DNA of 64,000 nt from Methanomassiliicoccus sp. (GTDB taxonomy: Archaea > Thermoplasmatota > Thermoplasmata > Methanomassiliicoccales > Methanomassiliicoccaceae). The stretch's first letter is position 1. Each line of letters starts with the position of its first letter. This document shows positions 1 through 64,000 of this stretch, one piece after another. The stretch is from positions 1-64,000 of the forward strand of contig JADFDJ010000006.1 of NCBI GenBank assembly GCA_018262895.1. The letters are read 5' to 3'. The notes under the pieces were generated by a model that saw only the letters and a list, made by a program, of their open reading frames with translations, was not told where the DNA came from and did no database searches. The position numbers and the translations under genes are program-made.

Positions 1-367
1 TTACTAGAGATCCTAAGCGTATACATTGTCTACCTATAATTCTCATCCAGATACTCTCCTGTGGGGTCCTCATTCACTTTTTAAAAAGACAAAATGAAGT
101 GACAATCTGATAGTTATTATTTATAATATTATTAAAAACACTCCCCATAAAAGACCTGTTGTGATAAACAGACTTCCCTATTTTCGGTTCTCAAATCAAA
201 TTGAAATGATGGGGACTGGGGTAGAAAATGGTAAGGATATTGCTAACCCATTCACCTTCTCAATGCCCTCTTCATGTAAGATCATAATATAAAGGAGCGT
301 AAGCCTTCCTGATGGTCCGTTTTGTAAATACCTTTGATTGAGTTTTTCAAGCAACTGGATAAAAGAA
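1..367. other. Intergenic, no gene seen
   Basis: AT-rich stretch before the tRNA. I see no convincing reading frame: the frames present are short and lack family-like sequence or a good ribosome binding site. Short T-runs on the minus strand just past the tRNA 3' end could end tRNA transcription. Confidence 0.4.
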
Positions 368-454
368 TGGCGCGAAGGGGGGGATTTGAACCCCCGAGAC
401 CGTGCGGTCACAGGATTAGCAATCCTGCGCCTTACCGGGCTGGGCCACCTCCGC
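368..454 (-). tRNA. tRNA-Ser (GCT)
   Basis: Read on the minus strand, this folds as a class II tRNA. The acceptor strand GCGGAGG pairs with CCTTCGC (one G-U pair). The anticodon stem CAGGA/TCCTG encloses the loop TTGCTAA, giving anticodon GCT for serine AGC/AGT codons. A long variable arm and a T arm with GGTTCAAATCC follow. The discriminator base is G, as expected for serine, and CCA is encoded at 370-368. No intron is needed to complete the fold. Confidence 0.95.
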
Positions 455-479
455 TTCTCGGCACACAATGGCATGCCTC

Positions 480-490
480 ATTTAAACCTT
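480..490 (-). promoter_or_regulatory. TATA/BRE promoter of tRNA-Ser
   Basis: The minus strand reads AAGGTTTAAATG, a purine BRE plus TATA-like box centred about 29 bases before the tRNA 5' end at 454. That is the normal spacing for an archaeal stable-RNA promoter with a start at or just before the mature end. Confidence 0.6.
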
Positions 491-586
491 TTTGTCGCTG
501 GAAGGCTTGTGATGATAGATACAAAGTAATAACCCCTCGTCGAAGTTCATCATAAAAAAAAGTCGTTGTTGTTCAGACCCTTCATT

Positions 587-594
587 ATTATAGT
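587..594. repeat. 8-bp target site duplication, left copy
   Basis: ATTATAGT lies directly outside the left end of the insertion sequence. An identical copy lies at 1746-1753 outside the right end, so the element inserted by transposition with an 8-bp staggered cut and the site has not drifted since. Confidence 0.85.
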
Positions 595-1745
595 GACCCT
601 GACGCTAAACTAGTCAGCTGACTTGAAGGACAACCAAGCCAGCATCCTGATGTTTCGCGACGCGATCTTCGTTCTGACCTCATTTTTTCTACCTACCTCG
701 GAACGACATCGAATCCGGTGGCCGAAGCGGCCACCGATCATGCTGAACGCTGTTTCAGCATGATTCCTCTTGCCGTACAGAGCAGCAGCTCTGTTAGGCC
801 AGTGCTGCCAGAACGACACCATCTTCTGATAGTTCGTCTGCGGTCTAGCAAAGTGTCTAGCGTTCCTCTTGATGCCATGGAGCGGCGTCGCTCCATGCTG
901 CCTGGCCGCTGCCAGGCAGATTTCTCCATGGTATGCGGAGTCGGCCAGAGAACGTTTCGGAGAGACGTTCTTCGGCAGATGATCCCAGACCTCCGCGAAC
1001 ATCTGGCTCTCGTGGACGTTCGAGCTCGTTAACGAGTACGATAGCACCATGAACGAGTCGACCTCGATGGCCGCATGCGTCTTGACCCAGTCCTGTGTGG
1101 CCTTGAGTCCATGATCGACCTCCCTCCACGGCCGCTTGCGGCCACTGAAGCCAGTAGCGTCCGTGGCCACGATTACCGAGCGTTGAGGCAGCGAGGCCAC
1201 GACGAAGTCGTGGAACCGCTGCCAGATGGTCGTCCAGCGAGCACTGCGGTTCTTCCTGCTCAACACCGTGTGATGCGGCACACGGTCCAGAGCGAAGTAC
1301 TCCTGGAGCAGCTCCAGGAGCGCCTGGAGCTGCCGGAACGTCGCGTTGAACAGCTGGCGTACGAGGAAGGCGATCATCAAGTCGCGTTCCGACACCGGCC
1401 TTCGGCCGGTGCTCTTCCGTCGCTGCCAGAACGGAAAGGAATCGGCCAATTCCTTGATGCGCTGCATCGTGAGGTGGATATCCGCCACCAACCACCTGGA
1501 ATATCGAGACGAGCTCGATACCAGGTGGTCGCGGAGCGACCACGTATCTATCGAAGATTGTCCGGTAAATCTGAATACTTCTTCGTCGATGAGGATATCG
1601 GTGGCGTTCACCTGTATCACCTTGTCTGGACAACTGGGTATATAAGGTGAGTCGCCTTAAATTTTACTAAAAATACATATTTCTATAGAAATTTTAAGAG
1701 CAAATTCCCATAGAAAACCCATCAAGTGCGTTTAGCGTCAGAGCC
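595..1745 (-). mobile_element. Complete IS element, IS4/IS5-like, 1151 bp
   Basis: Imperfect 16-bp terminal inverted repeats bound the element: GACCCTGACGCTAAAC at the left, and a right end whose reverse complement begins GGCTCTGACGCTAAAC (14 of 16 identical). Perfect 8-bp direct repeats flank it. One transposase gene on the minus strand fills it. The intact frame and identical target duplications point to a recent, possibly still active insertion, placed between tRNA-Ser and the rRNA promoter region. An 8-bp duplication is known for the ISH1 group of IS5 and some IS4 groups; I cannot fix the exact group by eye. Confidence 0.85.
610..1620 (-). CDS. DDE transposase of the IS element
   Basis: A 336-residue transposase of the IS4/IS5 superfamily that would cut and join the ends of the surrounding element. 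The three acidic positions expected of an RNase-H-fold DDE enzyme are visible: D in VATDATGFS (about residue 154), D in LADSAYHGE (about 226) and E in the C-terminal YGKRNHAETAFSMI (about 290), which matches the Y-x2-R-x3-E signature. The N-terminal part, with ERDLMIAFLVRQLFNATFRQL, looks like the usual helical DNA-binding region. The frame is intact from ATG to TAG. A TATA box, CCTTATATAC on the minus strand at about 1637-1648, sits some 25 bases before the ATG, so the transcript is probably nearly leaderless. The gene is antisense to the neighbouring rRNA gene. Confidence 0.85.
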   Translation of the reverse strand: MIQVNATDILIDEEVFRFTGQSSIDTWSLRDHLVSSSSRYSRWLVADIHLTMQRIKELADSFPFWQRRKSTGRRPVSERDLMIAFLVRQLFNATFRQLQALLELLQEYFALDRVPHHTVLSRKNRSARWTTIWQRFHDFVVASLPQRSVIVATDATGFSGRKRPWREVDHGLKATQDWVKTHAAIEVDSFMVLSYSLTSSNVHESQMFAEVWDHLPKNVSPKRSLADSAYHGEICLAAARQHGATPLHGIKRNARHFARPQTNYQKMVSFWQHWPNRAAALYGKRNHAETAFSMIGGRFGHRIRCRSEVGRKNEVRTKIASRNIRMLAWLSFKSAD

Positions 1746-1753
1746 ATTATAGT
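1746..1753. repeat. 8-bp target site duplication, right copy
   Basis: ATTATAGT, identical to 587-594, directly outside the right terminal repeat of the insertion sequence. Confidence 0.85.
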
Positions 1754-1934
1754 TGATAAATAAGGTCGGTATCATTAAACGCTCAGGAACAAGAGCTATC
1801 CGTCCCGTATGATCCGCCATTGTATGCACTTATGCCAGTTATTTAAAAGGAAGGTGGTGAGTGGCGGGGATCGACCTTTCCTTAAGTGCAATCTAAATGC
1901 TAGGAACACACGAACTAAGAGGACTACAATAAAC

Positions 1935-2153
1935 TTTATATACTATACCGTTTTAAGGAGGTTCAGCTGTGAGATATGGAATCACTAAGAACACATATCT
2001 CCCACACAACACTGAACGAAGCAAAAAGGTCTTTCACCTCTGTGAAAATCCTTATATATGACTTCTGATTTAGTGGGGAAAGCTCGAATATGGCAGAAAT
2101 ATACATATTCGTGCAAAAACGCAGAAACCGACAATACAAATGCTTATATATAA
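1935..2153 (+). promoter_or_regulatory. Three tandem TATA boxes before 16S rRNA
   Basis: Three archaeal TATA boxes lie in the AT-rich leader upstream of the 16S gene: TTTATATA at 1935-1942, TTATATAT at 2052-2059 and TTATATATAA at 2144-2153. They are 117 and 92 bases apart, and no protein gene follows any of them before the rRNA. The simplest reading is a multi-promoter rRNA transcription unit with a long 5' external spacer. An inverted repeat, GAGATATG at 1971-1978 with CATATCTC at 1994-2001, sits just after the first box. Promoter use is inferred. Confidence 0.55.
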
Positions 2154-2370
2154 CATCTGTATTTGAGGGAGAGCTGCGTTTGACAGCAACCGATACTGCG
2201 AAACGGTCCTGAGCGACGGTCGAAAGGCCGGCTATGATGCGGTCGTATCCAAAGTTTCGGACAAATGACATGGAGAACTAAGATCTCCGCACATCATGCG
2301 TGCTCTCTTGGTTCTGACGTTCGATGCAATGTAACCAACCCAAATAATGCAAGAACAAGGAATAATATCA

Positions 2371-2408
2371 CAGCGTGGTTACGCTGGTGAAACTTGGTAA
2401 TCCTGCCA
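2371..2408 (+). other. 16S pre-rRNA leader hairpin and 5' half of processing stem
   Basis: CAGCGT (2371-2376) and ACGCTG (2381-2386) form a hairpin with loop GGTT. After it, CTTGGTA (2393-2399), a bulged A and TCCTGCCA (2401-2408) pair with 3978-3992 downstream of the 16S gene. This is the type of long stem that archaea use to excise 16S rRNA by bulge-helix-bulge cleavage; the exact cut sites are not visible. Confidence 0.6.
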
Positions 2409-2454
2409 ACCTATAAGTGTGTCCTGACGGCAACTTCTGTTGCTTAAGGAATGG

Positions 2455-3922
<1,468 letters not shown>

Positions 3923-3939
3923 ACGTAATTTACAAACCA

Positions 3940-3992
3940 GCAAGGAGAGGCCCTTGTGCCTTTCTCTGCCCAATTCCTGGTAGGATACCAAG
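3940..3992 (+). other. 3' processing stem of 16S and trailing hairpin
   Basis: A short hairpin (GGAGAGGC pairing imperfectly with GCCTTTCTCT, about 3945-3968) follows the 16S 3' end. TGGTAGGA plus TACCAAG (3978-3992) pairs with 2393-2408 to close a 15-bp stem around the whole 16S gene. T-rich sequence after 4020 may end the transcript. Confidence 0.55.
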
Positions 3993-4090
3993 CACCAAAA
4001 CAAATTGCATCGAACGTCATTGTCTCGTTTTTCTATTTTCAATTCTTCTTTAGATTGTTTTCTACAACCAATTGAATTTTTTTCGTTGAT

Positions 4091-4876
4091 CTACCGATTT
4101 CTACCTTCCTCGATAAGTCGAATTAACGCGCTATGTTGCAATGTCACGATGAAAGGAAGCTCGAAAATGATCGCAATGTGCTCGTCGTTCATCTCATAGG
4201 TGAGAATTGACCTCTCGCCATCCGCGATGAGCATCAGCTCCGCCCTATATCTGTTGTCTCCGGAAAAGTAGGTTCCTTTGAAGAGCTTCGTGTAGGTCTT
4301 GGCCAAGGGGTCCTTGCCTAGAACAGGTACGATCACCCTCGCGGAACCAAGCACGGCTTGGAACGCTTCAGCATCCTCAGGCACATTGCAGAGCACATCT
4401 GCTCGTTCAGATATCTCCTTAAGATCGCTAACCAAAGGCCGGAATACAGAGGTGCGTGTACATACGACGATGAGCTCCTTCTTGACATCTCCGAGGAAAG
4501 TTCGGACCTGGTCCTGGATGCTCATGTCGCCCCTGATGTGCCAAACAGGGAATGTCCTCTGCCTCGCCTTGAGGCTTAGGTCGTTAAGCTCGTCCGAGGC
4601 GATTCTCATGGACTCTTCAATATCCTCGCGCAGCAGACGCATCAGCCGATCTGGCGGAATGGCGCGATAGTACATCGGCTTACCTTGCCAAACCTCTACA
4701 TAGCCTTTCGATTCCAGCGAGACAAGAATGTCATATACACGGGGCCTGGGAACCCCGCAGGCCTCGTGCACTTGTCGGGCGGTTGCCTCGCCCAGCCCTA
4801 CCAGTCCGGCGTAGACCCGGGCCTCATACCCTGTCATCCCCAACCGCACCAGCTCCTCGATCAATCTTTCCAGCAT
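4091..4876 (-). CDS. TrmB-family transcriptional regulator
   Basis: 261 residues. The N-terminal winged helix-turn-helix of the TrmB family is clear: LGMTGYEARVYAGLVGLGEA followed by ATARQVHEACGVPRPRVYDILVSLESKGY (split here only for reading) at residues 12-60. A helical linker and a C-terminal half (about 105-260) with the expected effector-binding layout follow. TrmB regulators in archaea usually control sugar or membrane transport; the effector here is unknown. It is divergent from an ABC-2 permease, which is the likely target. A TATA-like GTTTAAAAG on the minus strand near 4901-4909 lies about 28 bases before the ATG, so the message is probably leaderless, with an imperfect palindrome between the two. 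It ends with TAG. Confidence 0.85.
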   Translation of the reverse strand: MLERLIEELVRLGMTGYEARVYAGLVGLGEATARQVHEACGVPRPRVYDILVSLESKGYVEVWQGKPMYYRAIPPDRLMRLLREDIEESMRIASDELNDLSLKARQRTFPVWHIRGDMSIQDQVRTFLGDVKKELIVVCTRTSVFRPLVSDLKEISERADVLCNVPEDAEAFQAVLGSARVIVPVLGKDPLAKTYTKLFKGTYFSGDNRYRAELMLIADGERSILTYEMNDEHIAIIFELPFIVTLQHSALIRLIEEGRNR

Positions 4877-4899
4877 TGTTACTACAATAGTTACAACAA
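4876..4899. promoter_or_regulatory. Imperfect palindrome between TrmB gene and permease
   Basis: Outer arms TTGTT (4876-4880) and AACAA (4895-4899) bracket a partly symmetric core, between the TATA-like box and the start codon of the TrmB gene. The position suits an operator for autoregulation and for control of the divergent permease. The symmetry is imperfect (7 of 12 pairs), so this is tentative. Confidence 0.3.
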
Positions 4900-4987
4900 G
4901 TACTTTTAAACAACCGTGCCTCGGACCCTGGGACGTAGCTCGGCCGCTATCCCTCTACCGCGGCCGATCTCCCAGGCGGCTTGAAAG

Positions 4988-6181
4988 ATGAGGTCGAAAA
5001 ATGTTTGGCATGCATTCAGAGAAGACTTGAAGGGGCTGTGGCCGAAGCGGATCATTGCACTGGTGATAGTGACATCGACCATCATCGTCCTTTTTGGCCT
5101 ATCGTTCGAGAAAGGTCCGACGCAGAACATATCGGTCAACGTGGTCAATCTGGACGAGACGGTTGAGAACTCCGCTGCAGCATCTGTGGTTTCCACAATG
5201 TCCTCTGGCGCGACCATCCACATCGTGAACAGCTTCGACCCGTTAGATGAAGATGCTATTCAGAGATCGCTCGATGATCTTAAAGCAGGAAAGGTGGAGG
5301 CGGTCATAGCCTTTGGGCCGAACTTCACCTCGGACATTCAAGCATGGATCTTAGCTGCCAGAGGCGGAACGACGATCGCTCCATCCAGCCTGATGATCTA
5401 TTCCGACAGCTCCAATCCCATTGCCTCCGCTGCGGTGCAGGCGGAGGTGCAGAGGAGCTTGCAGACGGTCCTGGCAACATCGTACAAGATATCCTCGCCG
5501 GTCAAGGTCATTAACGAGATCGTTTACGGGGACGGCACGGACATGCGCGACTTCATGGCTCCGGCCATAGCCGGTCTATTAATCTTCATCCTCACACTGA
5601 CGCCCAGCCTCATGGCCACCTTGAACGATGTCGATCGCGTTGGAGGGCGCTTCCGCATCGGCGAGCGATTGCTCGCGCAATGTCTCTCAGCCTTCTGCGC
5701 AGGCATCGTGCTGTCCGCCACGATCATGTTGGTCCTGGGGGCTTTCGGAGTCCGTATGGTCGGGGACCTGTCGGTTTCCCTTGTTCTGCTCGCGTTGCTG
5801 GCTACGGCGAGCGCGGCGCTCGGTCAGTTGATGGCCTCCTTCGCCAGAAGGCACAGGGGGTTGATGATGGCCATCTTTCCTCTGGTCCTGTACCCCGCTA
5901 TCCTTCTGAGCGGGATCGTGCTCCCCCTAACATCCATTCCGAAATATCTGCTGCCGATATCGTACCTATTCCCTCTGACCTACTCGATCGATGGAGCGCG
6001 CCTGTCGATGCTGAACGGTTTCGGATGGGATGTCTGCTGGGTACAGTCGATAGCCCTGATCATCTACACCATAGTCTGCATTACCATCGCCTGGTGGGCT
6101 GAGAGCCGCAGCATCGATGATCATGCCACGTCGCCGGGGGATGGGGGCATTTCAGAGGGGAGGGGTGACCGTGCCTTCTGA
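4988..6181 (+). CDS. ABC-2 type transporter permease
   Basis: 397 residues. One transmembrane helix near residues 22-40 (RIIALVIVTSTIIVLFGLSF) is followed by an outside domain of about 150 residues and a C-terminal block of five or six helices (about 185-380). This is the layout of ABC-2 permeases of the YhgE/Pip or drug-export type. The segment GRFRIGERLLAQCLSAFCAG and the last-helix region SYLFPLTYSIDGARLSML are typical of ABC-2 membrane domains. No ATP-binding subunit is adjacent, so the ATPase must be encoded elsewhere or has been lost. The divergent TrmB-type gene is the likely regulator. The substrate cannot be told from the sequence. Its 3' end overlaps an antisense relic of another gene. 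Confidence 0.75.
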   Translation: MRSKNVWHAFREDLKGLWPKRIIALVIVTSTIIVLFGLSFEKGPTQNISVNVVNLDETVENSAAASVVSTMSSGATIHIVNSFDPLDEDAIQRSLDDLKAGKVEAVIAFGPNFTSDIQAWILAARGGTTIAPSSLMIYSDSSNPIASAAVQAEVQRSLQTVLATSYKISSPVKVINEIVYGDGTDMRDFMAPAIAGLLIFILTLTPSLMATLNDVDRVGGRFRIGERLLAQCLSAFCAGIVLSATIMLVLGAFGVRMVGDLSVSLVLLALLATASAALGQLMASFARRHRGLMMAIFPLVLYPAILLSGIVLPLTSIPKYLLPISYLFPLTYSIDGARLSMLNGFGWDVCWVQSIALIIYTIVCITIAWWAESRSIDDHATSPGDGGISEGRGDRAF

Positions 6182-6355
6182 TGAGAACTCTCTCCTGTCC
6201 TTCCGGCACAGAACCTGGACCATCTGACGTCCTGAAGCTATGCATGTAGGAATGCTGCCCCCGGGCATCGACCAATGACCGACCATGTAGAAGTTTTTCA
6301 GGCCGGGGAGTGCCGGTCCCTGGCATACCCTTTCGGAAGTGCTAAATACGCCCAA
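6152..6355 (-). pseudogene. Relic C-terminus of a phytoene-desaturase-like FAD oxidoreductase
   Basis: In this minus-strand frame the segment [20 protein letters not shown], then [16 protein letters not shown], closely follows the C-terminal signature of the CrtI/phytoene desaturase and carotenoid isomerase family (NLYLAGHW-x-PGGGVP-x-A-x-SGR). Only about 45 family-like codons remain. The rest of the protein, normally about 450 residues, would lie in the space now occupied by pyrG on the other strand and is absent. It is most likely the stub left by a deletion or rearrangement. No start or ribosome binding site supports expression. Confidence 0.6.
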
Positions 6356-6373
6356 TCTTTATTGACCAATCCC

Positions 6374-8008
6374 ATGGAGACGATGAAATATATTTTCGTC
6401 ACCGGTGGGGTCATATCTGGTCTGGGGAAGGGTATCACCGCCTCCTCGATCGGTCGCCTTTTGAAAGCAAGGGGTCTTGACGTCACGGGCATAAAGATCG
6501 ATCCTTACTTGAACATCGACGCTGGGACCATGAACCCTTTCGAGCACGGGGAGGTCTTCGTCCTTGATGACGGCGGAGAGGTGGACCTGGACCTGGGCAA
6601 CTATGAGCGGTTCCTGGACATAAGCCTCGGGAGCGAGCACAACATCACCACTGGCAAGGTCTACCGTGCTGTCATCGAGAAGGAGCGGGCAGGAGAGTAC
6701 CTGGGCAAGACCGTGCAGATAATCCCTCACATCACCAACGAGATCAAGCACCGTATCAAGAAGGTGGCGGAGGCCTCCGGAGCGGACGTGTGCATCGTGG
6801 AGCTGGGAGGTACTGTCGGTGACATCGAGAGCATGCCCTTCCTGGAGGCGGTCCGCCAGATGAACACCGAGATGGGGAGAGGGCAGAACTGCCTTTTCGT
6901 CCACACGACCTTGGTGCCCATGCTGGGAACGGTCGGCGAGCAGAAGACCAAGCCCACACAGCACTCCGTCAAGGAGCTGCGCTCCATCGGTATACAACCT
7001 GACGTGATCGTTGCCAGGGCCACGGAGCCTCTGGAGTACTCCATAAAGCGCAAGATCTCCCTTTTCTGCGATGTGCCCTTGGAGGCAGTGGTTTCGGCCG
7101 CGGACGCCAAATCCATCTACGAGATCCCCATAGTGCTGGAGGAGCAGGGCCTCACCGACTTCATCCTTCGCCGTCTGGGAATAGACAGGCCCAAGAAGGA
7201 CCTGAGCCAGTGGAGGGAATTTCTTGACCGCATCCTCTATCCTTCGAACACCGTGCGCATCGCCATCGTCGGCAAGTACACACACCTCGCTGACAGCTAC
7301 CTCTCGCACCTGGAAGCGTTCCATCATGCCGGGGCGGAGCTGGGGACGAAGATCGAGTGCTGTTTCTTCGATTCAGAGAAGGTGGAGAAGGGCGGCATAA
7401 CCAAGGAGCTGTGCTGCTGCGACGGAATATTGATACCTGGCGGATTCGGCAGCAGAGGCATCGACGGCAAGATAATGACCGCCAAGTACGCCAGGGAGGA
7501 GAAAGTACCATACCTGGGCGTGTGCCTTGGCTTCCAGATCGCCACCATCGAGATCGCCCGGAACGTCCTGGGAATGAATGACGCACACACCACAGAGCTG
7601 GACCCAAAGACAGAGCACCCGGTGGTGGACCTGCTGCCGGAGCAGAGGGGGGTCACTAACATGGGCGGGTCGATGAGGCTGGGAGCGCAGAAGGTCCTGG
7701 TCCAACCAGGGTCACGTGCGGCCGAGCTCTACGGAAAGACCGAGATAATGGAGAGGCATCGTCACCGCTACGAGGTGAACCCCGACTTCATCGAAAAGCT
7801 GGAGGCGGCGGGCTGGAAGTTCACCGGGCGCTCCGAGGACGGGGTGAAGATGGAGATCGGGGAGCTGGAAGGGCACCCCTTCTTCGTGGCATCGCAGTTC
7901 CACCCGGAGTTCAAGTCCCGGCCGAACGATCCCTCGCCGCTCCATGTCGGCCTGGTGAAGGCGGCCCTGAAGCACAAGCAGAGGATGGCCGATCGCCACG
8001 TTCTGTGA
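6374..8008 (+). CDS. pyrG: CTP synthase
   Basis: 544 residues, the usual length (E. coli has 545). It makes CTP from UTP, ATP and glutamine. The N-terminal synthase domain opens with [17 protein letters not shown], the P-loop, and contains [20 protein letters not shown]. The C-terminal class I glutamine amidotransferase domain has the nucleophile cysteine in GVCLGFQ and the catalytic His-Glu pair in [12 protein letters not shown] at 6374 and at 6383 are both possible: the second gives the standard MKYIFVTGG start, the first adds three residues. A T-run follows the stop. It is monocistronic here, next to unrelated genes. Confidence 0.95.
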
Positions 8009-8010
8009 CG

Positions 8011-8026
8011 GCCTTTTTTCCCTTTC
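8011..8026 (+). terminator. T-rich terminator after pyrG
   Basis: A run of six T followed by CCCTTTCC directly after the pyrG stop codon. Oligo-T on the non-template strand is the usual archaeal terminator. No strong hairpin precedes it. Confidence 0.4.
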
Positions 8027-8302
8027 CTCCTTGGACGACACCGCAAGCCTCGGTCGGGTCTCGACGAGGAAGCCTCCTTTTTCCAAATTTGTTTAGGTGA
8101 GCTTTAACCCGATCGTTACCACATCTCTTCTGGCTTGCCTGGCATTATTTGATCTTAGAGCTGGACAGTGGACTGTCTGTAGTATGCATGTCACTTATGC
8201 TCACGGTTGTAATTAATAATAGAAAACGACATTTACCAATCGGCCAAGCACATCGATTGCGGAGGACGCGTGCTGTGGCCCAAACGATTAGGAGGAGAGT
8301 AA

Positions 8303-9403
8303 ATGGCTAGTGAAATGACACCGACCCGTAGAGCACTCGCTGCCGTTCTAGGGGGACGAGTGGATTATGTTCCGCCCGCCAATCCCCTAGCGCAAACGAC
8401 AGTCGATCTCATGAAGTATGCGAACGCGACCTGGCCCAAGGCCCACTTCGACCCCAAGATGATGGCTGATCTGGCCGCTGCACCTTTCGAGGTCTGCGGT
8501 ATCGAGGCCGCGAGGCCTCAGTTCGATATCTCCCTGGAGGCGGAGGTACTGGGCTGCAAGCTGGACTGGAACAAGCCGGACCGCCCCCCTGTGACCGGAC
8601 CGGCGTACAAGGACCCCAAGGACATCACCTGGCCTGACAATCTGGAGGAGGCGGGAAGAATCCCCCACGTTCTCGGTGCCATAGACATATTGCGCAAGAG
8701 GTATGACGGTAATTTGCCTATTATCCCTGTGCTCACGGCCCCGTTCACCGTGGCCGGCCATATCGCAGGGGTTGAGAACCTGGTCATGATGACCGTGACC
8801 GACCCGGACAAGGCCCATGCGTTCATCTCAGCGGCCACGGACTTCTGCATCGAGTACGGAAGGCTACAGACCGCTTGGGGAGCACACATTCTGTTCCCTG
8901 CCGACCCCTCGGCATCTGGTGACCTGATCTCAGGGGAGACCTACAAGGAGTTCGTCCTCCCCTACCACAAGAGGATGGCCGCTGAGATCAGCTGCCCTCA
9001 GATCATGCACATCTGCGGCAACACCCGGGCCCTCCTTCCCTACATAAGGGAAAGCAACTTCGACTGCTTCTCTTTCGACAACGTTCCCGTCTGGTGTGTA
9101 CGCAAGGCGCTGGGGAACAGGATGTCCATCTTGGGAAGCCTAGACGTCATCGACCTGATGCCGAACGGGACCCCGGAGCAGGTATACGCCCGTACAGTGG
9201 AATGCATCAAGCAGGGCGTGGACGTCGTAGGTTCGTCGTGTGATGTGTCATATGGAACATCGCTTGAGAACCTCAAGGCATACGTGCGCGCATGCAAGGA
9301 GACGCCTATACCGGACTACGATAACATCGAGGACATGATCCGCGAGGTCGGAGCGGGCAAGGCAAGGCGCATGAAGGCGGAGAGCCTGGGAGGTGGTCAC
9401 TGA
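8303..9403 (+). CDS. MtaA/MtbA-like (UroD-fold) corrinoid methyltransferase
   Basis: 366 residues of the uroporphyrinogen-decarboxylase-fold methyltransferase family that includes MtaA, MtbA and CmuA. These enzymes move a methyl group between a corrinoid protein and coenzyme M. The zinc ligands are intact: H236-x-C238 in MHICGN and C313 in [16 protein letters not shown], nearly at the positions of M. barkeri MtaA. Compared with MtaA it has about 28 extra C-terminal residues. A strong binding site, AGGAGGAG, precedes the ATG. The stop overlaps the start of the corrinoid protein gene (TGATG). It may be a true coenzyme M methylase or act as the substrate-specific demethylase, as UroD-fold enzymes do in some bacterial systems. 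No MtaB, MtmB, MtbB or MttB gene accompanies it here. Confidence 0.8.
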
Positions 9404-10236
9404 TGGTAAGGCACATGGACATTCTGGCGGAGGAGATGCTGAAGATCAGGTCGAGGGACCCCGCGCGCTACAAGAGGCTCATCCAGGAAGGGATGCTGGC
9501 CGAGCTGGGTTTCGATGTTGGCATCAAGACCAAGGCCCAGGCCTCGGTCGATGAGGTCAAGGCGAAGTTCAGGCCCAAGGACCCATCCTATGCTGCCATC
9601 TCCGACTCGGTCATAGCTGGGAAGAGGGCGAGAACGAAGGAGCTTGTGGCCACTTCCCTGCAGCAGGGAAAGGACCCTGTGGACCTGGTTACCAACGCTC
9701 TAATGCCAGGCATCCAGACACAGTGTGAGCTATACGACCTGGGCAAGGCCTTCGTTCCCGAGATCCTGATGTCGAACGACGCCATGCAGGGCGGGATCGA
9801 GCTCTGCCAGGCCCAGCTGGGGGACATCCCTAAGAAGGGGAAGCTGGCGACCTTCGTGGCGGAGGGCGACCTCCATGACATCGGCAAGAACATCGTGGCC
9901 GCCATCCTCCGGGCCAACGGTTTCGATGTCATCGATCTCGGTAGGGACGTTCCTACCGCCAAGGTGATCGAGACGACCAAGGCGCAGGGGATCCAGATGG
10001 TCAGCGGGTCCACCCTCATGAGCACCACCAAGGCCGGCCTGAAGAGCACAGCGGAGACTCTGGAGGAGGAGGGGCTGAAAGTGCCCTTGGCCTGCGGGGG
10101 AGCAGCCGTGTCCAGGGCCTTCGTGGACACCTTCGTGAACTCCATCTACGGGAAGTCCCCGCTGGATGCTGTCAAGATAGCCACCGAGGTCTGTGAAGGC
10201 AAGGACTGGAAGGAGGTTCGCAAGGACCTGTACTGA
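9403..10236 (+). CDS. MtaC-like corrinoid protein
   Basis: 277 residues. The N-terminal helical domain (about 60-145, with DPVDLVTNALMPGIQ and ILMSNDAMQGGIE) is followed by a cobalamin-binding Rossmann domain. D156-x-H158-x-x-G161 in EGDLHDIGKNIV supplies the histidine that binds cobalt; GSTLM and ACGGAAVS complete the site. The wording from EGDLHDIGK through NGFDVIDLGRDVP and LACGGAAVS resembles methanol-type MtaC more than MtmC or MttC. Its N-terminus is about 20 residues longer than usual MtaC. It is translationally coupled to the upstream methyltransferase (TGATG), which is very probably its partner. Confidence 0.85.
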   Translation: MVRHMDILAEEMLKIRSRDPARYKRLIQEGMLAELGFDVGIKTKAQASVDEVKAKFRPKDPSYAAISDSVIAGKRARTKELVATSLQQGKDPVDLVTNALMPGIQTQCELYDLGKAFVPEILMSNDAMQGGIELCQAQLGDIPKKGKLATFVAEGDLHDIGKNIVAAILRANGFDVIDLGRDVPTAKVIETTKAQGIQMVSGSTLMSTTKAGLKSTAETLEEEGLKVPLACGGAAVSRAFVDTFVNSIYGKSPLDAVKIATEVCEGKDWKEVRKDLY

Positions 10237-10276
10237 CGACCCAAACCCCTTCCCAATTCTTTCTGAGGTATGCTCG

Positions 10277-11995
10277 ATGGAAGCTGTAGGCATAGATGTT
10301 GGGGGGACCTACACCGATGGCGTCCTTTTCGATCTTCGTTCAAAAAAGATCATTAGGAAGGCAAAGGTCCCCACTCGGCCAGAGGACCTGAGGAGCAGCA
10401 TCCTGCGGTGCTTTGCCGCCCTTGAGGTGCGCTCCCCGGCCTTGCTGTCCCGGTTCTGCCTGTCAACGACACTGGCCACCAACGCCGTGGTGGAAGACGC
10501 GAGGAGGGATGTGTGCGCCATATGCATCGGGATGCGCCCCCGGCATCCCGCGGAGTACGCGGCGGAGACGATCGTGGTCGATGGGAGGGTGGGGCCCACG
10601 GGTCTGGTAGAGGTCCCCCTCGACGAGGAGGCGCTCCGGAATGCCATTAAGAGGTCCGGGGAACGGTCCTTCGCCATCTCCTCGTTCTTCGCCACCAGGA
10701 ACCCCCAGAACGAGGTGCGGGCGGCAGAGATGGTACTGGAGGAGCATCCGAACGCCTCGGTCGTGAAAGGAAGCGACCTGGTGGGCACTCTGGGCATGGA
10801 GGAGAGGCTGTATATTGCCGTCAAGAACGCCGAGCTGATCCACATCATGTCAGGTCTGATCGAGGCCATCAGAGAGGGGACCAAGGTCCCGGGCTCGGTC
10901 ACCTATGTTCTTAAGGGCGACGGGACCTTGGTGTCCACCGAGGAGGCGGCCATGAGGCCCATATTCACGGTGCTCTCCGGACCTGCGGCCAGCGCATTGG
11001 GCGGGGCCTTCCTGGCCGGGGCCAAGGATGCGCTGGTGGTGGACATCGGAGGGACCACCACGGACATCGCCCTGGTGCAGGGGGGAATGCTGAAGCTCTC
11101 GGAGGACGGAGCGGTGGTAGGAGGCTCCCGCCTGAGGGTGGAGTCGGCAGAGATGACCACCCGGGCTCTCGGCGGCAACACTGAGATCTTCTGCGGGGAC
11201 GGCCGTCCCAAGCTGGGCCACAGGGCCGTGGTCCCTCTGTGCCTGGCGTCCGATCCCTACAGACATATGGGCGACCGCTCCTACCTGTATCCCCTGGCCG
11301 GCAAGAAGCATGGCATCACGCCCACAGACCTGTTCTGCGCCAGCGGGCGCAGTGACTTCGGCGACCGCAAGGTGGCGTCAGCAGCAATGGCCGCCCTGGC
11401 CGAGGAGTGCGAGCTCCCTCTTCCCACGCTCAACGAGGTCCTGGAGGATACCCTCCGCTCCCGGTTGCTCCGTACCATCGCCGAGACCCTGCTGAACCGG
11501 CAGCTGCCGGAGAGGGGGGATGGAGAGGCCGTGCTGCGCGGGAACGGGATGTTCAGGACGGTGCTGCGCATAGGTGTCCCGCTGGTAGGGATAGGCGCGC
11601 CTGTGGCGGCGTTCCTGGACCTGATCCGTGAACATGTCGATGGCCCCATCATCATACCTCAGGACCATGAGGTGGGGAACGCACTGGGCGCCATCTGCAC
11701 CGAGGTACACGGCCGCAAGGAGGTTATCGTCAGGAACGAGCCAATGTGGATCGATGGAAGGGAGGTACCGCACTACCACGTGGCCGTGGCCGGGGGGCTG
11801 AGGGTGTTCGCGGACCGCGACCAGGCCGTGGGGTATGCCCTGGAGCAAGCCACAAGGGCTTTGCGCGATTACATGGAAAGGAGCCGTGTCCAGCGCTACC
11901 AGGTGGTGTCCGAGGTGCGGGATATCACCTACCTGGAGATGGGGCAGAAGAGGCATGTGGAGACCATAGTGAGCGTATCCGCCGGAGGGATGTGA
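10277..11995 (+). CDS. Hydantoinase/oxoprolinase-like ASKHA protein
   Basis: 572 residues related to the hydantoinase A/N-methylhydantoinase family. The first ATP-site motif VGIDVGGTYTDGVLF lies at residues 3-17, LSTTLATNAVVE at about 68, the second phosphate motif VVDIGGTTTDIALVQ at about 255, and a C-terminal adenosine-type motif HVAVAGGLRVFAD near 503. A start at 10277, after TGAGGT, gives a clean N-terminus. It lies between a corrinoid protein gene and a RamA-like gene, and its TGA overlaps the next ATG. True hydantoinases need a B partner, which is missing. I infer an ATP-dependent role in reactivating or loading the corrinoid protein, not hydantoin hydrolysis. Confidence 0.7.
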   Translation: MEAVGIDVGGTYTDGVLFDLRSKKIIRKAKVPTRPEDLRSSILRCFAALEVRSPALLSRFCLSTTLATNAVVEDARRDVCAICIGMRPRHPAEYAAETIVVDGRVGPTGLVEVPLDEEALRNAIKRSGERSFAISSFFATRNPQNEVRAAEMVLEEHPNASVVKGSDLVGTLGMEERLYIAVKNAELIHIMSGLIEAIREGTKVPGSVTYVLKGDGTLVSTEEAAMRPIFTVLSGPAASALGGAFLAGAKDALVVDIGGTTTDIALVQGGMLKLSEDGAVVGGSRLRVESAEMTTRALGGNTEIFCGDGRPKLGHRAVVPLCLASDPYRHMGDRSYLYPLAGKKHGITPTDLFCASGRSDFGDRKVASAAMAALAEECELPLPTLNEVLEDTLRSRLLRTIAETLLNRQLPERGDGEAVLRGNGMFRTVLRIGVPLVGIGAPVAAFLDLIREHVDGPIIIPQDHEVGNALGAICTEVHGRKEVIVRNEPMWIDGREVPHYHVAVAGGLRVFADRDQAVGYALEQATRALRDYMERSRVQRYQVVSEVRDITYLEMGQKRHVETIVSVSAGGM

Positions 11996-13584
11996 TGCAG
12001 GCCATTTCATTGGACATCGGGACGAGCGGTATAAGGGGACAACTACTGGACGTTGAGAGGAAGAAGGTCCTTCGGACCGTGATCACCTCGCACAACCCGC
12101 TTCCCGGGGCCAATGTCATGGACCACCTGGACTTCGCTATCGAGAGGGGCCCGCACCTTGCGCACGAGGTGCTCCTGGGCGCTGTCCGCCAGGTGATCCG
12201 CTCACTAGCACCGGACCGCTGGGAGAGACTTACGGTCTGCGGTAACCCCATACAGCTCTCGCTCTTCGAGGGCATCGAGGTAAGGGACCTGGCCTATGCC
12301 GGCCGCAACTACCTTGAGTCCAGGAACATCGTTCCCCCGGACCGCAGCGGGCACGTGCTCCAGGGGGACGCCGTAGGGCTGGACCCCGAGGTAGAGGTCA
12401 TCGTTCCCCCGGCGATACGCCACGAGATCGGGGCCGATGCTCTGGCGATGATGATCAAGTCCGGGTTCCTCGATGACGACATGTGCATGGTCACCGACTA
12501 TGGGACCAACGCCGAGATGGCCATCAAGGTCGGCGATCGGGTGCTCACCGGTTCGGCAGCGGCCGGCCCGGCCATAGAGGGACAGCAGATCTCTGCGGGC
12601 ATGCTCGCATCTCCAGGAGCCATCAGCGACCTGGTGGTAATTCCTGAAGGATGGCAGGCGATGGTGCTGAACGAGGAGCTGGAGCCGTGCGCCGGTTCAA
12701 AGCTGAGCCTTCGCGGGAACACCCTCAAGCTGCAGGGCTGCAGGGCCCAGGGGATCACCGGGACAGGCGTCATCGCTGTTGTGTTCGCAGGTCTGGAATC
12801 CGAAAGGATCGTGCTCCCCCGCATCAGCGGGGGTGGCATCTCCCTGGACCGCAACATTAGGTTCACCACGGCGGACCTGCTGGAGGCGGGGAAGGCGATA
12901 GGGGCCATCCGGGCAGGGCACATGACGCTGTTGGAGGAGGCGGGGGTGGACCCGGGTGATCTGGGGACTATGTACATGGCCGGGGCCAGCGGTACCTATG
13001 TCGACGCCAGGAAGGCCCAGGCCGTGGGCATGGCGCCGGCCTCCGCCAAGAAGCTGGTGCAGATCGGGAACACCTCGCTGGAGCTGGCCAAGGACCTGGC
13101 CTTTGACCCGGAGATGCTGGACAGCCTGAACTCCATGACCAAGGAGCTGTTGGCGCACCACATCATGTTCGCCTCCTCCCTCACGTTCAGCAATATCTAC
13201 GTCCAGGAGCTGGCCTACTGGACGGAGGGCATGCCCCGGGAGGCCTACGAGCGCAACCTCTCAGAGCTGGGCATCAGGATGGCTACGCCCCGGGCGGGGG
13301 GTGTCATAGTGGAGAGGCGTAGGCTGACCGACATCTGGGATGTTGGTGAGAGCCTCACCATGATCGACCCCGGTATCTTCCTCAGCGGTGCCTGGTCGTG
13401 CGATCTCTGCATGCGGTGCGTCAAGGCCTGCCCGGAGAGGGCGCTGAGATACTCGGAAGCAACGTTCCTGGTGGATGCGGGGCGATGCCTGGGGACGGCC
13501 TGCCGCCACTGCGAGGAGGCGTGCCCTCAGAAGGTGTTCTCCTACTCTGGGCTCAGCCTCGAGAATGACTCAGAGGATCGATGA
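11995..13584 (+). CDS. RamA-like corrinoid reductive activase
   Basis: 529 residues. RamA in Methanosarcina uses ATP to reduce inactive Co(II) corrinoid to Co(I). The actin-like ATPase part opens with AISLDIGTSGIRGQLLDV and has MVTDYGTNAEMAI near residue 162 and GASGTYVDARKA near 330, as in the DUF4445/RamA/RACo family. The C-terminus carries two 4Fe-4S motifs, C-x2-C-x2-C-x3-CP in CDLCMRCVKACP and C-x4-C-x2-C-x3-CP in CLGTACRHCEEACP (about residues 465-512), as in RamA. The ATG at 11995 overlaps the preceding TGA. As last gene of the cluster it most probably services the MtaC-like protein. Confidence 0.85.
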   Translation: MQAISLDIGTSGIRGQLLDVERKKVLRTVITSHNPLPGANVMDHLDFAIERGPHLAHEVLLGAVRQVIRSLAPDRWERLTVCGNPIQLSLFEGIEVRDLAYAGRNYLESRNIVPPDRSGHVLQGDAVGLDPEVEVIVPPAIRHEIGADALAMMIKSGFLDDDMCMVTDYGTNAEMAIKVGDRVLTGSAAAGPAIEGQQISAGMLASPGAISDLVVIPEGWQAMVLNEELEPCAGSKLSLRGNTLKLQGCRAQGITGTGVIAVVFAGLESERIVLPRISGGGISLDRNIRFTTADLLEAGKAIGAIRAGHMTLLEEAGVDPGDLGTMYMAGASGTYVDARKAQAVGMAPASAKKLVQIGNTSLELAKDLAFDPEMLDSLNSMTKELLAHHIMFASSLTFSNIYVQELAYWTEGMPREAYERNLSELGIRMATPRAGGVIVERRRLTDIWDVGESLTMIDPGIFLSGAWSCDLCMRCVKACPERALRYSEATFLVDAGRCLGTACRHCEEACPQKVFSYSGLSLENDSEDR

Positions 13585-13630
13585 GGGCCCATACCGTTAA
13601 GCTCGTGCCGATGGGGCAGATATCAGCGCT

Positions 13631-13726
13631 CATCGAAGGGGGCAGGCCTTGAGGCACAGCCCGCAGCGCAGACCCTCCAGCTCCATGATGGTCTGGCACC
13701 CCATCTGAGGTGGCTTCACATACATC
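13631..13726 (-). CDS. Possible 31-residue cysteine-rich mini-protein
   Basis: A minus-strand frame ATG to TGA encodes 31 residues with a C-x2-C-x3-CP half-ferredoxin motif in LRCGLCLKACPLR and another cysteine 11 residues earlier (MGCQTIMELEG). GATATAAACC on the minus strand, about 20 bases before the ATG, could serve as a TATA box for a leaderless message. Four cysteines could hold one Fe-S cluster, or this may be the stub of a lost ferredoxin gene. It lies just after the RamA-like gene, on the other strand. Confidence 0.35.
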
Positions 13727-13780
13727 CCCAGGATATAGCTAGGTTTATATCAGCGGAGCATCTTGAGAGTTCGGGATCCC

Positions 13781-14413
13781 ATGCCTGATGACGATTATCT
13801 ATCACTGCTCGAGCGGGCCAAGGAGAGCCTTCCCGAGACCATTGAGAAGCACGAGAGGTTCAAGGTGCCGGAGCCAGACATCTTCCTCGAGGGAAAGATC
13901 ACCGTGGTCCGTAACTTCGCTCAGATCATCGATGCCTTGCGCCGCGAGCCAGACCACCTGCTCCAGTACCTCCTGAGGGAGCTGGGAACGCCCGGACAGA
14001 TAGAGGGACAGAGGTTGGTCCTGAAGGCCAAGCTCACCCCTGCCCAGGTGACCGACCGCATAATGAACTACACTGAGACTTTTGTCCTTTGCTCCGAATG
14101 CGGGAAGCCTGATACCCGTATCAACAAGGAGGGGCGCGTCCTGGTCCTTGAGTGCGAGGCGTGCGGTGCGCACCGCCCGGTCAACGTGAGGAAGTCCACC
14201 CGCGGGGCCGAGAAGGAGGGCATCAAGGAAGGCGGGGTGTACGAGGTCATGGTCGAGGATGTCGGCCGTAAGGGCGACGGCGTGGCCAAGCTGGATAAGT
14301 ACATCATCTATGTCCCCGGCGCTGCCAAGGGCACCAGGCTCAAGGTGAAGATACAGAAGATCTCCGGCAACGTGGCCTTCTCGGTCCCCGCACCCGATGC
14401 ACAGCTGAGCTAG
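13781..14413 (+). CDS. aIF2 subunit beta with C-terminal TRAM domain
   Basis: 210 residues. This is the beta subunit of archaeal translation initiation factor 2, which carries initiator tRNA. The conserved N-terminal and middle domain (about 30-105, with EGKITVVRNFAQIIDALRRE, LLQYLLRELGTPGQIEG) is followed by a zinc ribbon with C-x2-C at LCSECGKPDTR and at LECEACGAH. The last 60 residues, with GGVYEVMVEDVGRKGDGVAK, form a TRAM RNA-binding domain not present in most aIF2-beta. A TATA box GTTTATATC at 13743-13751 is about 30 bases before the ATG, so the message is almost leaderless and the earlier in-frame TTG at 13763 is unlikely. The stop is TAG. Confidence 0.9.
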   Translation: MPDDDYLSLLERAKESLPETIEKHERFKVPEPDIFLEGKITVVRNFAQIIDALRREPDHLLQYLLRELGTPGQIEGQRLVLKAKLTPAQVTDRIMNYTETFVLCSECGKPDTRINKEGRVLVLECEACGAHRPVNVRKSTRGAEKEGIKEGGVYEVMVEDVGRKGDGVAKLDKYIIYVPGAAKGTRLKVKIQKISGNVAFSVPAPDAQLS

Positions 14414-14474
14414 GACCCGCTTCCTTTATCGGCGGTCCCGCCCCTTTCCCTTTTCTATAGCTCCAGGTGACCTC

Positions 14475-15677
14475 ATGGCCTTTTTCGACACCGCCGCATT
14501 GGGAAGGACCTCGCGGCAGTACATCCTGGCCATGAGCCTGGTGAACCTGTCTCTGCTGGTTTTCCAGGCCTACTTCATCTTCTATCTTCAGGAGAGCGGC
14601 CTCAGCTACCTGCAGATGAGCGTCATCTATTCCGTCAACCTCGCCTTCTGCGCCGTTCTGAGCCTTCCCATGGGCAACATCGCCGACCGCTATGGGAGGA
14701 GGAGGGCGCTGGCGTCCGGCATTGCGGTCACGGCCTTTTCCATGCTGATATATGCCTTCACCCGGGACTTCACCATTTTCTTGGTCGCCGAGGTGTTCTG
14801 GGCCTTCGGCTGGGCCCTTATAAACGGCTCCAACGAGGCGTGGGTGTACGATAGGCTCCGGAAGGAGGGCAGGGCTGCGGAGGGAGGCCTGGCATTCACC
14901 GCCATGATGAGCATCTCCTACATCCTGGGGGTCGTGGCCGGCATCATAGCCTCCGCCCTGGTGACGATCTCCCTGAACATGCCGTTTCTGGGCGCGGCCA
15001 TCATCGCCATCGTCTGCGCGGCTTTGGTCTGGAGGAGCCTGGAGGAGAACTTCGGGATGGAAACGATAGCTCTGCGGACCATACTTGCGGAGTGCCTCCG
15101 CTATTATAGGAAGCATGTCAGCTTGCAGATGCTGACTGTAGCGGAGACCTGCCGCTACACATCTGGCACCATCTACCTCTTCCTCTACCAGCCCTACCTG
15201 GTGACGATCGGTCTGGGCAGGGACATGCTGGGCATATATTTCTCCATCCTCATGCTCTGCAGCGCCACCGGGGCGTTCCTTGCACCTCGAGTATCGTCGA
15301 AGATAGGCTACCACCGGGTGATGGTCATATCGAGCACAGGCCTGCTCACCGGCTTTGCGATCCTTGCTCTGGCGCCGTCCCTCGCCGTATCCTGCGCCCT
15401 GTTCGCCCTGTGCGGGCTCTCCTACGGCCTGGGATGGCCTCCCCTAATGGTATGGCGCAACAGCCTTGTCCCCGACCGCATAAGGGCCTCGGCACTGTCA
15501 CTGTTCGCCTCGTTCACATATCTGGCGGGGGCAGTGATGACCACTATCCTCGGCGGTCTACTGGACGCCACCTCGCCGCTCATGGGTTTCCTGTTCGCGG
15601 CCTCCATCGCCCTGCTCTCCGTGCCCCTGTACCTGGGGGCCTTCCGAAGGGCCGGCGCCGGCACCGCAGGCCCCTGA
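14475..15677 (+). CDS. MFS transporter
   Basis: 400 residues with about twelve hydrophobic helices, the layout of the major facilitator superfamily. The loop between helices 2 and 3 carries the family signature: LSLPMGNIADRYGRRRAL at about residue 58. A second half-repeat follows a central loop (about 175-205). Binding site AGGTGA precedes the ATG. The substrate cannot be predicted. It is probably a single-gene unit with a T-rich, pyrimidine-rich stretch after aIF2-beta upstream. Confidence 0.8.
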   Translation: MAFFDTAALGRTSRQYILAMSLVNLSLLVFQAYFIFYLQESGLSYLQMSVIYSVNLAFCAVLSLPMGNIADRYGRRRALASGIAVTAFSMLIYAFTRDFTIFLVAEVFWAFGWALINGSNEAWVYDRLRKEGRAAEGGLAFTAMMSISYILGVVAGIIASALVTISLNMPFLGAAIIAIVCAALVWRSLEENFGMETIALRTILAECLRYYRKHVSLQMLTVAETCRYTSGTIYLFLYQPYLVTIGLGRDMLGIYFSILMLCSATGAFLAPRVSSKIGYHRVMVISSTGLLTGFAILALAPSLAVSCALFALCGLSYGLGWPPLMVWRNSLVPDRIRASALSLFASFTYLAGAVMTTILGGLLDATSPLMGFLFAASIALLSVPLYLGAFRRAGAGTAGP

Positions 15678-15687
15678 ACCGGAGCGT

Positions 15688-16209
15688 TCAGCAGATGTAG
15701 CTGGCACAGGACCGATCGAAGCCTTTCACCAGCTCCAGGTCGAGGTCCTGTGGCTGCTCCTGGGGGACGATGTAAGTCATATGGGGGAAGTACTGGCTGA
15801 GATCGGCCGCCATCTTGGTAACGTCGTGTTCCCTGCCGAACAGATTGGCGCTGATCTCCAGGGTCTTCCTCCTGGTCATGGCCTCATCGGTGTAGCCCAC
15901 GGTGTGGATGTACTCATGCAGGAGTATGTGAAAGCAGTAGGAGTTGTAGAGATGCGGCTGCTCCCGCTTGATCCTGTTCATAGGGCCCTTGTTCATCACT
16001 ATTATGTTTGTGGCAAGCGGATAGAACCCACCGACCCAGCCCTCGGGCCGCCCGCCCAGCTCCGCGATGCCCAGCATAAGGCCTCCCCGCGACAGGCCCA
16101 GCTGCGAGCTCACAGCATCCTTCACAACCTCGAATATGTCCGCAAGGCCCTTGGCCTGCTCCAGCCTGGTAGGGTACTTTGAACCTGAAGTTGTTAACTC
16201 TTTGTTCAC
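15688..16209 (-). CDS. Putative zincin-type metallopeptidase
   Basis: 173 residues. The motif HEYIH in ILLHEYIHTVGYTDE (about residues 97-101) is an HExxH zinc-binding helix, and a glutamate about 20 residues later (LEISANLFGRE) could be the third ligand. The rest matches no family I can name with confidence. The start is GTG at 16209: no ATG occurs before the conserved region, and TTTATC about 30 bases upstream would give a leaderless transcript. No signal peptide or membrane helix is seen, so it is probably cytoplasmic. It is convergent with the MFS gene. Confidence 0.65.
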   Translation of the reverse strand: MNKELTTSGSKYPTRLEQAKGLADIFEVVKDAVSSQLGLSRGGLMLGIAELGGRPEGWVGGFYPLATNIIVMNKGPMNRIKREQPHLYNSYCFHILLHEYIHTVGYTDEAMTRRKTLEISANLFGREHDVTKMAADLSQYFPHMTYIVPQEQPQDLDLELVKGFDRSCASYIC

Positions 16210-16329
16210 GAGTTATATCGAGGTTCGCCCACTAGATAAATTTTTCTCAGGTCCACTCAATGGGCCCATTCCGACCGCCCATGGTCCTGACCATGCGGTA
16301 TATCAACGGGCGAAGACATTTGTCCCACC

Positions 16330-16824
16330 ATGTTCAGAAGCATGAGGAGGAAGGGGCAGGAGCTTCCGGAAGCTGAATGCAAGGAGATCCTCAGCTCTTG
16401 CTCCACGGGAGTGCTGGGCTTGATGGGGGCGGATGGTTATCCTTACGCCGTTCCCCTCAACTACGTTTACGCTGACGGAGCGATCTACTTCCACTGTGCC
16501 AAAGATGGTCACAAGATCGACTGTATACGGAACAGCGAAAGGGTCTCCTTTTGCGTGGTTCAGCGGGGCAACGTCGTTCCCGAATTGTTCGCCACGGACT
16601 ACCGGAGCGTCATCGTCTTCGGTAGGGCGATGATCGTCTCGGACGATGTGGAACGTCGACGGGCCATGCTCCTGCTCAACGAAAAGTACTCCCCGGACCT
16701 CCCCGATGAGGGGCGCAAGGAGATCGAGAGGTTCTGGAGCGCCGTATGTGTTGTGGTTATAGAGATCGAGCATGTGACCGGGAAGGAGGCCATAAGGAGC
16801 GTGAGAGAGCGCGGGGGAGGCTGA
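16330..16824 (+). CDS. Pyridoxamine 5'-phosphate oxidase-like flavin protein
   Basis: 164 residues of the split-barrel FMN-binding fold (NimA/PPOX-like family). Typical parts are STGVLGLMGADGYPYAVPLN at residues 25-44, YFHCAKDGHKIDCIRN at about 56-71 and FGRAMIVSD near 98. Members bind flavin or haem and act in reductive detoxification; nitroimidazole reductase is the known example. TATA-like GGTATATC at about 16294 puts the start of transcription just before the ATG. Confidence 0.8.
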   Translation: MFRSMRRKGQELPEAECKEILSSCSTGVLGLMGADGYPYAVPLNYVYADGAIYFHCAKDGHKIDCIRNSERVSFCVVQRGNVVPELFATDYRSVIVFGRAMIVSDDVERRRAMLLLNEKYSPDLPDEGRKEIERFWSAVCVVVIEIEHVTGKEAIRSVRERGGG

Positions 16825-16913
16825 CCTCCCGCACTATTGACGAAAGATGAGCGTTGCTGGACGCCTGGTAACCTGCTCGGTATCGTTATCTAGCCGGACC
16901 TCATAGCCGTGGC

Positions 16914-17840
16914 GTGCGAAAGGACCTACCCCTACTGGCCATGGCCGCCATCTACCTCTTCGTGCAGACCGGGGCTATCTTCCTGGCCCCTCTGTTCATG
17001 CCCGAGTTCTCGGCCTTCCCCGAGCCCAATGATCCTATCAACCCGTTCATCTACATCTTTCTGGTGCTGGTGATGACCGGCATCATACTCATCCTGATAA
17101 AATACGGTAGGAAGCGGATCGTTCAGTCGATCTTCTACGTCAGCATCTTCATCACCATGCTCTACGTGTTCATCCCACTGTTCCTTCTAGTGGACCAGGA
17201 AGGCACCTTGGCCCTACTGGCGTCCCTCGCCTTGGCAGGGGGCCTGATGTACCTGTTGGTGAGGAGGGGAGAATGGTACGTGATCGACGGCGTGGGCCTT
17301 ATCATCGCTGTGGGTGTGACAGCCATCCTCGGCATGTCCTTAGGGATACTGCCGGTCATCATCCTCCTCATCATCATGGCCGTCTATGATGCCATCTCGG
17401 TGTATAAGACCAAGCATATGATCACCCTCGCGGAGGGCGTATCCACGATGCGCCTGCCGGTCCTGTTCATCGTTCCTCAGAAGGAGGGCTTCTCCATGGA
17501 CAATGTCGTGAAGAAGGGGTCCATTCTGCCGAAGAACGACGAGCCCAGGGATGCGTTCTACATGGGTCTGGGCGACACCGTCATCCCTGGACTGCTGGCG
17601 GTCTCCGCATCGTTGTATCTTCCGCAGAGCGCTTCCTTCCTCATGACGGCCAACCTGTGGGCGGCGGCCGGAGCCATGATCGGCGGGCTCCTCGGCTACC
17701 TGGTGCTGTTCCGTTACGTCCTCCGCGGTCGACCTCAGGCGGGACTTCCCTTCCTGGATACGGGGGCCATAGCGGGATATCTGATCGTCTACGCCCTTGC
17801 ATACGGCGAGATAGGGCTGGGGATGCTGGGGCTGTCCTAA
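16914..17840 (+). CDS. Presenilin-like intramembrane aspartyl protease (A22)
   Basis: 308 residues with about nine membrane helices. The two catalytic aspartates of presenilin homologues are visible: YD in MAVYDAISVYKTKHM (about residue 158) and GLGD in FYMGLGDTVIPGLL (about 216). In place of the PAL motif there is PQAGLPFLDTGAIAGYL (about 275), as in several archaeal members. These enzymes cut substrates inside the membrane. The start is GTG at 16914, which sets the N-terminus at the first helix; no ATG is nearby. Just downstream is a metallophosphoesterase gene with its own strong binding site. Confidence 0.85.
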   Translation: MRKDLPLLAMAAIYLFVQTGAIFLAPLFMPEFSAFPEPNDPINPFIYIFLVLVMTGIILILIKYGRKRIVQSIFYVSIFITMLYVFIPLFLLVDQEGTLALLASLALAGGLMYLLVRRGEWYVIDGVGLIIAVGVTAILGMSLGILPVIILLIIMAVYDAISVYKTKHMITLAEGVSTMRLPVLFIVPQKEGFSMDNVVKKGSILPKNDEPRDAFYMGLGDTVIPGLLAVSASLYLPQSASFLMTANLWAAAGAMIGGLLGYLVLFRYVLRGRPQAGLPFLDTGAIAGYLIVYALAYGEIGLGMLGLS

Positions 17841-17877
17841 GAAAAAATAATCAGGTGAGGCCGCCATAGGAGGTGCC

Positions 17878-18519
17878 ATGAAGTTCCTGGTCCTTTCCGA
17901 CATTCATGGCAGAGAAAAGGTGGCGTCCTGGGCCCTGCGCCTTGCTGACCAGCATGGTGTCGACGCCTACCTTGTCCTTGGGGACATAACGCACTTCGGT
18001 CCGGCAACCTGGGCCTCCGAGTTCCTTTCCCTTCTCGACCGCCCCGCCTACGCCATCCCCGGCAACTGCGATCCGCCACAGGTATGCTCAGAGATAGAGA
18101 GCCAAGCGACGCTCCTGCATGCCAGGAAGGTGATGTTGGAGGGTGAGACCTTTATCGGACTTGGGGGCTCGAACCCCACCATATTCGACACGCCCTTCGA
18201 GATGGAGGAGGAGCAGATAGAGAGCGCCCTTAGGCCCCTCATGGAGAGAGGCGCGGTGATGGTGCTGCACGCTCCTCCCCTGGGTTTCAACGACAGGATC
18301 CCCTCGGGTGCACATGTGGGCAGCGAGGCCATCCTCAAGCTGGTGAAGGAGTACCAGCCCAAGGCGGTGCTCTCCGGACATATACACGAGGACCGCGGCA
18401 TCATGGAGAGGGACGGCACGGTGTTCATGAACCCCGGCGCCGCCAAGGATGGTTGCTCAGGCCTCATGGAGATCGACGGGGAGGTACGGATGACCCTGCT
18501 GGACCCGATCACGGATTGA
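17878..18519 (+). CDS. Metallophosphoesterase, YfcE-like
   Basis: 213 residues of the calcineurin-like phosphoesterase fold. Metal ligands are visible in order: D-x-H in LSDIHGRE (residues 8-10), GDITH (about 36), GNCDPP (about 62), HAPPLG (about 130) and GHIHED (about 167). Such enzymes hydrolyse phosphodiesters, but the substrate is unknown. Binding site GGAGGTG precedes the ATG by a few bases. It may be cotranscribed with the protease gene, 37 bases upstream. Confidence 0.85.
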   Translation: MKFLVLSDIHGREKVASWALRLADQHGVDAYLVLGDITHFGPATWASEFLSLLDRPAYAIPGNCDPPQVCSEIESQATLLHARKVMLEGETFIGLGGSNPTIFDTPFEMEEEQIESALRPLMERGAVMVLHAPPLGFNDRIPSGAHVGSEAILKLVKEYQPKAVLSGHIHEDRGIMERDGTVFMNPGAAKDGCSGLMEIDGEVRMTLLDPITD

Positions 18520-18724
18520 GGGTTTATCCGGCCTCCTGGATCGCAGATCCCTCAATGCCCATGACAGGATGAACGTAGGTGGTGCTCCCTTGAGGTCACG
18601 AGGCTGCATCATGGCGAGTTGTTCGACACCTTGGATGGGGCGGTCTGATCTCAGTACGATCGACCTTACCCCGGGGCAGACTACGCCCTGAATGATATTA
18701 CGAACACGCTGTTCAGGGACCTTA

Positions 18725-19156
18725 ATGACCAACGAGCTTCTCGCCATCGGCAGCTTCTCCATCCTGACCAGGCTGACGGCCAAGGCGCCACGCTACAATG
18801 AGGAGAAAGGGCTACTGGTGCCTGCCAGGAAGGAGATCACCGGATACCGCTACTACAGCTTTGAGCAGGTATCCCAGGGGCTACTCCTTCAGCGATTGTC
18901 CGGCCTGGGCTTCGGGATACAGGAGATGAGGGCCATAGTCGATGTCATTGACGGGCGATCGGACCGCTCCGTTATCTGCCCGATCATCGAGGCCAGGATC
19001 GCCGACGTCAGGGGGCGGGTGGAGGAGCTCGAGGGGATCAGGAAGGTCCTGGAGAGAAATGATCTGGAGAGGATATTGGATATGAGCCAGGAGATACCGA
19101 AGGTTGTGGACATAGCCCCCATGAGGGTGGTTACGAAGAGAGATAGGGGAGCGTAA
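18725..19156 (+). CDS. MerR-family regulator, N-terminal half (cut by in-frame TAA)
   Basis: 143 residues: a MerR-type winged helix-turn-helix (LLAIGSFSILTRLTAKAPRYNEEKGLL, shown here in part; residues 4-31, then YRYYSFEQV) and a long dimer helix up to PMRVVTKRDRGA. That ending is exactly where BmrR-type proteins pass into the GyrI-like effector domain. After the TAA at 19154-19156 the same frame continues without a stop into that domain (19226-19543). ATG 18725 gives a normal N-terminus. It is either a gene broken by a single nonsense change (Tyr TAC/TAT to TAA fits the family consensus G-S/A-Y) or two separately translated halves. Confidence 0.75.
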   Translation: MTNELLAIGSFSILTRLTAKAPRYNEEKGLLVPARKEITGYRYYSFEQVSQGLLLQRLSGLGFGIQEMRAIVDVIDGRSDRSVICPIIEARIADVRGRVEELEGIRKVLERNDLERILDMSQEIPKVVDIAPMRVVTKRDRGA

Positions 19157-19225
19157 AGCGAGGTCATCCCGCGACTCCTTGGAGAGGTCTATGGAGCGGT
19201 TGTCACACAACCTCAGGCGCGTCTG

Positions 19226-19543
19226 ATGGGGCCTCCGTTCACGATCCACCATTCCATGGGTTCGTGCGACGTGGATGCCGACATGGAAGTAGGGGCTCCG
19301 GTCACAGGACCGGTCGTGGCCGAGAATGGGCTGGAGGTCCGGACCCTTGTTGGTGGTCGGGCCGTTACGGCCGTCCATAGAGGGGTCTATGAGACCGTCG
19401 GCGAGGCCTGGACACGGGTTCTCAATTATATCCAGGAGAACGGCCATAGGCCGGCTGGCCTCGGCCAGGAGTTCTACCTGAACGACCCAGAGGTCACGCC
19501 GACGCAGGAGCTCCTGACCGAGGTTCAGCTGCCCGTGGAGTGA
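19226..19543 (+). CDS. GyrI-like effector-binding domain, C-terminal half of split MerR regulator
   Basis: 105 residues from the first ATG in this frame, but the domain really begins earlier: the 23 codons between the TAA at 19156 and this ATG read SEVIPRLLGEVYGAVV, which is family-like. MGPPFTIHHSMG, GRAVTAVHRGVYETVGEAW and the ending TEVQLPVE are typical of the GyrI/BmrR ligand-binding fold. No good binding site precedes the ATG, so separate translation looks weak. See the upstream half. Confidence 0.65.
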   Translation: MGPPFTIHHSMGSCDVDADMEVGAPVTGPVVAENGLEVRTLVGGRAVTAVHRGVYETVGEAWTRVLNYIQENGHRPAGLGQEFYLNDPEVTPTQELLTEVQLPVE

Positions 19544-19709
19544 AAGGCGCGACCCCGCTCTGCCCGCCATGGTCTCCGCGTCATCCCCCTTGTGTAACGA
19601 TGAAAATTGCCAGATGGTAACTGGCAGGGCGGAGTGGCCCATAAGCTTCAAGAGGGCTGTACCTAGCAAACCTTTTATATCACCTTTATTTTAGTGGCAG
19701 AGGATTAGT

Positions 19710-20093
19710 ATGGCACTTTGGCAGGGTAAATCGAAGCGGAAACCCAGTGGCGGCCGCCTGGTATTGAACAGAAAGAAGAGGCGTTACGAGGTCGGACGCG
19801 AGCCCCTCCTTACCAACCTTGGCGAGGAGAGCATCAGGATGTACCGCACGATGGGTGGAAACCACAAGGTCAAGATGCTTAGCGCTGCCTATGCCAATGT
19901 CGTGGACCCCAAGAACAACCAGGTCAAGAGGGTAAAGATCATCACCGTCAAGTCCAACCCCGCCAACCCCAACTACGTACAGCGTAACATCATGAACCGC
20001 GGGGCCACCATCCAGACCGAGCTCGGGATGGCCAGGATCACCTCCAGGCCAGGGCAGGACGGCACCATCAACGCGGTCCTCATCTCCGAGTGA
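19710..20093 (+). CDS. rps8e: 30S ribosomal protein S8e
   Basis: 127 residues, normal for archaea. The N-terminus MALWQGKSKRKPSGGRL and the motifs KRRYEVGREP and NPANPNYVQRNIMNRGA are characteristic of S8e, a small-subunit protein found in archaea and eukaryotes. A TATA box CTTTTATATCACC (about 19672-19684) lies some 30 bases before the ATG, so the leader is very short. Confidence 0.95.
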   Translation: MALWQGKSKRKPSGGRLVLNRKKRRYEVGREPLLTNLGEESIRMYRTMGGNHKVKMLSAAYANVVDPKNNQVKRVKIITVKSNPANPNYVQRNIMNRGATIQTELGMARITSRPGQDGTINAVLISE

Positions 20094-20133
20094 GACCAAA
20101 CCCCTTTTATACACTCACGGAGAATGACCGACC

Positions 20134-20427
20134 ATGGCCTTCGATGCTGACAAAGCCTGGGTGCTGTGGCCGGAGTATTTTGACATCTCGCGCACACGGT
20201 CACAGGGCCGTCGGGTCGTGAAGGCGCTGGCCATCCAGGAGCCCTCTATGGCCATGATCATAAAGGCCGTGGAGAAGCTAGGACTTCAATGGAAGATGGA
20301 GGAGGGCAAGTCATATCCCGGCGCATGGTGGAACAAGCAGGGCATGCTTCTGGTCGAGAACACCATGCCTAAATCCCAGCTTCTGCCACGAGTGGCGGAG
20401 CAGCTGAGGTCCGTTCCCCGCTCCTGA
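20134..20427 (+). CDS. srp19: Signal recognition particle subunit SRP19
   Basis: 97 residues. It binds SRP RNA and prepares it for SRP54. WVLWPEYFDISRTRSQGRRV at the N-terminus and KMEEGKSYPGAWWNKQG in the middle are the family hallmarks. It has its own TATA-like box, CCTTTTATACAC, about 28 bases before the ATG, and follows S8e by 40 bases. Confidence 0.93.
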   Translation: MAFDADKAWVLWPEYFDISRTRSQGRRVVKALAIQEPSMAMIIKAVEKLGLQWKMEEGKSYPGAWWNKQGMLLVENTMPKSQLLPRVAEQLRSVPRS

Positions 20428-20547
20428 ACCCTCCGATGGATACGAGCCTATGATAGTACGGACCTCACTGGGCCATACTATGTTCCTGAGAGTTCAGTGC
20501 GCAGTTCGACAAGAGAGGGAGAGCGCCGGCCGGGAGCGCCGGATCAT

Positions 20548-20567
20548 GGATGGCGTCATTGCCATCC
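20548..20567. terminator. Hairpin between convergent srp19 and DUF211 genes
   Basis: GGATGGC (20548-20554) and GCCATCC (20561-20567) form a perfect 7-bp stem with a 6-base loop between two convergent genes. A direct repeat GAGCGCCGG lies just before it. It may end or stabilise transcripts; archaeal termination depends mainly on T-runs, so the role is uncertain. Confidence 0.35.
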
Positions 20568-20611
20568 TGAATACCTGGCTCGCGCAGTGATATTTTCCGA
20601 GAAGGGAGAGA

Positions 20612-20902
20612 TCAGCGGTCCTGGAACGTCTCCACCTCTTCTACCAGCCTCTTCCCTGCGGAAACGCTGTCCACAGAGTGTATGACCGCCCCAGCCTCGG
20701 TTATGGCTGTCTCGACGTCATCGAAGATTATGGCGTTCCCCTCGATGGTTATCTTGACGGTCTCGGTGTCCTGGTCCACTTCGACGATGGATATGTTCAC
20801 CCCAGAGGTTCCCTGCAGCACGCTGAGGCGCTGGGAAAGCTCCACTATGGAAGGGTGATGTGGCTTCAGTACGTCCAAAACTATCCTCTTAATATCGCTC
20901 AA
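20612..20902 (-). CDS. DUF211 family protein
   Basis: 96 residues matching the archaeal DUF211 family: [20 protein letters not shown] at the N-terminus, then [21 protein letters not shown]-type strands and the ending [16 protein letters not shown] (the protein reads [17 protein letters not shown]). The family has a ferredoxin-like fold and no firmly known function. The start codon is TTG at 20902, after GTGAG: no ATG lies in frame upstream. It is divergent from the NAD(P)HX repair gene. Confidence 0.85.
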
Positions 20903-21081
20903 TTGCAGCTCACTAATCCTGTTTTTTTGAATGAAATCCCAGTATTAAATGGTAGCCCTCCTGCAACTCTGGGAAATGCGTAACACGACCGTTCATGAGG
21001 GCCCGAGAGAGTCTTGGTGCTGCCTTTCTAACGTGCTATGGACAAAAAGAATTTAACTCCATCATCCTCATACTCGAGGTC

Positions 21082-22515
21082 ATGCTCCCCTTTCTGGAGG
21101 TTCGGGTGCTCGATATCAACTCGGAGCACCTGGGTGTCCCTATCGACGCGCTTATGGAGAACGCCGGCGAGGCCGTGGCCGAGACGATAATGAACGAGCT
21201 GGGCACTGGCAAGAAGATCGCTGTCGTGTGCGGAGTGGGCAACAACGCCGGGGATGGGTTCGTGACCGCGAGGAACCTCATGCGCCACAATGATGTGACG
21301 GTACTGCTCGCCAACCCTCCTGCGGAGATCAGAACAGATGCTGCTAAAAGGGCCTTCGAGAAGGTGAAGCACATCTCCTCGTCCTCTGTTGGAGTCAACT
21401 TCTCCAACTTCGACATCGTGGTTGATGCCTTGTTGGGCACTGGGACCATCAAAGAGGTACGGGAGCCATACCGCACGCTCATCAACCGCATTAACGACTC
21501 GCGTACATACGTGGTCTCCATCGACGTCCCTTCGGGTCTGGGAACGGACATCCAGGTGGAGGCCGATCTCACGGTCACGTTCACGGGCATCAAGGAAGGG
21601 ATGAACGAGGACAACTCCGGCAGGATCGTGCTGCAGGACATCGGCATTCCTGCAGATGCCAAGCGGTTCATTGGGCCGGGGGAGCTGATCTACTACCCCG
21701 TTCGCAGTCCGGACGCGCACAAGGGCGAGAGCGGAAGGCTTCTCATTGTCGGCGGAGGTCCGTTCACCGGGGCCCCGGCATTGGCGGGGCTGGCCGCATA
21801 CCGTATGGGCGTGGACCTGGTCAACATCGCCACCCCGTGGATGTCCTATGCCCCCATCGCCTCGTACTCACCGAACCTCGTGGTCCACCGCTTGAGCGGC
21901 GATGTCCTCAACTTGAGCGATGTGTCGCGCATCATGGAGCTGATGAAATGCTCGGACGCCCTGCTCATCGGCCCCGGTCTGGGGCGTGATCCCTCGACCC
22001 AGGAGGCGGTGCGGAAGATCGTGGAGGACTGTGAGATCCCCCTGGTCATCGATGCCGACGCCATTACCGCCGTTTCCAGGGACGTCTCGGTGCTGGAAGG
22101 TAAGCGGTGCGTCATAACGCCTCATGCACGTGAGTACGCCATGCTCATGGGGCGGACACTTCCCAAGGACATCGACGCCCGGCAGCTGGACGTGACCGAG
22201 GCCGCCAGAGAACTGGGCGTCGTCCTTCTGGTCAAGGGGATGATAGATGTTGTCTCCGATGGGTCGTGGACCAAGCTCAATAGGACAGGGAACGCGGGCA
22301 TGAGCGTCGGAGGGACAGGGGATGTCCTCGCCGGTGAGGTGGGGGCGCTTCTGACAAAACATGTCTCGCCGTTCAATGCCGCACGCATAGCTGCGTTCAC
22401 CAACGGGGCTGCTGGCGACCTTGCGTTCGACAAGATAGGCTACAGCCTTATGGCCACCGATGTCATCGAGTGCATCCCTGACACGCTCAGGCGGGGGCTC
22501 AAGAAGGTCCGCTGA
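21082..22515 (+). CDS. nnr: Bifunctional NAD(P)HX epimerase/dehydratase
   Basis: 477 residues. It repairs damaged hydrated NAD(P)H. The N-terminal epimerase (YjeF_N, about 1-210) has VVCGVGNNAGDGFVTARNL and VDALLGTG. The C-terminal ADP/ATP-dependent dehydratase (ribokinase-like, about 215-477) has LIVGGGPFTGAPALAGLAA, LLIGPGLGRD, LVIDADAIT, ITPHAREYAMLMG and the catalytic NAGMSVGGTGDVLAG. ATG 21082 begins a standard N-terminus (MLPFLEVRVLDINSEHLGVP); the longer frame upstream has no family sequence. Confidence 0.92.
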   Translation: MLPFLEVRVLDINSEHLGVPIDALMENAGEAVAETIMNELGTGKKIAVVCGVGNNAGDGFVTARNLMRHNDVTVLLANPPAEIRTDAAKRAFEKVKHISSSSVGVNFSNFDIVVDALLGTGTIKEVREPYRTLINRINDSRTYVVSIDVPSGLGTDIQVEADLTVTFTGIKEGMNEDNSGRIVLQDIGIPADAKRFIGPGELIYYPVRSPDAHKGESGRLLIVGGGPFTGAPALAGLAAYRMGVDLVNIATPWMSYAPIASYSPNLVVHRLSGDVLNLSDVSRIMELMKCSDALLIGPGLGRDPSTQEAVRKIVEDCEIPLVIDADAITAVSRDVSVLEGKRCVITPHAREYAMLMGRTLPKDIDARQLDVTEAARELGVVLLVKGMIDVVSDGSWTKLNRTGNAGMSVGGTGDVLAGEVGALLTKHVSPFNAARIAAFTNGAAGDLAFDKIGYSLMATDVIECIPDTLRRGLKKVR

Positions 22516-22554
22516 GCGCCATTCTCAAATAGTCATTCTGGATAGGTAACGTCC

Positions 22555-23232
22555 GTGAAGATCGCGCTGATATCCGATGTCCATGCCAACCTCATTGCCC
22601 TGCGGGCAGTCCTGGAGGACATGGAGGGTCGGGATGTGGGAGAGATCCTCTCCGCGGGGGACGTCGTCGGTTACTATCCTTTCCCCAACGAGACCATATC
22701 TCTCTTCCGGGAGCGGTCGATCATATCGATACAGGGGAATCACGACCGGGCGGTGCTCAGCGCAGGGGATCCCCGGATGAACCCCTGGGCCAACAGCGCG
22801 GTGTCGTGGACGCTTGCGCACCTATCCGAGAGCTCAGTGGAGTACATCAGCTCGATGCCCCGTCACCGTTCGATGAGCATCGGTGGGACCAGCATAGCCA
22901 TGTACCATGGGGCACCCTTCGATGATGATTACTACCTGTTCGAGGAGGAAGCCACGGAGGAGGTCCTCCAATCCACGGGGTGCAGCCTGTTGGTGCTGGG
23001 GCACACCCATGTTCCGTTCATCAAGAGGTATAGGAGCGGCATCATCGTGAACCCCGGCTCCATTGGTCAGCCCCGGGATGGAGACCCTGATTCGAGCTAT
23101 GCCATCTATGACACCGAGACCCGCAAGGCCTTCATCCTGCGGGTACCCTACGACATAGGCACCGTGGCCGACAGGACCATACAGGCCGGCCTGTCGTCCA
23201 GCCTGGCCAATCGCCTGTACGTCGGGCACTGA
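22555..23232 (+). CDS. Metallophosphoesterase
   Basis: 225 residues of the calcineurin-like fold, closest to the YfcE/MJ0936-like group of bacterial and archaeal phosphodiesterases. Ligand motifs: ISDVHANL (7-14), SAGDVVGYYPF (about 37), IQGNHDRAV (about 61), YHGAPFDD (about 120) and LGHTHVPF (about 151), with NPGSIGQPRDG near 166. The start is GTG at 22555, which gives the standard MKIALISDVHAN. It lies 40 bases after nnr and 41 before another phosphoesterase gene. Confidence 0.87.
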   Translation: MKIALISDVHANLIALRAVLEDMEGRDVGEILSAGDVVGYYPFPNETISLFRERSIISIQGNHDRAVLSAGDPRMNPWANSAVSWTLAHLSESSVEYISSMPRHRSMSIGGTSIAMYHGAPFDDDYYLFEEEATEEVLQSTGCSLLVLGHTHVPFIKRYRSGIIVNPGSIGQPRDGDPDSSYAIYDTETRKAFILRVPYDIGTVADRTIQAGLSSSLANRLYVGH

Positions 23233-23272
23233 CCAACAACTTTTTTCACCACGCTCACATGTATGGTGCAGG

Positions 23273-24067
23273 ATGAGCGAGGTCAGCCCCATACCGGACC
23301 ACCTGGCCCTGGAGATCATTGGGTCGCAGAGGATCATCTGTGTAGGTGACCTGCACGTGGGGCTGGAGTCGGAGCTCAGGTCCCATGGCGTGTTCGTACC
23401 TTCCCAGACCGCGCGTATGGAGAAGGAGCTTGTGTCCCTCAGCCCGGGAAGGGACCGGCTGGTGCTTCTGGGCGATATCAAGAACAAGGTCCCCGGGTCC
23501 ACGCACCAAGAGTACGCCGAGCTACCACGGTTCTTCCGTACCATGAAGCGCCACTACGCAGAGGTGGATGTGGTCAGGGGGAACCATGATACTAACATAG
23601 AGGAGTTCATTCCCGAAGGGGTGACGGTCCATCCCTCCACGGGATTACGGATCGACGATGTCGGGTTCGTCCACGGCCACACATGGCCGTCCCCTGAGGT
23701 CATGGCCGCCCGCACCCTGATCATCGGGCACAACCATCCCACCATCGCCCTTGAGGACTCCCTGGGGAACATCAGCAAGGAGCCCTGCTGGGTCCGGTTC
23801 AACATCAGGGAGGGGAACGGCAGGTACATGGAGATACCTGAAGAGGTCATCATGGTGCCAGCGTTCAACAGGTCCCTCGGGGGATCACCCATAAACATCG
23901 AGAAGGGCAAGATGCTGGGCCCGCTGTTCAGCGAGGGTATGGTGGACATCCGAAAGGCCAGGGTGTACCTGCCGGACGGCATTTACCTCGGTCAGGTGGG
24001 ATCGCTGATGGTCAGGGGAGGCACCCGTGTCAGGACCATGCCCAAGCCTCGAGACTATGTCTACTGA
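23273..24067 (+). CDS. Archaeal SbcD-related metallophosphoesterase
   Basis: 264 residues. Motifs CVGDLHVGLE (about 23), LLGDIKNKVPG (about 65), VRGNHDTNI (about 100), FVHGHTWP (about 130) and IIGHNHPT (about 147) fit the archaeal phosphoesterase family distantly related to SbcD/Mre11. In other archaea members often lie beside helicase genes; here the neighbour is another phosphoesterase. Substrate unknown. Confidence 0.8.
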   Translation: MSEVSPIPDHLALEIIGSQRIICVGDLHVGLESELRSHGVFVPSQTARMEKELVSLSPGRDRLVLLGDIKNKVPGSTHQEYAELPRFFRTMKRHYAEVDVVRGNHDTNIEEFIPEGVTVHPSTGLRIDDVGFVHGHTWPSPEVMAARTLIIGHNHPTIALEDSLGNISKEPCWVRFNIREGNGRYMEIPEEVIMVPAFNRSLGGSPINIEKGKMLGPLFSEGMVDIRKARVYLPDGIYLGQVGSLMVRGGTRVRTMPKPRDYVY

Positions 24068-24104
24068 GGCCTGTGAAGGACCTAGAATATGTGGAAAGGG
24101 AGCG

Positions 24105-24671
24105 TCAGAAGAAGCTGCTTATGCCCTCTTCCGATAAGTAGTCGCAGTACTCGTCATCGAGGAGGATGCGCAGCTGGTCCATGAAGGAGTACTTCCCCGT
24201 CTCCAGTATGGAGTGCAGAACGAACGAGCGGGCCTCCCTGGCCAGGTCCATGTTCTCTGGGTCTTGTCCCTGGTCGATGATGTCCAGCGCATACGCGAGC
24301 TGATCCTCCGTATACTTTCCATACTGGTTCTTGGCGTCAGGGAACATCCTCTCGAAACCTTCCCTGTCCTCTCTCTTGCAGTAATAGAAGGACTCGGCGG
24401 CGGAGTGCTTGGGACTTAGCGTGTAGGCGATCCTATCGGCCAAGAGGACATCGATGAATATGGTCGCGGACTCGTAGAACGTCATCAGATCATCGTTCCT
24501 GCGGCAATGTTGATTTTCGTACGAGCTGTTGTCCCGATTCCTGTAAATATCGTCCCGATAAAGCTTGTCGAAGCTCGAAACGTAATCGAAGTAGGCATCT
24601 CCCCTGTTCACGAAGAATTTGCAAAAGTGCAGTCTGTCATGTATGCCGAACATGTCGGATGGCTCGAGCAT
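24105..24671 (-). CDS. Hypothetical protein
   Basis: 188 residues, no recognised family. It is acidic and rich in Tyr, Asp and Phe, with no signal peptide or membrane helix. Segments such as RDNSSYENQHCRRNDDL and MTFYESATIFIDVLLADRIA suggest a soluble helical protein. Base use and codon-third GC are lower near the N-terminus than in neighbouring genes, which may mean an acquired gene. It is convergent with the phosphoesterase gene. Confidence 0.55.
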   Translation of the reverse strand: MLEPSDMFGIHDRLHFCKFFVNRGDAYFDYVSSFDKLYRDDIYRNRDNSSYENQHCRRNDDLMTFYESATIFIDVLLADRIAYTLSPKHSAAESFYYCKREDREGFERMFPDAKNQYGKYTEDQLAYALDIIDQGQDPENMDLAREARSFVLHSILETGKYSFMDQLRILLDDEYCDYLSEEGISSFF

Positions 24672-25416
24672 TCTATCTCACCTATTGTGCTGAATTTATC
24701 AAGATCGTTTGGTGCCTAGGCGACCGGTTCGATGAAAAAATAAGATATATCTTTTTTGATAGTTTTTCATGTTCGTATAGCGGATCGATCATCCAGCAGA
24801 CAAATGACCTTACATTCGCATTGATCACCACACTGTGGATGGGGGTGAACGATTAGGGGGCCGTCGGGAGGATGTGACTATCCTTACTGTACCCTTACTC
24901 CCTTCATTCCAGGGGCGCTAGCCATATGGTGAATGCGAAAACCTTCAGCGAGGGCTTATCCATCATCTAAAAAAAGGGCCAGCATTATACATTATCAGGG
25001 ACCAACTCGGACCGTAATGCAGATGTAGAATTTGAACTAGCTCAGGAGGTACAAGAACGGCTGCTCGTTGATAATGGGGCAAATAATTATTTATGTATAG
25101 ATATATTAATATCGTCGTCCGCCCTGGGCGTTCTTGTCGGTCGGCTAAGAACCACTCACCCGATCGGCGCGCTATGCTCGGGCGCCTGGGGCGGCATCAT
25201 CCGGACGATCGTTTTTTACTCCATAACGCTCCCATCAACGCACATCCATGATATCGTTACCTACGGTAAATGGGCAGGTAGAGAAATGCGGCTTATTGTT
25301 GTGTCCAATGGCGTGTGATCGATCTCAATGCTCGCAGAGATGGTTTTCATCTAATGGCTGTTTGCGTATAGGTAATGACATATATCTCCATTGGTTGACG
25401 GAACGAGGAACGCCAG
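24672..25416. other. 745-bp intergenic region with an orphan open frame
   Basis: No supported gene. On the plus strand the frame from 24971 to the TGA at 25316-25318 stays open for 115 codons and includes a hydrophobic run, CIDILISSSALGVLVGRL, but has no usable start codon before a late ATG. It may be a gene remnant. TATTTATGTATAG near 25086 and other AT-rich patches could be promoters for the exported-protein gene downstream. Confidence 0.3.
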
Positions 25417-26064
25417 ATGCCCCCACAAACTCCACGAGACCAAAAAAAGAAGGGCCGAGAAAATCAGGAGAAGGATAGCACTATCGCTAGGTCACTAATG
25501 AAGGGGAACAAGGTACGTCGCTTGGTGATTATCAGCGTGCTTGCGGTCATTTGCGGTGCGATAATCTTCATGGCCATGCTGGGCAACAGCTCGGTCGAAA
25601 AGCTGCAGGTCGTGCAGGGCGACCAGCTGCAGTACAGCATCACCGGATATGAATCAGGCAACGACGTATCAGGTGCCATGACCATCATGGTTACTAAAAC
25701 GACACCCAGCTCTTTCACGGCAAGCTACTCGATCACCATTGATGACAATACAAACAGGACAGAGATAGTGTTTGATGGAGCAAGGGGCGGGTGGTCCTCC
25801 AACGTTCATAATGTCGTGGGAAGACTGTCTGGTAGCGGCTCGGCAGCAACAGCCGGAAATACCTCGACCTACAGCACGCTGTTCGGGACCAAAGAGCTCA
25901 CCGTTTACTCTATCTCTGCCACCTCACAGATGGGCAAGAGCGTCCTGTTCCAGTACTGGCTAGATGCTACGACGAAATGTCCCTATCTTCTTTCCATGAC
26001 CTATGGGAATGGGGATGTCCTCACGTTTAACCTGGTGTACACCAACATTGCGGTTTTCCAATGA
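25417..26064 (+). CDS. Membrane-anchored exported protein, unknown function
   Basis: 215 residues. A basic N-terminus is followed by one hydrophobic segment, LVIISVLAVICGAIIFMAML (about 36-55), then an exported region rich in Ser, Thr, Gly and Asn with beta-like repeats (QLQYSITGYESGND, TMTIMVTKTTPSSFTASYSI in part). This is a typical anchored surface protein. GAGGA 7 bases before ATG 25417 supports that start; ATG 25498 would give a shorter signal-anchor protein. No family recognised. Confidence 0.6.
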   Translation: MPPQTPRDQKKKGRENQEKDSTIARSLMKGNKVRRLVIISVLAVICGAIIFMAMLGNSSVEKLQVVQGDQLQYSITGYESGNDVSGAMTIMVTKTTPSSFTASYSITIDDNTNRTEIVFDGARGGWSSNVHNVVGRLSGSGSAATAGNTSTYSTLFGTKELTVYSISATSQMGKSVLFQYWLDATTKCPYLLSMTYGNGDVLTFNLVYTNIAVFQ

Positions 26065-26227
26065 TTGACATCATCACCCTCCTTTTCCGTCATTGAATGA
26101 GCTCCTGGAACTCGGAGAGGGAGGTTCTCGTCGTGATGTCCTGAAACAACAATCGAGGTGTTGCCCTAAATCATTGTGTCCATAGAAAAATGTGAAGGGA
26201 AGGTGTTTGTTGGCGTTTTCGCGGCCA

Positions 26228-27742
26228 TCAGTAGTTCTTGATGTCCTTGAACACTGATCCGTCGGGGTTCCTGATAGTGGCCCGGATGGGCATCTGGCCA
26301 GGCAGGGTGTGCGTGGCGCAGGAGTTGCAGGGGTCGTACGCCCTGTATGCCATCTCGATCTCGTTCAGGATACCGGGGGAGACCTGCCAGTTCTTGATCA
26401 GAGCCTTGGCGGCCTGGCGCACGGACAGGTTTATGGGCGCGTTGTTGTTGGTCGTACCGACCACCAGGTTCACATCGGTGGTGATGCCGTTCTTATCCGC
26501 TACGTAGTGGTGGATCAGAGTTCCCCTGGGCGCTTCTAGGCAGCCGACACCTTCTCCGGGCTCTCCGGGAGGGGTCTGTATATCGGTGCTGGTGATCTCG
26601 GGATCCTGCGCAAGCTGCACCATCAGCTCGGCAGCGTGTACCAGCTCGATGACCCTGGCCCAGTGCATAACCATGGTGTGATGGATAGGTCCGTTGATGC
26701 CCAGTCCCTTGAAGAAGTCCTTCATTTGCAGGTAGTAGTCATGCGCAAGGGGGGTGGTGAACCCGGTGGACGCGTTGATCCTGGCCAGCGGGGCGCAGCG
26801 GTAGATACCGCTCTGGGGCCCGTCGGTGAACCCGTTCCAGCCTATCTTCTTCTGGAAGCAGAACTTCTCGTAGGACCAGGGCTCGACGTGCTCGCCGATG
26901 TAGTCCAGGTACTTGTCGGGGTGGAACTTCCACATCTCCTTGCCCGTCTGGTCGACGACACGAAGATCGCCATCGTAGAAGTTGATCTTGTTGTCCTTGT
27001 CCACTAGGCCCTGATAGTAGGTCTCATTGTAGTAAATACCGGGGTCCGTGATAAGCGCCAGGTAGTCCTCGTTCTTCAGGACGACGTCCGTGAGCAGTTG
27101 AGCGGTGAACTTGGAGAACTCCACTGTGGACTTGGCCCATTCCTCCACCTTCTTCCTGTCATCCTCTAGCAGGGGCTTGCTCATTCCTCCGGGGATACCG
27201 CAGACAGGATGGGTGGCCTTTCCGCCCATCATCTCCTGGACCTTCTGAGCATACGCCCGGTGCTTTATGACCTCACCGCCAATGTTTACGCCTACCGCAT
27301 CCACGACACCGAGGATGTTTCTCTTCTCTACCGGGGCCATAGGGCCGAGCACGAAGTCGGCCGCTGCCAGGGCGTAGAAGTGAGCGATGTGGCTGTGGAC
27401 GTAGTGAGCGGCGTAGAACAGCTCACGGAGCTTCCTGCCCGCGGGTGGGGGTTCTGCCTTGAACACCTTGTCCAGAGCCTTAGTGGAGCACAGGTGGTGG
27501 GCTCCGGGGCACACGCCGCACAGACGGGCCGTGATCTTGTTGAGCTCGTCGACCGAACGGCCGATGCAGAACTTCTCGAAGCCCCTAAGCTCGGGCACCT
27601 GCCAGTACGCCTGAGCTACGTTTCCCTCGTCGTTGAGGAAGATCTCGATCTTCCCGTGACCCTCAAGCCTGGTGATGGGATCGATGGTGATCCTCTTGGA
27701 CTCTGCTCTTGTTGTCGGTTCACTGATAATAGGGCCGGTCAT
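26228..27742 (-). CDS. mvhA: F420-non-reducing [NiFe] hydrogenase large subunit MvhA
   Basis: 504 residues. It holds the NiFe centre that oxidises H2 for the Hdr complex. The four nickel ligands are the cysteines of RLCGVCPGAHH (about residues 73-83) and DPCNSCATHTLPG near the C-terminus. ITRLEGHGKIEIFL near residue 22 is the usual N-terminal motif. About 20 residues (SCATHTLPG onward, ending in KDIKNY) follow the last ligand pair, so a C-terminal peptide may be cleaved after HTLPG. The ATG overlaps the mvhG stop (ATGA), so the two are translationally coupled. The order on this strand is hdrA, mvhD, mvhG, mvhA. Confidence 0.95.
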   Translation of the reverse strand: MTGPIISEPTTRAESKRITIDPITRLEGHGKIEIFLNDEGNVAQAYWQVPELRGFEKFCIGRSVDELNKITARLCGVCPGAHHLCSTKALDKVFKAEPPPAGRKLRELFYAAHYVHSHIAHFYALAAADFVLGPMAPVEKRNILGVVDAVGVNIGGEVIKHRAYAQKVQEMMGGKATHPVCGIPGGMSKPLLEDDRKKVEEWAKSTVEFSKFTAQLLTDVVLKNEDYLALITDPGIYYNETYYQGLVDKDNKINFYDGDLRVVDQTGKEMWKFHPDKYLDYIGEHVEPWSYEKFCFQKKIGWNGFTDGPQSGIYRCAPLARINASTGFTTPLAHDYYLQMKDFFKGLGINGPIHHTMVMHWARVIELVHAAELMVQLAQDPEITSTDIQTPPGEPGEGVGCLEAPRGTLIHHYVADKNGITTDVNLVVGTTNNNAPINLSVRQAAKALIKNWQVSPGILNEIEMAYRAYDPCNSCATHTLPGQMPIRATIRNPDGSVFKDIKNY

Positions 27743-28746
27743 TGCTTCACCGCCTTCTTCTCCTTGACTTTCCTCTTGATGATGGACTTGGGCATGGTGA
27801 ACGCGTAGAACGTCCCCAGCGGGTCCTTGATCTGCGTCATCAGCTCGAGGATCTCATCCTCAGTGAGCTGGGTCTCGTTGTCAGCGGTCCTGAAGATTGA
27901 TGCCAGCGCGCTCAGCATGGAGCCTCCTTGGTCCAGAACAGCTGCTGTCGGCCCCATGCATCCGCGGCATGGTTGGTTGGCCTCAAGGCATTTGGCACCA
28001 CAGCCGGCCCTGGTGGCCGGTCCGAGGCAGATGACCCCTTGCTCCAGCATGCACTTCTTGGGATCGATGGCGATCTCATAGGGCATGTTGATCTTGTCGA
28101 TGGTGGTGACCTCCTTGGTCCTACCGCACTCATCGCACAGGGTCTTCTGAGAGGCCAGTACCGCTCCCTTGGGAGGCAGGGGTGCTCCCTCTGTCAGGTG
28201 CTTCGTCACGATTCCTAGGAATTCGTTGATTTGGTCGGTGGTGGGGGGGCACCCGGGCATGAAGTAGTCGACATCCACAACGTCCTCGAGCGTGAGGACG
28301 GTGTCGTACATGACCGGCAGCTCTAGCTCCCCCTCGGGTCCATCCCACTTAGGCTGAGGTATGGTGTGTTGAGGGTTCACGCTGGTGAAAGTTTTGTTGT
28401 AGACGTAATCCTGGAGATCCTTCTTGTTGGTTACGTTCGCCAGGCCTGGTATGCCGCCGAAGCAGGCGCAGGAGCCGAAGGAGACCATGATGGCCGATTT
28501 CTGCCGCAGCAGCTTGGCCACATGCTCGTTCTCGCTGTTCCTGACGGCTCCGTTGTAGAGCGTTAGGGTGATGCTCTTATCGGGCATTGCCTCAACGTCC
28601 TTCAGCTTCGCGTCCACTGCAATAGGCCAGAACGCGATGTCCGCAATCTCCGCAAGGCCGAGGATCTTCTCATCTATATCCAGAAGGGCCACGTCGCAAC
28701 CGCCGCATCCCGCTCCCCAGTATTGTGCTATCTTTACTTTTGCCAT
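27739..28746 (-). CDS. mvhG: F420-non-reducing hydrogenase small subunit MvhG
   Basis: 335 residues. It carries Fe-S clusters that take electrons from MvhA to MvhD. The proximal-cluster motif is in YWGAGCGGCDVALLDID (residues 7-23), with SFGSCACFGG (about 93), PGCPP (about 168) and later cysteines CDECGR, CLGPATRAGCGAKC and CRGCMGP. ATG 28746 follows AAGGTGG at a good distance; the GTG at 28755 is a weaker alternative. Reading upstream in the same frame, only a single TAG separates it from mvhD (see findings). Confidence 0.93.
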   Translation of the reverse strand: MAKVKIAQYWGAGCGGCDVALLDIDEKILGLAEIADIAFWPIAVDAKLKDVEAMPDKSITLTLYNGAVRNSENEHVAKLLRQKSAIMVSFGSCACFGGIPGLANVTNKKDLQDYVYNKTFTSVNPQHTIPQPKWDGPEGELELPVMYDTVLTLEDVVDVDYFMPGCPPTTDQINEFLGIVTKHLTEGAPLPPKGAVLASQKTLCDECGRTKEVTTIDKINMPYEIAIDPKKCMLEQGVICLGPATRAGCGAKCLEANQPCRGCMGPTAAVLDQGGSMLSALASIFRTADNETQLTEDEILELMTQIKDPLGTFYAFTMPKSIIKRKVKEKKAVKQ

Positions 28747-28761
28747 GGTTTCCACCTTATC

Positions 28762-29262
28762 CTAGTGATGGGACTCTCCCTTTACCCGGGCGCTCTCCTC
28801 CTCGGCCTCCTTAAGCGGGTTGGGGCCCATCTCTCTGATCTTCTCCGTGAAATCCTTGATGGTAGACTGGAACTTCACACCCTCCGAGGCGGAAACCCAC
28901 TCAAGGTGCAGGCGGTCAGGGTCGAGACCGTACTGCTCTAACAACATCTTGAGCAGGGCGATCCTTCTCCTCGTCCTGTAGTTGCCGCCGATATAATGGC
29001 AGTCCGCGGGATGGCATCCTAGGACCAGCACGCCATCGGCGCCCTTAGCGAAGGCACGGAGAACGAACTCCGGGTCCACTCTGGCAGAGCACATGGCCCT
29101 GAGGACCAGGAAATTGGTCGGCATCTGCAACCTGGAGACTCCTGCCAGGTCTGCTCCGGCATAAGAACACCAGTTGCAACAGAAGGCGATTATCTTCGGT
29201 TCAAACTGGCCTTCGGTCGTCGCAGTTACCGCGGCGGGGCTTGTTCCTTGTTGTGTCGACAT
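28762..29262 (-). CDS. mvhD: MvhD, electron-transfer subunit to HdrA
   Basis: 166 residues, a [2Fe-2S] protein that links the hydrogenase to HdrA. Motifs FCCNWCSYAGADLAG (about 28), MCSARVDPEFVLRAF (about 57) and GVLVLGCHPADCHYIGGN (about 76) are diagnostic. About 15 extra N-terminal residues are low-complexity. It starts 2 bases after the hdrA stop. It ends with a TAG amber codon in frame with mvhG. Confidence 0.93.
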   Translation of the reverse strand: MSTQQGTSPAAVTATTEGQFEPKIIAFCCNWCSYAGADLAGVSRLQMPTNFLVLRAMCSARVDPEFVLRAFAKGADGVLVLGCHPADCHYIGGNYRTRRRIALLKMLLEQYGLDPDRLHLEWVSASEGVKFQSTIKDFTEKIREMGPNPLKEAEEESARVKGESHH

Positions 29263-29264
29263 GT

Positions 29265-32200
29265 TTACTCACCCTCCTCAAGCGCAGCATCGATGGTAGC
29301 GAGGATCTGCTGGTTCTTGAAGCCCCTCTGCTCCATGGCGCCTGACGGGCACGCTGCCACGCAGCAGCCGCAGCCCTTGCACAGACCCTCGTTGACGACC
29401 GCCTTCTTCTTCTCGGGGTTCTTGGGGTCTTCCACGATGGTAATGGCCTTGTACTCGCAGACCGGCTCGCAGATTTTGCAGCCGTCGCAGATATCCTCGT
29501 TGACCGCGGCGATGATACCCTCGCTCTTCAGCTCCGGCTTGGAGATGATGGTCATGGCGCGGGCGGCTGCTCCGGACGCCTGGGCGATGGCCTCGTCGGT
29601 GAACTTGGGCCAGTGGGCCAGGCCACAGAGGTACACGCCGTTGGTTGCGAAGTCCACGGGCCTCAGCTTCATGTGGGCCTCCAGGAAGAACTTGTCCTTG
29701 CTGAGAGGCACCTTAAGCATTTTCGCCAGTTCCTCGTTGTCGTGGTGCGGGCGGATGCCGGTGCTGAGGACCACCATGTCGGGCTTCAGCTCGATGTCAT
29801 CGCCCAGGACTATGTCGTTGGCGACCAGCTTCAGATCGTCCCCCTCCTTGGTGACCATCGGGGGCTTGTCGTCGGGGACCCTGACGAACCTGACGCCGGC
29901 CATGCCGGCCTCTTTGTAGAGGTCCTCGCGGAAGCCGTAGGTCCTTATGTCCTTGTGGAACACGTACACCGCGGCGTTGGGGTTGGCCTTCCTGATGGCG
30001 ATGGCGTTCTTGATGGCGTTGGCACAGCAGACCCTGCTGCAGTAGGGGGCCTCGTCGTTTCGGGAACCAACGCACTGTATCATGGCGATGGTCTTTGCGG
30101 GCAATGTTCCCTTCTGCATCTTGTCCTCCAGCTCCAGCTGGGTGACGACTCTCGGGTCCTGTCCGTAGAGGTGCTCCTTGGCCTTGTACTCCTCAGCGCC
30201 CACGGCCACCACTATGCTACCGGTCTCGATCTCCCCCTGGTTGGTCTGGACCTTGAAGTTGCCGACGAAGCCGCCGACGTCCTTGACCTCGGTGCTGAGG
30301 TGCAAGGTGATGTTCTTGTTGTTGCGCACCCTGGTGATCAGCTCCTTGGCGAACTCCCGCAGCTTGCGGCCGTCCTCCTCGTGGTAGATCTTTATGGCGT
30401 TGCCGCCGAGCTCCTCAGTCTTCTCCAGGAGATCGACGTGGTATCCCTGACCCGCGATGTCCAGCGCAGCGATCATACCGGAAACGCCGCCGCCTATTAC
30501 GATCGCGGAGTGCGTAACCGGTAGCTTGGACTCGTACAGGGGCTCGAGCAGGCGGGACTTGGCCACGGCCATCCTCACAAGGTCCTTGGACTTCTTGGTG
30601 GCCTTCTCTGGCTCGCCCATGTGGATCCAGGAACACTGGTCGCGGATGTTGGCCATCTCGAAGAGGTAGGGGTTGAGGCCTGCCTCCTTCAAAGTGCTCT
30701 GGAACAGGGGCTCATGGGTACGGGGTGTGCACGACGCGACCACGACCCTGTTGAGCTTCTCCTTGTGGATGAGGTCCTTGATCTTCTGCTGGGAGTCGGC
30801 CGAGCAGGAGTACTTGTTCTCCTCCGCATAGACCACGTTGGGCAGGGTCCTCGCGTACTCCACGACGCTGGGGACGTCGACGGTCCCCTTGATGTTGATA
30901 CCGCAGTCGCAGACGAAGACGCCGATCCTGGGCTCTTCCCCTTCGACAGCGATCTCCTCACGCTTCTCCTCCTCGGGGAAGGCCCTCTTGTTGGAGATGT
31001 AGGCGCCAGCCTTGGCGGCGGCACCAGAGGCCTCGGCCACGGAGGTGGGAATGTCCTTGGGGGCGGCGAAGGCACCGGTCACGAAGACACCGGGGCGGCT
31101 CGATGTGAGCGGGCTATAGACGTTGGTCCCGGCGAAGCCATACTTGTTGAGGTTGACGCCGAAGATCTTGCCGATCTTGTCAGCGCCCTTGGTGGGCTCT
31201 AGGCCAACGGAGAGGACGACCATGTCGAACTCCTCTTCCACGATGTCACCGCCGCTCTCGTAGCGGAGGGTGAGGTTCTTGGTGACGGGGTCCTGGGAGA
31301 CGCTCGCCACCCTGGTGGCGCGGTGCATCTTGATCCCATACTCCTTCTCAGCACGGGCACGGTAGTCCTCGAACTCCTTGCCCACGGCCCTTATGTCCAT
31401 GAAGAATATGCTTGGCACCAGTCCGGCAGTGTGCTCACCGGCTATGATCGCCTGCTTCATGGCGTACATGCAGCAGACGGAGGAACAGTACGTGTTCCCA
31501 ACCTTCTCATCCCTGGAACCCACACACTGAAGGAAGGCGATCTTCTTGGGGGTCTTCTGGTCAGAAGGCCTGACCACGTGGCCGCCGTAGGGGCCAGTGG
31601 CGCTAAGGAACCTCTCGAACTCCAGAGAGGTGATGACGTTGGGATAGTCCCCGTAACCGTATTCCTTCTTCAGCCTGGCATCGAATACGGAGAAACCAGG
31701 AGCGAGGATGATGGCACCGACATCGATGGTCTCATCGACGGGCTTGTCCTCATAGTTGATGGCACCGGCTGGGCAGTTCTTCTCGCATAGGCCACAGCGT
31801 CCCTTGGTCAGCTTGAGGCACTTCGAGGAGTCGATGGCGTACTTGAGGGGTACCGCCTGGGCGAAGGGGATGTAGATCGCCTTTCTGTTGACCAGGCTGG
31901 CATCGTACTCGTTGGGCACCTTCACCGGGCACTTCTCTGCGCAGATACCGCATCCGACGCACTTGTCCATGTCGACAAAGCGGGGATTGTGGCGTATCGT
32001 CACCTTGAAGTTGGGCGCCTCACCGCTGACATCAACGACCTCAGACATGGTCATGAGGTTGATCAGGGGATGACGGGCAGCCTCCACCAGCTTGGGTGAA
32101 AGGATACACATCGAACAGTCGTTGGTAGGGAAGGTCTTGTCCAACTGGGACATCACCCCTCCAATGCTGGGCGTCTTTTCTATCAAGTAGACCTGGAACC

Positions 32201-32282
32201 CCGATTCAGCGAGGTCCAAGGACGTCTGTACGCCGGAGATACCTCCTCCGACGACAACTACCGCTCCTCTAGTTTCAGACAT
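29265..32282 (-). CDS. hdrA: Double-length heterodisulfide reductase subunit HdrA
   Basis: 1005 residues, about 1.5 times Methanothermobacter HdrA. HdrA binds the bifurcating FAD and shares electrons between ferredoxin and HdrBC. The first unit has a Rossmann FAD motif VVVVGGGISGVQTSLDLA, TFPTNDCSMCILSPKL, and Fe-S motifs CVGCGICAEKCP (about 108) and CGLCEKNCP (about 163). A linker of HdrA N-terminal type follows (VFVCDCGINIKGTVD, CTPRTHEP). A second FAD unit follows, AIVIGGGVSGMIAALDIA (about 595), and ends in two 4Fe-4S motifs, CDGCKICEPVCE and CKGCGCCVAACP. The second unit lacks the TFPT-x3-C segment. GGAGG lies before the ATG. It leads the operon with mvhDGA; hdrBC are not nearby. Confidence 0.93.
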   Translation of the reverse strand: MSETRGAVVVVGGGISGVQTSLDLAESGFQVYLIEKTPSIGGVMSQLDKTFPTNDCSMCILSPKLVEAARHPLINLMTMSEVVDVSGEAPNFKVTIRHNPRFVDMDKCVGCGICAEKCPVKVPNEYDASLVNRKAIYIPFAQAVPLKYAIDSSKCLKLTKGRCGLCEKNCPAGAINYEDKPVDETIDVGAIILAPGFSVFDARLKKEYGYGDYPNVITSLEFERFLSATGPYGGHVVRPSDQKTPKKIAFLQCVGSRDEKVGNTYCSSVCCMYAMKQAIIAGEHTAGLVPSIFFMDIRAVGKEFEDYRARAEKEYGIKMHRATRVASVSQDPVTKNLTLRYESGGDIVEEEFDMVVLSVGLEPTKGADKIGKIFGVNLNKYGFAGTNVYSPLTSSRPGVFVTGAFAAPKDIPTSVAEASGAAAKAGAYISNKRAFPEEEKREEIAVEGEEPRIGVFVCDCGINIKGTVDVPSVVEYARTLPNVVYAEENKYSCSADSQQKIKDLIHKEKLNRVVVASCTPRTHEPLFQSTLKEAGLNPYLFEMANIRDQCSWIHMGEPEKATKKSKDLVRMAVAKSRLLEPLYESKLPVTHSAIVIGGGVSGMIAALDIAGQGYHVDLLEKTEELGGNAIKIYHEEDGRKLREFAKELITRVRNNKNITLHLSTEVKDVGGFVGNFKVQTNQGEIETGSIVVAVGAEEYKAKEHLYGQDPRVVTQLELEDKMQKGTLPAKTIAMIQCVGSRNDEAPYCSRVCCANAIKNAIAIRKANPNAAVYVFHKDIRTYGFREDLYKEAGMAGVRFVRVPDDKPPMVTKEGDDLKLVANDIVLGDDIELKPDMVVLSTGIRPHHDNEELAKMLKVPLSKDKFFLEAHMKLRPVDFATNGVYLCGLAHWPKFTDEAIAQASGAAARAMTIISKPELKSEGIIAAVNEDICDGCKICEPVCEYKAITIVEDPKNPEKKKAVVNEGLCKGCGCCVAACPSGAMEQRGFKNQQILATIDAALEEGE

Positions 32283-32332
32283 ATATGCTCCTCCAAAAGT
32301 TCTGCTCCAAAGACGATTTGCTCGTTGATGTC

Positions 32333-32363
32333 ATGCAATTATCGCATATGGATGCGATTGCAT
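32333..32363. promoter_or_regulatory. Long palindrome upstream of hdrA-mvhDGA
   Basis: ATGCAAT (32333-32339), three unpaired bases, CGCAT (32343-32347), loop ATGG, ATGCG (32352-32356) and ATTGCAT (32357-32363) form a nearly perfect 12-bp dyad 50-80 bases before the hdrA ATG. On the minus strand a TATA-like GATATTAAG lies near 32388-32396, so the dyad would be at or just after the transcription start. It could be an operator or a leader hairpin. Confidence 0.5.
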
Positions 32364-32665
32364 CGGTAAGATCTATCCCCATAACAGGGCTTAATATCGT
32401 CCCGCTGTTGACCATCAATACGTCACTCCATGAGGCCTTATCGTCCAACGGAACCCCCCCGTCCGGACGCTGGTGCCTGGATAAGCGGTTTTACTCCGCC
32501 TAGGGCCGCAACGGCATACGTATGAAAACGGCCCATGGCACGGGTGCTTTTTGCGGGAAATGGAATGTTCGTATATTAACATATCGTACATTGCTCCATA
32601 TCGTTTTTTGGCAACCACTTCACCAATTGAGCTTATATACGTTTCGTTCGGGGAGCAAGTTTCGA

Positions 32666-32677
32666 ACGAACGTTCGT
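32666..32677. promoter_or_regulatory. 12-bp perfect palindrome after a TATA box
   Basis: ACGAACGTTCGT, 12 bp of perfect dyad, about 30 bases after the TATA box GCTTATATACG (32632-32642). It therefore overlaps the expected transcription start for the RING-like gene at 32757, an operator-like position. Confidence 0.4.
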
Positions 32678-32756
32678 AAAATGATGAGAGCATGTCCATC
32701 GCTTCGTTAACGAGTATCGATTATCAGACCAATCAACCGGGTAGCAATCTCCTTAA

Positions 32757-33500
32757 ATGACACAGGCTTTTAAACGGGCGATGTTGGACCCCTTGCTGCC
32801 TCTGGCAACCTTACTGGCAGGTACGGGCTTCGGCGATCTTATCAAGAAGATCATCTATGTGAGAAGGTCAGGCCAGAACGCAGACGCCACCGAGACTCAG
32901 GGACGGCCTCGCATTCAGATAACGGGCCCAAAGGTGCAGCCGGAGATCTGTCAGATCTGCATGGGCAAGATCAAGGAGGGATCGGAATATGTACGCTGCG
33001 GTACCGGCAAAGTTTTCCACTCTGTCTGCCTGGCGAGGGTGGGTAACTGCCCCTACTGCAGCAGGACATTCGCCATAAAAGGCCGTGAGAGCACCACCTC
33101 GCGCAATTATATCCAACCGACAGTGCCAAGGGATACGGTGGAGGGGCCACCGACGGCCTCTCCTGAAGCGAGATGCCCCGTTTGCGGTGGAACGCTCGAG
33201 AAGGATGCTACCAACTGCAGGTCCTGCGGGGCGATTTTCGTGGCTGACGGTGGTACCTTCCGTTGCCCCTCCTGCGGGTTCCTGGTCCGCGAGAGCGATA
33301 CATCCTGCAGCCGCTGCGGCGAACCGTTCCATCAGTTCAGGCCCCGCACCTGCCCTGTGTGCGATCGGGTCATAGGTCCTAACGACGAGACCTGCGCATG
33401 CGGCGCCATCCTCAACGACCGATGTCCTGAGTGCGGGGCCAAACTGCCAGATGGCGCAACGGAGTGCGGGACCTGCGGCGCCGCCTTCGAGTTCGTCTGA
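32757..33500 (+). CDS. RING-like and zinc-ribbon protein
   Basis: 247 residues. A short hydrophobic N-terminal stretch (LLPLATLLAGTGFGDLI, about 13-29) could touch the membrane. Residues 65-105 form a RING-like cluster: C-x2-C in ICQICMGK, then C-x6-H-x2-C in CGTGKVFHSVC, then CPYC. The rest holds successive C-x2-C zinc ribbons (CPVCGG, CRSCGA, CPSCGF, CSRCGE, CPVCDR, CACGA, CPECGA, CGTCGA). RING domains are best known from ubiquitin ligases, but prokaryotic RING-like domains have other or unknown roles. The ATG has no clear binding site. Confidence 0.7.
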   Translation: MTQAFKRAMLDPLLPLATLLAGTGFGDLIKKIIYVRRSGQNADATETQGRPRIQITGPKVQPEICQICMGKIKEGSEYVRCGTGKVFHSVCLARVGNCPYCSRTFAIKGRESTTSRNYIQPTVPRDTVEGPPTASPEARCPVCGGTLEKDATNCRSCGAIFVADGGTFRCPSCGFLVRESDTSCSRCGEPFHQFRPRTCPVCDRVIGPNDETCACGAILNDRCPECGAKLPDGATECGTCGAAFEFV

Positions 33501-33724
33501 CGTGACTCAAAATGTCGCCGACAGACAACTTCTCCTCCAGCATTTTAAAAACTGGCATGGCCTCTAATATGGCTGGACCTTCTGGTAATAATTATATTAT
33601 AATTTATTATATAATATTGAACAATACGAATTATATATAGCTTGAAATTTATTTATCAAAATCAGGAATATAGATATTAATATTTACTATTGTATGGACG
33701 TTTTGGTCTAACTTAGGGATGCAC
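33501..33724 (+). promoter_or_regulatory. AT-rich promoter region of ftsZ
   Basis: About 130 bases of very AT-rich sequence with several TATA-like boxes, the best being AATTATATATAGC (about 33628-33640). It contrasts sharply with the GC-rich coding sequence on both sides and probably drives ftsZ. Confidence 0.45.
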
Positions 33725-34786
33725 ATGAACTCATTAGCAAGCCTGGCCGATAGCATCGCTGCCGCGTATGAACCATTGGCCTCGGGAATGGGATGCTCCA
33801 TCACCAGCGAGGATGATGAAGAGCTCAGAAGATTGGTGGAGTCGATCAAAATAAACATATCGATCATAGGTTGCGGGGGCGGTGGATCGAACACCATTCA
33901 TCGGCTTGCGACCGACGGGGTGAAGGGCGCGACGTTGGTGGCCGCCAACAGCGATGCTCGTCATCTGTTGAACGTGAGTACGGAGAACAAGATCCTGCTG
34001 GGAAGGGTCCTGACCAAGGGCCTTGGGGCCGGGGCCATCCCTGAGGTGGGAAGGAAGGCGGCGGAGGAGGCCAAGGACGACATTTCCAGGTACATCAACG
34101 GAAGCAGCGTGGTCTTCGTCACCGCAGGCATGGGGGGAGGGACCGGCACCGGCTCCGCTCCCTACGTTGCCGAGATGGCTCACCGCAATGGGGCACTGAC
34201 CATCGGCATCGTGACCCTACCATTCAGATCAGAGGGGCGGGTGCGTATGGAGAACGCAAAAAAGGGGCTTGAGGAGATGCAGAGGAACTGCGACACCACC
34301 ATCGTGATCCTCAACGAGCAGCTGCTGAAGCTGGTCCCTAAGCTGCCTCTCAACGCCGCGTTCAAGGTTGCCGATGAGGTGCTGATGTACGGCATCAAGG
34401 GCATCACCGAGATCATTACCAGGCCTGGCCTGGTGAACGTGGACTTCAATGACGTTCATACCATCATGAAGGACGGAGGGATGGCCATGATCGGCATGGG
34501 CGAAAGCTCGGACGAACATGACAGGATAAAGGACGCGGTGGACGACGCGTTGACCTCCCCCCTGCTGGGTGACTTCAACATGGCCACTGCCAAGGGTGCC
34601 CTGATACGGGTCCAGGGAGGGTCGGATCTCACTGTCGGTGAGGCCGAGAAGGCCGCGGAGATGGTGTCCTCTCACCTTAATCCACGGACCAGGATCATCT
34701 GGGGATGTTCGGTGGAGCCGGAGCTGAAGGGAAAGGTCAGGGTGCTCGTCGTCATCACCGGCGTCACCACCCCGGCACTTACTTAA
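33725..34786 (+). CDS. ftsZ: Cell division protein FtsZ
   Basis: 353 residues. This is a tubulin-like GTPase that forms the division ring. GCGGGGSNTIHRL (about 48-60) binds GTP, the tubulin signature GGGTGTGSAP is at about 137, TLPFRSEGRVRMENA is at about 167, and the T7 loop region NVDFNDVHTIM is at about 238. The C-terminal domain ends soon after the fold, without the long linker and tail of many FtsZ. ATG 33725 follows AGGG with 6-base spacing; ATG 33719 adds two residues and sits too close to that site. Confidence 0.95.
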   Translation: MNSLASLADSIAAAYEPLASGMGCSITSEDDEELRRLVESIKINISIIGCGGGGSNTIHRLATDGVKGATLVAANSDARHLLNVSTENKILLGRVLTKGLGAGAIPEVGRKAAEEAKDDISRYINGSSVVFVTAGMGGGTGTGSAPYVAEMAHRNGALTIGIVTLPFRSEGRVRMENAKKGLEEMQRNCDTTIVILNEQLLKLVPKLPLNAAFKVADEVLMYGIKGITEIITRPGLVNVDFNDVHTIMKDGGMAMIGMGESSDEHDRIKDAVDDALTSPLLGDFNMATAKGALIRVQGGSDLTVGEAEKAAEMVSSHLNPRTRIIWGCSVEPELKGKVRVLVVITGVTTPALT

Positions 34787-34817
34787 TGTCGAACGATATT
34801 GGCCACGCCGCTCTCCC

Positions 34818-35150
34818 ATGGTCGTCAAGGAAAAGAGGGGCAGAAGGCGGTATATTAGGGTCCGCGTGCGCGGAGAGGTGAGGATCACCGAGGATGCCCT
34901 CTACGCATCCCTCAACTCCTCCCTGTACCGGGCAGGTATACGATACAAGGTCATACAGTTCGATGGGCTCGAGGGCATCCTGAGAGTGGGATGTAAGGAC
35001 CAAAACCGAGCCATCGAGGCCCTCAACGACGATTCTAGCGCCGTGGTCACCATAAAGACGTCTGGAACCCTCCGGACGTTAAGGGAAGGGATGGTCGGGA
35101 GCGAAGGATGCGCCCGCGGGTCTCGGACGGACGGCAAGCGTGGTCCCTGA
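34818..35150 (+). CDS. rnp2: RNase P protein component 2 (Pop5)
   Basis: 110 residues of the Rpp14/Pop5 family, a protein subunit of archaeal RNase P that matures tRNA 5' ends. RRRYIRVRVRGEVRITEDAL at the N-terminus and FDGLEGILRVGCKDQNRAIE in the middle are typical. The last 20 residues are low-complexity. It is followed by the proteasome and exosome genes, a common archaeal order. Confidence 0.88.
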   Translation: MVVKEKRGRRRYIRVRVRGEVRITEDALYASLNSSLYRAGIRYKVIQFDGLEGILRVGCKDQNRAIEALNDDSSAVVTIKTSGTLRTLREGMVGSEGCARGSRTDGKRGP

Positions 35151-35225
35151 CATACCTGGGTAACATATCAACATATATATCGAAGAAGTGCTTTAGTGAG
35201 TTTTGCGTAGTCAAGGAGTGTTATA

Positions 35226-35948
35226 ATGCAACCAGGACAAATGGCGTATGATAGGGCCATCACCGTGTTCTCGCCCGATGGAAGGCTGTTCCAAGTCGAA
35301 TACGCGCGGGAAGCTGTCAAGAGAGGTACTACCACTGTTGGTCTAAAGTTCAAGGACGGTGCGGTCCTAATTGTTGACAAGCGCATCGCCAGCCGTCTCA
35401 TGGAGCCCAAATCCATCGAGAAGATCTTCCAGATTGACGAGCACATCGGTTGTGCCACCTCAGGCCTGGTCGCCGACGCTAGGGTCCTGGTGGACCATGC
35501 ACGGGTTACCTCCCAGATAAGCAAGATCACATACGATGAGAAGATCAGTGTGGAGATGCTTGTGAAAAAGATCTGTGATTACAAGCAGAACTATACTCAG
35601 TATGGTGGCGTCAGGCCGTTCGGTACTGCCCTCCTGATCGCTGGTGTCGACGACCAGGGCGTGCACCTGTTCGAGACCGACCCCTCCGGTGCTCTGGTAT
35701 CCTACAAGGCGGGGAGCATAGGCGCCGGCCGCAACGTAGTGATGGAGGTATTCGAGGAGCAGTACCAGGAAGGTATGGAGATGGAAGACGCCATCGTCCT
35801 GGGCCTGAAGGCGCTAAAGAAGGCGACGGAAGAGGAGAAGCTGAATCCCAAGTCCGTGGAGATCGGTATCGTTCGGGTTGGAGCGGACTTCCGCCGGTTG
35901 GACGACGGCGAAGTGGAGTCTGTGGTCAACAAGGCCAACGCTGAATAG
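35226..35948 (+). CDS. psmA: Proteasome subunit alpha
   Basis: 240 residues. It forms the outer rings and gate of the 20S proteasome. The alpha signature [20 protein letters not shown] (residues 9-28) is exact; GHI- and [16 protein letters not shown]-type segments follow. A TATA box CATATATATC (about 35169) and binding site AAGGAGTG precede the ATG. It ends with TAG directly followed by TAA. Confidence 0.96.
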
Positions 35949-35960
35949 TAAAGGATTACC

Positions 35961-36665
35961 ATGGTCGATATCGAGGATGCCATAGTGGCCCGTTTGGAAT
36001 CCCATGGGGAGACCTTCGAGATCCTCATCGACCCCAAGGTGGTCAATCTGATTCGCGAGGGCAAGGAGGTGGATCTCGCCGATCACATGGTAATAGACGA
36101 GGTCTTCCGCAACGCCCGCAAAGGGACAAGGCCTGAGGAGAAGAAGCTGCAGGAGGTGTTCGGAAACACCGATCCCCTCCAGGTCGCCAGACAGATCATC
36201 CTGAAGGGCGAGGTGCAGCTAACCACCCAGCAGAGAAAGGAGATGCAGGAGAGCAAGAGGAAGCGCATCGTGGCGGAGATCGCCCGGAACGCCATCAATC
36301 CTCAGACCTCCGCTCCCCATCCTCCAGCCAGGATCGAGGCGGCGATGGAGGAGGCGCGGGTGCATATCGATCCATTCAAATCAGCGGAATCGCAGATAGA
36401 GAACGTCCTAAAGGCCCTCCGGCCGCTCATACCCATTCGCTTTGACAAGGTCAGGATCGCGGTGAAGCTCACCGGTGATCAGTACGGTCGCTGTTATGAT
36501 TACATCGCCCAGTCCGGAAAGATAACCCGGGACGAGTGGCAATCCAACGGGAACTGGATAGGCATCGTGGAGCTGCCCGCGGGCATGCGTGATGATTTCC
36601 TCGGAAAGTTGGCGGAAAGGACCAAAGGGGATGTGGAGACCAAGATCCTCAAGGGCGCGGTTTGA
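35961..36665 (+). CDS. Ribosome maturation protein SDO1 (SBDS)
   Basis: 234 residues, the normal SBDS length. In eukaryotes SBDS helps release eIF6 from the large subunit; the archaeal role is presumed similar. The N-terminal domain has [20 protein letters not shown], the middle [13 protein letters not shown], and the C-terminal ferredoxin-like domain starts at about 165. It follows psmA by 12 bases and belongs to the proteasome-exosome cluster. Confidence 0.93.
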
Positions 36666-36770
36666 GCGAATTCTTAAGATATATGATATATTACGCCGGG
36701 GCAAAGGAATTTAAGACGAGATACAATCAGCTAACATTCGCGTGTGGTAAAATATCTAAGGAGATAATGT

Positions 36771-37472
36771 ATGAATAGTGAAGGGTCGAGACAACCGAGG
36801 GAGATCGTTATGCCCGGAGATCTCCTCGAAGGAGAGAAGTTAAAACCGGGGGCGGGAACGTATGTTTCCGATGGTAAGATCTTCGCCGCCCTCCTCGGCA
36901 TCAAATCCGTGAAATCGAACTACGTGAACATCATTCCTCTGAGCGGGAGGTACATACCCGCGGTAGGGGACAGCGTAATAGGGAAGGTCGAGGACATCGG
37001 ACCTTCCAACTGGCTAATCGAAATAAATTCCCCGTACCCCGCCCCGTTGCATGTCAACGAGGTACCTTGGAGGGTAGAGTTCGGCGACACCGCCCGCTAC
37101 ATGAACGTGGGCGACGTGATCCTGGCGAAGGTGCTGATGGTCGATGAGACCATGAGGGTCCAGGTCACCATGAAGGACCAGGGGCTGAGGAAGCTTCAGG
37201 GCGGACAGATCATTGAGGTGTCGCCCAGCAAGGTACCGCGGGTGATCGGAAAGAGCGGTTCCATGATCCAGATGATAAAGGGATACACGAACTGCCGTAT
37301 ATTCGTGGGTCAGAACGGAAGGATCTGGTTAGACGGCGAGGTAGATAGCATCATGCATGCGATCAAGGCCATCCAGATGATTGAGCAGGACGCCCACTCC
37401 CACGGTCTGACGGAGAAGGTGAAGGCGTACCTGGAGCAGGTGTCCGGACAATCGGCGCCGAGAACGGAGTGA
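36771..37472 (+). CDS. rrp4: Exosome RNA-binding subunit Rrp4
   Basis: 233 residues. It caps the archaeal exosome and binds RNA. It has an N-terminal domain ([20 protein letters not shown]), an S1 domain (about 65-145, [20 protein letters not shown]) and a KH domain (about 150-205, [20 protein letters not shown]). A strong AAGGAG binding site precedes the ATG, and TATATGATATATT upstream probably serves as promoter for the exosome operon. Confidence 0.95.
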
Positions 37473-37482
37473 AGTGATATTC

Positions 37483-38262
37483 ATGTCGGGAATGACTACT
37501 GATATTGACCTGATCGATGACAACGGGATCAGGATCGACGGAAGAAAGGTGGACGAGCTTCGGCCGCTTAAGATCGAGGCGGGGGTCCTGAAGCGTGCGG
37601 ACGGTTCCGCATACGTGGAATGGGGTAAGAATAAAGTGCTGGCCGCGGTCTACGGTCCCAGGGAATGCCACCCTCGCCACATGCAGAACCCTGCCAAGGC
37701 CATCGTCCAATGCAAGTATAACATGCTATCGTTCTCTGTATCCGACCGCAAGCGGCCGGGACCGGACAGGCGCTCCATCGAGATCTCCAAGATCATATCC
37801 GAGGCCCTTGAATATGTGGTGTTCACCGAGAACTACCCCCGGGCGTCCATCGATGTGTACATCGAGGTGCTGCAGGCCAACGCTGGTACCCGCTGCGCGG
37901 GCCTGACCGCTGCCTCAGTGGCCCTGGCTGACGCCGGCATACCCATGAAGGACCTGGTCCCTGCGGTGGCCATCGGCAAGGCCGACGGACAGATCGTCCT
38001 GGACCTCAACAAGGAGGAGGACAACTACGGTAACGCGGACCTGCCCATAGCCATGATCCCCCGGACGGGGGAGGTCCTGCTCATGCAGATGGACGGTCAC
38101 ATGACCATGGAAGAGTTCGACCAGGCCCTGGAGTACGGAAAGAAGGCCTGCCAGATGGTATATGACGTTCAGAAGGACGCTCTCCGCCGGAGGTATACGG
38201 TGCAGGGCGGTAACGGCGATGTAGACGATGAACAGAGCCAGAACAATAACTCGGAGGCCTGA
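37483..38262 (+). CDS. rrp41: Exosome catalytic subunit Rrp41
   Basis: 259 residues. It is the RNase PH-like active subunit that degrades or tails RNA with phosphate. [20 protein letters not shown] at the N-terminus, [11 protein letters not shown], then [20 protein letters not shown], and [15 protein letters not shown] with the catalytic acidic residue are all present. ATG 37483 is preferred to the GTG at 37474. It overlaps no neighbour and is followed by rrp42 after 2 bases. Confidence 0.95.
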
Positions 38263-38264
38263 AG

Positions 38265-39038
38265 ATGGCTGAGCCCATAATGTCCGAGATCAAGAAGGGA
38301 CACATCCACAAGCTGCTGTCCACAGGTAAGAGGGTCGATGGAAGGGCCCTCGACGAGTACCGTGAGATCAAGATCGAGACCAACTACATCGAGAGCGCTC
38401 AGGGTTCCGCACGCGTGCGTCTCGGAAACACCGATGTGCTCGTAGGAGTGAAGATGGAGGTCGGAAAGCCGTTCGAGGATACTCCCGACCGCGGCGTCCT
38501 AACCACCAACACCGAGCTCATCCCGCTGGCCTCCCCCACTTTCGAGGCAGGACCTCCAGACGCTGGCGCTATCGAGCTTGCGAGGGTCATCGACAGGGGC
38601 GTCAGGGAGAGCGAGATGATCGACCTGCAGAAGCTGTGCATAAAGCACGGCGAGGAGGTATGGATCAACTTCCTGGACATCTATGTCCTTGACTATGACG
38701 GGAACCTCTTCGATGCTTGCTTCCTCGGGGCCATAGCCGCTCTGAGGACCACGATCGTGCCGGCAAAGGAGAACGACAAGGGCGAGGACTACCCCATGCC
38801 CCTGCGCCACCTCCCCATTCAGACCACGGTCGTAAAGATAGAAAACTCTATATTGTTTGACCCGACTCTCGACGAAGAAAAGGTCGCGGATGCTCGCCTT
38901 ACAGTGACAACTGATGAGAACGGAGACCTGAGGGCGATGCAGAAGGGGCTCACCGGCGCTTTCACGCTGGACGAGGTCAAGCAAGTGATCGATGCGTCCC
39001 TGCGCGTGAGCAAGGACCTTAGAAACCTCATGGTGTGA
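38265..39038 (+). CDS. rrp42: Exosome subunit Rrp42
   Basis: 257 residues. It is the inactive RNase PH-like partner that forms the hexameric ring with Rrp41. GKRVDGRALDEYREIKIETN, VLVGVKMEVGKPFEDTPDRG, then FLDIYVLDYDGNLFDACFLG are typical. Catalytic acidic residues of Rrp41 are not conserved, as expected. The operon continues directly with L37Ae. Confidence 0.95.
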   Translation: MAEPIMSEIKKGHIHKLLSTGKRVDGRALDEYREIKIETNYIESAQGSARVRLGNTDVLVGVKMEVGKPFEDTPDRGVLTTNTELIPLASPTFEAGPPDAGAIELARVIDRGVRESEMIDLQKLCIKHGEEVWINFLDIYVLDYDGNLFDACFLGAIAALRTTIVPAKENDKGEDYPMPLRHLPIQTTVVKIENSILFDPTLDEEKVADARLTVTTDENGDLRAMQKGLTGAFTLDEVKQVIDASLRVSKDLRNLMV

Positions 39039-39042
39039 TAGT

Positions 39043-39345
39043 ATGTCCAAGTCAACAGAGAAGGCAGGAAGCTCGGGAAGGTTCGGCACGAGATACGGCG
39101 TGGTGGTCAGGAACCGCGTCCGGGACATCGAGAAGATGAAGCTCTCGGCGCACGAGTGCCCGACTTGCCACAGGAACAGCGTATCCCGGGTCAGTAGCGG
39201 TATTTGGTATTGCTCCAAGTGCGACACCAAGTTCGCCGCCGGAGCCTACTCCCCCATCTCCAAGAAGGAGACCTCTGAGGAGTTCAGAGCTGCTCAGGCC
39301 GCCAAGGTCGAGAGCGAGGTCATCGAGAACAACAAGGGTGAGTGA
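39043..39345 (+). CDS. rpl37ae: 50S ribosomal protein L37Ae
   Basis: 100 residues, a large-subunit zinc protein. C-x2-C pairs CPTCHRNSVSRV and CSKCDTKF bind zinc; GSSGRFGTRYGVVVRNRVRD is the typical N-terminus. The last 20 residues are charged. It follows rrp42 by 4 bases. Confidence 0.94.
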   Translation: MSKSTEKAGSSGRFGTRYGVVVRNRVRDIEKMKLSAHECPTCHRNSVSRVSSGIWYCSKCDTKFAAGAYSPISKKETSEEFRAAQAAKVESEVIENNKGE

Positions 39346-39347
39346 AG

Positions 39348-39482
39348 ATGTACAAATGCGGGGCCTGCAACGAACCAATACGTTCCAACGTCAACACTGT
39401 CGGCATCCAGTGTGAGAAGTGCGGTTCCAAGATATTCTACAAGGAAAGACCTAACGTAAAGAAGGTCATTAAAGCCCGGTGA
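39348..39482 (+). CDS. rpoP: DNA-directed RNA polymerase subunit P
   Basis: 44 residues, the archaeal Rpb12 homologue. MYKCGACNEPI and IQCEKCGSKIFYKERP give the two C-x2-C zinc pairs. It begins 2 bases after the L37Ae stop and is followed by pcc1, a gene order found in many archaea. Confidence 0.93.
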   Translation: MYKCGACNEPIRSNVNTVGIQCEKCGSKIFYKERPNVKKVIKAR

Positions 39483-39485
39483 AGG

Positions 39486-39728
39486 ATGCCCCGGGCAACC
39501 CTTCGTGTTATCACCCCGCACCAAAGGGCGGTGATGAGCGCTCTCTCGCCTGAGGTGGGCAGGGAGATCCCCCGCACAAGGGTCAGCCTTACATCCGAGG
39601 GCGATGAGATCATACTCAACGTGGAGGCCTCCGACCTGGGGGCTCTTCGTGCCGCCCTAAATTCATATCTTAGGTGGATCAGTATCTCGGAAGAGATCGG
39701 CAAAATGGTAGGTGAAGAAAATGGATGA
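39486..39728 (+). CDS. KEOPS complex subunit Pcc1
   Basis: 80 residues of the Pcc1/CTAG family, the dimer subunit of the KEOPS complex that makes t6A in tRNA. RVSLTSEGDEIILNVEASDL and ALRAALNSYLRWISISEEI are the characteristic segments. It starts 3 bases after rpoP and overlaps the prefoldin gene by 8 bases. Confidence 0.88.
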   Translation: MPRATLRVITPHQRAVMSALSPEVGREIPRTRVSLTSEGDEIILNVEASDLGALRAALNSYLRWISISEEIGKMVGEENG

Positions 39729-40092
39729 TTTGAGTCCCAAGGTCCAGAACCAGATCGCTCAGTTCCAACAGCTCCAGCAGCAGTTGCAGGCGGTTCTGAA
39801 TCAGAAGTTCCAGATGGATGCCCAGGTCAAGGAGATGGCCCGTACCACGGAGGAGCTGAACAAGTCCCCCGAGGATGTGGTCATATACAAGTCCATAGGC
39901 GCCCTGCTGATCAAGGTCGACAGCAAGGAGACCATCCTGAAGGACATCGAGGAGAGCAAGGAGACCATGGAGGTCCGCCTAAAGAGCCTCGAGCGCCAGG
40001 AGAAGTCACTTCGGGACAGGTATCAGGCCTTGCAGGACCAGCTCAACAAGGCCCTGTCAACACCCTCCGGTCAGCCTCTGAGCTCGATGTGA
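39721..40092 (+). CDS. pfdB: Prefoldin subunit beta
   Basis: 123 residues. It forms, with the alpha subunit, a jellyfish-like chaperone that passes unfolded proteins to the thermosome. Two coiled-coil arms (LSPKVQNQIAQFQQLQQQLQ and the LKSLERQEKSLRDRYQAL region) flank a hairpin with VVIYKSIGALLIKVD. ATG 39721 follows AGGTGA at good spacing; the GTG at 39712 is less likely. Confidence 0.94.
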   Translation: MDDLSPKVQNQIAQFQQLQQQLQAVLNQKFQMDAQVKEMARTTEELNKSPEDVVIYKSIGALLIKVDSKETILKDIEESKETMEVRLKSLERQEKSLRDRYQALQDQLNKALSTPSGQPLSSM

Positions 40093-40278
40093 GGCATTCG
40101 CAGGGGGGGGGACCGTACCCTGAGGACACGCGTCTTCCAAGGGTCGGCATCAATCATTTCCCATACGATTTTAGGACAAATTGCGGATGGAGCACCGTGG
40201 TTCGCATGAGGCAGATAACGATAGAAGAGAAGGATTGTCCTCGACGACCGCATGGTCATCCGCACCAGGTTGAGTGAT

Positions 40279-41283
40279 ATGGACCATAACTGTGAACAAC
40301 CGCTCAGTGGTCAGCTTATTGCGATATCCGAGAAGTTCAAGGTGGGCAAGAAGGCCGTATTCCTCCATGGCAACGCCGATCCCGATGCCCTAGGTTCAGC
40401 CTATGCCATTTACCGTTGCTTCCCTGAGGTCACCGTGGTCGCGGTCGGCGGCATAGACCGGGTGGCCAAGGTCATGGCCATGAAGCTCGACCTACAGGTG
40501 GAGGGGCAAGTGAACCTCGATGACTTCGATTACCTGGTCGCTGTGGACTCATCATCCATGGACCAGATAGGTATCGATGTTACCGGAAGGGACATAGTGG
40601 CCATCGACCACCACTCTCCCAGCGGTGACTGGGACCGGGGGCTGTGCTGCATCGATGAGGCACGGCGCAGCTGTGCAGAGATCGTGTTCGACCTCCTGAG
40701 GCTCTCTGGAGCAACTATCGACAGGAACATCGGGCTTGCCCTGGCAGTGGGCATGCTCACCGACAGCGGGCATTTCCGCTTCGCCAACGCTGCCATGTTG
40801 AGGTCCTTCGCCGAGCTCATGGAGATTTCGGGCCTAGAGATGGACGAGGTCATGGACCTGACGGACCTGGATACGGACGTCTCCGAGCGGATCTCCCAGC
40901 TCAAGGGAGCGCAGCGGATGCGCTTCGAAAGGATAGGCGACAATATCGTGGCCATCTCCTTGGGCAGCGCCCACGAGAGTTCCGTGTGCAAAGCGCTGCT
41001 GAGCATCGGAGCGGACGTATCCTTTGTAGGCTCTCAGAGGGATGAGAGGTTCCGGATCAGCTCCCGCGCACGGCAGGAGATGGTCAGGAAGGGACTCCAC
41101 CTGGGAATCCTTCTCGACGAGGTAGGCGGGGAGACCAGCAATAGCGGAGGGGGGCATGCAGGGGCTGCCGGCCTCACAGGCGTGGGAGACGTGGAGGCGG
41201 TCCTGAACATGTGCATGAAGCGCACCATGGACTTCTTCCGCGATATCCAGGGGCGGCGGCCTAGCTCAGGTAGAGATCCCTGA
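40279..41283 (+). CDS. DHH-family phosphoesterase
   Basis: 334 residues. The DHH domain has HGNADPDALGSAYAIY (motif NADPDA), VAVDSSS and VAIDHHSP (the DHH motif itself), and the C-terminal DHHA1 domain has GGGHAGAAGLTG. Members cleave small nucleotides, cyclic di-nucleotides or pyrophosphate. DHH genes often follow prefoldin in archaea. ATG 40252 is an alternative start. Its 3' end overlaps the convergent HAD gene by 23 bases. Confidence 0.87.
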   Translation: MDHNCEQPLSGQLIAISEKFKVGKKAVFLHGNADPDALGSAYAIYRCFPEVTVVAVGGIDRVAKVMAMKLDLQVEGQVNLDDFDYLVAVDSSSMDQIGIDVTGRDIVAIDHHSPSGDWDRGLCCIDEARRSCAEIVFDLLRLSGATIDRNIGLALAVGMLTDSGHFRFANAAMLRSFAELMEISGLEMDEVMDLTDLDTDVSERISQLKGAQRMRFERIGDNIVAISLGSAHESSVCKALLSIGADVSFVGSQRDERFRISSRARQEMVRKGLHLGILLDEVGGETSNSGGGHAGAAGLTGVGDVEAVLNMCMKRTMDFFRDIQGRRPSSGRDP

Positions 41284-41965
41284 CCTCTAGAAGGGACGTA
41301 GTGCGGTCATATCCCTGGCCGATCCATTCCGCCCGCCTATCCAGGAGCACCGACCTAATCCCCATCCCTTGAGGGCCTTCCACATCCCAAACTGGATTAT
41401 CTCCCACGAAGAGGCATCTCTCCGGCGGCGTCCCTGCCACCTCCATGGCATGTGCGTAGACCATCGGGTCGGGCTTCCTTCGCCCCACGTCCCGGCAGAA
41501 CACCGATGCGTCGATGCAGGCGCTCAGACCTAACCTCTCTAATAGCTCCCTCCACAGGGGGGCCGGGCTCCCCCAGGTGGTGTTAGACACTATGACCACT
41601 CCCATGTTACGGGACCGGGCGTGGGAAAGTAGGGGAAAAGTGTCCTCGAACACCCGCGTCTGGGCGAACAGCGGTCGCATGAAAGCGCGGCATGCCGAGA
41701 GCAGCAACGCCCTCTCGTTCGGATCGATGTCGAAGGTGAACGACAACCGGTCCTCCAGAGGTCTCACCACAGTGTCGTTGGGGTCCTGCCTCCGCTTCTC
41801 CCATCTGGACTCCAGAACGCTCATGGAAGGTGGGTCAAGACCTGCCTCTCTCACCACTCGTGACGCCCCCTCGAGGGAGCTGGGCAGGACCTGACCGGGG
41901 CTGGTGTGTCCGAACAGGTCTATCAGCGTCCCGCCGAGGTCCACCAGGAGGGTCCGTGGCAGCAT
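41261..41965 (-). CDS. HAD-superfamily hydrolase
   Basis: 234 residues. The HAD fold motifs are: motif I VDLGGTLID (residue 7 on), motif II VVIVSNTTWG (about 109), and motif III/IV at FVGDNPVWDVEGPQ, with KPDP before it. In motif I the second aspartate of D-x-D is glycine, a change found in some HAD proteins with weak or no phosphatase activity. The substrate is unknown. ATG 41965 gives a typical start; an upstream ATG at 41992 is possible. It ends with TAG. Confidence 0.8.
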   Translation of the reverse strand: MLPRTLLVDLGGTLIDLFGHTSPGQVLPSSLEGASRVVREAGLDPPSMSVLESRWEKRRQDPNDTVVRPLEDRLSFTFDIDPNERALLLSACRAFMRPLFAQTRVFEDTFPLLSHARSRNMGVVIVSNTTWGSPAPLWRELLERLGLSACIDASVFCRDVGRRKPDPMVYAHAMEVAGTPPERCLFVGDNPVWDVEGPQGMGIRSVLLDRRAEWIGQGYDRTTSLLEVRDLYLS

Positions 41966-42010
41966 CGCCCATCCTAGGGCATGGCCATACAAATAACTGA
42001 CGCGCGGTCC

Positions 42011-43537
42011 TCAGACCACCGGGGTGAGGGACAGGCAGCCTCCCCGCTCCCTCCACTCCAGGGTGACGGCGTTGCATTCCGTGAAGGGCTCCTCGCCATA
42101 GAGCGTGAGCACACCGTCGATGCGTTCGATCTTGAGATGGACCGTGGACAGGTCTATCAGCTTCTTGTTCGACTGGGTAGACTCGGAGGAGAAGGCCGCG
42201 AACACACCTCCGTTCTGCTTCAAAGTCGCGATGTGTTCGGTGAGGCCGCTCATCACGTTCTCTCCGTAGATGGATTCAAGGGTGTCGAAGCCGAAGAGCG
42301 TGAGGTATGGCATGTCCGCAGATTTTAAGGAATATGTGAGGAGGTCCCACTTGAGGTCCGCGGCCACGTCCGCACCCTCCACCCTCAGAACGTGGTTGGA
42401 GCGGCCGGCCTCGCTCTGGACCGCCAGCTCAGGTATGCGGATGCACTTGTCGAAGAGGTTGGGATGGATGGCCGCGGACAGCTGCTTCTTCACGGTATCG
42501 GCGCTCACCCGCTTCATCGGCAGCCACAGGGCCCCTCTTCGCTGAGAGGCGAAGTTGGCCACCAGTGACTGCTCCATAAGGCTGATTATCTCCATGGGCA
42601 CGTTCTTACCGATCTCGTACAGCACCGCCGCCCCCGGGTTGAACCCTCCCCCCAGGAGCCGGTCCAGGTCCACCAGACCGGACGATATCTTACCGCGGCT
42701 GTCCGTAAGGGAGGACCACTCCCTGTCCGGTGTCACGTCCAGTGTCTTGATGTTCCCGAAGCTCTGGACCCTGCCTCCCTTAAGAGTGAAAAGGTAACGG
42801 AACTGCTTGATCTCACAGCCTCGTAGCTTTTGGACCTTTAGGTGGCGGATGGTCCGGCCCTGATGCTCCTGCGAGGACAGTACCACGGACCCGTCGGCAA
42901 GGTAATCATACTCCTTCTCGTTGTTCTCGAACACGAAGATGATGTTCGCGCCATAGCTCTCAACCAGGTCCTTCTGGATGGCGGTGATGAAGGGCGCGTT
43001 CTCCAGTCCGTGCCTCTCCGCCAGGGCATCAAGGGAGTCGATCACCACCAGCGAGCGCTGGGGGAGAGCGCCCTTCACCGCATCATAGACGCGGTTGACA
43101 TCCTCCATGGCTGGGAAGTCATCCGCTCCCGCTCGGCGCTCATCGTGGTAAATGTCCATCAGCTTCTTCAGACCGACGTCATGGGCCCCGTCATCACGGG
43201 GTATGATATGGGCGGTGTCAGGATCGCCCTCGCCTGTTATCCAGGGTACCTGGTTCTTCACAAAGCTGGTGTATTGCTTGCCGTATATCTTCTCTCCCAG
43301 CCATGGGAACTGCACCAACAGCAGGATGTCCGATACCCGTGTGGAGAGGTAATGGCTGTTGTTGTATTGCGCAAGCTCCTCTATCAGCTGCAGGGAAAGC
43401 GTGGTCTTGCCAGTACCTGCCTCGCCCCTTATTATGAGGGAATGGCCCCCTGGTTTGCTAAAGAAGGACAACACTTCCTGAGGTATCCTAGCGCTAGCTT
43501 CCTGTTGCATCGAGTCCAACTCCTCACGGATCGTCAT
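42011..43537 (-). CDS. GvpD/KaiC-like P-loop ATPase
   Basis: 508 residues. The N-terminal RecA-type domain has Walker A GEAGTGKTTLSLQLIEEL (residues 38-55) and Walker B SLVVIDSLDALAER (about 160). The second half resembles another KaiC-like unit (SSGLVDLDRLLGGGFNPG), but its Walker A is decayed: the usual GxGKT position reads EIGKNVP. GvpD, a regulator of gas vesicle genes in haloarchaea, has a similar layout. No gas vesicle gene is in the window, so a broader regulatory role is more likely. It has no clear binding site and is possibly leaderless. Confidence 0.75.
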   Translation of the reverse strand: MTIREELDSMQQEASARIPQEVLSFFSKPGGHSLIIRGEAGTGKTTLSLQLIEELAQYNNSHYLSTRVSDILLLVQFPWLGEKIYGKQYTSFVKNQVPWITGEGDPDTAHIIPRDDGAHDVGLKKLMDIYHDERRAGADDFPAMEDVNRVYDAVKGALPQRSLVVIDSLDALAERHGLENAPFITAIQKDLVESYGANIIFVFENNEKEYDYLADGSVVLSSQEHQGRTIRHLKVQKLRGCEIKQFRYLFTLKGGRVQSFGNIKTLDVTPDREWSSLTDSRGKISSGLVDLDRLLGGGFNPGAAVLYEIGKNVPMEIISLMEQSLVANFASQRRGALWLPMKRVSADTVKKQLSAAIHPNLFDKCIRIPELAVQSEAGRSNHVLRVEGADVAADLKWDLLTYSLKSADMPYLTLFGFDTLESIYGENVMSGLTEHIATLKQNGGVFAAFSSESTQSNKKLIDLSTVHLKIERIDGVLTLYGEEPFTECNAVTLEWRERGGCLSLTPVV

Positions 43538-43671
43538 TTTCGCATCCGAGGGAGAGGGTATGGGTTACATTAACCGGCCTGTGTGAGTTCCTCGCTCTGA
43601 TAACGACACGAGCTGATATCGTTACGATAGGGGGACGGCACACGGTACCGCGTGACAGCGCTTCCGAATGA

Positions 43672-44715
43672 TCAGATAAGCCCTAGGGAACGACGCATGG
43701 CATCAAGGTTTTTTGGATTCCTTTCGAAATAATCCCTAGCACTCTGCAGCTGCTCGCTCAGAGCCTTGGCGACCCCGATCTTCAGGTCCATGGGATGGAG
43801 CTTACCCGCCACATACGTGGATTCTAGCTCTTCGTAGGAGCTGAACTCCAAGCGTCCGCCGAACTTCTCAGGCCGCTCGATCGCGAACACGGGGCTCTTT
43901 TGGAACAGGATCATCTTGGCGATCGCCAGGATGGGGTTGCCCTCCACCTCCGGAGGGCAGAAGGCCTTCTTTATCTTCCTCTCGATGTCCGCCGGGGAAT
44001 CGTGGATGATGATCCCGCTGTCAGGATCGGACTTGGACATCTTGTTGGCGATAGGGTCCATGCGGCTCAGCCCCTTGAGGCCAGGAAGAAGGGGGGTGTG
44101 GAGGGCCACAGGCACCTTCCATTGTAGCTTCTCCCCTGCTTCTCTGGCCAGCATGTGGGCCCTGCGCTGATCTATCCCTGAGTAGGCCAGATCGATGTTC
44201 ATCTGAAAGATATCGGTGGCCTGCATCAGGGGGTATAGGAACTTGGAGGAGTCCAGCTCCGCGTCGTCCTCCTTACGGCCCATGATGGTCATGGCCCTCT
44301 TTATCCGCGAGAGGGATGTGACCTTTCCGACCTTCATCACCTTCTCCCAGTAGGTGATGTCCATTATCTCGGATGCAAGGACGAACTTGACCTTGTCTCT
44401 AGGAACGCCCAACGCCTCGAAGCAGTCCTCCATGTACTTGGCGCAGATGCGGATGCGCTCGATGTCCCCTCCCAGCTTGTCGTTGATATAGGCATGCCAG
44501 TCGGCAAAGAAGATGGTCATCTCGAACCCCGCGTCCACGAGGTCCTTTACCTTGTTGGCGCAGATCACCCAACCGAGGTGGACCAGGCCAGAGGGTTCGA
44601 ACCCGATATAGCTTCTCGGCGAAGGGTTGGTATCGAGAATCCTCTTCAGCTCCTCGACGGTGACTATCTCCTCAGTGTTCCTCGCCAACAGGTTGAACCT
44701 CTCTTCGGTGTCCAT
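43672..44715 (-). CDS. tyrS: Tyrosine-tRNA ligase
   Basis: 347 residues, the compact archaeal TyrRS. It charges tRNA-Tyr. The class I signatures are visible: SGLVHLGW in place of HIGH (about 44) and NKMSKSDPDSG for KMSKS (about 225). YPLMQATDIFQMNIDLAYSG and GIDQRRAHMLARE complete the tyrosine site. It is monocistronic and divergent from glnA. Confidence 0.95.
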   Translation of the reverse strand: MDTEERFNLLARNTEEIVTVEELKRILDTNPSPRSYIGFEPSGLVHLGWVICANKVKDLVDAGFEMTIFFADWHAYINDKLGGDIERIRICAKYMEDCFEALGVPRDKVKFVLASEIMDITYWEKVMKVGKVTSLSRIKRAMTIMGRKEDDAELDSSKFLYPLMQATDIFQMNIDLAYSGIDQRRAHMLAREAGEKLQWKVPVALHTPLLPGLKGLSRMDPIANKMSKSDPDSGIIIHDSPADIERKIKKAFCPPEVEGNPILAIAKMILFQKSPVFAIERPEKFGGRLEFSSYEELESTYVAGKLHPMDLKIGVAKALSEQLQSARDYFERNPKNLDAMRRSLGLI

Positions 44716-44919
44716 ATGACTCGGGTACCGATTCCCTGATGATTATTTAGTGTTTCGGGAAAGAGGGCCTACCTGCGCCCCGGTCCCGACCCTATGGCAC
44801 GCCAGCGTACATGGATGCGGGTTTGTGGAGGCAATGAAAGTGGCTGAACCAGAGGTCTGGACGTCTGATACTTTTACTCAGCACATCACGCCGTTCTCAG
44901 GCAAGATATCGATATTAAT

Positions 44920-44934
44920 GGAATCAAATATTCC
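44920..44934. promoter_or_regulatory. NrpR-like palindrome upstream of glnA
   Basis: GGAAT-caaat-ATTCC is a perfect dyad. NrpR, the nitrogen repressor of methanogens, binds GGAA-N6-TTCC; here the spacing is seven bases, so this is similar but not canonical. It lies about 60 bases before a TATA-like box (AAGGTATAATTAG, about 44990-45002) and 214 bases before the glutamine synthetase start. Confidence 0.4.
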
Positions 44935-45029
44935 GATTATACATATGTAGTGATAAAAAGTAGTAACGTAAGTAATTGTCTTGTAACATAAGGTATAATT
45001 AGTAATTTGTCTATTGAACCTCTCGTGAA

Positions 45030-45118
45030 GGTCGACAGAACTCTCATTGGAGAGTTAGGAGGTCGGCCCCACGGTAATGGAAAGGTCGTGCCGGGCTCCT
45101 CCGGTCTCCGAACTGACC
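45030..45118 (+). ncRNA. Structured glnA leader RNA
   Basis: The untranslated region folds by eye into a branched structure. AACTCTC (45039-45045) with GAGAGTT (45050-45056) makes a perfect 7-bp hairpin. GGAGG (45058-45062) and GCCC (45066-45069) pair with GGGC (45093-45096) and CCTCC (45098-45102). GGTC and AG (45030-45038) pair with CTGACC (45113-45118), enclosing both. This suggests a three-way junction and possible riboregulation of glnA. It matches no leader family I recognise. Confidence 0.45.
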
Positions 45119-45147
45119 AAAAGAAAGCAGGAAGGACGTGAACAACA

Positions 45148-46599
45148 ATGGTGGCAGACAACAACCGTGTCAAGGAGAGAATGAGCAAAGCCGAGGCCAT
45201 GGACATGTGTACCTCAGGCAAGGTAGGAATGGTGGACTTCAAGTTCACCGACGTGCCTGGTACGCTGCAGCACATTACCTACCCAGCAGGAAGGATGTCC
45301 GAGGATCTGCTACAGGACGGTGTCGGTTTCGATGCATCTTCCATCAAGGGATTCGCCCACATCGACGAGAGCGATATGCTACTTGTCCCTGACATGAACA
45401 CCGCTTTCCTGGACCCCGCGTGCAAGATACCGACGCTGTCGGTCTTCTGCAACGTCCGTGAACCGATAAACGGGAACCGGTACGAGAAGGACCCCCGATA
45501 TATAGCCCAGAAGGCCGAGGAGTACCTAAGGAGCAGCGGGATCGCGGACACCGCGTATTTCGGCCCTGAGCTGGAGTTCTTCGTCTTCGACTCCATCCGA
45601 TTCGAGCAGAACCAGCACTGCGGGTTCTACTACATAGATTCCAACGAGGGAATATGGAACTCTGGCAACAACGTCAACGGCATCAACCTCGGCCATCGGC
45701 CAAAGAACAAGGAGGGCTACTTCCCTGTCCCGCCCACCGACTCCCTGCAGGACTTCCGGTCCCAGGCGGTCATGAACCTGATGGCCGTGGGCATCGAGTG
45801 CGAGCTGCACCACCACGAGGTCGCCACCGCCGGCCAGGGTGAGATAGGCATGAGGTTCCAGACGCTGACCAAGATGGCCGACCAGGTCATGCTGTACAAG
45901 TATGTCCTGAAGAACACCGCGGCCCAGCTCGGGAAGACCGTTACCTTCATGCCCAAGCCCCTGTTCGGCGACAATGGTACCGGTATGCACACCCACCAGA
46001 GCCTGTCCAAGGGCGGCAAGAACGTGTTCTTCGATGAGAAGGGTTACGCCCTCCTGTCGCAGGAGGCGCTCTACTATATCGGCGGGATACTCGAGCACTC
46101 CCCCTCGCTGCTGGCCCTGACCAACCCCTCCACCAACTCCTATCGCCGGCTGGTCCCGGGGTACGAGGCGCCCGTCAACCTCGTGTACTCGCAGAGGAAC
46201 CGCTCTGCCGCGATCAGGATACCTATGTACTCCAAGAACCCCAAGACCAAGAGGATCGAGTACCGGCCTCCTGACTGCACGTCCAACCCGTACCTGGCGT
46301 TCTCCGCCATGCTCATGGCCGGTCTGGACGGCATCAAGAAGAAGATAGACCCCGGTTCCCCATACGATACGGACATGTTCGAGCTGCCCAAGGATGAGCA
46401 GGCCCTCATTAAGCAGGTCCCCGGTTCCCTCGAGAAGTCGCTGGACAACCTGGAATCAGACCATGACTACCTACTTCGTGGGAACGTCTTCACCAAGGAT
46501 TTCGTGGAGGAATGGATCGCGTACAAGCGCCTCAAGGAGAACGACTACATACGGCTGCGCCCGCACCCCTCGGAGTTCTATCTGTACTTCGACACCTAA
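45148..46599 (+). CDS. glnA: Glutamine synthetase, type I
   Basis: 483 residues. It makes glutamine from glutamate, ammonia and ATP. The beta-grasp region has DGVGFDASSIKGFAHIDESD; the catalytic barrel has GPELEFFVFD, HHEVATAGQGEIGMRF and MHTHQSLSKGGKNVF; and near the C-terminus are RLVPGYEAPVNLVYSQRNRS and CTSNPYLAFSAMLMAG. An AGGAAGGA binding site lies 11 bases before the ATG. It is a single-gene unit. The leader structure and the upstream palindrome suggest control by nitrogen supply. Confidence 0.95.
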   Translation: MVADNNRVKERMSKAEAMDMCTSGKVGMVDFKFTDVPGTLQHITYPAGRMSEDLLQDGVGFDASSIKGFAHIDESDMLLVPDMNTAFLDPACKIPTLSVFCNVREPINGNRYEKDPRYIAQKAEEYLRSSGIADTAYFGPELEFFVFDSIRFEQNQHCGFYYIDSNEGIWNSGNNVNGINLGHRPKNKEGYFPVPPTDSLQDFRSQAVMNLMAVGIECELHHHEVATAGQGEIGMRFQTLTKMADQVMLYKYVLKNTAAQLGKTVTFMPKPLFGDNGTGMHTHQSLSKGGKNVFFDEKGYALLSQEALYYIGGILEHSPSLLALTNPSTNSYRRLVPGYEAPVNLVYSQRNRSAAIRIPMYSKNPKTKRIEYRPPDCTSNPYLAFSAMLMAGLDGIKKKIDPGSPYDTDMFELPKDEQALIKQVPGSLEKSLDNLESDHDYLLRGNVFTKDFVEEWIAYKRLKENDYIRLRPHPSEFYLYFDT

Positions 46600-46640
46600 A
46601 CCTTCCTTTCTCCTTTTTTCCCCTTTCCCTTTTTTTTTAT
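46600..46640 (+). terminator. T-rich terminator after glnA
   Basis: Repeated T-runs, including one of nine T, interleaved with C, right after the glnA stop. This is a strong archaeal-type terminator and also the 3' end of the convergent gene. Confidence 0.6.
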
Positions 46641-47113
46641 CCCATATATCCTACCAGGTCCTCCTCCTCGTAGTGGGTCGTGATGAACCCTCTGCCTCTG
46701 GTGACCACTGCCTCGAAGCGACCGGGGTAGTGCTTGTTGAGCATCTTTCGCACCGCCCTGCATGGGTTCAGTACCTTTGCTTGCAGGTCCCGCGGGGGCA
46801 TCCGCAGGAAGTCATCTACAATATCCAGAGCGATGTGATGACCTCTCAGCTTCGGCACGACGTAAAGAACATCGAGCCTTCGATCGGATGAGTCATAGGA
46901 ATAGAATCCCACAATCTTCGGCATCTGTTCCTTGGTTATGATGAGCTTGGCCTGTGTCCCCGGCTCGATGTAAGGCAGGTTAACGTGCTCCCGCGGAGCG
47001 TAGCACCACCGGAACCTGCCGTCCTTGCCCTCTTCGTTGCATTGCTCGACAAGTTCGTTTATGATCCAATAATCCTTGTAGTTCCTAGCCTTGATAAATT
47101 TGAACCTTCCCAT
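46637..47113 (-). CDS. GNAT-like acetyltransferase (tentative)
   Basis: 158 residues. The segment LYVVPKLRGHHIALDIVDDF (about 86-105) has the beta4-alpha3 pattern of GNAT enzymes, in which R-G-x-x-I-A-x-x-I-V would hold the acetyl-CoA pyrophosphate, and an FYSYDSSDRRLDVLY strand precedes it. The rest is not family-diagnostic and the substrate is unknown. ATG 47113 follows GGTGGTG; an upstream TTG is less likely. The stop lies in the shared T-rich region after glnA. Confidence 0.55.
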   Translation of the reverse strand: MGRFKFIKARNYKDYWIINELVEQCNEEGKDGRFRWCYAPREHVNLPYIEPGTQAKLIITKEQMPKIVGFYSYDSSDRRLDVLYVVPKLRGHHIALDIVDDFLRMPPRDLQAKVLNPCRAVRKMLNKHYPGRFEAVVTRGRGFITTHYEEEDLVGYMG

Positions 47114-47290
47114 CCCATCACCACCTAGCAAAGCTATGCGGCCTGTTCAAATTCACTTGACCTAGAAAATGTAACGATGTAGGCAGATATAGAGGTTATA
47201 TCACGCTTATTAAAAATTGAGAATTGATAATTTAATTAATGATCTGGCCAGGTTTGAAGGAGCCCTAGAATGAGGCCCGCTGGACATGTA

Positions 47291-47449
47291 TCACGCATGT
47301 TCAGGGACCCGGCGCGTTTCGTTGACCGTCATGCCGCTAGAGAAGGTGGGCTCCACTTTTTTGTGCGATGGCCTGGGCTCCACATCATCTAGGTACCCAC
47401 TTAGCAGGCGGACGGCCGTCTTGGCCTGAGCTATCTCTGTATCCCTCAT
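47291..47449 (-). CDS. Small ORF, 52 residues
   Basis: A minus-strand frame, ATG to TGA, encoding a charged soluble peptide that begins MRDTEIAQAKTAVRLLSGYL and ends RVPEHA. A purine-rich GGGGGGGAG ends 5 bases before the ATG, a strong ribosome binding site. It matches no family I know. It lies in an otherwise empty 440-bp gap between the GNAT-like gene and the MoaD-like gene, all three on the minus strand. Confidence 0.5.
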   Translation of the reverse strand: MRDTEIAQAKTAVRLLSGYLDDVEPRPSHKKVEPTFSSGMTVNETRRVPEHA

Positions 47450-47559
47450 GTCAACTCCCCCCCATCCCAGTCGACAGAACGCGTGCAGAATATTATTGGA
47501 GAGACTACTATTTGAATAGTATTATATTATTATCATGGATGATAGCCCCCGTGGTAGGC

Positions 47560-47844
47560 TTAGCCTCCAGCGGTTATCGGGAGCACGGCCACCACATCGC
47601 CGTCCTTGAGCCTGGAGGACAGGCCATCGAGATAGCTCATGTTGCTGCCGTTGATAAGGACGTACAACATTTCCGAGAACTTCCCCTCCTTGGGATAAAG
47701 GATTTTTCTCATGGGGTCCCCGAAGGTCCTGATCAGCTCATCAAGGAGGTCCTTCACGGTGACCCCCGGGAACTCGATGTCCATCTGTCCTCCGCCGACA
47801 AGGTGCGTCGGATGTCCGTAGGTGCGGAAGAGGACCTTGGTCAT
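47560..47844 (-). CDS. MoaD/ThiS-like ubiquitin-fold sulfur carrier
   Basis: 94 residues with a beta-grasp pattern and a C-terminal Gly-Gly (LPITAGG), the end that becomes adenylated or thiocarboxylated. MDIEFPGVTVKDLLDELIRT, then INGSNMSYL and LKDGDVVAVLP, fit the MoaD/SAMP group. It may serve molybdopterin or tungstopterin synthesis, tRNA thiolation or protein tagging. Its ATG lies one base after the stop of the upstream flavoprotein gene, so the two are coupled. Confidence 0.82.
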   Translation of the reverse strand: MTKVLFRTYGHPTHLVGGGQMDIEFPGVTVKDLLDELIRTFGDPMRKILYPKEGKFSEMLYVLINGSNMSYLDGLSSRLKDGDVVAVLPITAGG

Positions 47845-47845
47845 C

Positions 47846-49195
47846 TCAGAGCCTCTCAAGGAGCTTCTCTGCCGCGACATTGACCACGTCCTTGACCATG
47901 GAGGTCGGCGGACAGTAGGCGTTCTCGAACGAGGTGACGAACTCCTCCACGGTCGTCCCCTTGAGGATGGCCGCGGTCAGCCAGTTAACCCGTCCTGTCA
48001 CCCCTTCCCCCGCCACCATCTGCCCCCCGACCAGTCGGTGGCTTTCGCGCTCCGCGATGAGCTTGACGGTGAGCCGCATACCTCCAGGGTAGTACCTGGC
48101 ACGCGTGAGGCCCTCCGCCTTGGCCTCCACCACGTCCAGGCCGTAGTAGTCAGCCAACCCCTGAGACAGACCAGTACCCCCCACCTGGAGATCCCCTATC
48201 TGGGATATCCAGGCGCTCAGGACCTCGGGGAACAGGGCGCGGCCTCCGGCGGCGTTGATCCCCGCGACCCGCCCCTGCCTCACTGCTGTGGCTCCCAGTT
48301 GGCTCATCGTAGGCCCAGGAACGGCGGCGCTCTGGCACATGACCACATCGCCTGCGAGGTAGATGTCCTTCACCAATCTGCCCTTCTTGTACGGCTGAAG
48401 GGTGGGGGAGGTTCTGACGGCACCCAAAGGTCCGATCTCCAGTCCCAGGATGTTCGGTAGCTCGAGATTGGCACGTACGCCTGTGGCCATGATGACCATG
48501 TCGCAGGGTATATCCTCCTTCCCCACGACCACCTTCTCCACCTTGTCCTCCCCACAAATGGAACCTAGGGGCGTGCCCATGCAGAACTTGATGCCCAGGC
48601 CTTCGCAGTAGGACTGGACCTCCTTGGCCACGTCCTGGTCGCAGATACGGGGTATGATCTGCGGGAACATCTCCACCACCGTGACCTCCTTGCCCGCATG
48701 CCGCAGCGCCACCGCTATCTCCAGGCCTATGACGCCCGCCCCCGCGACCACCACCGAGCGCACCGTGGGCAACATGGCCTGTATGTCCATGCCGTCCTTT
48801 ATGTAACGTACCCGGAATACTCCCGGGAGGTCGATGCCCGCTATAGGGGGAACGAAGACCGTTCCACCTGTCGCCAGCACTAGGGAATCGTAGGACAGCG
48901 TCTCTCCATCGGCCAGGGTGACCGTGTGCTTGTCCGCATCGGCGGACACCACCTTGGTTCTGGTGCTTACGGTGATGTTCCTCTCGCGGCGGTAGAACTC
49001 AGGGTCGTGCATGATGATGGAGGGGAAGTCCTTGATGCGGCCCTCCAGCACGAAGGGTATCGCGCAAGGGGAGTACGATATGTGCTCTTCCTCGGTGAAC
49101 ACCGTGATCTCAGCCCCTATATCCTTCGCCCTCGCCGCCGACGCCGCGGTCATACCAGCCGCTCCCGAACCGATGACAATTATCTTCTTGGCCAT
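47846..49195 (-). CDS. CoA-disulfide reductase / NADH oxidase-like flavoprotein
   Basis: 449 residues of the pyridine nucleotide-disulfide oxidoreductase family. FAD motif IIVIGSGAAGMTAASAARA (residues 5-23), the single redox cysteine in ISYSPCAIPFVL (about 43), NAD motif VVVAGAGVIGLEIAVALR (about 143), and FAD motif IYLAGDVVMCQ (about 275) are in order. One active cysteine is the mark of CoA-disulfide reductase and NADH oxidase, not of two-cysteine lipoamide-type enzymes. ATG 49195 follows AAGGAT; an upstream TTG is less likely. Pairing with a MoaD-like protein suggests sulfur transfer or redox chemistry. Confidence 0.85.
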   Translation of the reverse strand: MAKKIIVIGSGAAGMTAASAARAKDIGAEITVFTEEEHISYSPCAIPFVLEGRIKDFPSIIMHDPEFYRRERNITVSTRTKVVSADADKHTVTLADGETLSYDSLVLATGGTVFVPPIAGIDLPGVFRVRYIKDGMDIQAMLPTVRSVVVAGAGVIGLEIAVALRHAGKEVTVVEMFPQIIPRICDQDVAKEVQSYCEGLGIKFCMGTPLGSICGEDKVEKVVVGKEDIPCDMVIMATGVRANLELPNILGLEIGPLGAVRTSPTLQPYKKGRLVKDIYLAGDVVMCQSAAVPGPTMSQLGATAVRQGRVAGINAAGGRALFPEVLSAWISQIGDLQVGGTGLSQGLADYYGLDVVEAKAEGLTRARYYPGGMRLTVKLIAERESHRLVGGQMVAGEGVTGRVNWLTAAILKGTTVEEFVTSFENAYCPPTSMVKDVVNVAAEKLLERL

Positions 49196-49322
49196 GGCCA
49201 ATCCTTCGGGTCAAGGATTATCCGTTCCATATTAAAGGATTAGGAACCGCGGAACCCCTGATCGCGTCAAGGCGGGGAAAGGTAATTATCGAGGAGGCGA
49301 TGTCCATCAAGGACGTTGTGAG

Positions 49323-50321
49323 ATGGCACGTTTGAGCATAGAAGACCTGCAAAGCCCGGTGAGCATCTGGAAGGAAGATGATGTCATCGATGGTGAGAGG
49401 GTGGACGCCTTCGTGGTGATCCTGAGAACGACTGGTTGCTGGTGGTCATGGCAGAAGGGGTGCCTGATGTGCGGTTACAACTCCGCCAGCTCCCGGCAGG
49501 TTACGCCCCAGCACCTCCTCTCCCAGCTGGCCCAGGCTTCACAGCGGTACAAGGGCGAGAAGATGGTGAAGATATACACATCAGGCTCCTTCCTTGATCC
49601 TCGGGAGGTACCCCTGGACATCAGAGCTGAGGTGTTCTCCATCTTTAAGGGTGCGAGAAGGATTCTGGTGGAGAGCCGTCCGGAGTTCATCACCGAGGAG
49701 AACTTGCAGGACATCGACCGTCGGGCTGCCGTTGCCATCGGGCTGGAGTCAGCGAACGAGGAGATATTGAAGAGGTGCGTCCGCAAAGGCTTCACGGTGA
49801 AGGACTACACCGTCGCCGCCAACTTCCTCCGTGATGCCAGGCTTCCGCTGAGGACCTACTTGCTGCTGAAACCTCCGTACCTCACCGAGAGAGCGGCGGT
49901 CGAGGACACCATCGCATCGATCGCCTACGCTGCCCCACTGTCGGAGAGCGTGAGCATCAACCCGGTCAACGTGCAAAGGGACACGGTGGTGGACGTTCTC
50001 TGGAAGAAGGGCAGCTACCGGCCACCATGGGCGTGGTCCCTCGTCGAGGTTTTGAGGATGGGGAGGAGGATGACCGATACCCGCCTTCTGTCCTCCCCTT
50101 CCGGCGGAGGGACCGTCAGGGGTGTTCACAATTGCGACCATTGTGACAGAAAGATACTTGATGCGGTCCAACGCTTTTCCTTTAGCCAGGACCTCGAACA
50201 TCTCGAAGTACCGGAATGCGGCTGCCGCCGGCACTGGTCGGCGCTCATGGACCTTCAGGATGTGCTGGGTACGAGCGTGGACGTCGAAAGATATCTCAGC
50301 GATGAGCTGGAGTTCGACTAG
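49323..50321 (+). CDS. Archaeosine synthase radical SAM subunit RaSEA
   Basis: 332 residues, Elp3-like radical SAM family. The Fe-S cysteines are in TTGCWWSWQKGCLMCGYNSA (C-x7-C-x2-C, about residues 40-54). IYTSGSFLDP, LVESRPEFIT and IGLESANEEILKRCVRKGFT follow, as in the RaSEA partner of ArcS that converts the lysine adduct of preQ0-modified tRNA to archaeosine. C-terminal cysteines (CDHCDRK, CGCRRHW) may bind zinc. Its TAG stop overlaps the binding site of the next gene, and the frame continues open into it. Confidence 0.83.
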   Translation: MARLSIEDLQSPVSIWKEDDVIDGERVDAFVVILRTTGCWWSWQKGCLMCGYNSASSRQVTPQHLLSQLAQASQRYKGEKMVKIYTSGSFLDPREVPLDIRAEVFSIFKGARRILVESRPEFITEENLQDIDRRAAVAIGLESANEEILKRCVRKGFTVKDYTVAANFLRDARLPLRTYLLLKPPYLTERAAVEDTIASIAYAAPLSESVSINPVNVQRDTVVDVLWKKGSYRPPWAWSLVEVLRMGRRMTDTRLLSSPSGGGTVRGVHNCDHCDRKILDAVQRFSFSQDLEHLEVPECGCRRHWSALMDLQDVLGTSVDVERYLSDELEFD

Positions 50322-50333
50322 GAGGAGCATCAC

Positions 50334-50654
50334 ATGGATTTCGACATCAAGAAGGGCAAAGGTGCCGCGTTGGAAGGGGACGGACTGAAGAACCTGATGA
50401 AGGACATCTTCGGCAAGGTCACCGAGGAGAACGGAGCCTATGTGACCTCCTTCGGGGCCACCACCAGGTTCGAGGTCAAGCTTGTCAGCAAGAGCATCCT
50501 ATCGGTCACCAGCACCTCGGACAAGGGGGCCAGCATCGAGGCCATGAAGGAGTCCAACCAGAAGTACAACGAGTTCATGGAGAAGGCCACAGGTTTCAGC
50601 ACCAAGGAACGCTCCAAGCGCCTCCAGAAAAAGGCCAAGGAAGGCAAGCTCTAA
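50334..50654 (+). CDS. DUF5611-like small protein
   Basis: 106 residues, resembling small Thermoplasmata proteins of the DUF5611 type as I recall them; function unknown. It is lysine-rich, with FEVKLVSKSILSVTSTSD as a beta-like core and a charged C-terminal helix (ERSKRLQKKAKEG). It starts 12 bases after the RaSEA stop with TAGGAGGA as binding site, so it is almost certainly cotranscribed with it. Confidence 0.65.
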   Translation: MDFDIKKGKGAALEGDGLKNLMKDIFGKVTEENGAYVTSFGATTRFEVKLVSKSILSVTSTSDKGASIEAMKESNQKYNEFMEKATGFSTKERSKRLQKKAKEGKL

Positions 50655-50669
50655 TCCCGGAGGTCGACC

Positions 50670-50879
50670 TCAGCTCTTCTTGAGCGATCCCTGGCGACGG
50701 ACCAGCTCCTGGGGATGTTGACGGTAGTATGAGCTGAGGTCCACCGCCGAAGGGTTGTGACCGTTGAGCCGCCGATACTGGTCCTTGAAGGCCTCGATGG
50801 TCGGTGCTTCGAAAGGATCGGTCACATCAAAGTTAAGCAATGTCCTCTGCGCTTGTTCCTTTTCCCTCACCTTGCCCAT
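50670..50879 (-). CDS. Small hypothetical protein
   Basis: 69 residues, beginning MGKVREKEQAQRTLLNFDVT and ending RRQGSLKKS. It is charged and helical with no recognised domain. ATG 50879 follows GGTGAGAGGG; the longer frame upstream runs through AT-rich promoter-like sequence. It is convergent with the DUF5611-like gene. Confidence 0.5.
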   Translation of the reverse strand: MGKVREKEQAQRTLLNFDVTDPFEAPTIEAFKDQYRRLNGHNPSAVDLSSYYRQHPQELVRRQGSLKKS

Positions 50880-51072
50880 TGCCCTCTCACCATTATTAAT
50901 GAAGAGAACATTTACCATCATATAATTTGCCTGCCGATTAGCACCCGCCGATGGTGTTCGAGCATTCTGGGAATGCATTCTACAAAGAAGGAATATCGTG
51001 CATCCAGATAGGTGTTTTCCCTTCGCGCTAAGTTTAAATATGACTACTATAATGCCACTCGCACGCTATAAG

Positions 51073-51188
51073 CGCTGAGGACGTTCGACCAGACGCCATG
51101 GGCAATGCTTTGACATCCCAACTTCCCCTCTAACTCCATTCTCGGAGGGTGGATAACGCGTCACGGTCGAAGGTGCTGACCTCGAGCG
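51073..51188 (+). ncRNA. Folded leader RNA before rpl3 (ribosomal superoperon)
   Basis: By eye this untranslated segment closes into a long helix. CGCTGAGG (51073-51080) pairs with CCTC-g-AGCG (51180-51188); TTCGACC (51084-51090) pairs with GGTCGAA (51165-51171); GACGC (51092-51096) pairs with GCGTC (51158-51162). Inside lie hairpins TGGG/CCCA (51099-51102 with 51117-51120) and CCCTC/GAGGG (51126-51130 with 51145-51149). It follows a TATA-like TTTAAATATG (about 51033-51042) and precedes the L3 start by 62 bases. This is either an autoregulatory ribosomal protein leader or a separate small RNA. No known family is recognised. Confidence 0.55.
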
Positions 51189-51250
51189 ATCGAGTCTGAA
51201 GAGGCGCAAGCACAGAGAGTGGATTCTCTCAGGAGAAGAGAGGGAGAATC

Positions 51251-52252
51251 ATGCCAAACAAGAGACGTCCAAAACAAGGTTCAAGAGCATATTCGCCTAG
51301 GAAGCGAGCAGTCAGCCAGACGCCCAGGTTGGATTCCTGGCCCGAGATCAGCGAGGGCCCTAAGCTGCAGGGCTTCGCCGGATACAAGGCAGGAATGACC
51401 CATGCGTTCATCGTAGACTATCGGAAGACCAGCAATACCACGGGACAGGAGGTACAGGTGCCTGTAACCGTACTCGAGGTTCCCCCCATGAAGGTCGCGG
51501 CCGTGAGGTTCTACGAGAGCTCCCGATACGGCCTGCGGACCGTCGGTGAGATCTGGGCCAGCAGTGTAGATCAGACGCTCGCCCGTAAGCTACCGATCCC
51601 CAAGAACCAGGATGCTGAGAAGGCCTGGGGCACGCTTAACAGGAAGGACATCGAGGATGTCCGCGTACTGACCTACACCCAGCCCAAGCTCGTGACCGGA
51701 GTGCCCAAGAAGGTCCCCGACCTGATGGAGACCCGCGTCGGCGGAGGCTCCATGGAGCAGCGCCTGGAGTACGCAAAGGGGCTGTTGGGAAAGGATATCA
51801 CCATCACCGAGTTCGCCAAGGACGGGGCCATCATCGATGTGTCCGCGGTCACTAAGGGCAAAGGGTTCCAGGGAGCCATCAAGAGATGGGGCGTAAAACT
51901 GCTCTCCCACAAGAACTCCAAGCACCGCAGGATGGTCGGAACCCTTGGCCCCAAGAGGCCCGGGTTCGTCAGGCCCCAGGTACCCCAGGCCGGTCAGATG
52001 GGTTACCATCAGAGGACCGAGTTCAACAAGCGGATCATCAAGATCGGCGAGAAGGGGGAAGAGGTCAACCCCAAGGGCGGGTTCGTCCACTATGGGAATG
52101 TAAGAAGCAACTACGTGCTCATCCACGGCTCCGTACCGGGCCCCACCAAGAGGCTTATACGCCTGAGGGACCCCGTGAGGCCGGCAGGCACTGTGCTCAA
52201 GGAGGCGCCTAATATGGTGTATGTCTCCACTGAGTCCAAGCAGGGGGCCTGA
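51251..52252 (+). CDS. rpl3: 50S ribosomal protein L3
   Basis: 333 residues, archaeal type. The N-terminus MPNKRRPKQGSRAYSPRKRA and the core QRTEFNKRIIKIGEKGEEV are diagnostic. It is the first gene of the S10/spc superoperon, after a folded leader and a GGGAG binding site. Confidence 0.97.
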   Translation: MPNKRRPKQGSRAYSPRKRAVSQTPRLDSWPEISEGPKLQGFAGYKAGMTHAFIVDYRKTSNTTGQEVQVPVTVLEVPPMKVAAVRFYESSRYGLRTVGEIWASSVDQTLARKLPIPKNQDAEKAWGTLNRKDIEDVRVLTYTQPKLVTGVPKKVPDLMETRVGGGSMEQRLEYAKGLLGKDITITEFAKDGAIIDVSAVTKGKGFQGAIKRWGVKLLSHKNSKHRRMVGTLGPKRPGFVRPQVPQAGQMGYHQRTEFNKRIIKIGEKGEEVNPKGGFVHYGNVRSNYVLIHGSVPGPTKRLIRLRDPVRPAGTVLKEAPNMVYVSTESKQGA

Positions 52253-52257
52253 AGAAC

Positions 52258-53028
52258 ATGGCCAAGAACAGCGTTAACATATATTCTGTAAAGGGCGACA
52301 TCGTGAAGAGCGTGGAGCTCCCGAGCGCCTTCTCCGCTGATTTCCGTCCGGACATCATCCACAGGGCTGCGGTGGCGGAGCAGGCGAACAGGCGTCAGGC
52401 CTATGGACCCTCTCCTGAGGCAGGCATGAGACATGCTGTGTCCCAGTGGGGAAAGGGCCGCGGTACCTCGCGTGTCCAAAGGCTCACCCAGGGCAACAAG
52501 GCTGCGGAATCGCCCAACAACGTCGGCGGTCGCCGAGCCTTCCCGCCCAAGCCGGAGAAGGATTACTCCAAGAAGGTCAACAGGAAGGAGAAGAACAAGG
52601 CCAAGCTGTCCGCTCTGGCCGCTCTCGCTGACCCTGAGATGGTCAAGCTTCGGGGGCATCAGTTCGAGGAAGGCATCACCATGCCGGTGGTCGTGGAGGA
52701 CGACTTCGAGAAGCTATCCACCACCAGCGATGTCGTGTCCGCCCTGGAGAAGCTGGGCGTTTCCCCTGACCTCGACCGGGCCAAGGACGGCAAGAAGATA
52801 CGCGCCGGCCGCGGCAAGATGAGGGGCAGGAAGTACAAGACCCCCAGGAGCATCCTGGTGGTCGTTTCTGCGCAGGAAGCACCGGTCTTCATGGGCGCCA
52901 ACAACCTGCCGGGAGTAGAGATCGTTTCGACCGAGGGGCTGAGCGCCGGAGTGCTGGCCCCGGGCGGAGTGGCAGGAAGGCTTGCGGTCTTCTCTGAGTC
53001 CGCCCTCAAGAAGGTAGGAGAGTGGTAG
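52258..53028 (+). CDS. rpl4: 50S ribosomal protein L4
   Basis: 256 residues, archaeal L4 (L4e-like). SVELPSAFSADFRPDIIHRA near the start and GAGR-like KMRGRKYKTPRSILVVVS in the C-terminal half mark it. In bacteria L4 also regulates the S10 operon; whether that holds here is unknown. It ends with TAG. Confidence 0.96.
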   Translation: MAKNSVNIYSVKGDIVKSVELPSAFSADFRPDIIHRAAVAEQANRRQAYGPSPEAGMRHAVSQWGKGRGTSRVQRLTQGNKAAESPNNVGGRRAFPPKPEKDYSKKVNRKEKNKAKLSALAALADPEMVKLRGHQFEEGITMPVVVEDDFEKLSTTSDVVSALEKLGVSPDLDRAKDGKKIRAGRGKMRGRKYKTPRSILVVVSAQEAPVFMGANNLPGVEIVSTEGLSAGVLAPGGVAGRLAVFSESALKKVGEW

Positions 53029-53030
53029 GC

Positions 53031-53312
53031 ATGGTCAACACCGACATACTGCTGCACCCCTATGTCACTGAAAAAACTATGAATCACATGGCGGGAACTC
53101 CCACCCAGGATTACAAGGACGGCAACCGGATCGAGTTCGTGGTCCATAAGGAAGCGACCAAGAAGGAGATCAAGGAGGCCTTCGAGGAGCACTTCCAGGT
53201 GAAGGTCGTCAAGGTTTGGACCAAGATCACCAAGGAAGGAAAGCGCGCGACCATCCAGCTCGCTGAGGGCTACTCGGCCGAGGATATCGGGATGAGGATA
53301 GGAGTGTTCTGA
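53031..53312 (+). CDS. rpl23: 50S ribosomal protein L23
   Basis: 93 residues. LLHPYVTEKTM at the start and EHFQVKVVKVWTKIT with RIGVF at the end are L23 features. It lies near the peptide exit tunnel. ATG 53031 is 3 bases after the L4 stop. Confidence 0.95.
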   Translation: MVNTDILLHPYVTEKTMNHMAGTPTQDYKDGNRIEFVVHKEATKKEIKEAFEEHFQVKVVKVWTKITKEGKRATIQLAEGYSAEDIGMRIGVF

Positions 53313-53321
53313 GGCGATAAT

Positions 53322-54017
53322 ATGGGAAAACAGCTCAGACAGCAGAGACGTGGAAAGGGCGGCGCGGTCTACCGCAACCCTGGCCACAGGCAGATCGGCA
53401 ACATTCGGTATCCCAACGTCGATGCCGGCACTGGCAAGATAGTCGACCTCATTCACGCCCCCGGTCGCAGCGGACCCCTGGCCAAGATCGATTTCTCCGG
53501 TGAGAACGTATTGATGATCGCCGCGGAGGGCATGGTGGTGGGAAAGAACGTCACCTATGACATGTCCGCCTCGGACCTCAGCCCCGGGAACGTCGTCCCT
53601 CTCAGTTCCGTGCCTGAAGGAAGTTACGTTTACAACGTTGAGGGACAGCCTGGCGATGGCGGTAAGTTCGTCCGTACCGCTGGTACGTCCGCGACCGTGG
53701 TCAGCAGGGGAGACAAGGTAGTCCTCCTCATGCCCTCTGGTTCGTTCAAGGCCTTCGACCCCCGCTGCCGTGCCTCCTTGGGCGTGGTCGCAGGTGGTGG
53801 TCAGAGGGAGAAGCCGTTCGGTAAGGCGGGTAACAAGTTCCACGCTTACCGCAGCCGGAGCAAGGCCTACCTGAAGGTAAAGGGAGTGGCCATGAACCCG
53901 GTCAACCACCCCCACGGTGGCGGTGGCCATCCCCATGTGGGAAAGCCCAGCACCGTTGGAAGGAATGCGCCGCCTGGAAGAAAGGTCGGTCGCCTGTCCC
54001 CCAAGCGGAGGAAGTGA
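53322..54017 (+). CDS. rpl2: 50S ribosomal protein L2
   Basis: 231 residues. MGKQLRQQRRGKGGAVYRNP and the C-terminal VAMNPVNHPHGGGGHPHVGK, with the histidine loop at the peptidyl transferase centre, are unmistakable. Confidence 0.97.
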   Translation: MGKQLRQQRRGKGGAVYRNPGHRQIGNIRYPNVDAGTGKIVDLIHAPGRSGPLAKIDFSGENVLMIAAEGMVVGKNVTYDMSASDLSPGNVVPLSSVPEGSYVYNVEGQPGDGGKFVRTAGTSATVVSRGDKVVLLMPSGSFKAFDPRCRASLGVVAGGGQREKPFGKAGNKFHAYRSRSKAYLKVKGVAMNPVNHPHGGGGHPHVGKPSTVGRNAPPGRKVGRLSPKRRK

Positions 54018-54022
54018 TCTAG

Positions 54023-54484
54023 ATGGCAAAGGAGAAGATTGGCGGCCAGAAAGCCGCGCGCAGGAAGCAGCGCAAGAAGAAGGGCGGCATCACCGCCCGG
54101 CGCAAGAAGGAGTTCACCTACCGTGGCTTCACGATGGAGGAGCTGCTGGAGATGCCCTTTGACGAGATGGTCACTTTGCTCCCGTCCCGTGCCCGGAGGA
54201 CCCTGGCCCGGGGAATGAACGATGAGCAGAGGACCGCATTCGAGGTTCTCAAGTCCGGTAACCGCGAGATCACCAGGACCCACCGCCGTGACGTCCCCAT
54301 CATCCCCCAGTTCGTGGGGAAGAGGGTGGCCGTTCACAACGGCAAGGAGTTCTTCGAGTTCGAGATCAAGCCGGAGATGATCGGACATTTCACTGGCGAG
54401 TTCGCCATGACCAGGCATGAAGTGAAGCACTCTGGACCGGGCGTCGGTGCCACCAGGGGTTCCAAGTTCCTGCCGCTTAAGTAA
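54023..54484 (+). CDS. rps19: 30S ribosomal protein S19
   Basis: 153 residues. A lysine/arginine-rich N-terminal tail precedes the archaeal S19 core (FTYRGFTMEELLEMPFDEM, HRRDVPIIPQFVGKRVAVHN, GEFAMTRHEVKHSGPGVG). It starts 5 bases after L2. Confidence 0.96.
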   Translation: MAKEKIGGQKAARRKQRKKKGGITARRKKEFTYRGFTMEELLEMPFDEMVTLLPSRARRTLARGMNDEQRTAFEVLKSGNREITRTHRRDVPIIPQFVGKRVAVHNGKEFFEFEIKPEMIGHFTGEFAMTRHEVKHSGPGVGATRGSKFLPLK

Positions 54485-54493
54485 GGTGGTAAC

Positions 54494-54940
54494 ATGGCTG
54501 GATACACTCAATACACCGATCCGGACAAGACCGCGAGGGCCATTGGCAAGGAGAAGCCTGTCTCCCCCAAGGACTCACGCGAGATCTGCCGCATGGTCAG
54601 AGGTAAGAGCGTCGCAGTGGCGATCAGGATGCTAGAGGAGGTCATCGACCTCAAGAGGCCGGTACCCTTCGGACGCTACAACACCGGGGTCGCCCACAAG
54701 ATAGGCGTAGGCCCCGGAAGGTTCCCCAAGAAGTCCGCCATGGCCATCCTGGAGGTCATCCAGAGCGCCAAGCACAACGCAGAGTACAAGGGCCTTGACT
54801 CTGAGAACATGAAGGTCAAGGTCATCACCGCGAACCTCGGACGGACAATTCCTGGACACATGCCCCGTGCCTACGGCCGGAGCACCCCCTGGAACCAGCA
54901 GACCGTCAACATCGAGGTCATCCTGGAGGAGGCACAGTAA
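54494..54940 (+). CDS. rpl22: 50S ribosomal protein L22
   Basis: 148 residues. SPKDSREICRMVRGKSVAVA, VGPGRFPKKSAMAILEVIQS and the C-terminal GHMPRAYGRSTPWNQQTVNI fit archaeal L22. Confidence 0.96.
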   Translation: MAGYTQYTDPDKTARAIGKEKPVSPKDSREICRMVRGKSVAVAIRMLEEVIDLKRPVPFGRYNTGVAHKIGVGPGRFPKKSAMAILEVIQSAKHNAEYKGLDSENMKVKVITANLGRTIPGHMPRAYGRSTPWNQQTVNIEVILEEAQ

Positions 54941-54942
54941 AT

Positions 54943-55686
54943 ATGGCAAACGAAAGGAAGTTCATAGCCGAGAACGTCCGCAGGGTCCTCCTCAAGGAAT
55001 ACTTGATGAAGGAGGTCACCAGGGCAGGGTTCGGCGGGCTAGATGTGCAGAGGACCCCTATGGGGACAAGGGTGACGCTCATCACCGAGCGCCCCGGAAT
55101 CGTGATCGGTCGCCGCGGTGCGGCCATCAAGAACCTCACCCGAGCGATCGAGGAGGACTTCAAGTTCGACAACCCCCAGGTGGAGGTACAGGAGGTAGCC
55201 AACCCCAACCTCAACGCCCAGATCATGGCCGAGAAGCTGGCCTTCGCCCTGGAGAGGGGATGGCACTTCCGCCGCGCGGGTCACAGCACCATCCGCAGGG
55301 TCATGGAGTCCGGCGCCCGGGGCTGCCACATCGTCATCGCTGGCAAGCTCACCGGACAGAGGCACAGGACCGAGAAGTTCAAGGAAGGCTACATCAAGTT
55401 CTGCGGTGAGACCAAGCTGAAGAACGTGGACAAGGGCTACGCGGTAGCGAAGCTCAAGCCCGGCGTCATCGGCGTCACAGTGGAGATCATGCATCCGGAT
55501 GCAAAGCTTCCGGACGAGATCGACATCACTGCCCCAACGGAGGCAATGGAGAAGTTCCCCGAGATCGCACCGCTGATGGTGAAGAAAGAGGAACCCTCTC
55601 CGATCGTCCCCTTGGAGGACAGCAGCACAGCTGAGGAACCCGCCCCTATCGATGAGGGCGAAGGCGTGAAGGAGGGCGAGCAGTAA
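54943..55686 (+). CDS. rps3: 30S ribosomal protein S3
   Basis: 247 residues. N-terminal KH domain with GIVIGRRGAAIKNLTRAIEE, then the S3 C-terminal domain with GWHFRRAGHSTIRRVMESGA. An acidic low-complexity tail (from about 215 to EGEGVKEGEQ) is added. Its TAA overlaps the L29 ATG. Confidence 0.96.
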   Translation: MANERKFIAENVRRVLLKEYLMKEVTRAGFGGLDVQRTPMGTRVTLITERPGIVIGRRGAAIKNLTRAIEEDFKFDNPQVEVQEVANPNLNAQIMAEKLAFALERGWHFRRAGHSTIRRVMESGARGCHIVIAGKLTGQRHRTEKFKEGYIKFCGETKLKNVDKGYAVAKLKPGVIGVTVEIMHPDAKLPDEIDITAPTEAMEKFPEIAPLMVKKEEPSPIVPLEDSSTAEEPAPIDEGEGVKEGEQ

Positions 55687-55889
55687 TGGCCCTTTTGCGC
55701 ACGTCAGAGATCAAGAGCATGAGCGGCGAAGAGCGCGCCAAGAAGCTGCGCGAGCTCCGCGACGACCTCATGCACGAGAGAGGCACCGCCGCAATGGGCG
55801 GCGCGCCCACCAACCCCGGCAAGATACGGGCCCTCAGGACCAACATAGCTAGGATCGAGACCATCCAGAAGGAGGAGGAGAAGCACTAA
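55686..55889 (+). CDS. rpl29: 50S ribosomal protein L29
   Basis: 67 residues, two helices: SEIKSMSGEERAKKLRELRD and NPGKIRALRTNIARIETIQK. The ATG and stop overlap both neighbours (TAATG). Confidence 0.94.
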   Translation: MALLRTSEIKSMSGEERAKKLRELRDDLMHERGTAAMGGAPTNPGKIRALRTNIARIETIQKEEEKH

Positions 55890-56188
55890 TGGCTGAAATC
55901 TGCCCGGTATGTGGACTACCCAAGGAACTGTGCATGTGCGAGGAGATCGCACGTGAGCAGCAGACTGTAAGGATCAGCACCGACAGCAGGCGTTACGGAA
56001 AGATCGTGACCGTGGTCGAAGGCATCGATGAGAATGACATCGACATGGACGATCTGGCAAAGAAATTGAAGAGCAAATGCGCCGCCGGCGGTACGGCCAA
56101 AGAGGGCCGCATTGAGCTGCAGGGTGACCACAAGAAGAAGGTCAAAGAGGTCCTCGAGCAAATGGGCTTCAAGACGGATGTCAGATGA
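55889..56188 (+). CDS. Translation initiation factor aIF1 (SUI1)
   Basis: 99 residues. This factor aids start-codon choice. The core GKIVTVVEGIDENDIDMDDL and KSKCAAGGTAKEGRIELQGD is the SUI1 fold. An N-terminal C-x2-C-x4-C-x-C (CPVCGLPKELCMC) is a small zinc knuckle as in many archaeal homologues. It is a standard superoperon insertion in archaea. Confidence 0.95.
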   Translation: MAEICPVCGLPKELCMCEEIAREQQTVRISTDSRRYGKIVTVVEGIDENDIDMDDLAKKLKSKCAAGGTAKEGRIELQGDHKKKVKEVLEQMGFKTDVR

Positions 56189-56448
56189 GCTTGAACAAGA
56201 GGGATGTCATGAGGTCGGAACTGATAGGTCTGGAGGTGGAGGTCCTGCCCAATACTGGCTGCGGTAATATAAGCGGCACCATAGTGGACGAGACCAAGAA
56301 CACCTTCGTCCTGCGCCGGTCAGATCGCGAGGTCACCGTGCCCAAGGCCGCTCATGATTTCATGTTCACATACCAGGGAGAAAAGGTTCTGATTCACGGT
56401 TCGGAGATCCAGCACCGACCTGAGGATCGTATCAAGAAGATAAGGTGA
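56185..56448 (+). CDS. rnp1: RNase P protein component 1 (Pop4/Rpp29)
   Basis: 87 residues. Sm-like barrel with LIGLEVEVLPNTGCGNISGT and ENT-like DETKNTFVLRRSDREVTVPK. It overlaps the aIF1 gene by 4 bases. With Pop5 at 34818 it makes two RNase P proteins in this window. Confidence 0.93.
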   Translation: MSLNKRDVMRSELIGLEVEVLPNTGCGNISGTIVDETKNTFVLRRSDREVTVPKAAHDFMFTYQGEKVLIHGSEIQHRPEDRIKKIR

Positions 56449-56453
56449 TCCCA

Positions 56454-56783
56454 ATGGCTAACGAAGTCAAGGATATTGGAATCGATGTTAAAGCGCCGGA
56501 GTCCGCCTGCACCGACAGACATTGCCCCTTCCATGGGGAACTGGCGGTGAAGGGGATGACCATCGAAGGGGTTGTCATTTCCACGAAGATGGACAAGACC
56601 GCGGTGGTGGAGCGCAACTATCTGAAATACCAGGAGAAGTACGAACGTTACGAGAAGAGGACGAGCCACTACTCAGTGCACAACCCCCCATGCTTGGGGG
56701 TCAAGGCCGGCGACCAGGTAAAAATAATGGAGTGCCGCCCACTGAGCAAGACCGTCTCCTTCGTCATCGTTGAGAAGAGGTGA
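56454..56783 (+). CDS. rps17: 30S ribosomal protein S17
   Basis: 109 residues. The archaeal N-terminal addition with CTDRHCPFHGELAVKG precedes the OB fold (GVVISTKMDKTAVVERNYLK, IMECRPLSKTVSFVIVEKR). ATG 56454 follows AAGGTGAT; the frame upstream is only three codons longer. Confidence 0.95.
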   Translation: MANEVKDIGIDVKAPESACTDRHCPFHGELAVKGMTIEGVVISTKMDKTAVVERNYLKYQEKYERYEKRTSHYSVHNPPCLGVKAGDQVKIMECRPLSKTVSFVIVEKR

Positions 56784-56788
56784 CCTCG

Positions 56789-57187
56789 ATGAAGGGAATC
56801 GCTGGCAAGCAGGCTCGCGGTGTCCAGACCGGCACCGTTCTCAACGTTATCGATAACACGGGCGCAAAGACGATATCCATCATCACGGTACCGGGTTACC
56901 ACGGGACCGCCCGCAGGTACCCCAAGGCCGGCGTCGGTGATATCGTCATCGCCTCGGTGAAGAAGGGTTCCCCCGAGATGAGGAGGCAGGTCGTCTACGC
57001 CGTCATAGTCCGACAGCGCAGGCCTTTCCGACGCGCTGACGGAGTCATGATCTCGTTCGAGGACAACGCCGCCGTCATCACCACCGAGGAGGGGGAGACC
57101 AAGGGAACGGACATCAAGGGACCCGTAGCAAGGGAAGCGGCGGAGAGGTGGCCCCGCATAGCGGCGACCGCCTCTACCATCATATGA
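56789..57187 (+). CDS. rpl14: 50S ribosomal protein L14
   Basis: 132 residues. TGTVLNVIDNTGAKTISIIT, then VGDIVIASVKKGSPEMRRQV and the ending GPVAREAAERWPRIAATAST are L14. ATG 56789 follows GAGGTG. Confidence 0.97.
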   Translation: MKGIAGKQARGVQTGTVLNVIDNTGAKTISIITVPGYHGTARRYPKAGVGDIVIASVKKGSPEMRRQVVYAVIVRQRRPFRRADGVMISFEDNAAVITTEEGETKGTDIKGPVAREAAERWPRIAATASTII

Positions 57188-57197
57188 AGGTGAGAAA

Positions 57198-57575
57198 ATG
57201 GTACAGAGCAAGAAAGCAAGGAAGCAGAGGAAGGCCTTCTATAACGCTCCCTTACACATCCGGAGGAAGAACGTCTCCTCCCACCTAAGCGAGGAGCTGA
57301 AGAAGCAGTATGGGTTCCGCTCGCTGCAGGTACGGAAGGGAGACACCGTCCGGATCATGCGGGGAGATGAGGACATCCTCGGCATGGAAGGCAGGGTAGC
57401 TGCCGTCTTCACGAAGACCGGTAGGATATCCGTTGATGGCGTCACCGTCGCCAAGGCCGACGGTACCCAGACCGCCCGACCGGTGCATGCGTCCAAGGTA
57501 GAGATCATTAAGTTGGACCTCTCCGACCCCAAGCGGAAGGAGAAGCTCACCAAGGCCAAGGAGGTTTCACAATGA
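57198..57575 (+). CDS. rpl24: 50S ribosomal protein L24
   Basis: 125 residues. KARKQRKAFYNAPLHIRRKN and the KOW motif VRKGDTVRIMRGDEDILGME mark archaeal L24. It overlaps the S4e start by 4 bases (ATGA). Confidence 0.96.
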   Translation: MVQSKKARKQRKAFYNAPLHIRRKNVSSHLSEELKKQYGFRSLQVRKGDTVRIMRGDEDILGMEGRVAAVFTKTGRISVDGVTVAKADGTQTARPVHASKVEIIKLDLSDPKRKEKLTKAKEVSQ

Positions 57576-58282
57576 GCAATGAGATCAAGAGGTTGACCGC
57601 ACCCCGCAGCTGGCCCGTGAAGAGGAAGAGCAACGCCTGGATCACCAAGCCATCCCCCGGCGCTCACGCCCTGGAGGACAGCATTCCGGTGAACGTTGTT
57701 CTGCGTGACCTGCTGAAGGTCTGCAACACCGCCAGCGAGGTCAGGGCGGTTCTGTTCGAGAAGGGGCTCCTGGTCGACGGCAAGACCGTCACCAGCCTGA
57801 AGCAGGGCGTTGGCCTCATGGACATCGTCTCCCTGCCCAAGATGAGCACCAGCTACCGCATGGTGATGAACCGCCGCGGCAAGCTGGAGCTGGTCAAGAT
57901 CCCCGAGGCCAAGGCGGCCTGGAAGCTATGCCGCATCGAGAACAAGACGACCGTTCCCGGCGGTAAGACCCAGCTGAACCTTCACGACGGGAGGAACATC
58001 CTCATCGACGGCGGAGAGTACAAGACCGGAGACGTTCTCAAGATCGAGGTCCCCAGCCAGAAGATACTGGAGCACTATGATCTGAACAAGGGAAGCGTAG
58101 CCCTGATCACCTCCGGGTCCCATGTTGGCGAGACCGCCATCATCGAGGAGTACATCCCCACCAGGCTCACCTCCGAGAACCTGGTGAAGTTCAAGAACGG
58201 TACCTCCACCGTCAAATCCAACGTCTTTGTGATCGGCGCCAAGGCGCCCGAGATCGAGCTGCCAGAGGAGGCCGCGATATGA
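57572..58282 (+). CDS. rps4e: 30S ribosomal protein S4e
   Basis: 236 residues, an archaeal/eukaryotic protein. RLTAPRSWPVKRKSNAWITK, the S4 domain with VLRDLLKVCNTASEVRAVL, and the KOW-type C-terminus are clear. Confidence 0.96.
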   Translation: MSNEIKRLTAPRSWPVKRKSNAWITKPSPGAHALEDSIPVNVVLRDLLKVCNTASEVRAVLFEKGLLVDGKTVTSLKQGVGLMDIVSLPKMSTSYRMVMNRRGKLELVKIPEAKAAWKLCRIENKTTVPGGKTQLNLHDGRNILIDGGEYKTGDVLKIEVPSQKILEHYDLNKGSVALITSGSHVGETAIIEEYIPTRLTSENLVKFKNGTSTVKSNVFVIGAKAPEIELPEEAAI

Positions 58283-58788
58283 GCGACATGAGGCAGCCGA
58301 GGATCGAGAAGGTCGTCGTCAACATCGGCGTTGGCGAGGCCGGGGAACGCCTGAACAAGGCCCTCAAGGTTCTGAACATGGTCACCAAGCAGAAGCCGGT
58401 GGTCACCACCGCCAAGGTCACCAACCGTGACCTGGGCGTCAGGCACGGCATGCCCATCGGGTGCAAGGTCACCATGAGGGGAGCGAAGGCCCAGGAGTTC
58501 CTGCAGAAGGCGCTGTCCATACGCGAGAACCGCGTGGCCAGCTATTCCTTTGACAAGGAGGGTAACCTCTCCTTCGGATTGCCCGACTACACCGACTTCG
58601 AGGGAATGAAGTACGACCCTGAGATCGGGATTTTCGGTATGGATGTCAACGTGGTCTTCATGAGGCCCGGGTACCGGGTGGCCAAGCGACGCATCATGTC
58701 CAGGAAGATACCCCATGAGCACCGCATGACCAGAGATGAGGCCATCAGCTTCATGAAGGAGCAGTACAAAGTCGAGGTGGTCGAGTGA
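58279..58788 (+). CDS. rpl5: 50S ribosomal protein L5
   Basis: 169 residues. It binds 5S r[42 protein letters not shown] and [20 protein letters not shown] are family features. Overlaps on both sides (ATGA; GTGA with S14). Confidence 0.97.
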
Positions 58789-58931
58789 AGACTAAGAAAG
58801 AGTTTGGTAGGAAGAAGGGGTGCCTGCGCTGCGGAAGAAAGCGCGGCATCGTGCGCCGGTACGGGATGCACGTCTGCCGGCAGTGCTTCCGCGAGATCGC
58901 CCCGGAGATCGGGTTCAAGAAGTATAGCTGA
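58785..58931 (+). CDS. rps14: 30S ribosomal protein S14 type Z
   Basis: 48 residues from a GTG start that overlaps the L5 stop (GTGA). The zinc ligands are in [10 protein letters not shown] and [18 protein letters not shown]. The frame ends with TGA at 58929. It is short but certain from its sequence and place. Confidence 0.95.
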
Positions 58932-58940
58932 GGTGATGAC

Positions 58941-59330
58941 ATGCAGAGCGACCCACTAAACGACGCCATGTCGACCATCAAGAACGCGGCCTCAGTTGGT
59001 AAGAGCGAGTGCATGATACGCCCCTCCTCGAAGCTGATCGGAAGGGTTCTGAAGGTCATGCAGGAGCACGGCTACATCAACCAGTTCGAGTTCATCGAGG
59101 ATGGCAAGGCTGGCGTGTTCAAGGTAATGATACAGGGCAAGATCAACAACTGCGGCGTTATCAAGCCGAGATACTCGGTGCAGAAGAACGACCTGGAAAG
59201 GTTTGAGGCCAGATACCTCCCCGCTCAGGACTTCGGGGTGCTGATCATGACGACCACCGCGGGCGTCGTGAGCCACACCCGGGCTAAGGAGCTTGGGGTA
59301 GGCGGAAAGCTTCTGGCCTATGTGTACTGA
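58941..59330 (+). CDS. rps8: 30S ribosomal protein S8
   Basis: 129 residues. [20 protein letters not shown], then [20 protein letters not shown] and the ending [10 protein letters not shown] fit archaeal S8, which binds 16S rRNA helix 21. Confidence 0.97.
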
Positions 59331-59339
59331 GGGACTGCG

Positions 59340-59891
59340 ATGACACTTAGCGGACATTTAGAAGAGAGGGTGGCCATCCCCAAGGGGGTCACCGTAACCG
59401 TCAACGGAGCCATCGTGGAGATCAAGGGTCCCAAGGGAAAGCTTACCCGGGACTTCAGCAACCCTAAGACCAAGGTCAAGGTGGACGGAGATCACTTCGT
59501 CATCAGGTGCGAGCTTCCCCGCGTGAAGGACAAGGCCATGATAGGCACCTTCGCATCCCACCTGACCAACATGATAGAGGGAGTGACCCTAGGGTTCGAG
59601 TACCACATGAAGATAGTATACTCCCACTTCCCCATGAAGACGGCCGTCAAGGGGGACAAGTTCGTCATCGAGAACTTCCTCGGTGAGCGCTCTCCCCGGA
59701 TCGCCAAGATCCTTGGGGACACCAAGATCGTGGTGAAGGGGAACGACGTGGTGCTAACCGGGACCGATGTCGAGGCTGTCGGCCAGACAGCGGCCAACAT
59801 CGAGTATGCCACCAAGATCTGGGGCTACGATCCCCGGGTGTTCCAGGATGGCATATACATCACTGAGAAGGCCAAGAAGGTGAGCTCATGA
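59340..59891 (+). CDS. rpl6: 50S ribosomal protein L6
   Basis: 183 residues. Two L6 repeats: VAIPKGVTVTVNGAIVEIKG and the second with VKGDKFVIENFLGERSPR and GNDVVLTGTDVEAVGQTAAN. Its stop overlaps the L32e ATG. Confidence 0.97.
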   Translation: MTLSGHLEERVAIPKGVTVTVNGAIVEIKGPKGKLTRDFSNPKTKVKVDGDHFVIRCELPRVKDKAMIGTFASHLTNMIEGVTLGFEYHMKIVYSHFPMKTAVKGDKFVIENFLGERSPRIAKILGDTKIVVKGNDVVLTGTDVEAVGQTAANIEYATKIWGYDPRVFQDGIYITEKAKKVSS

Positions 59892-60628
59892 GCAAGGAGA
59901 AGAAGGTAGTGTTGAACGAGCTGGCGGACCTGCCCCACTATAAGGCCGAGTACACCGCCCAGCTCGCGGACATGGGCATCAAGACCCTTCCTGACCTGAA
60001 GAAGGCCCTCCGGAGCAAGGAGAAGGCCAAGAAGATCGTTGACGACCTCGTTGGTGTTGGGCCTAAGATCATGGCGAACTGGAAGGAACTTCTGGAAGAC
60101 ATCCCCGATACCGAGGAGAAGGCTCTGGCACCTGCTTCTGGGAAGAAGGTCGCTGAGAAGGCCAAGGAGGACGTGGAGATAGTCGAGCAGTCCGAGACCG
60201 AGATCGTCGAGAAGGACGGCTATGTGGTCAAGAGGAAGCCCGAGCTCGATGAGGAGACCAAGAAGCTCCTGGCCCTCCGCTATGAGATGAGCCATGACCG
60301 CATCGCCTTCCTCAGGCAGGAGTGGTTCCGCTTCCCCCGCCTCGGTGAGAAGTGGAGGAGGCCCCGCGGCATGCACAGCAAGATGCGCCGGCACATCCAG
60401 TACCGACCGAACGTGGTCAGCATCGGGTACCGCGGACCGGCCAAGGTCCGCTGCCTGCACCCCTCCGGATTCCAGGAGGTAATGGTGTGGAACCCTGACC
60501 AGCTTGACAAGGTGGACCCCAAGGTCCAGGCGGTTAGGGTCGGCGGCAGTGTAGGATTCAAGAAGCGTCAGGCCATCGAGAAGAAGGCCGATGAACTGGG
60601 CATTCGTGTCCTGAACAGGACGGGATGA
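59888..60628 (+). CDS. rpl32e: 50S ribosomal protein L32e with long N-terminal extension
   Basis: 246 residues. The L32e core is the C-terminal 130 (EWFRFPRLGEKWRRPRGMHS, YRGPAKVRCLHPSGFQEVMV). About 115 extra N-terminal residues include a helix-hairpin-helix-like unit (IKTLPDLKKALRSKEKAKKI, VGVGPKIMANWKELL) and an acidic-basic linker. Similar extensions occur in some halophiles and Thermoplasmata; the role is unknown, perhaps extra rRNA binding. Confidence 0.93.
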   Translation: MSKEKKVVLNELADLPHYKAEYTAQLADMGIKTLPDLKKALRSKEKAKKIVDDLVGVGPKIMANWKELLEDIPDTEEKALAPASGKKVAEKAKEDVEIVEQSETEIVEKDGYVVKRKPELDEETKKLLALRYEMSHDRIAFLRQEWFRFPRLGEKWRRPRGMHSKMRRHIQYRPNVVSIGYRGPAKVRCLHPSGFQEVMVWNPDQLDKVDPKVQAVRVGGSVGFKKRQAIEKKADELGIRVLNRTG

Positions 60629-60630
60629 AA

Positions 60631-61086
60631 ATGGACCTTAAGAACCAGAGGCGCATGGCCGCCGAGATCCTGGATTGCGGGGAGAACCGGGTTTGGATCG
60701 ACCCCAACAGGGCAGAGGACCTGTCCGACGCCATCACCAGGGCGGATATCCGCACTGCGATAGAGTCCGGCACCATCAAGGCCCTGCCTAAGGCAGGGAT
60801 CTCCCAGGGCAGGACCAGATACAACAAGGCCCAGCGCAAGAAGGGCCGCCAACGCGGACCCGGCAGCAGGAAGGGCCGGGCAGGCGCCCGGAGCCCCACC
60901 AAGAGGGACTGGATACAGACCATCAGGCCCCTGAGGGCCGAGCTGAGAGAGCTTAGGGACAGCGGCAAGATATCCAAGCATACCTACCGCGAGTTCTATA
61001 TGAAGGCCAAGGGTGGCGTGTTCAAGAGCCGCGCTCACCTGCTGACCCACCTTAAGAGCGAGGGTCATCTGCAGGAGGCGAAGTAA
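60631..61086 (+). CDS. rpl19e: 50S ribosomal protein L19e
   Basis: 151 residues. MDLKNQRRMAAEILDCGENR at the start and RQRGPGSRKGRAGARSPTKR in the middle (the protein reads KKGRQRGPGSRKGRAG) are L19e features. ATG 60631 gives the standard start; ATG 60625 adds two residues and overlaps the L32e stop. Confidence 0.94.
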   Translation: MDLKNQRRMAAEILDCGENRVWIDPNRAEDLSDAITRADIRTAIESGTIKALPKAGISQGRTRYNKAQRKKGRQRGPGSRKGRAGARSPTKRDWIQTIRPLRAELRELRDSGKISKHTYREFYMKAKGGVFKSRAHLLTHLKSEGHLQEAK

Positions 61087-61587
61087 ATGGCAGACGGACC
61101 AAGATACAGAGTGCCCTTCCGCAGGCGCAGGGAGGGAAGGACAGATTACAGGCAGAGGCAGAGGCTTCTCAGGGGCCGTGTCCCCCGGGCGGTAGTACGC
61201 ATCTCCCACAGGAACGCCAACGTCCAGTTCATCACCTACGACGAGGTCGGGGACAAGGTCCTGGCCGCCGCCACCGCCAAGGAGCTGGTCAAGCTCGGGT
61301 GGACCGGTGCCACGGGTAACCTCCCCGCAGCCTACCTCACCGGCTACCTGGCCGGCAAGAGGGCAGCCCAGAACGGTGTCGAGAACGCGGTCCTGGACAT
61401 AGGACTGAAGGGACCGGCGAGAGGCTCAGCGGTCTTCGCTGCCCTGAAGGGCATGCTCGACGCGGGCATCATCATCCCCCATGGAGAGGAGGTACTCCCC
61501 GCCCAGGAAAGGATCAACGGTGCCCACATCGATGAGAATTTGAGCAAGATGATAGAAGAGGTCAAGAGCCGGATGGAGGCGAACTGA
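61087..61587 (+). CDS. rpl18: 50S ribosomal protein L18
   Basis: 166 residues. [20 protein letters not shown] and [20 protein letters not shown] are typical of archaeal L18, which binds 5S rRNA with L5. It begins right after the L19e stop. Confidence 0.96.
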
Positions 61588-61588
61588 G

Positions 61589-62284
61589 ATGGCAGAATGG
61601 AATCCGAAGACAAAACTGGGCAAGATGGTTCTGAGCGGTGAGATCACCACCATGAGCCAGGCTCTGGCCACAAAGCTTCCGCTGAGGGAGCCGGAGATCG
61701 TCGACATCCTCCTGCCTGAGCTGAAGGACGAGGTCATTGACCTCAATATGGTCCAGAGGATGACCGACTCCGGGCGTAGGGTCCGGTTCGCGGTCACCAG
61801 CTGCGTCGGCAACGGCGACGGCTTCGTCGGCCTGGGCCGCGCCAAGGGAAAGGAGGTCGGCCCCACCATCCGGAAGGCGATCGACAACGCCAAGCTCAAC
61901 ATGATAGAGATCAAGAGGGGCTGCGGGTCCTGGGAATGCGGCTGCGGAACGGCCCACTCCCTGCCCATGACCGTTACCGGCACTACCGGTTCGGTCGAGG
62001 TCACCCTGAAACCGGCGCCTCGCGGTATCGGGCTGGCCGTCGGTGATGTCGCCAAGAGCATCCTCGGCCTGGCTGGGGTAAAGGACTCCTGGGGCTTCGC
62101 CCGAGGGCACACCAAGACCACCGTCAACTATGCGCTGGCGACGTTCGATGCTCTGAAGAGGACCTCCGAGGTTAGGGTCACCGAAGAGCAGGAGAAGCGC
62201 CTCAAGATCATCAGCGGACCTACCAGGGTCCACGTGGCTGGTACCTCCATCGAGGGCGACCCCGCCGCGCTCAAGGAAGCGTGA
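61589..62284 (+). CDS. rps5: 30S ribosomal protein S5
   Basis: 231 residues. The dsRNA-binding core ([20 protein letters not shown]) and [20 protein letters not shown], with the archaeal CGC insertion, are clear; [20 protein letters not shown] is near the end. Confidence 0.96.
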
Positions 62285-62289
62285 TTAAA

Positions 62290-62754
62290 ATGGCATTCGC
62301 GGTCATCAGAGTTCGCGGACACAGAAAGATAAACAAGGACATCGAGGACACGATGTGCATGCTCCGCCTCACCCGCGTCAACCACTGCGTCATCATCCCC
62401 GAGAACGATGCCATGAAGGGTATGCTGCAGAAGGCCAAGGACTTCATCACCTGGGGGGAGGTTTCCGAGGAGACCCTCGTCAAGATGATCAGGACCCGCG
62501 GCCGGCTCATGGGCGACAAGCCCATCGACGACGATTACATGGGAGCTAACTCCCGTTTCGCCACGGTGGACGAGTTCGCCAAGAGCGTGGTTAAGGACGA
62601 GACCAAGTACTCCGAGCTGAAGGACATCAAGCCCCTGTTCAGGCTGCATCCTCCCGCCAAGGGGTACGAGGCTGTGAAGAAGGACCTCAAGACCCATGGG
62701 TCCCTGGGGTACAGGGGCGACAAGATCAACGCCCTCATCGAGAGAATGCTGTGA
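62290..62754 (+). CDS. rpl30: 50S ribosomal protein L30
   Basis: 154 residues. MAFAVIRVRGHRKINKDIED at the start and HPPAKGYEAVKKDLKTHGSL near the end are archaeal L30 features. ATG 62290 is preferred to the GTG at 62281. Confidence 0.95.
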   Translation: MAFAVIRVRGHRKINKDIEDTMCMLRLTRVNHCVIIPENDAMKGMLQKAKDFITWGEVSEETLVKMIRTRGRLMGDKPIDDDYMGANSRFATVDEFAKSVVKDETKYSELKDIKPLFRLHPPAKGYEAVKKDLKTHGSLGYRGDKINALIERML

Positions 62755-62764
62755 GGTGCCAGAC

Positions 62765-63190
62765 ATGCCAAGCAGAACTAACAAGTTCAGAGGGAGCAGG
62801 ACCCATGGACGTGGGAAGAAGAGCGGCAGAGGAGCGGGCAAGATCGGGGGTCACGGGAACGCCGGCCTACACAAACACAAGACAATATCCGTGCTCAAGT
62901 ACGACCCGCTGCACTTCGGCCGCCACGGCTTCAAGCGCCCGCAGAAGGTCGTTTCCGCCAAGATCACCCTCAATGTCGGTGACCTTGAGGAGCGCCTCGA
63001 GGACCTCCTGAAGCAGGGCTTCGCTGTGAACCAGGACGGTAAAGTAAAAATCAACCTTGCCAATATGGGCGTGGACAAGCTCCTGGGATTCGGGAAGGTC
63101 TCAAACTCGTTCGATGTAGTGGTTGCCGAGTCCTCGGCCCGAGCGAAGGAAAAGCTCGAGGCTGCTGGGGGCTCGGTAGCCCAACCGTAG
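62765..63190 (+). CDS. rpl15: 50S ribosomal protein L15
   Basis: 141 residues. MPSRTNKFRGSRTHGRGKKS and GAGKIGGHGNAGLHKHK mark the start; longer frames upstream are overlap with L30 and not coding. It ends with TAG. Confidence 0.95.
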   Translation: MPSRTNKFRGSRTHGRGKKSGRGAGKIGGHGNAGLHKHKTISVLKYDPLHFGRHGFKRPQKVVSAKITLNVGDLEERLEDLLKQGFAVNQDGKVKINLANMGVDKLLGFGKVSNSFDVVVAESSARAKEKLEAAGGSVAQP

Positions 63191-63215
63191 TCGTGGTTCG
63201 CTACGAGTGATAAAT

Positions 63216-64000
63216 ATGGCCGACGAGCATAGCACAAGTAGACTGTACAAGTTGAAACCGCTGACGGACAGGCTCCCAGCAGTAAAGCGTCCGGAAGGGC
63301 ACGTGCACTTCCGGACCAAGCTCCTGTGGGTCATCCTCATGCTGGTCTTCTACTTCGTCATGACCAATGTATACCTGTATGGGCTGGACCAGGAGAACGT
63401 CATAGATCTGTTCGGTCCTTACAGGGCAATACTTGCTGGAGCCCAAGGCTCCCTGATGCACCTGGGCATAGGTCCGATAGTCACCGCCTCGATCATCATG
63501 CAGCTGTTCGTCGGCGCCAAGATCATCAAGCTGGACCTCACCAATGATGAGGACAAGGCAGTATACCAGGGAACCCAGAAGTTCCTGGTCATAGTGATGA
63601 TCCTGGTAGAGGCGGTCCCCCAGGTGTTCGGTTACCTGGTACCTTCGGACGCCCTCATCACCGGCATGGACAGCGTCGTGGGCGCCACCGGCGCCTTCAG
63701 CGGCGAGAACATCGCCCGGCTGATAATCATCATCCAGCTGTTCGTGGGCTCATACCTAGTGTTCCTGATGGATGAGGTCGTCTCCAAATGGGGCATAGGA
63801 AGCGGCATCTCGCTGTTCATCGCAGCAGGCGTAGCGCAAGCCATATTCACCGGGACGGTGAACTGGAACCCTGTGGATGGAAGCCTTCCAGTCAGCACCA
63901 GCAATCCGCCGGCAGGGACCATCCCGAAGACCATATTCTATCTCATTAACGTGCCAGCAGGTACAATGGCCTCGGGAGGCTATGAGTCGATATTGCTGCA
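63216..64000 (+). CDS. secY: Protein translocase subunit SecY (partial, runs off the window)
   Basis: At least 261 residues; the 3' end is outside the window. It is the channel of the Sec translocon. The first helix (LLWVILMLVFYFVMTNVYLY), the plug region with GSLMHLGIGPIVTASIIMQL, and the second and later helices (FLVIVMILVEAVPQVFGYLV; VSKWGIGSGISLFIAAGVAQ) match archaeal SecY. ATG 63216 follows L15 by 25 bases and is its normal neighbour at the end of the spc region. Confidence 0.94.
   Translation, partial: MADEHSTSRLYKLKPLTDRLPAVKRPEGHVHFRTKLLWVILMLVFYFVMTNVYLYGLDQENVIDLFGPYRAILAGAQGSLMHLGIGPIVTASIIMQLFVGAKIIKLDLTNDEDKAVYQGTQKFLVIVMILVEAVPQVFGYLVPSDALITGMDSVVGATGAFSGENIARLIIIIQLFVGSYLVFLMDEVVSKWGIGSGISLFIAAGVAQAIFTGTVNWNPVDGSLPVSTSNPPAGTIPKTIFYLINVPAGTMASGGYESILL

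Follow-up and report, generated by a model that had tools for sequence, protein, structure and literature searches.

A UroD/corrinoid operon of Methanomassiliicoccales that resembles MtsAB and carries an accessory hydantoinase-A-like gene

Our data suggest that a four-gene operon of a methanogen of the order Methanomassiliicoccales, on balance, encodes an MtsAB-type methyltransferase system, complete in itself, for methyl transfer from a donor to coenzyme M, a reading that we draw by analogy with the published pair. Members of this order contribute importantly to methane production in guts and wetlands, and their range of usable methyl donors is incompletely known. A deeply separate UroD/corrinoid system whose conservation spans two families of the order suggests a further donor, probably a methylated sulfur compound. 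Furthermore, the link between corrinoid modules and hydantoinase-like proteins that have no B partner makes it testable whether corrinoid methyltransferases have an ATP-driven helper besides RamA.

Results

The host genome (2.34 Mb) encodes mcr and Pyl-type methylamine genes, and its closest named relatives are MAGs of the same order. The operon lies in the window, by which we mean the whole stretch of 64,000 nucleotides that was analyzed, and all four of its genes were confirmed, closely packed on the plus strand, with HydS standing for the hydantoinase-A-like protein:

8303..9403, + strand: UroD-fold methyltransferase (MtaA/CmuA family, own clade), 366 aa, 40.0 kDa; PF01208, 233 bits
9008..9016, + strand: zinc ligands H236 and C238 (HIC), conserved without exception in 17 orthologs; they align with M. 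mazei MtaA
9239..9241, + strand: zinc ligand C313, invariant in 17 orthologs
9403..10236, + strand: corrinoid protein of MtaC/MtbC type, 277 aa, 29.9 kDa; PF02310, PF02607
9868..9885, + strand: corrinoid-binding DxHxxG motif (DLHDIG), intact
10277..11995, + strand: HydS, hydantoinase-A-like ASKHA protein, 572 aa; PF05378, PF01968
10289..10321, + strand: ASKHA phosphate-1 motif GIDVGGTYTDG of HydS, from alignment
11042..11065, + strand: ASKHA phosphate-2 motif DIGGTTTD of HydS, from alignment
11995..13584, + strand: RamA-like reductive activase, 529 aa; TIGR04270 674 bits against a cut-off of 500; PF14574
13399..13524, + strand: two C-terminal 4Fe-4S motifs of the RamA-like protein, CDLCMRCVKAC and CLGTACRHCEEAC, intact

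An earlier note on this DNA had described four tightly coupled genes with stop and start codons overlapping at two of the three junctions and none of MtaB, MtmB, MtbB or MttB among them, and this description holds: the UroD/corrinoid and HydS/RamA junctions each show a one-base overlap (TGATG), and no gene for any of the four methyltransferases lies inside the operon. At the remaining junction, 40 bases that contain an SD-like GAGGT separate the corrinoid gene from that of HydS. The listed open reading frame starts at 10193 (HydS) and 11746 (RamA-like) are mechanical, and the real starts are likely the ATG codons at 10277 and 11995. CTP synthase upstream and aIF2-beta downstream keep their positions in several relatives, which makes the operon a fixed chromosomal locus, and since the order of the four genes is itself kept in relatives it is not due to chance.

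The search for this gene order in other genomes, which the earlier note had proposed, found it kept in G017, G019, G014, G009 and G012 and, with defects, in three more. RamA is absent beside the operon in G018, HydS of G022 has lost about 200 internal residues along with the phosphate-1 aspartate, and HydS of G015 has a frameshift near its end; in all, two of nine close relatives carry a damaged HydS. In a second family, nine genomes have UroD (74-79%), then the corrinoid protein, then RamA, and lack HydS in the module; two of these genomes (G073 and G091) encode no hydantoinase-like protein anywhere. A second UroD-corrinoid pair in G015 adjoins neither RamA nor HydS, so that UroD plus corrinoid protein is the smallest recurring unit. 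It follows from gene content in the relatives that this pair is the core, that RamA is usual and that HydS is an accessory of one family. Where HydS is intact it is under purifying selection, weaker than that on UroD (dN/dS 0.16-0.28 against 0.015-0.06). In G036 (L174:5405-8548), genes for an MFS transporter, a corrinoid protein and a UroD-fold protein, arranged like mtpCAP, stand head to head with the UroD-corrinoid-RamA trio.

The UroD protein scores 468 bits with the MtaA/CmuA subfamily model TIGR01463 (cut-off 235), compared to 488 for MtaA, 508 for CmuA and 253-311 for the three other UroD paralogs of the host genome. It fails the equivalog models of both MtaA (263 bits against a cut-off of 400, where true MtaA reaches 505) and MtbA (210 against 600), and it is 31.9% identical to M. 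mazei MtaA. A tree of 54 sequences places the operon UroD proteins in a clade of 17 members with support of 100/100 and a stem of 1.13, outside which MtaA groups, weakly, with other UroD paralogs. The residues after C313 read D-V-S-[YN]-G-T in this clade and G-I-A-P in MtaA. An ordinary MtaA was rejected on the sub-cut-off equivalog score and the separate clade; of the earlier label "MtaA-like", membership of the MtaA/CmuA family stands, but the protein belongs to a clade of its own. The zinc ligands H236, C238 and C313, called intact from the one sequence, proved to be invariant across the 17 orthologs, and this H-C-C set is associated with S/Se methyltransferases (PMC10418091). One other UroD paralog of the host genome (L021:4174-5205) has glutamine in place of the zinc histidine (LQLCG), with no adjoining corrinoid gene seen.

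The operon corrinoid protein scores below every MtaC/MtbC equivalog cut-off and has a long N-terminal extension compared to the corrinoid proteins of 214-221 aa in the host genome. The RamA-like protein belongs with RamA by both the TIGR04270 subfamily model and its two C-terminal 4Fe-4S motifs.

Elsewhere in the host genome we found two MtaB and one each of MtmB, MttB and MtbB, the last located by gene context rather than family search, and each adjoins a corrinoid gene of its own. The eight corrinoid genes of the genome comprise two MtaC, MttC, MtbC, one of MtmC type, one near mcr with UroD and RamA, one with a long hydantoinase-like gene, and that of the operon. As every such substrate methyltransferase (MtxB) found has its own corrinoid neighbor, the operon corrinoid protein is left without an unpaired MtxB partner, and an orphan MtxB elsewhere was rejected as a candidate. 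The earlier note had advised looking for mtaB elsewhere, and had held that mtaB with its own mtaC, combined with a UroD protein firmly inside MtaA, would speak against its reading; mtaB was found twice, each time beside its own mtaC, but UroD lies outside MtaA, so that the objection holds only by half, and the suggestion of a self-contained UroD/corrinoid pair is supported. The simplest reading is that UroD itself would demethylate the substrate, as MtsA does.

The AlphaFold model of HydS is confident (pLDDT 87.2), and its best matches in the PDB are N-methylhydantoinase, acetone carboxylase and caprolactamase, with the corrinoid activator RACo a distant one. HydS thus has both the fold and the nucleotide motifs of HyuA. 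The hydantoinase B family (PF02538) is absent from the host genome, in agreement with the earlier observation that the protein lacks its B partner, and a hydantoinase of HyuAB type was rejected on this ground. Close relatives likewise provide no complete hydantoinase context, which the earlier note had named as a finding that would count against it.

Of the 147 genomes of the order, 130 encode hydantoinase-A-like proteins and a single one encodes hydantoinase B. We sampled 40 loci and found a corrinoid gene within 6 kb of the hydantoinase-A-like gene in 30, a count that leaves out stretches L183-L185, which are not hydantoinase loci. Corrinoid genes number from one to fifteen per genome and the chance of having one nearby was estimated at about 5%; even at 10% the binomial P for 30 of 40 is 3e-22, which serves as a guide only, as the loci share descent and were drawn for the most part from the head of the match list. 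The association between hydantoinase-A-like and corrinoid genes across the order is well supported. A tree resolves three hydantoinase-A-like subfamilies, each paired with one type of module: the HydS subfamily with UroD/corrinoid/RamA genes of the operon type, a second with the corrinoid, UroD and RamA module near mcr, and a third with a module of corrinoid protein, divergent UroD and CobW, or with mtt/mtb genes. In a quick tree with long branches, all three B-less subfamilies stand apart from HyuA of a true HyuAB pair. Within the order, hydantoinase B occurs in G008 alone (L193), as part of a HyuA-HyuB pair that is separate from the two B-less hydantoinase-like genes of that genome.

A module situated near a long hydantoinase-A-like gene recurs at L073, L075, L077, L078, L187, L192, L200 and L207-L210. 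It comprises a corrinoid protein, a strongly divergent UroD-fold protein and, in many cases, a CobW GTPase, and this UroD makes up a clade apart, with H-C-C ligands. Just upstream of mcr, the host genome (L026) has corrinoid, UroD and RamA genes only, and among some relatives, as at L074 (G004), a hydantoinase-like gene stands between the corrinoid and UroD genes. G022 (L070:1219-10426) has three clustered hydantoinase-A-like genes, of which two are direct neighbors, and the stretch read there contains no corrinoid gene. DUF1638 genes lie near corrinoid methyltransferase genes in the order (L027:17828-18472, L077:10466-11137), the mtm/mtt genes of the host included.

Discussion

Of the known systems, MtsAB is the one that the operon core most resembles in our reading: both consist of one UroD-fold enzyme and one 30-kDa corrinoid protein, with no MtxB. 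MtsA and MtsB have masses of 41 and 30 kDa (PMC7374477), compared to 40.0 and 29.9 kDa here, and the operon agrees with MtsAB in these sizes, in having no MtxB among its genes and in the H-C-C zinc site. The likeness is drawn from masses, zinc ligands and the two-gene core, and the linked RamA and HydS genes set the operon apart. The earlier phrase "undescribed system" was therefore too strong for the core, as a bifunctional UroD-fold enzyme with a corrinoid protein is the published MtsAB arrangement. MtpCAP of Methanosarcina acetivorans, which is needed for methylmercaptopropionate use, also joins a corrinoid protein and a UroD-fold enzyme without MtxB, but its described locus has an MFS transporter and neither RamA nor a hydantoinase-like gene. 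Two further observations were counted for the MtsAB reading, namely the trio of G036 beside its mtpCAP-like group and, indirectly, the TIGR01463 score of UroD, near those of MtaA and CmuA and above those of the other paralogs. ISO4-H5 has been reported to use methyl-3-methylthiopropionate, and published mtsAB assignments in the order may refer to another UroD/corrinoid pair.

In the mechanism that we propose, UroD with its H-C-C zinc site would take the methyl group from a small sulfur (or selenium) compound, probably one of sulfur, and place it on the 30-kDa corrinoid protein; the same enzyme would then pass it on to coenzyme M, on the way to methane. Accidentally oxidized Co(II) would be returned to Co(I) by the RamA-like protein at the expense of ATP, and HydS would be an accessory ASKHA ATPase that services the corrinoid protein in loading, repair or release.

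Two other explanations of the module were weighed. UroD could be a second-step (MT2) enzyme only, acting on a corrinoid protein that receives its methyl group from a substrate methyltransferase with a gene elsewhere in the genome; its family is named for MT2 enzymes, and its 31.9% identity to M. mazei MtaA fits such a role. However, all MtxB genes found adjoin their own corrinoid genes, three further UroD paralogs can act as MT2, and the UroD-corrinoid pair stays together in the genomes examined, so that we regard this explanation as unlikely. Somewhat less probable still is that the module serves biosynthesis rather than methanogenesis by recycling methylated selenium or sulfur, like the mlp clusters of bacteria and Methanococcus. 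Type 1 mlp clusters do combine a UroD-fold protein, a corrinoid protein and Ram/RACE in one cluster, and the matching parts extend to the H-C-C zinc site, yet these clusters have two or three Mlps (at least Mlp2 and Mlp3 together) and no described hydantoinase-like protein (PMC10418091), whereas the operon has a single UroD-fold gene. Moreover, the host is a methanogen with mcr, for which methyl-CoM is a natural sink, and no selenium genes were seen beside the module. Among known enzymes, MtaA and MtbA have the UroD family and the zinc ligands in common with the operon UroD, but they lie outside its clade, and each works together with an MtxB enzyme encoded separately from it.

With regard to HydS, gene neighborhood makes it most likely that the protein services the corrinoid protein, and it is dispensable. 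The earlier note had instead seen in it a likely second ATP-using factor in corrinoid activation. Translational coupling to RamA and purifying selection would suit a necessary factor of this kind, but the trio occurs without HydS in nine genomes of another family, two of them free of any hydantoinase-like protein, and the internal deletion in G022 and the frameshift in G015 disrupt HydS in two of nine relatives. A required second ATPase is for these reasons not supported; HydS was rejected as an essential factor, and a necessary part in reductive activation is highly improbable. What survives of the proposed module with two ASKHA proteins is a wider form, the order-wide linkage of B-less hydantoinase-A-like proteins to corrinoid modules, and not the requirement for HydS in the operon. 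There is also a small probability that HydS acts on the methylated substrate to prepare it, as an ATP-dependent hydantoinase or lactamase. HydS matches N-methylhydantoinase, acetone carboxylase and caprolactamase over its full length, and its nucleotide motifs are intact; against this, the B subunit is missing in 146 of the 147 genomes of the order, and relatives of HydS adjoin modules for quite different substrates (trimethylamine and dimethylamine genes among them), which argues against one fixed substrate. The HyuA proteins of these enzymes share the overall fold and nucleotide motifs with HydS but use a B-type partner, whereas HydS, shorter by about 100-150 residues, has no such partner.

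Returning to a role for HydS in servicing the corrinoid protein, we tentatively suggest, at somewhat less than even confidence, that B-less hydantoinase-A-like proteins may be general ATP-driven helpers of corrinoid modules in loading, exchange or repair, next to RamA, each subfamily serving one type of module. The association of ASKHA and corrinoid proteins has been noted in the literature before, without explanation. Bacterial glycine betaine clusters resemble the operon in that a hydantoinase-like gene, hydA, lies beside genes for a corrinoid protein, a methyltransferase and RACE, with no function stated for HydA, but there the substrate step belongs to an MttB-type enzyme (PMC9768040, the sole mention inside such clusters in the literature searched). 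In M. acetivorans, two predicted hydantoinases lie downstream of mtaCB2 (PMC11619418).

Outside the order, the HydS-like proteins of Bacillota (555-563 aa) found in a genome scan form a separate branch, and in three loci read closely their genes adjoin a histone-deacetylase-like gene; for both reasons they are not part of the system. A myxococcal MAG encodes MttB, a corrinoid protein, a hydantoinase-like protein and RACo consecutively, and a Zipacnadia (Armatimonadota) MAG encodes a 949-aa fusion of DUF1638 with a hydantoinase-A-like protein (L084:7125-9974).
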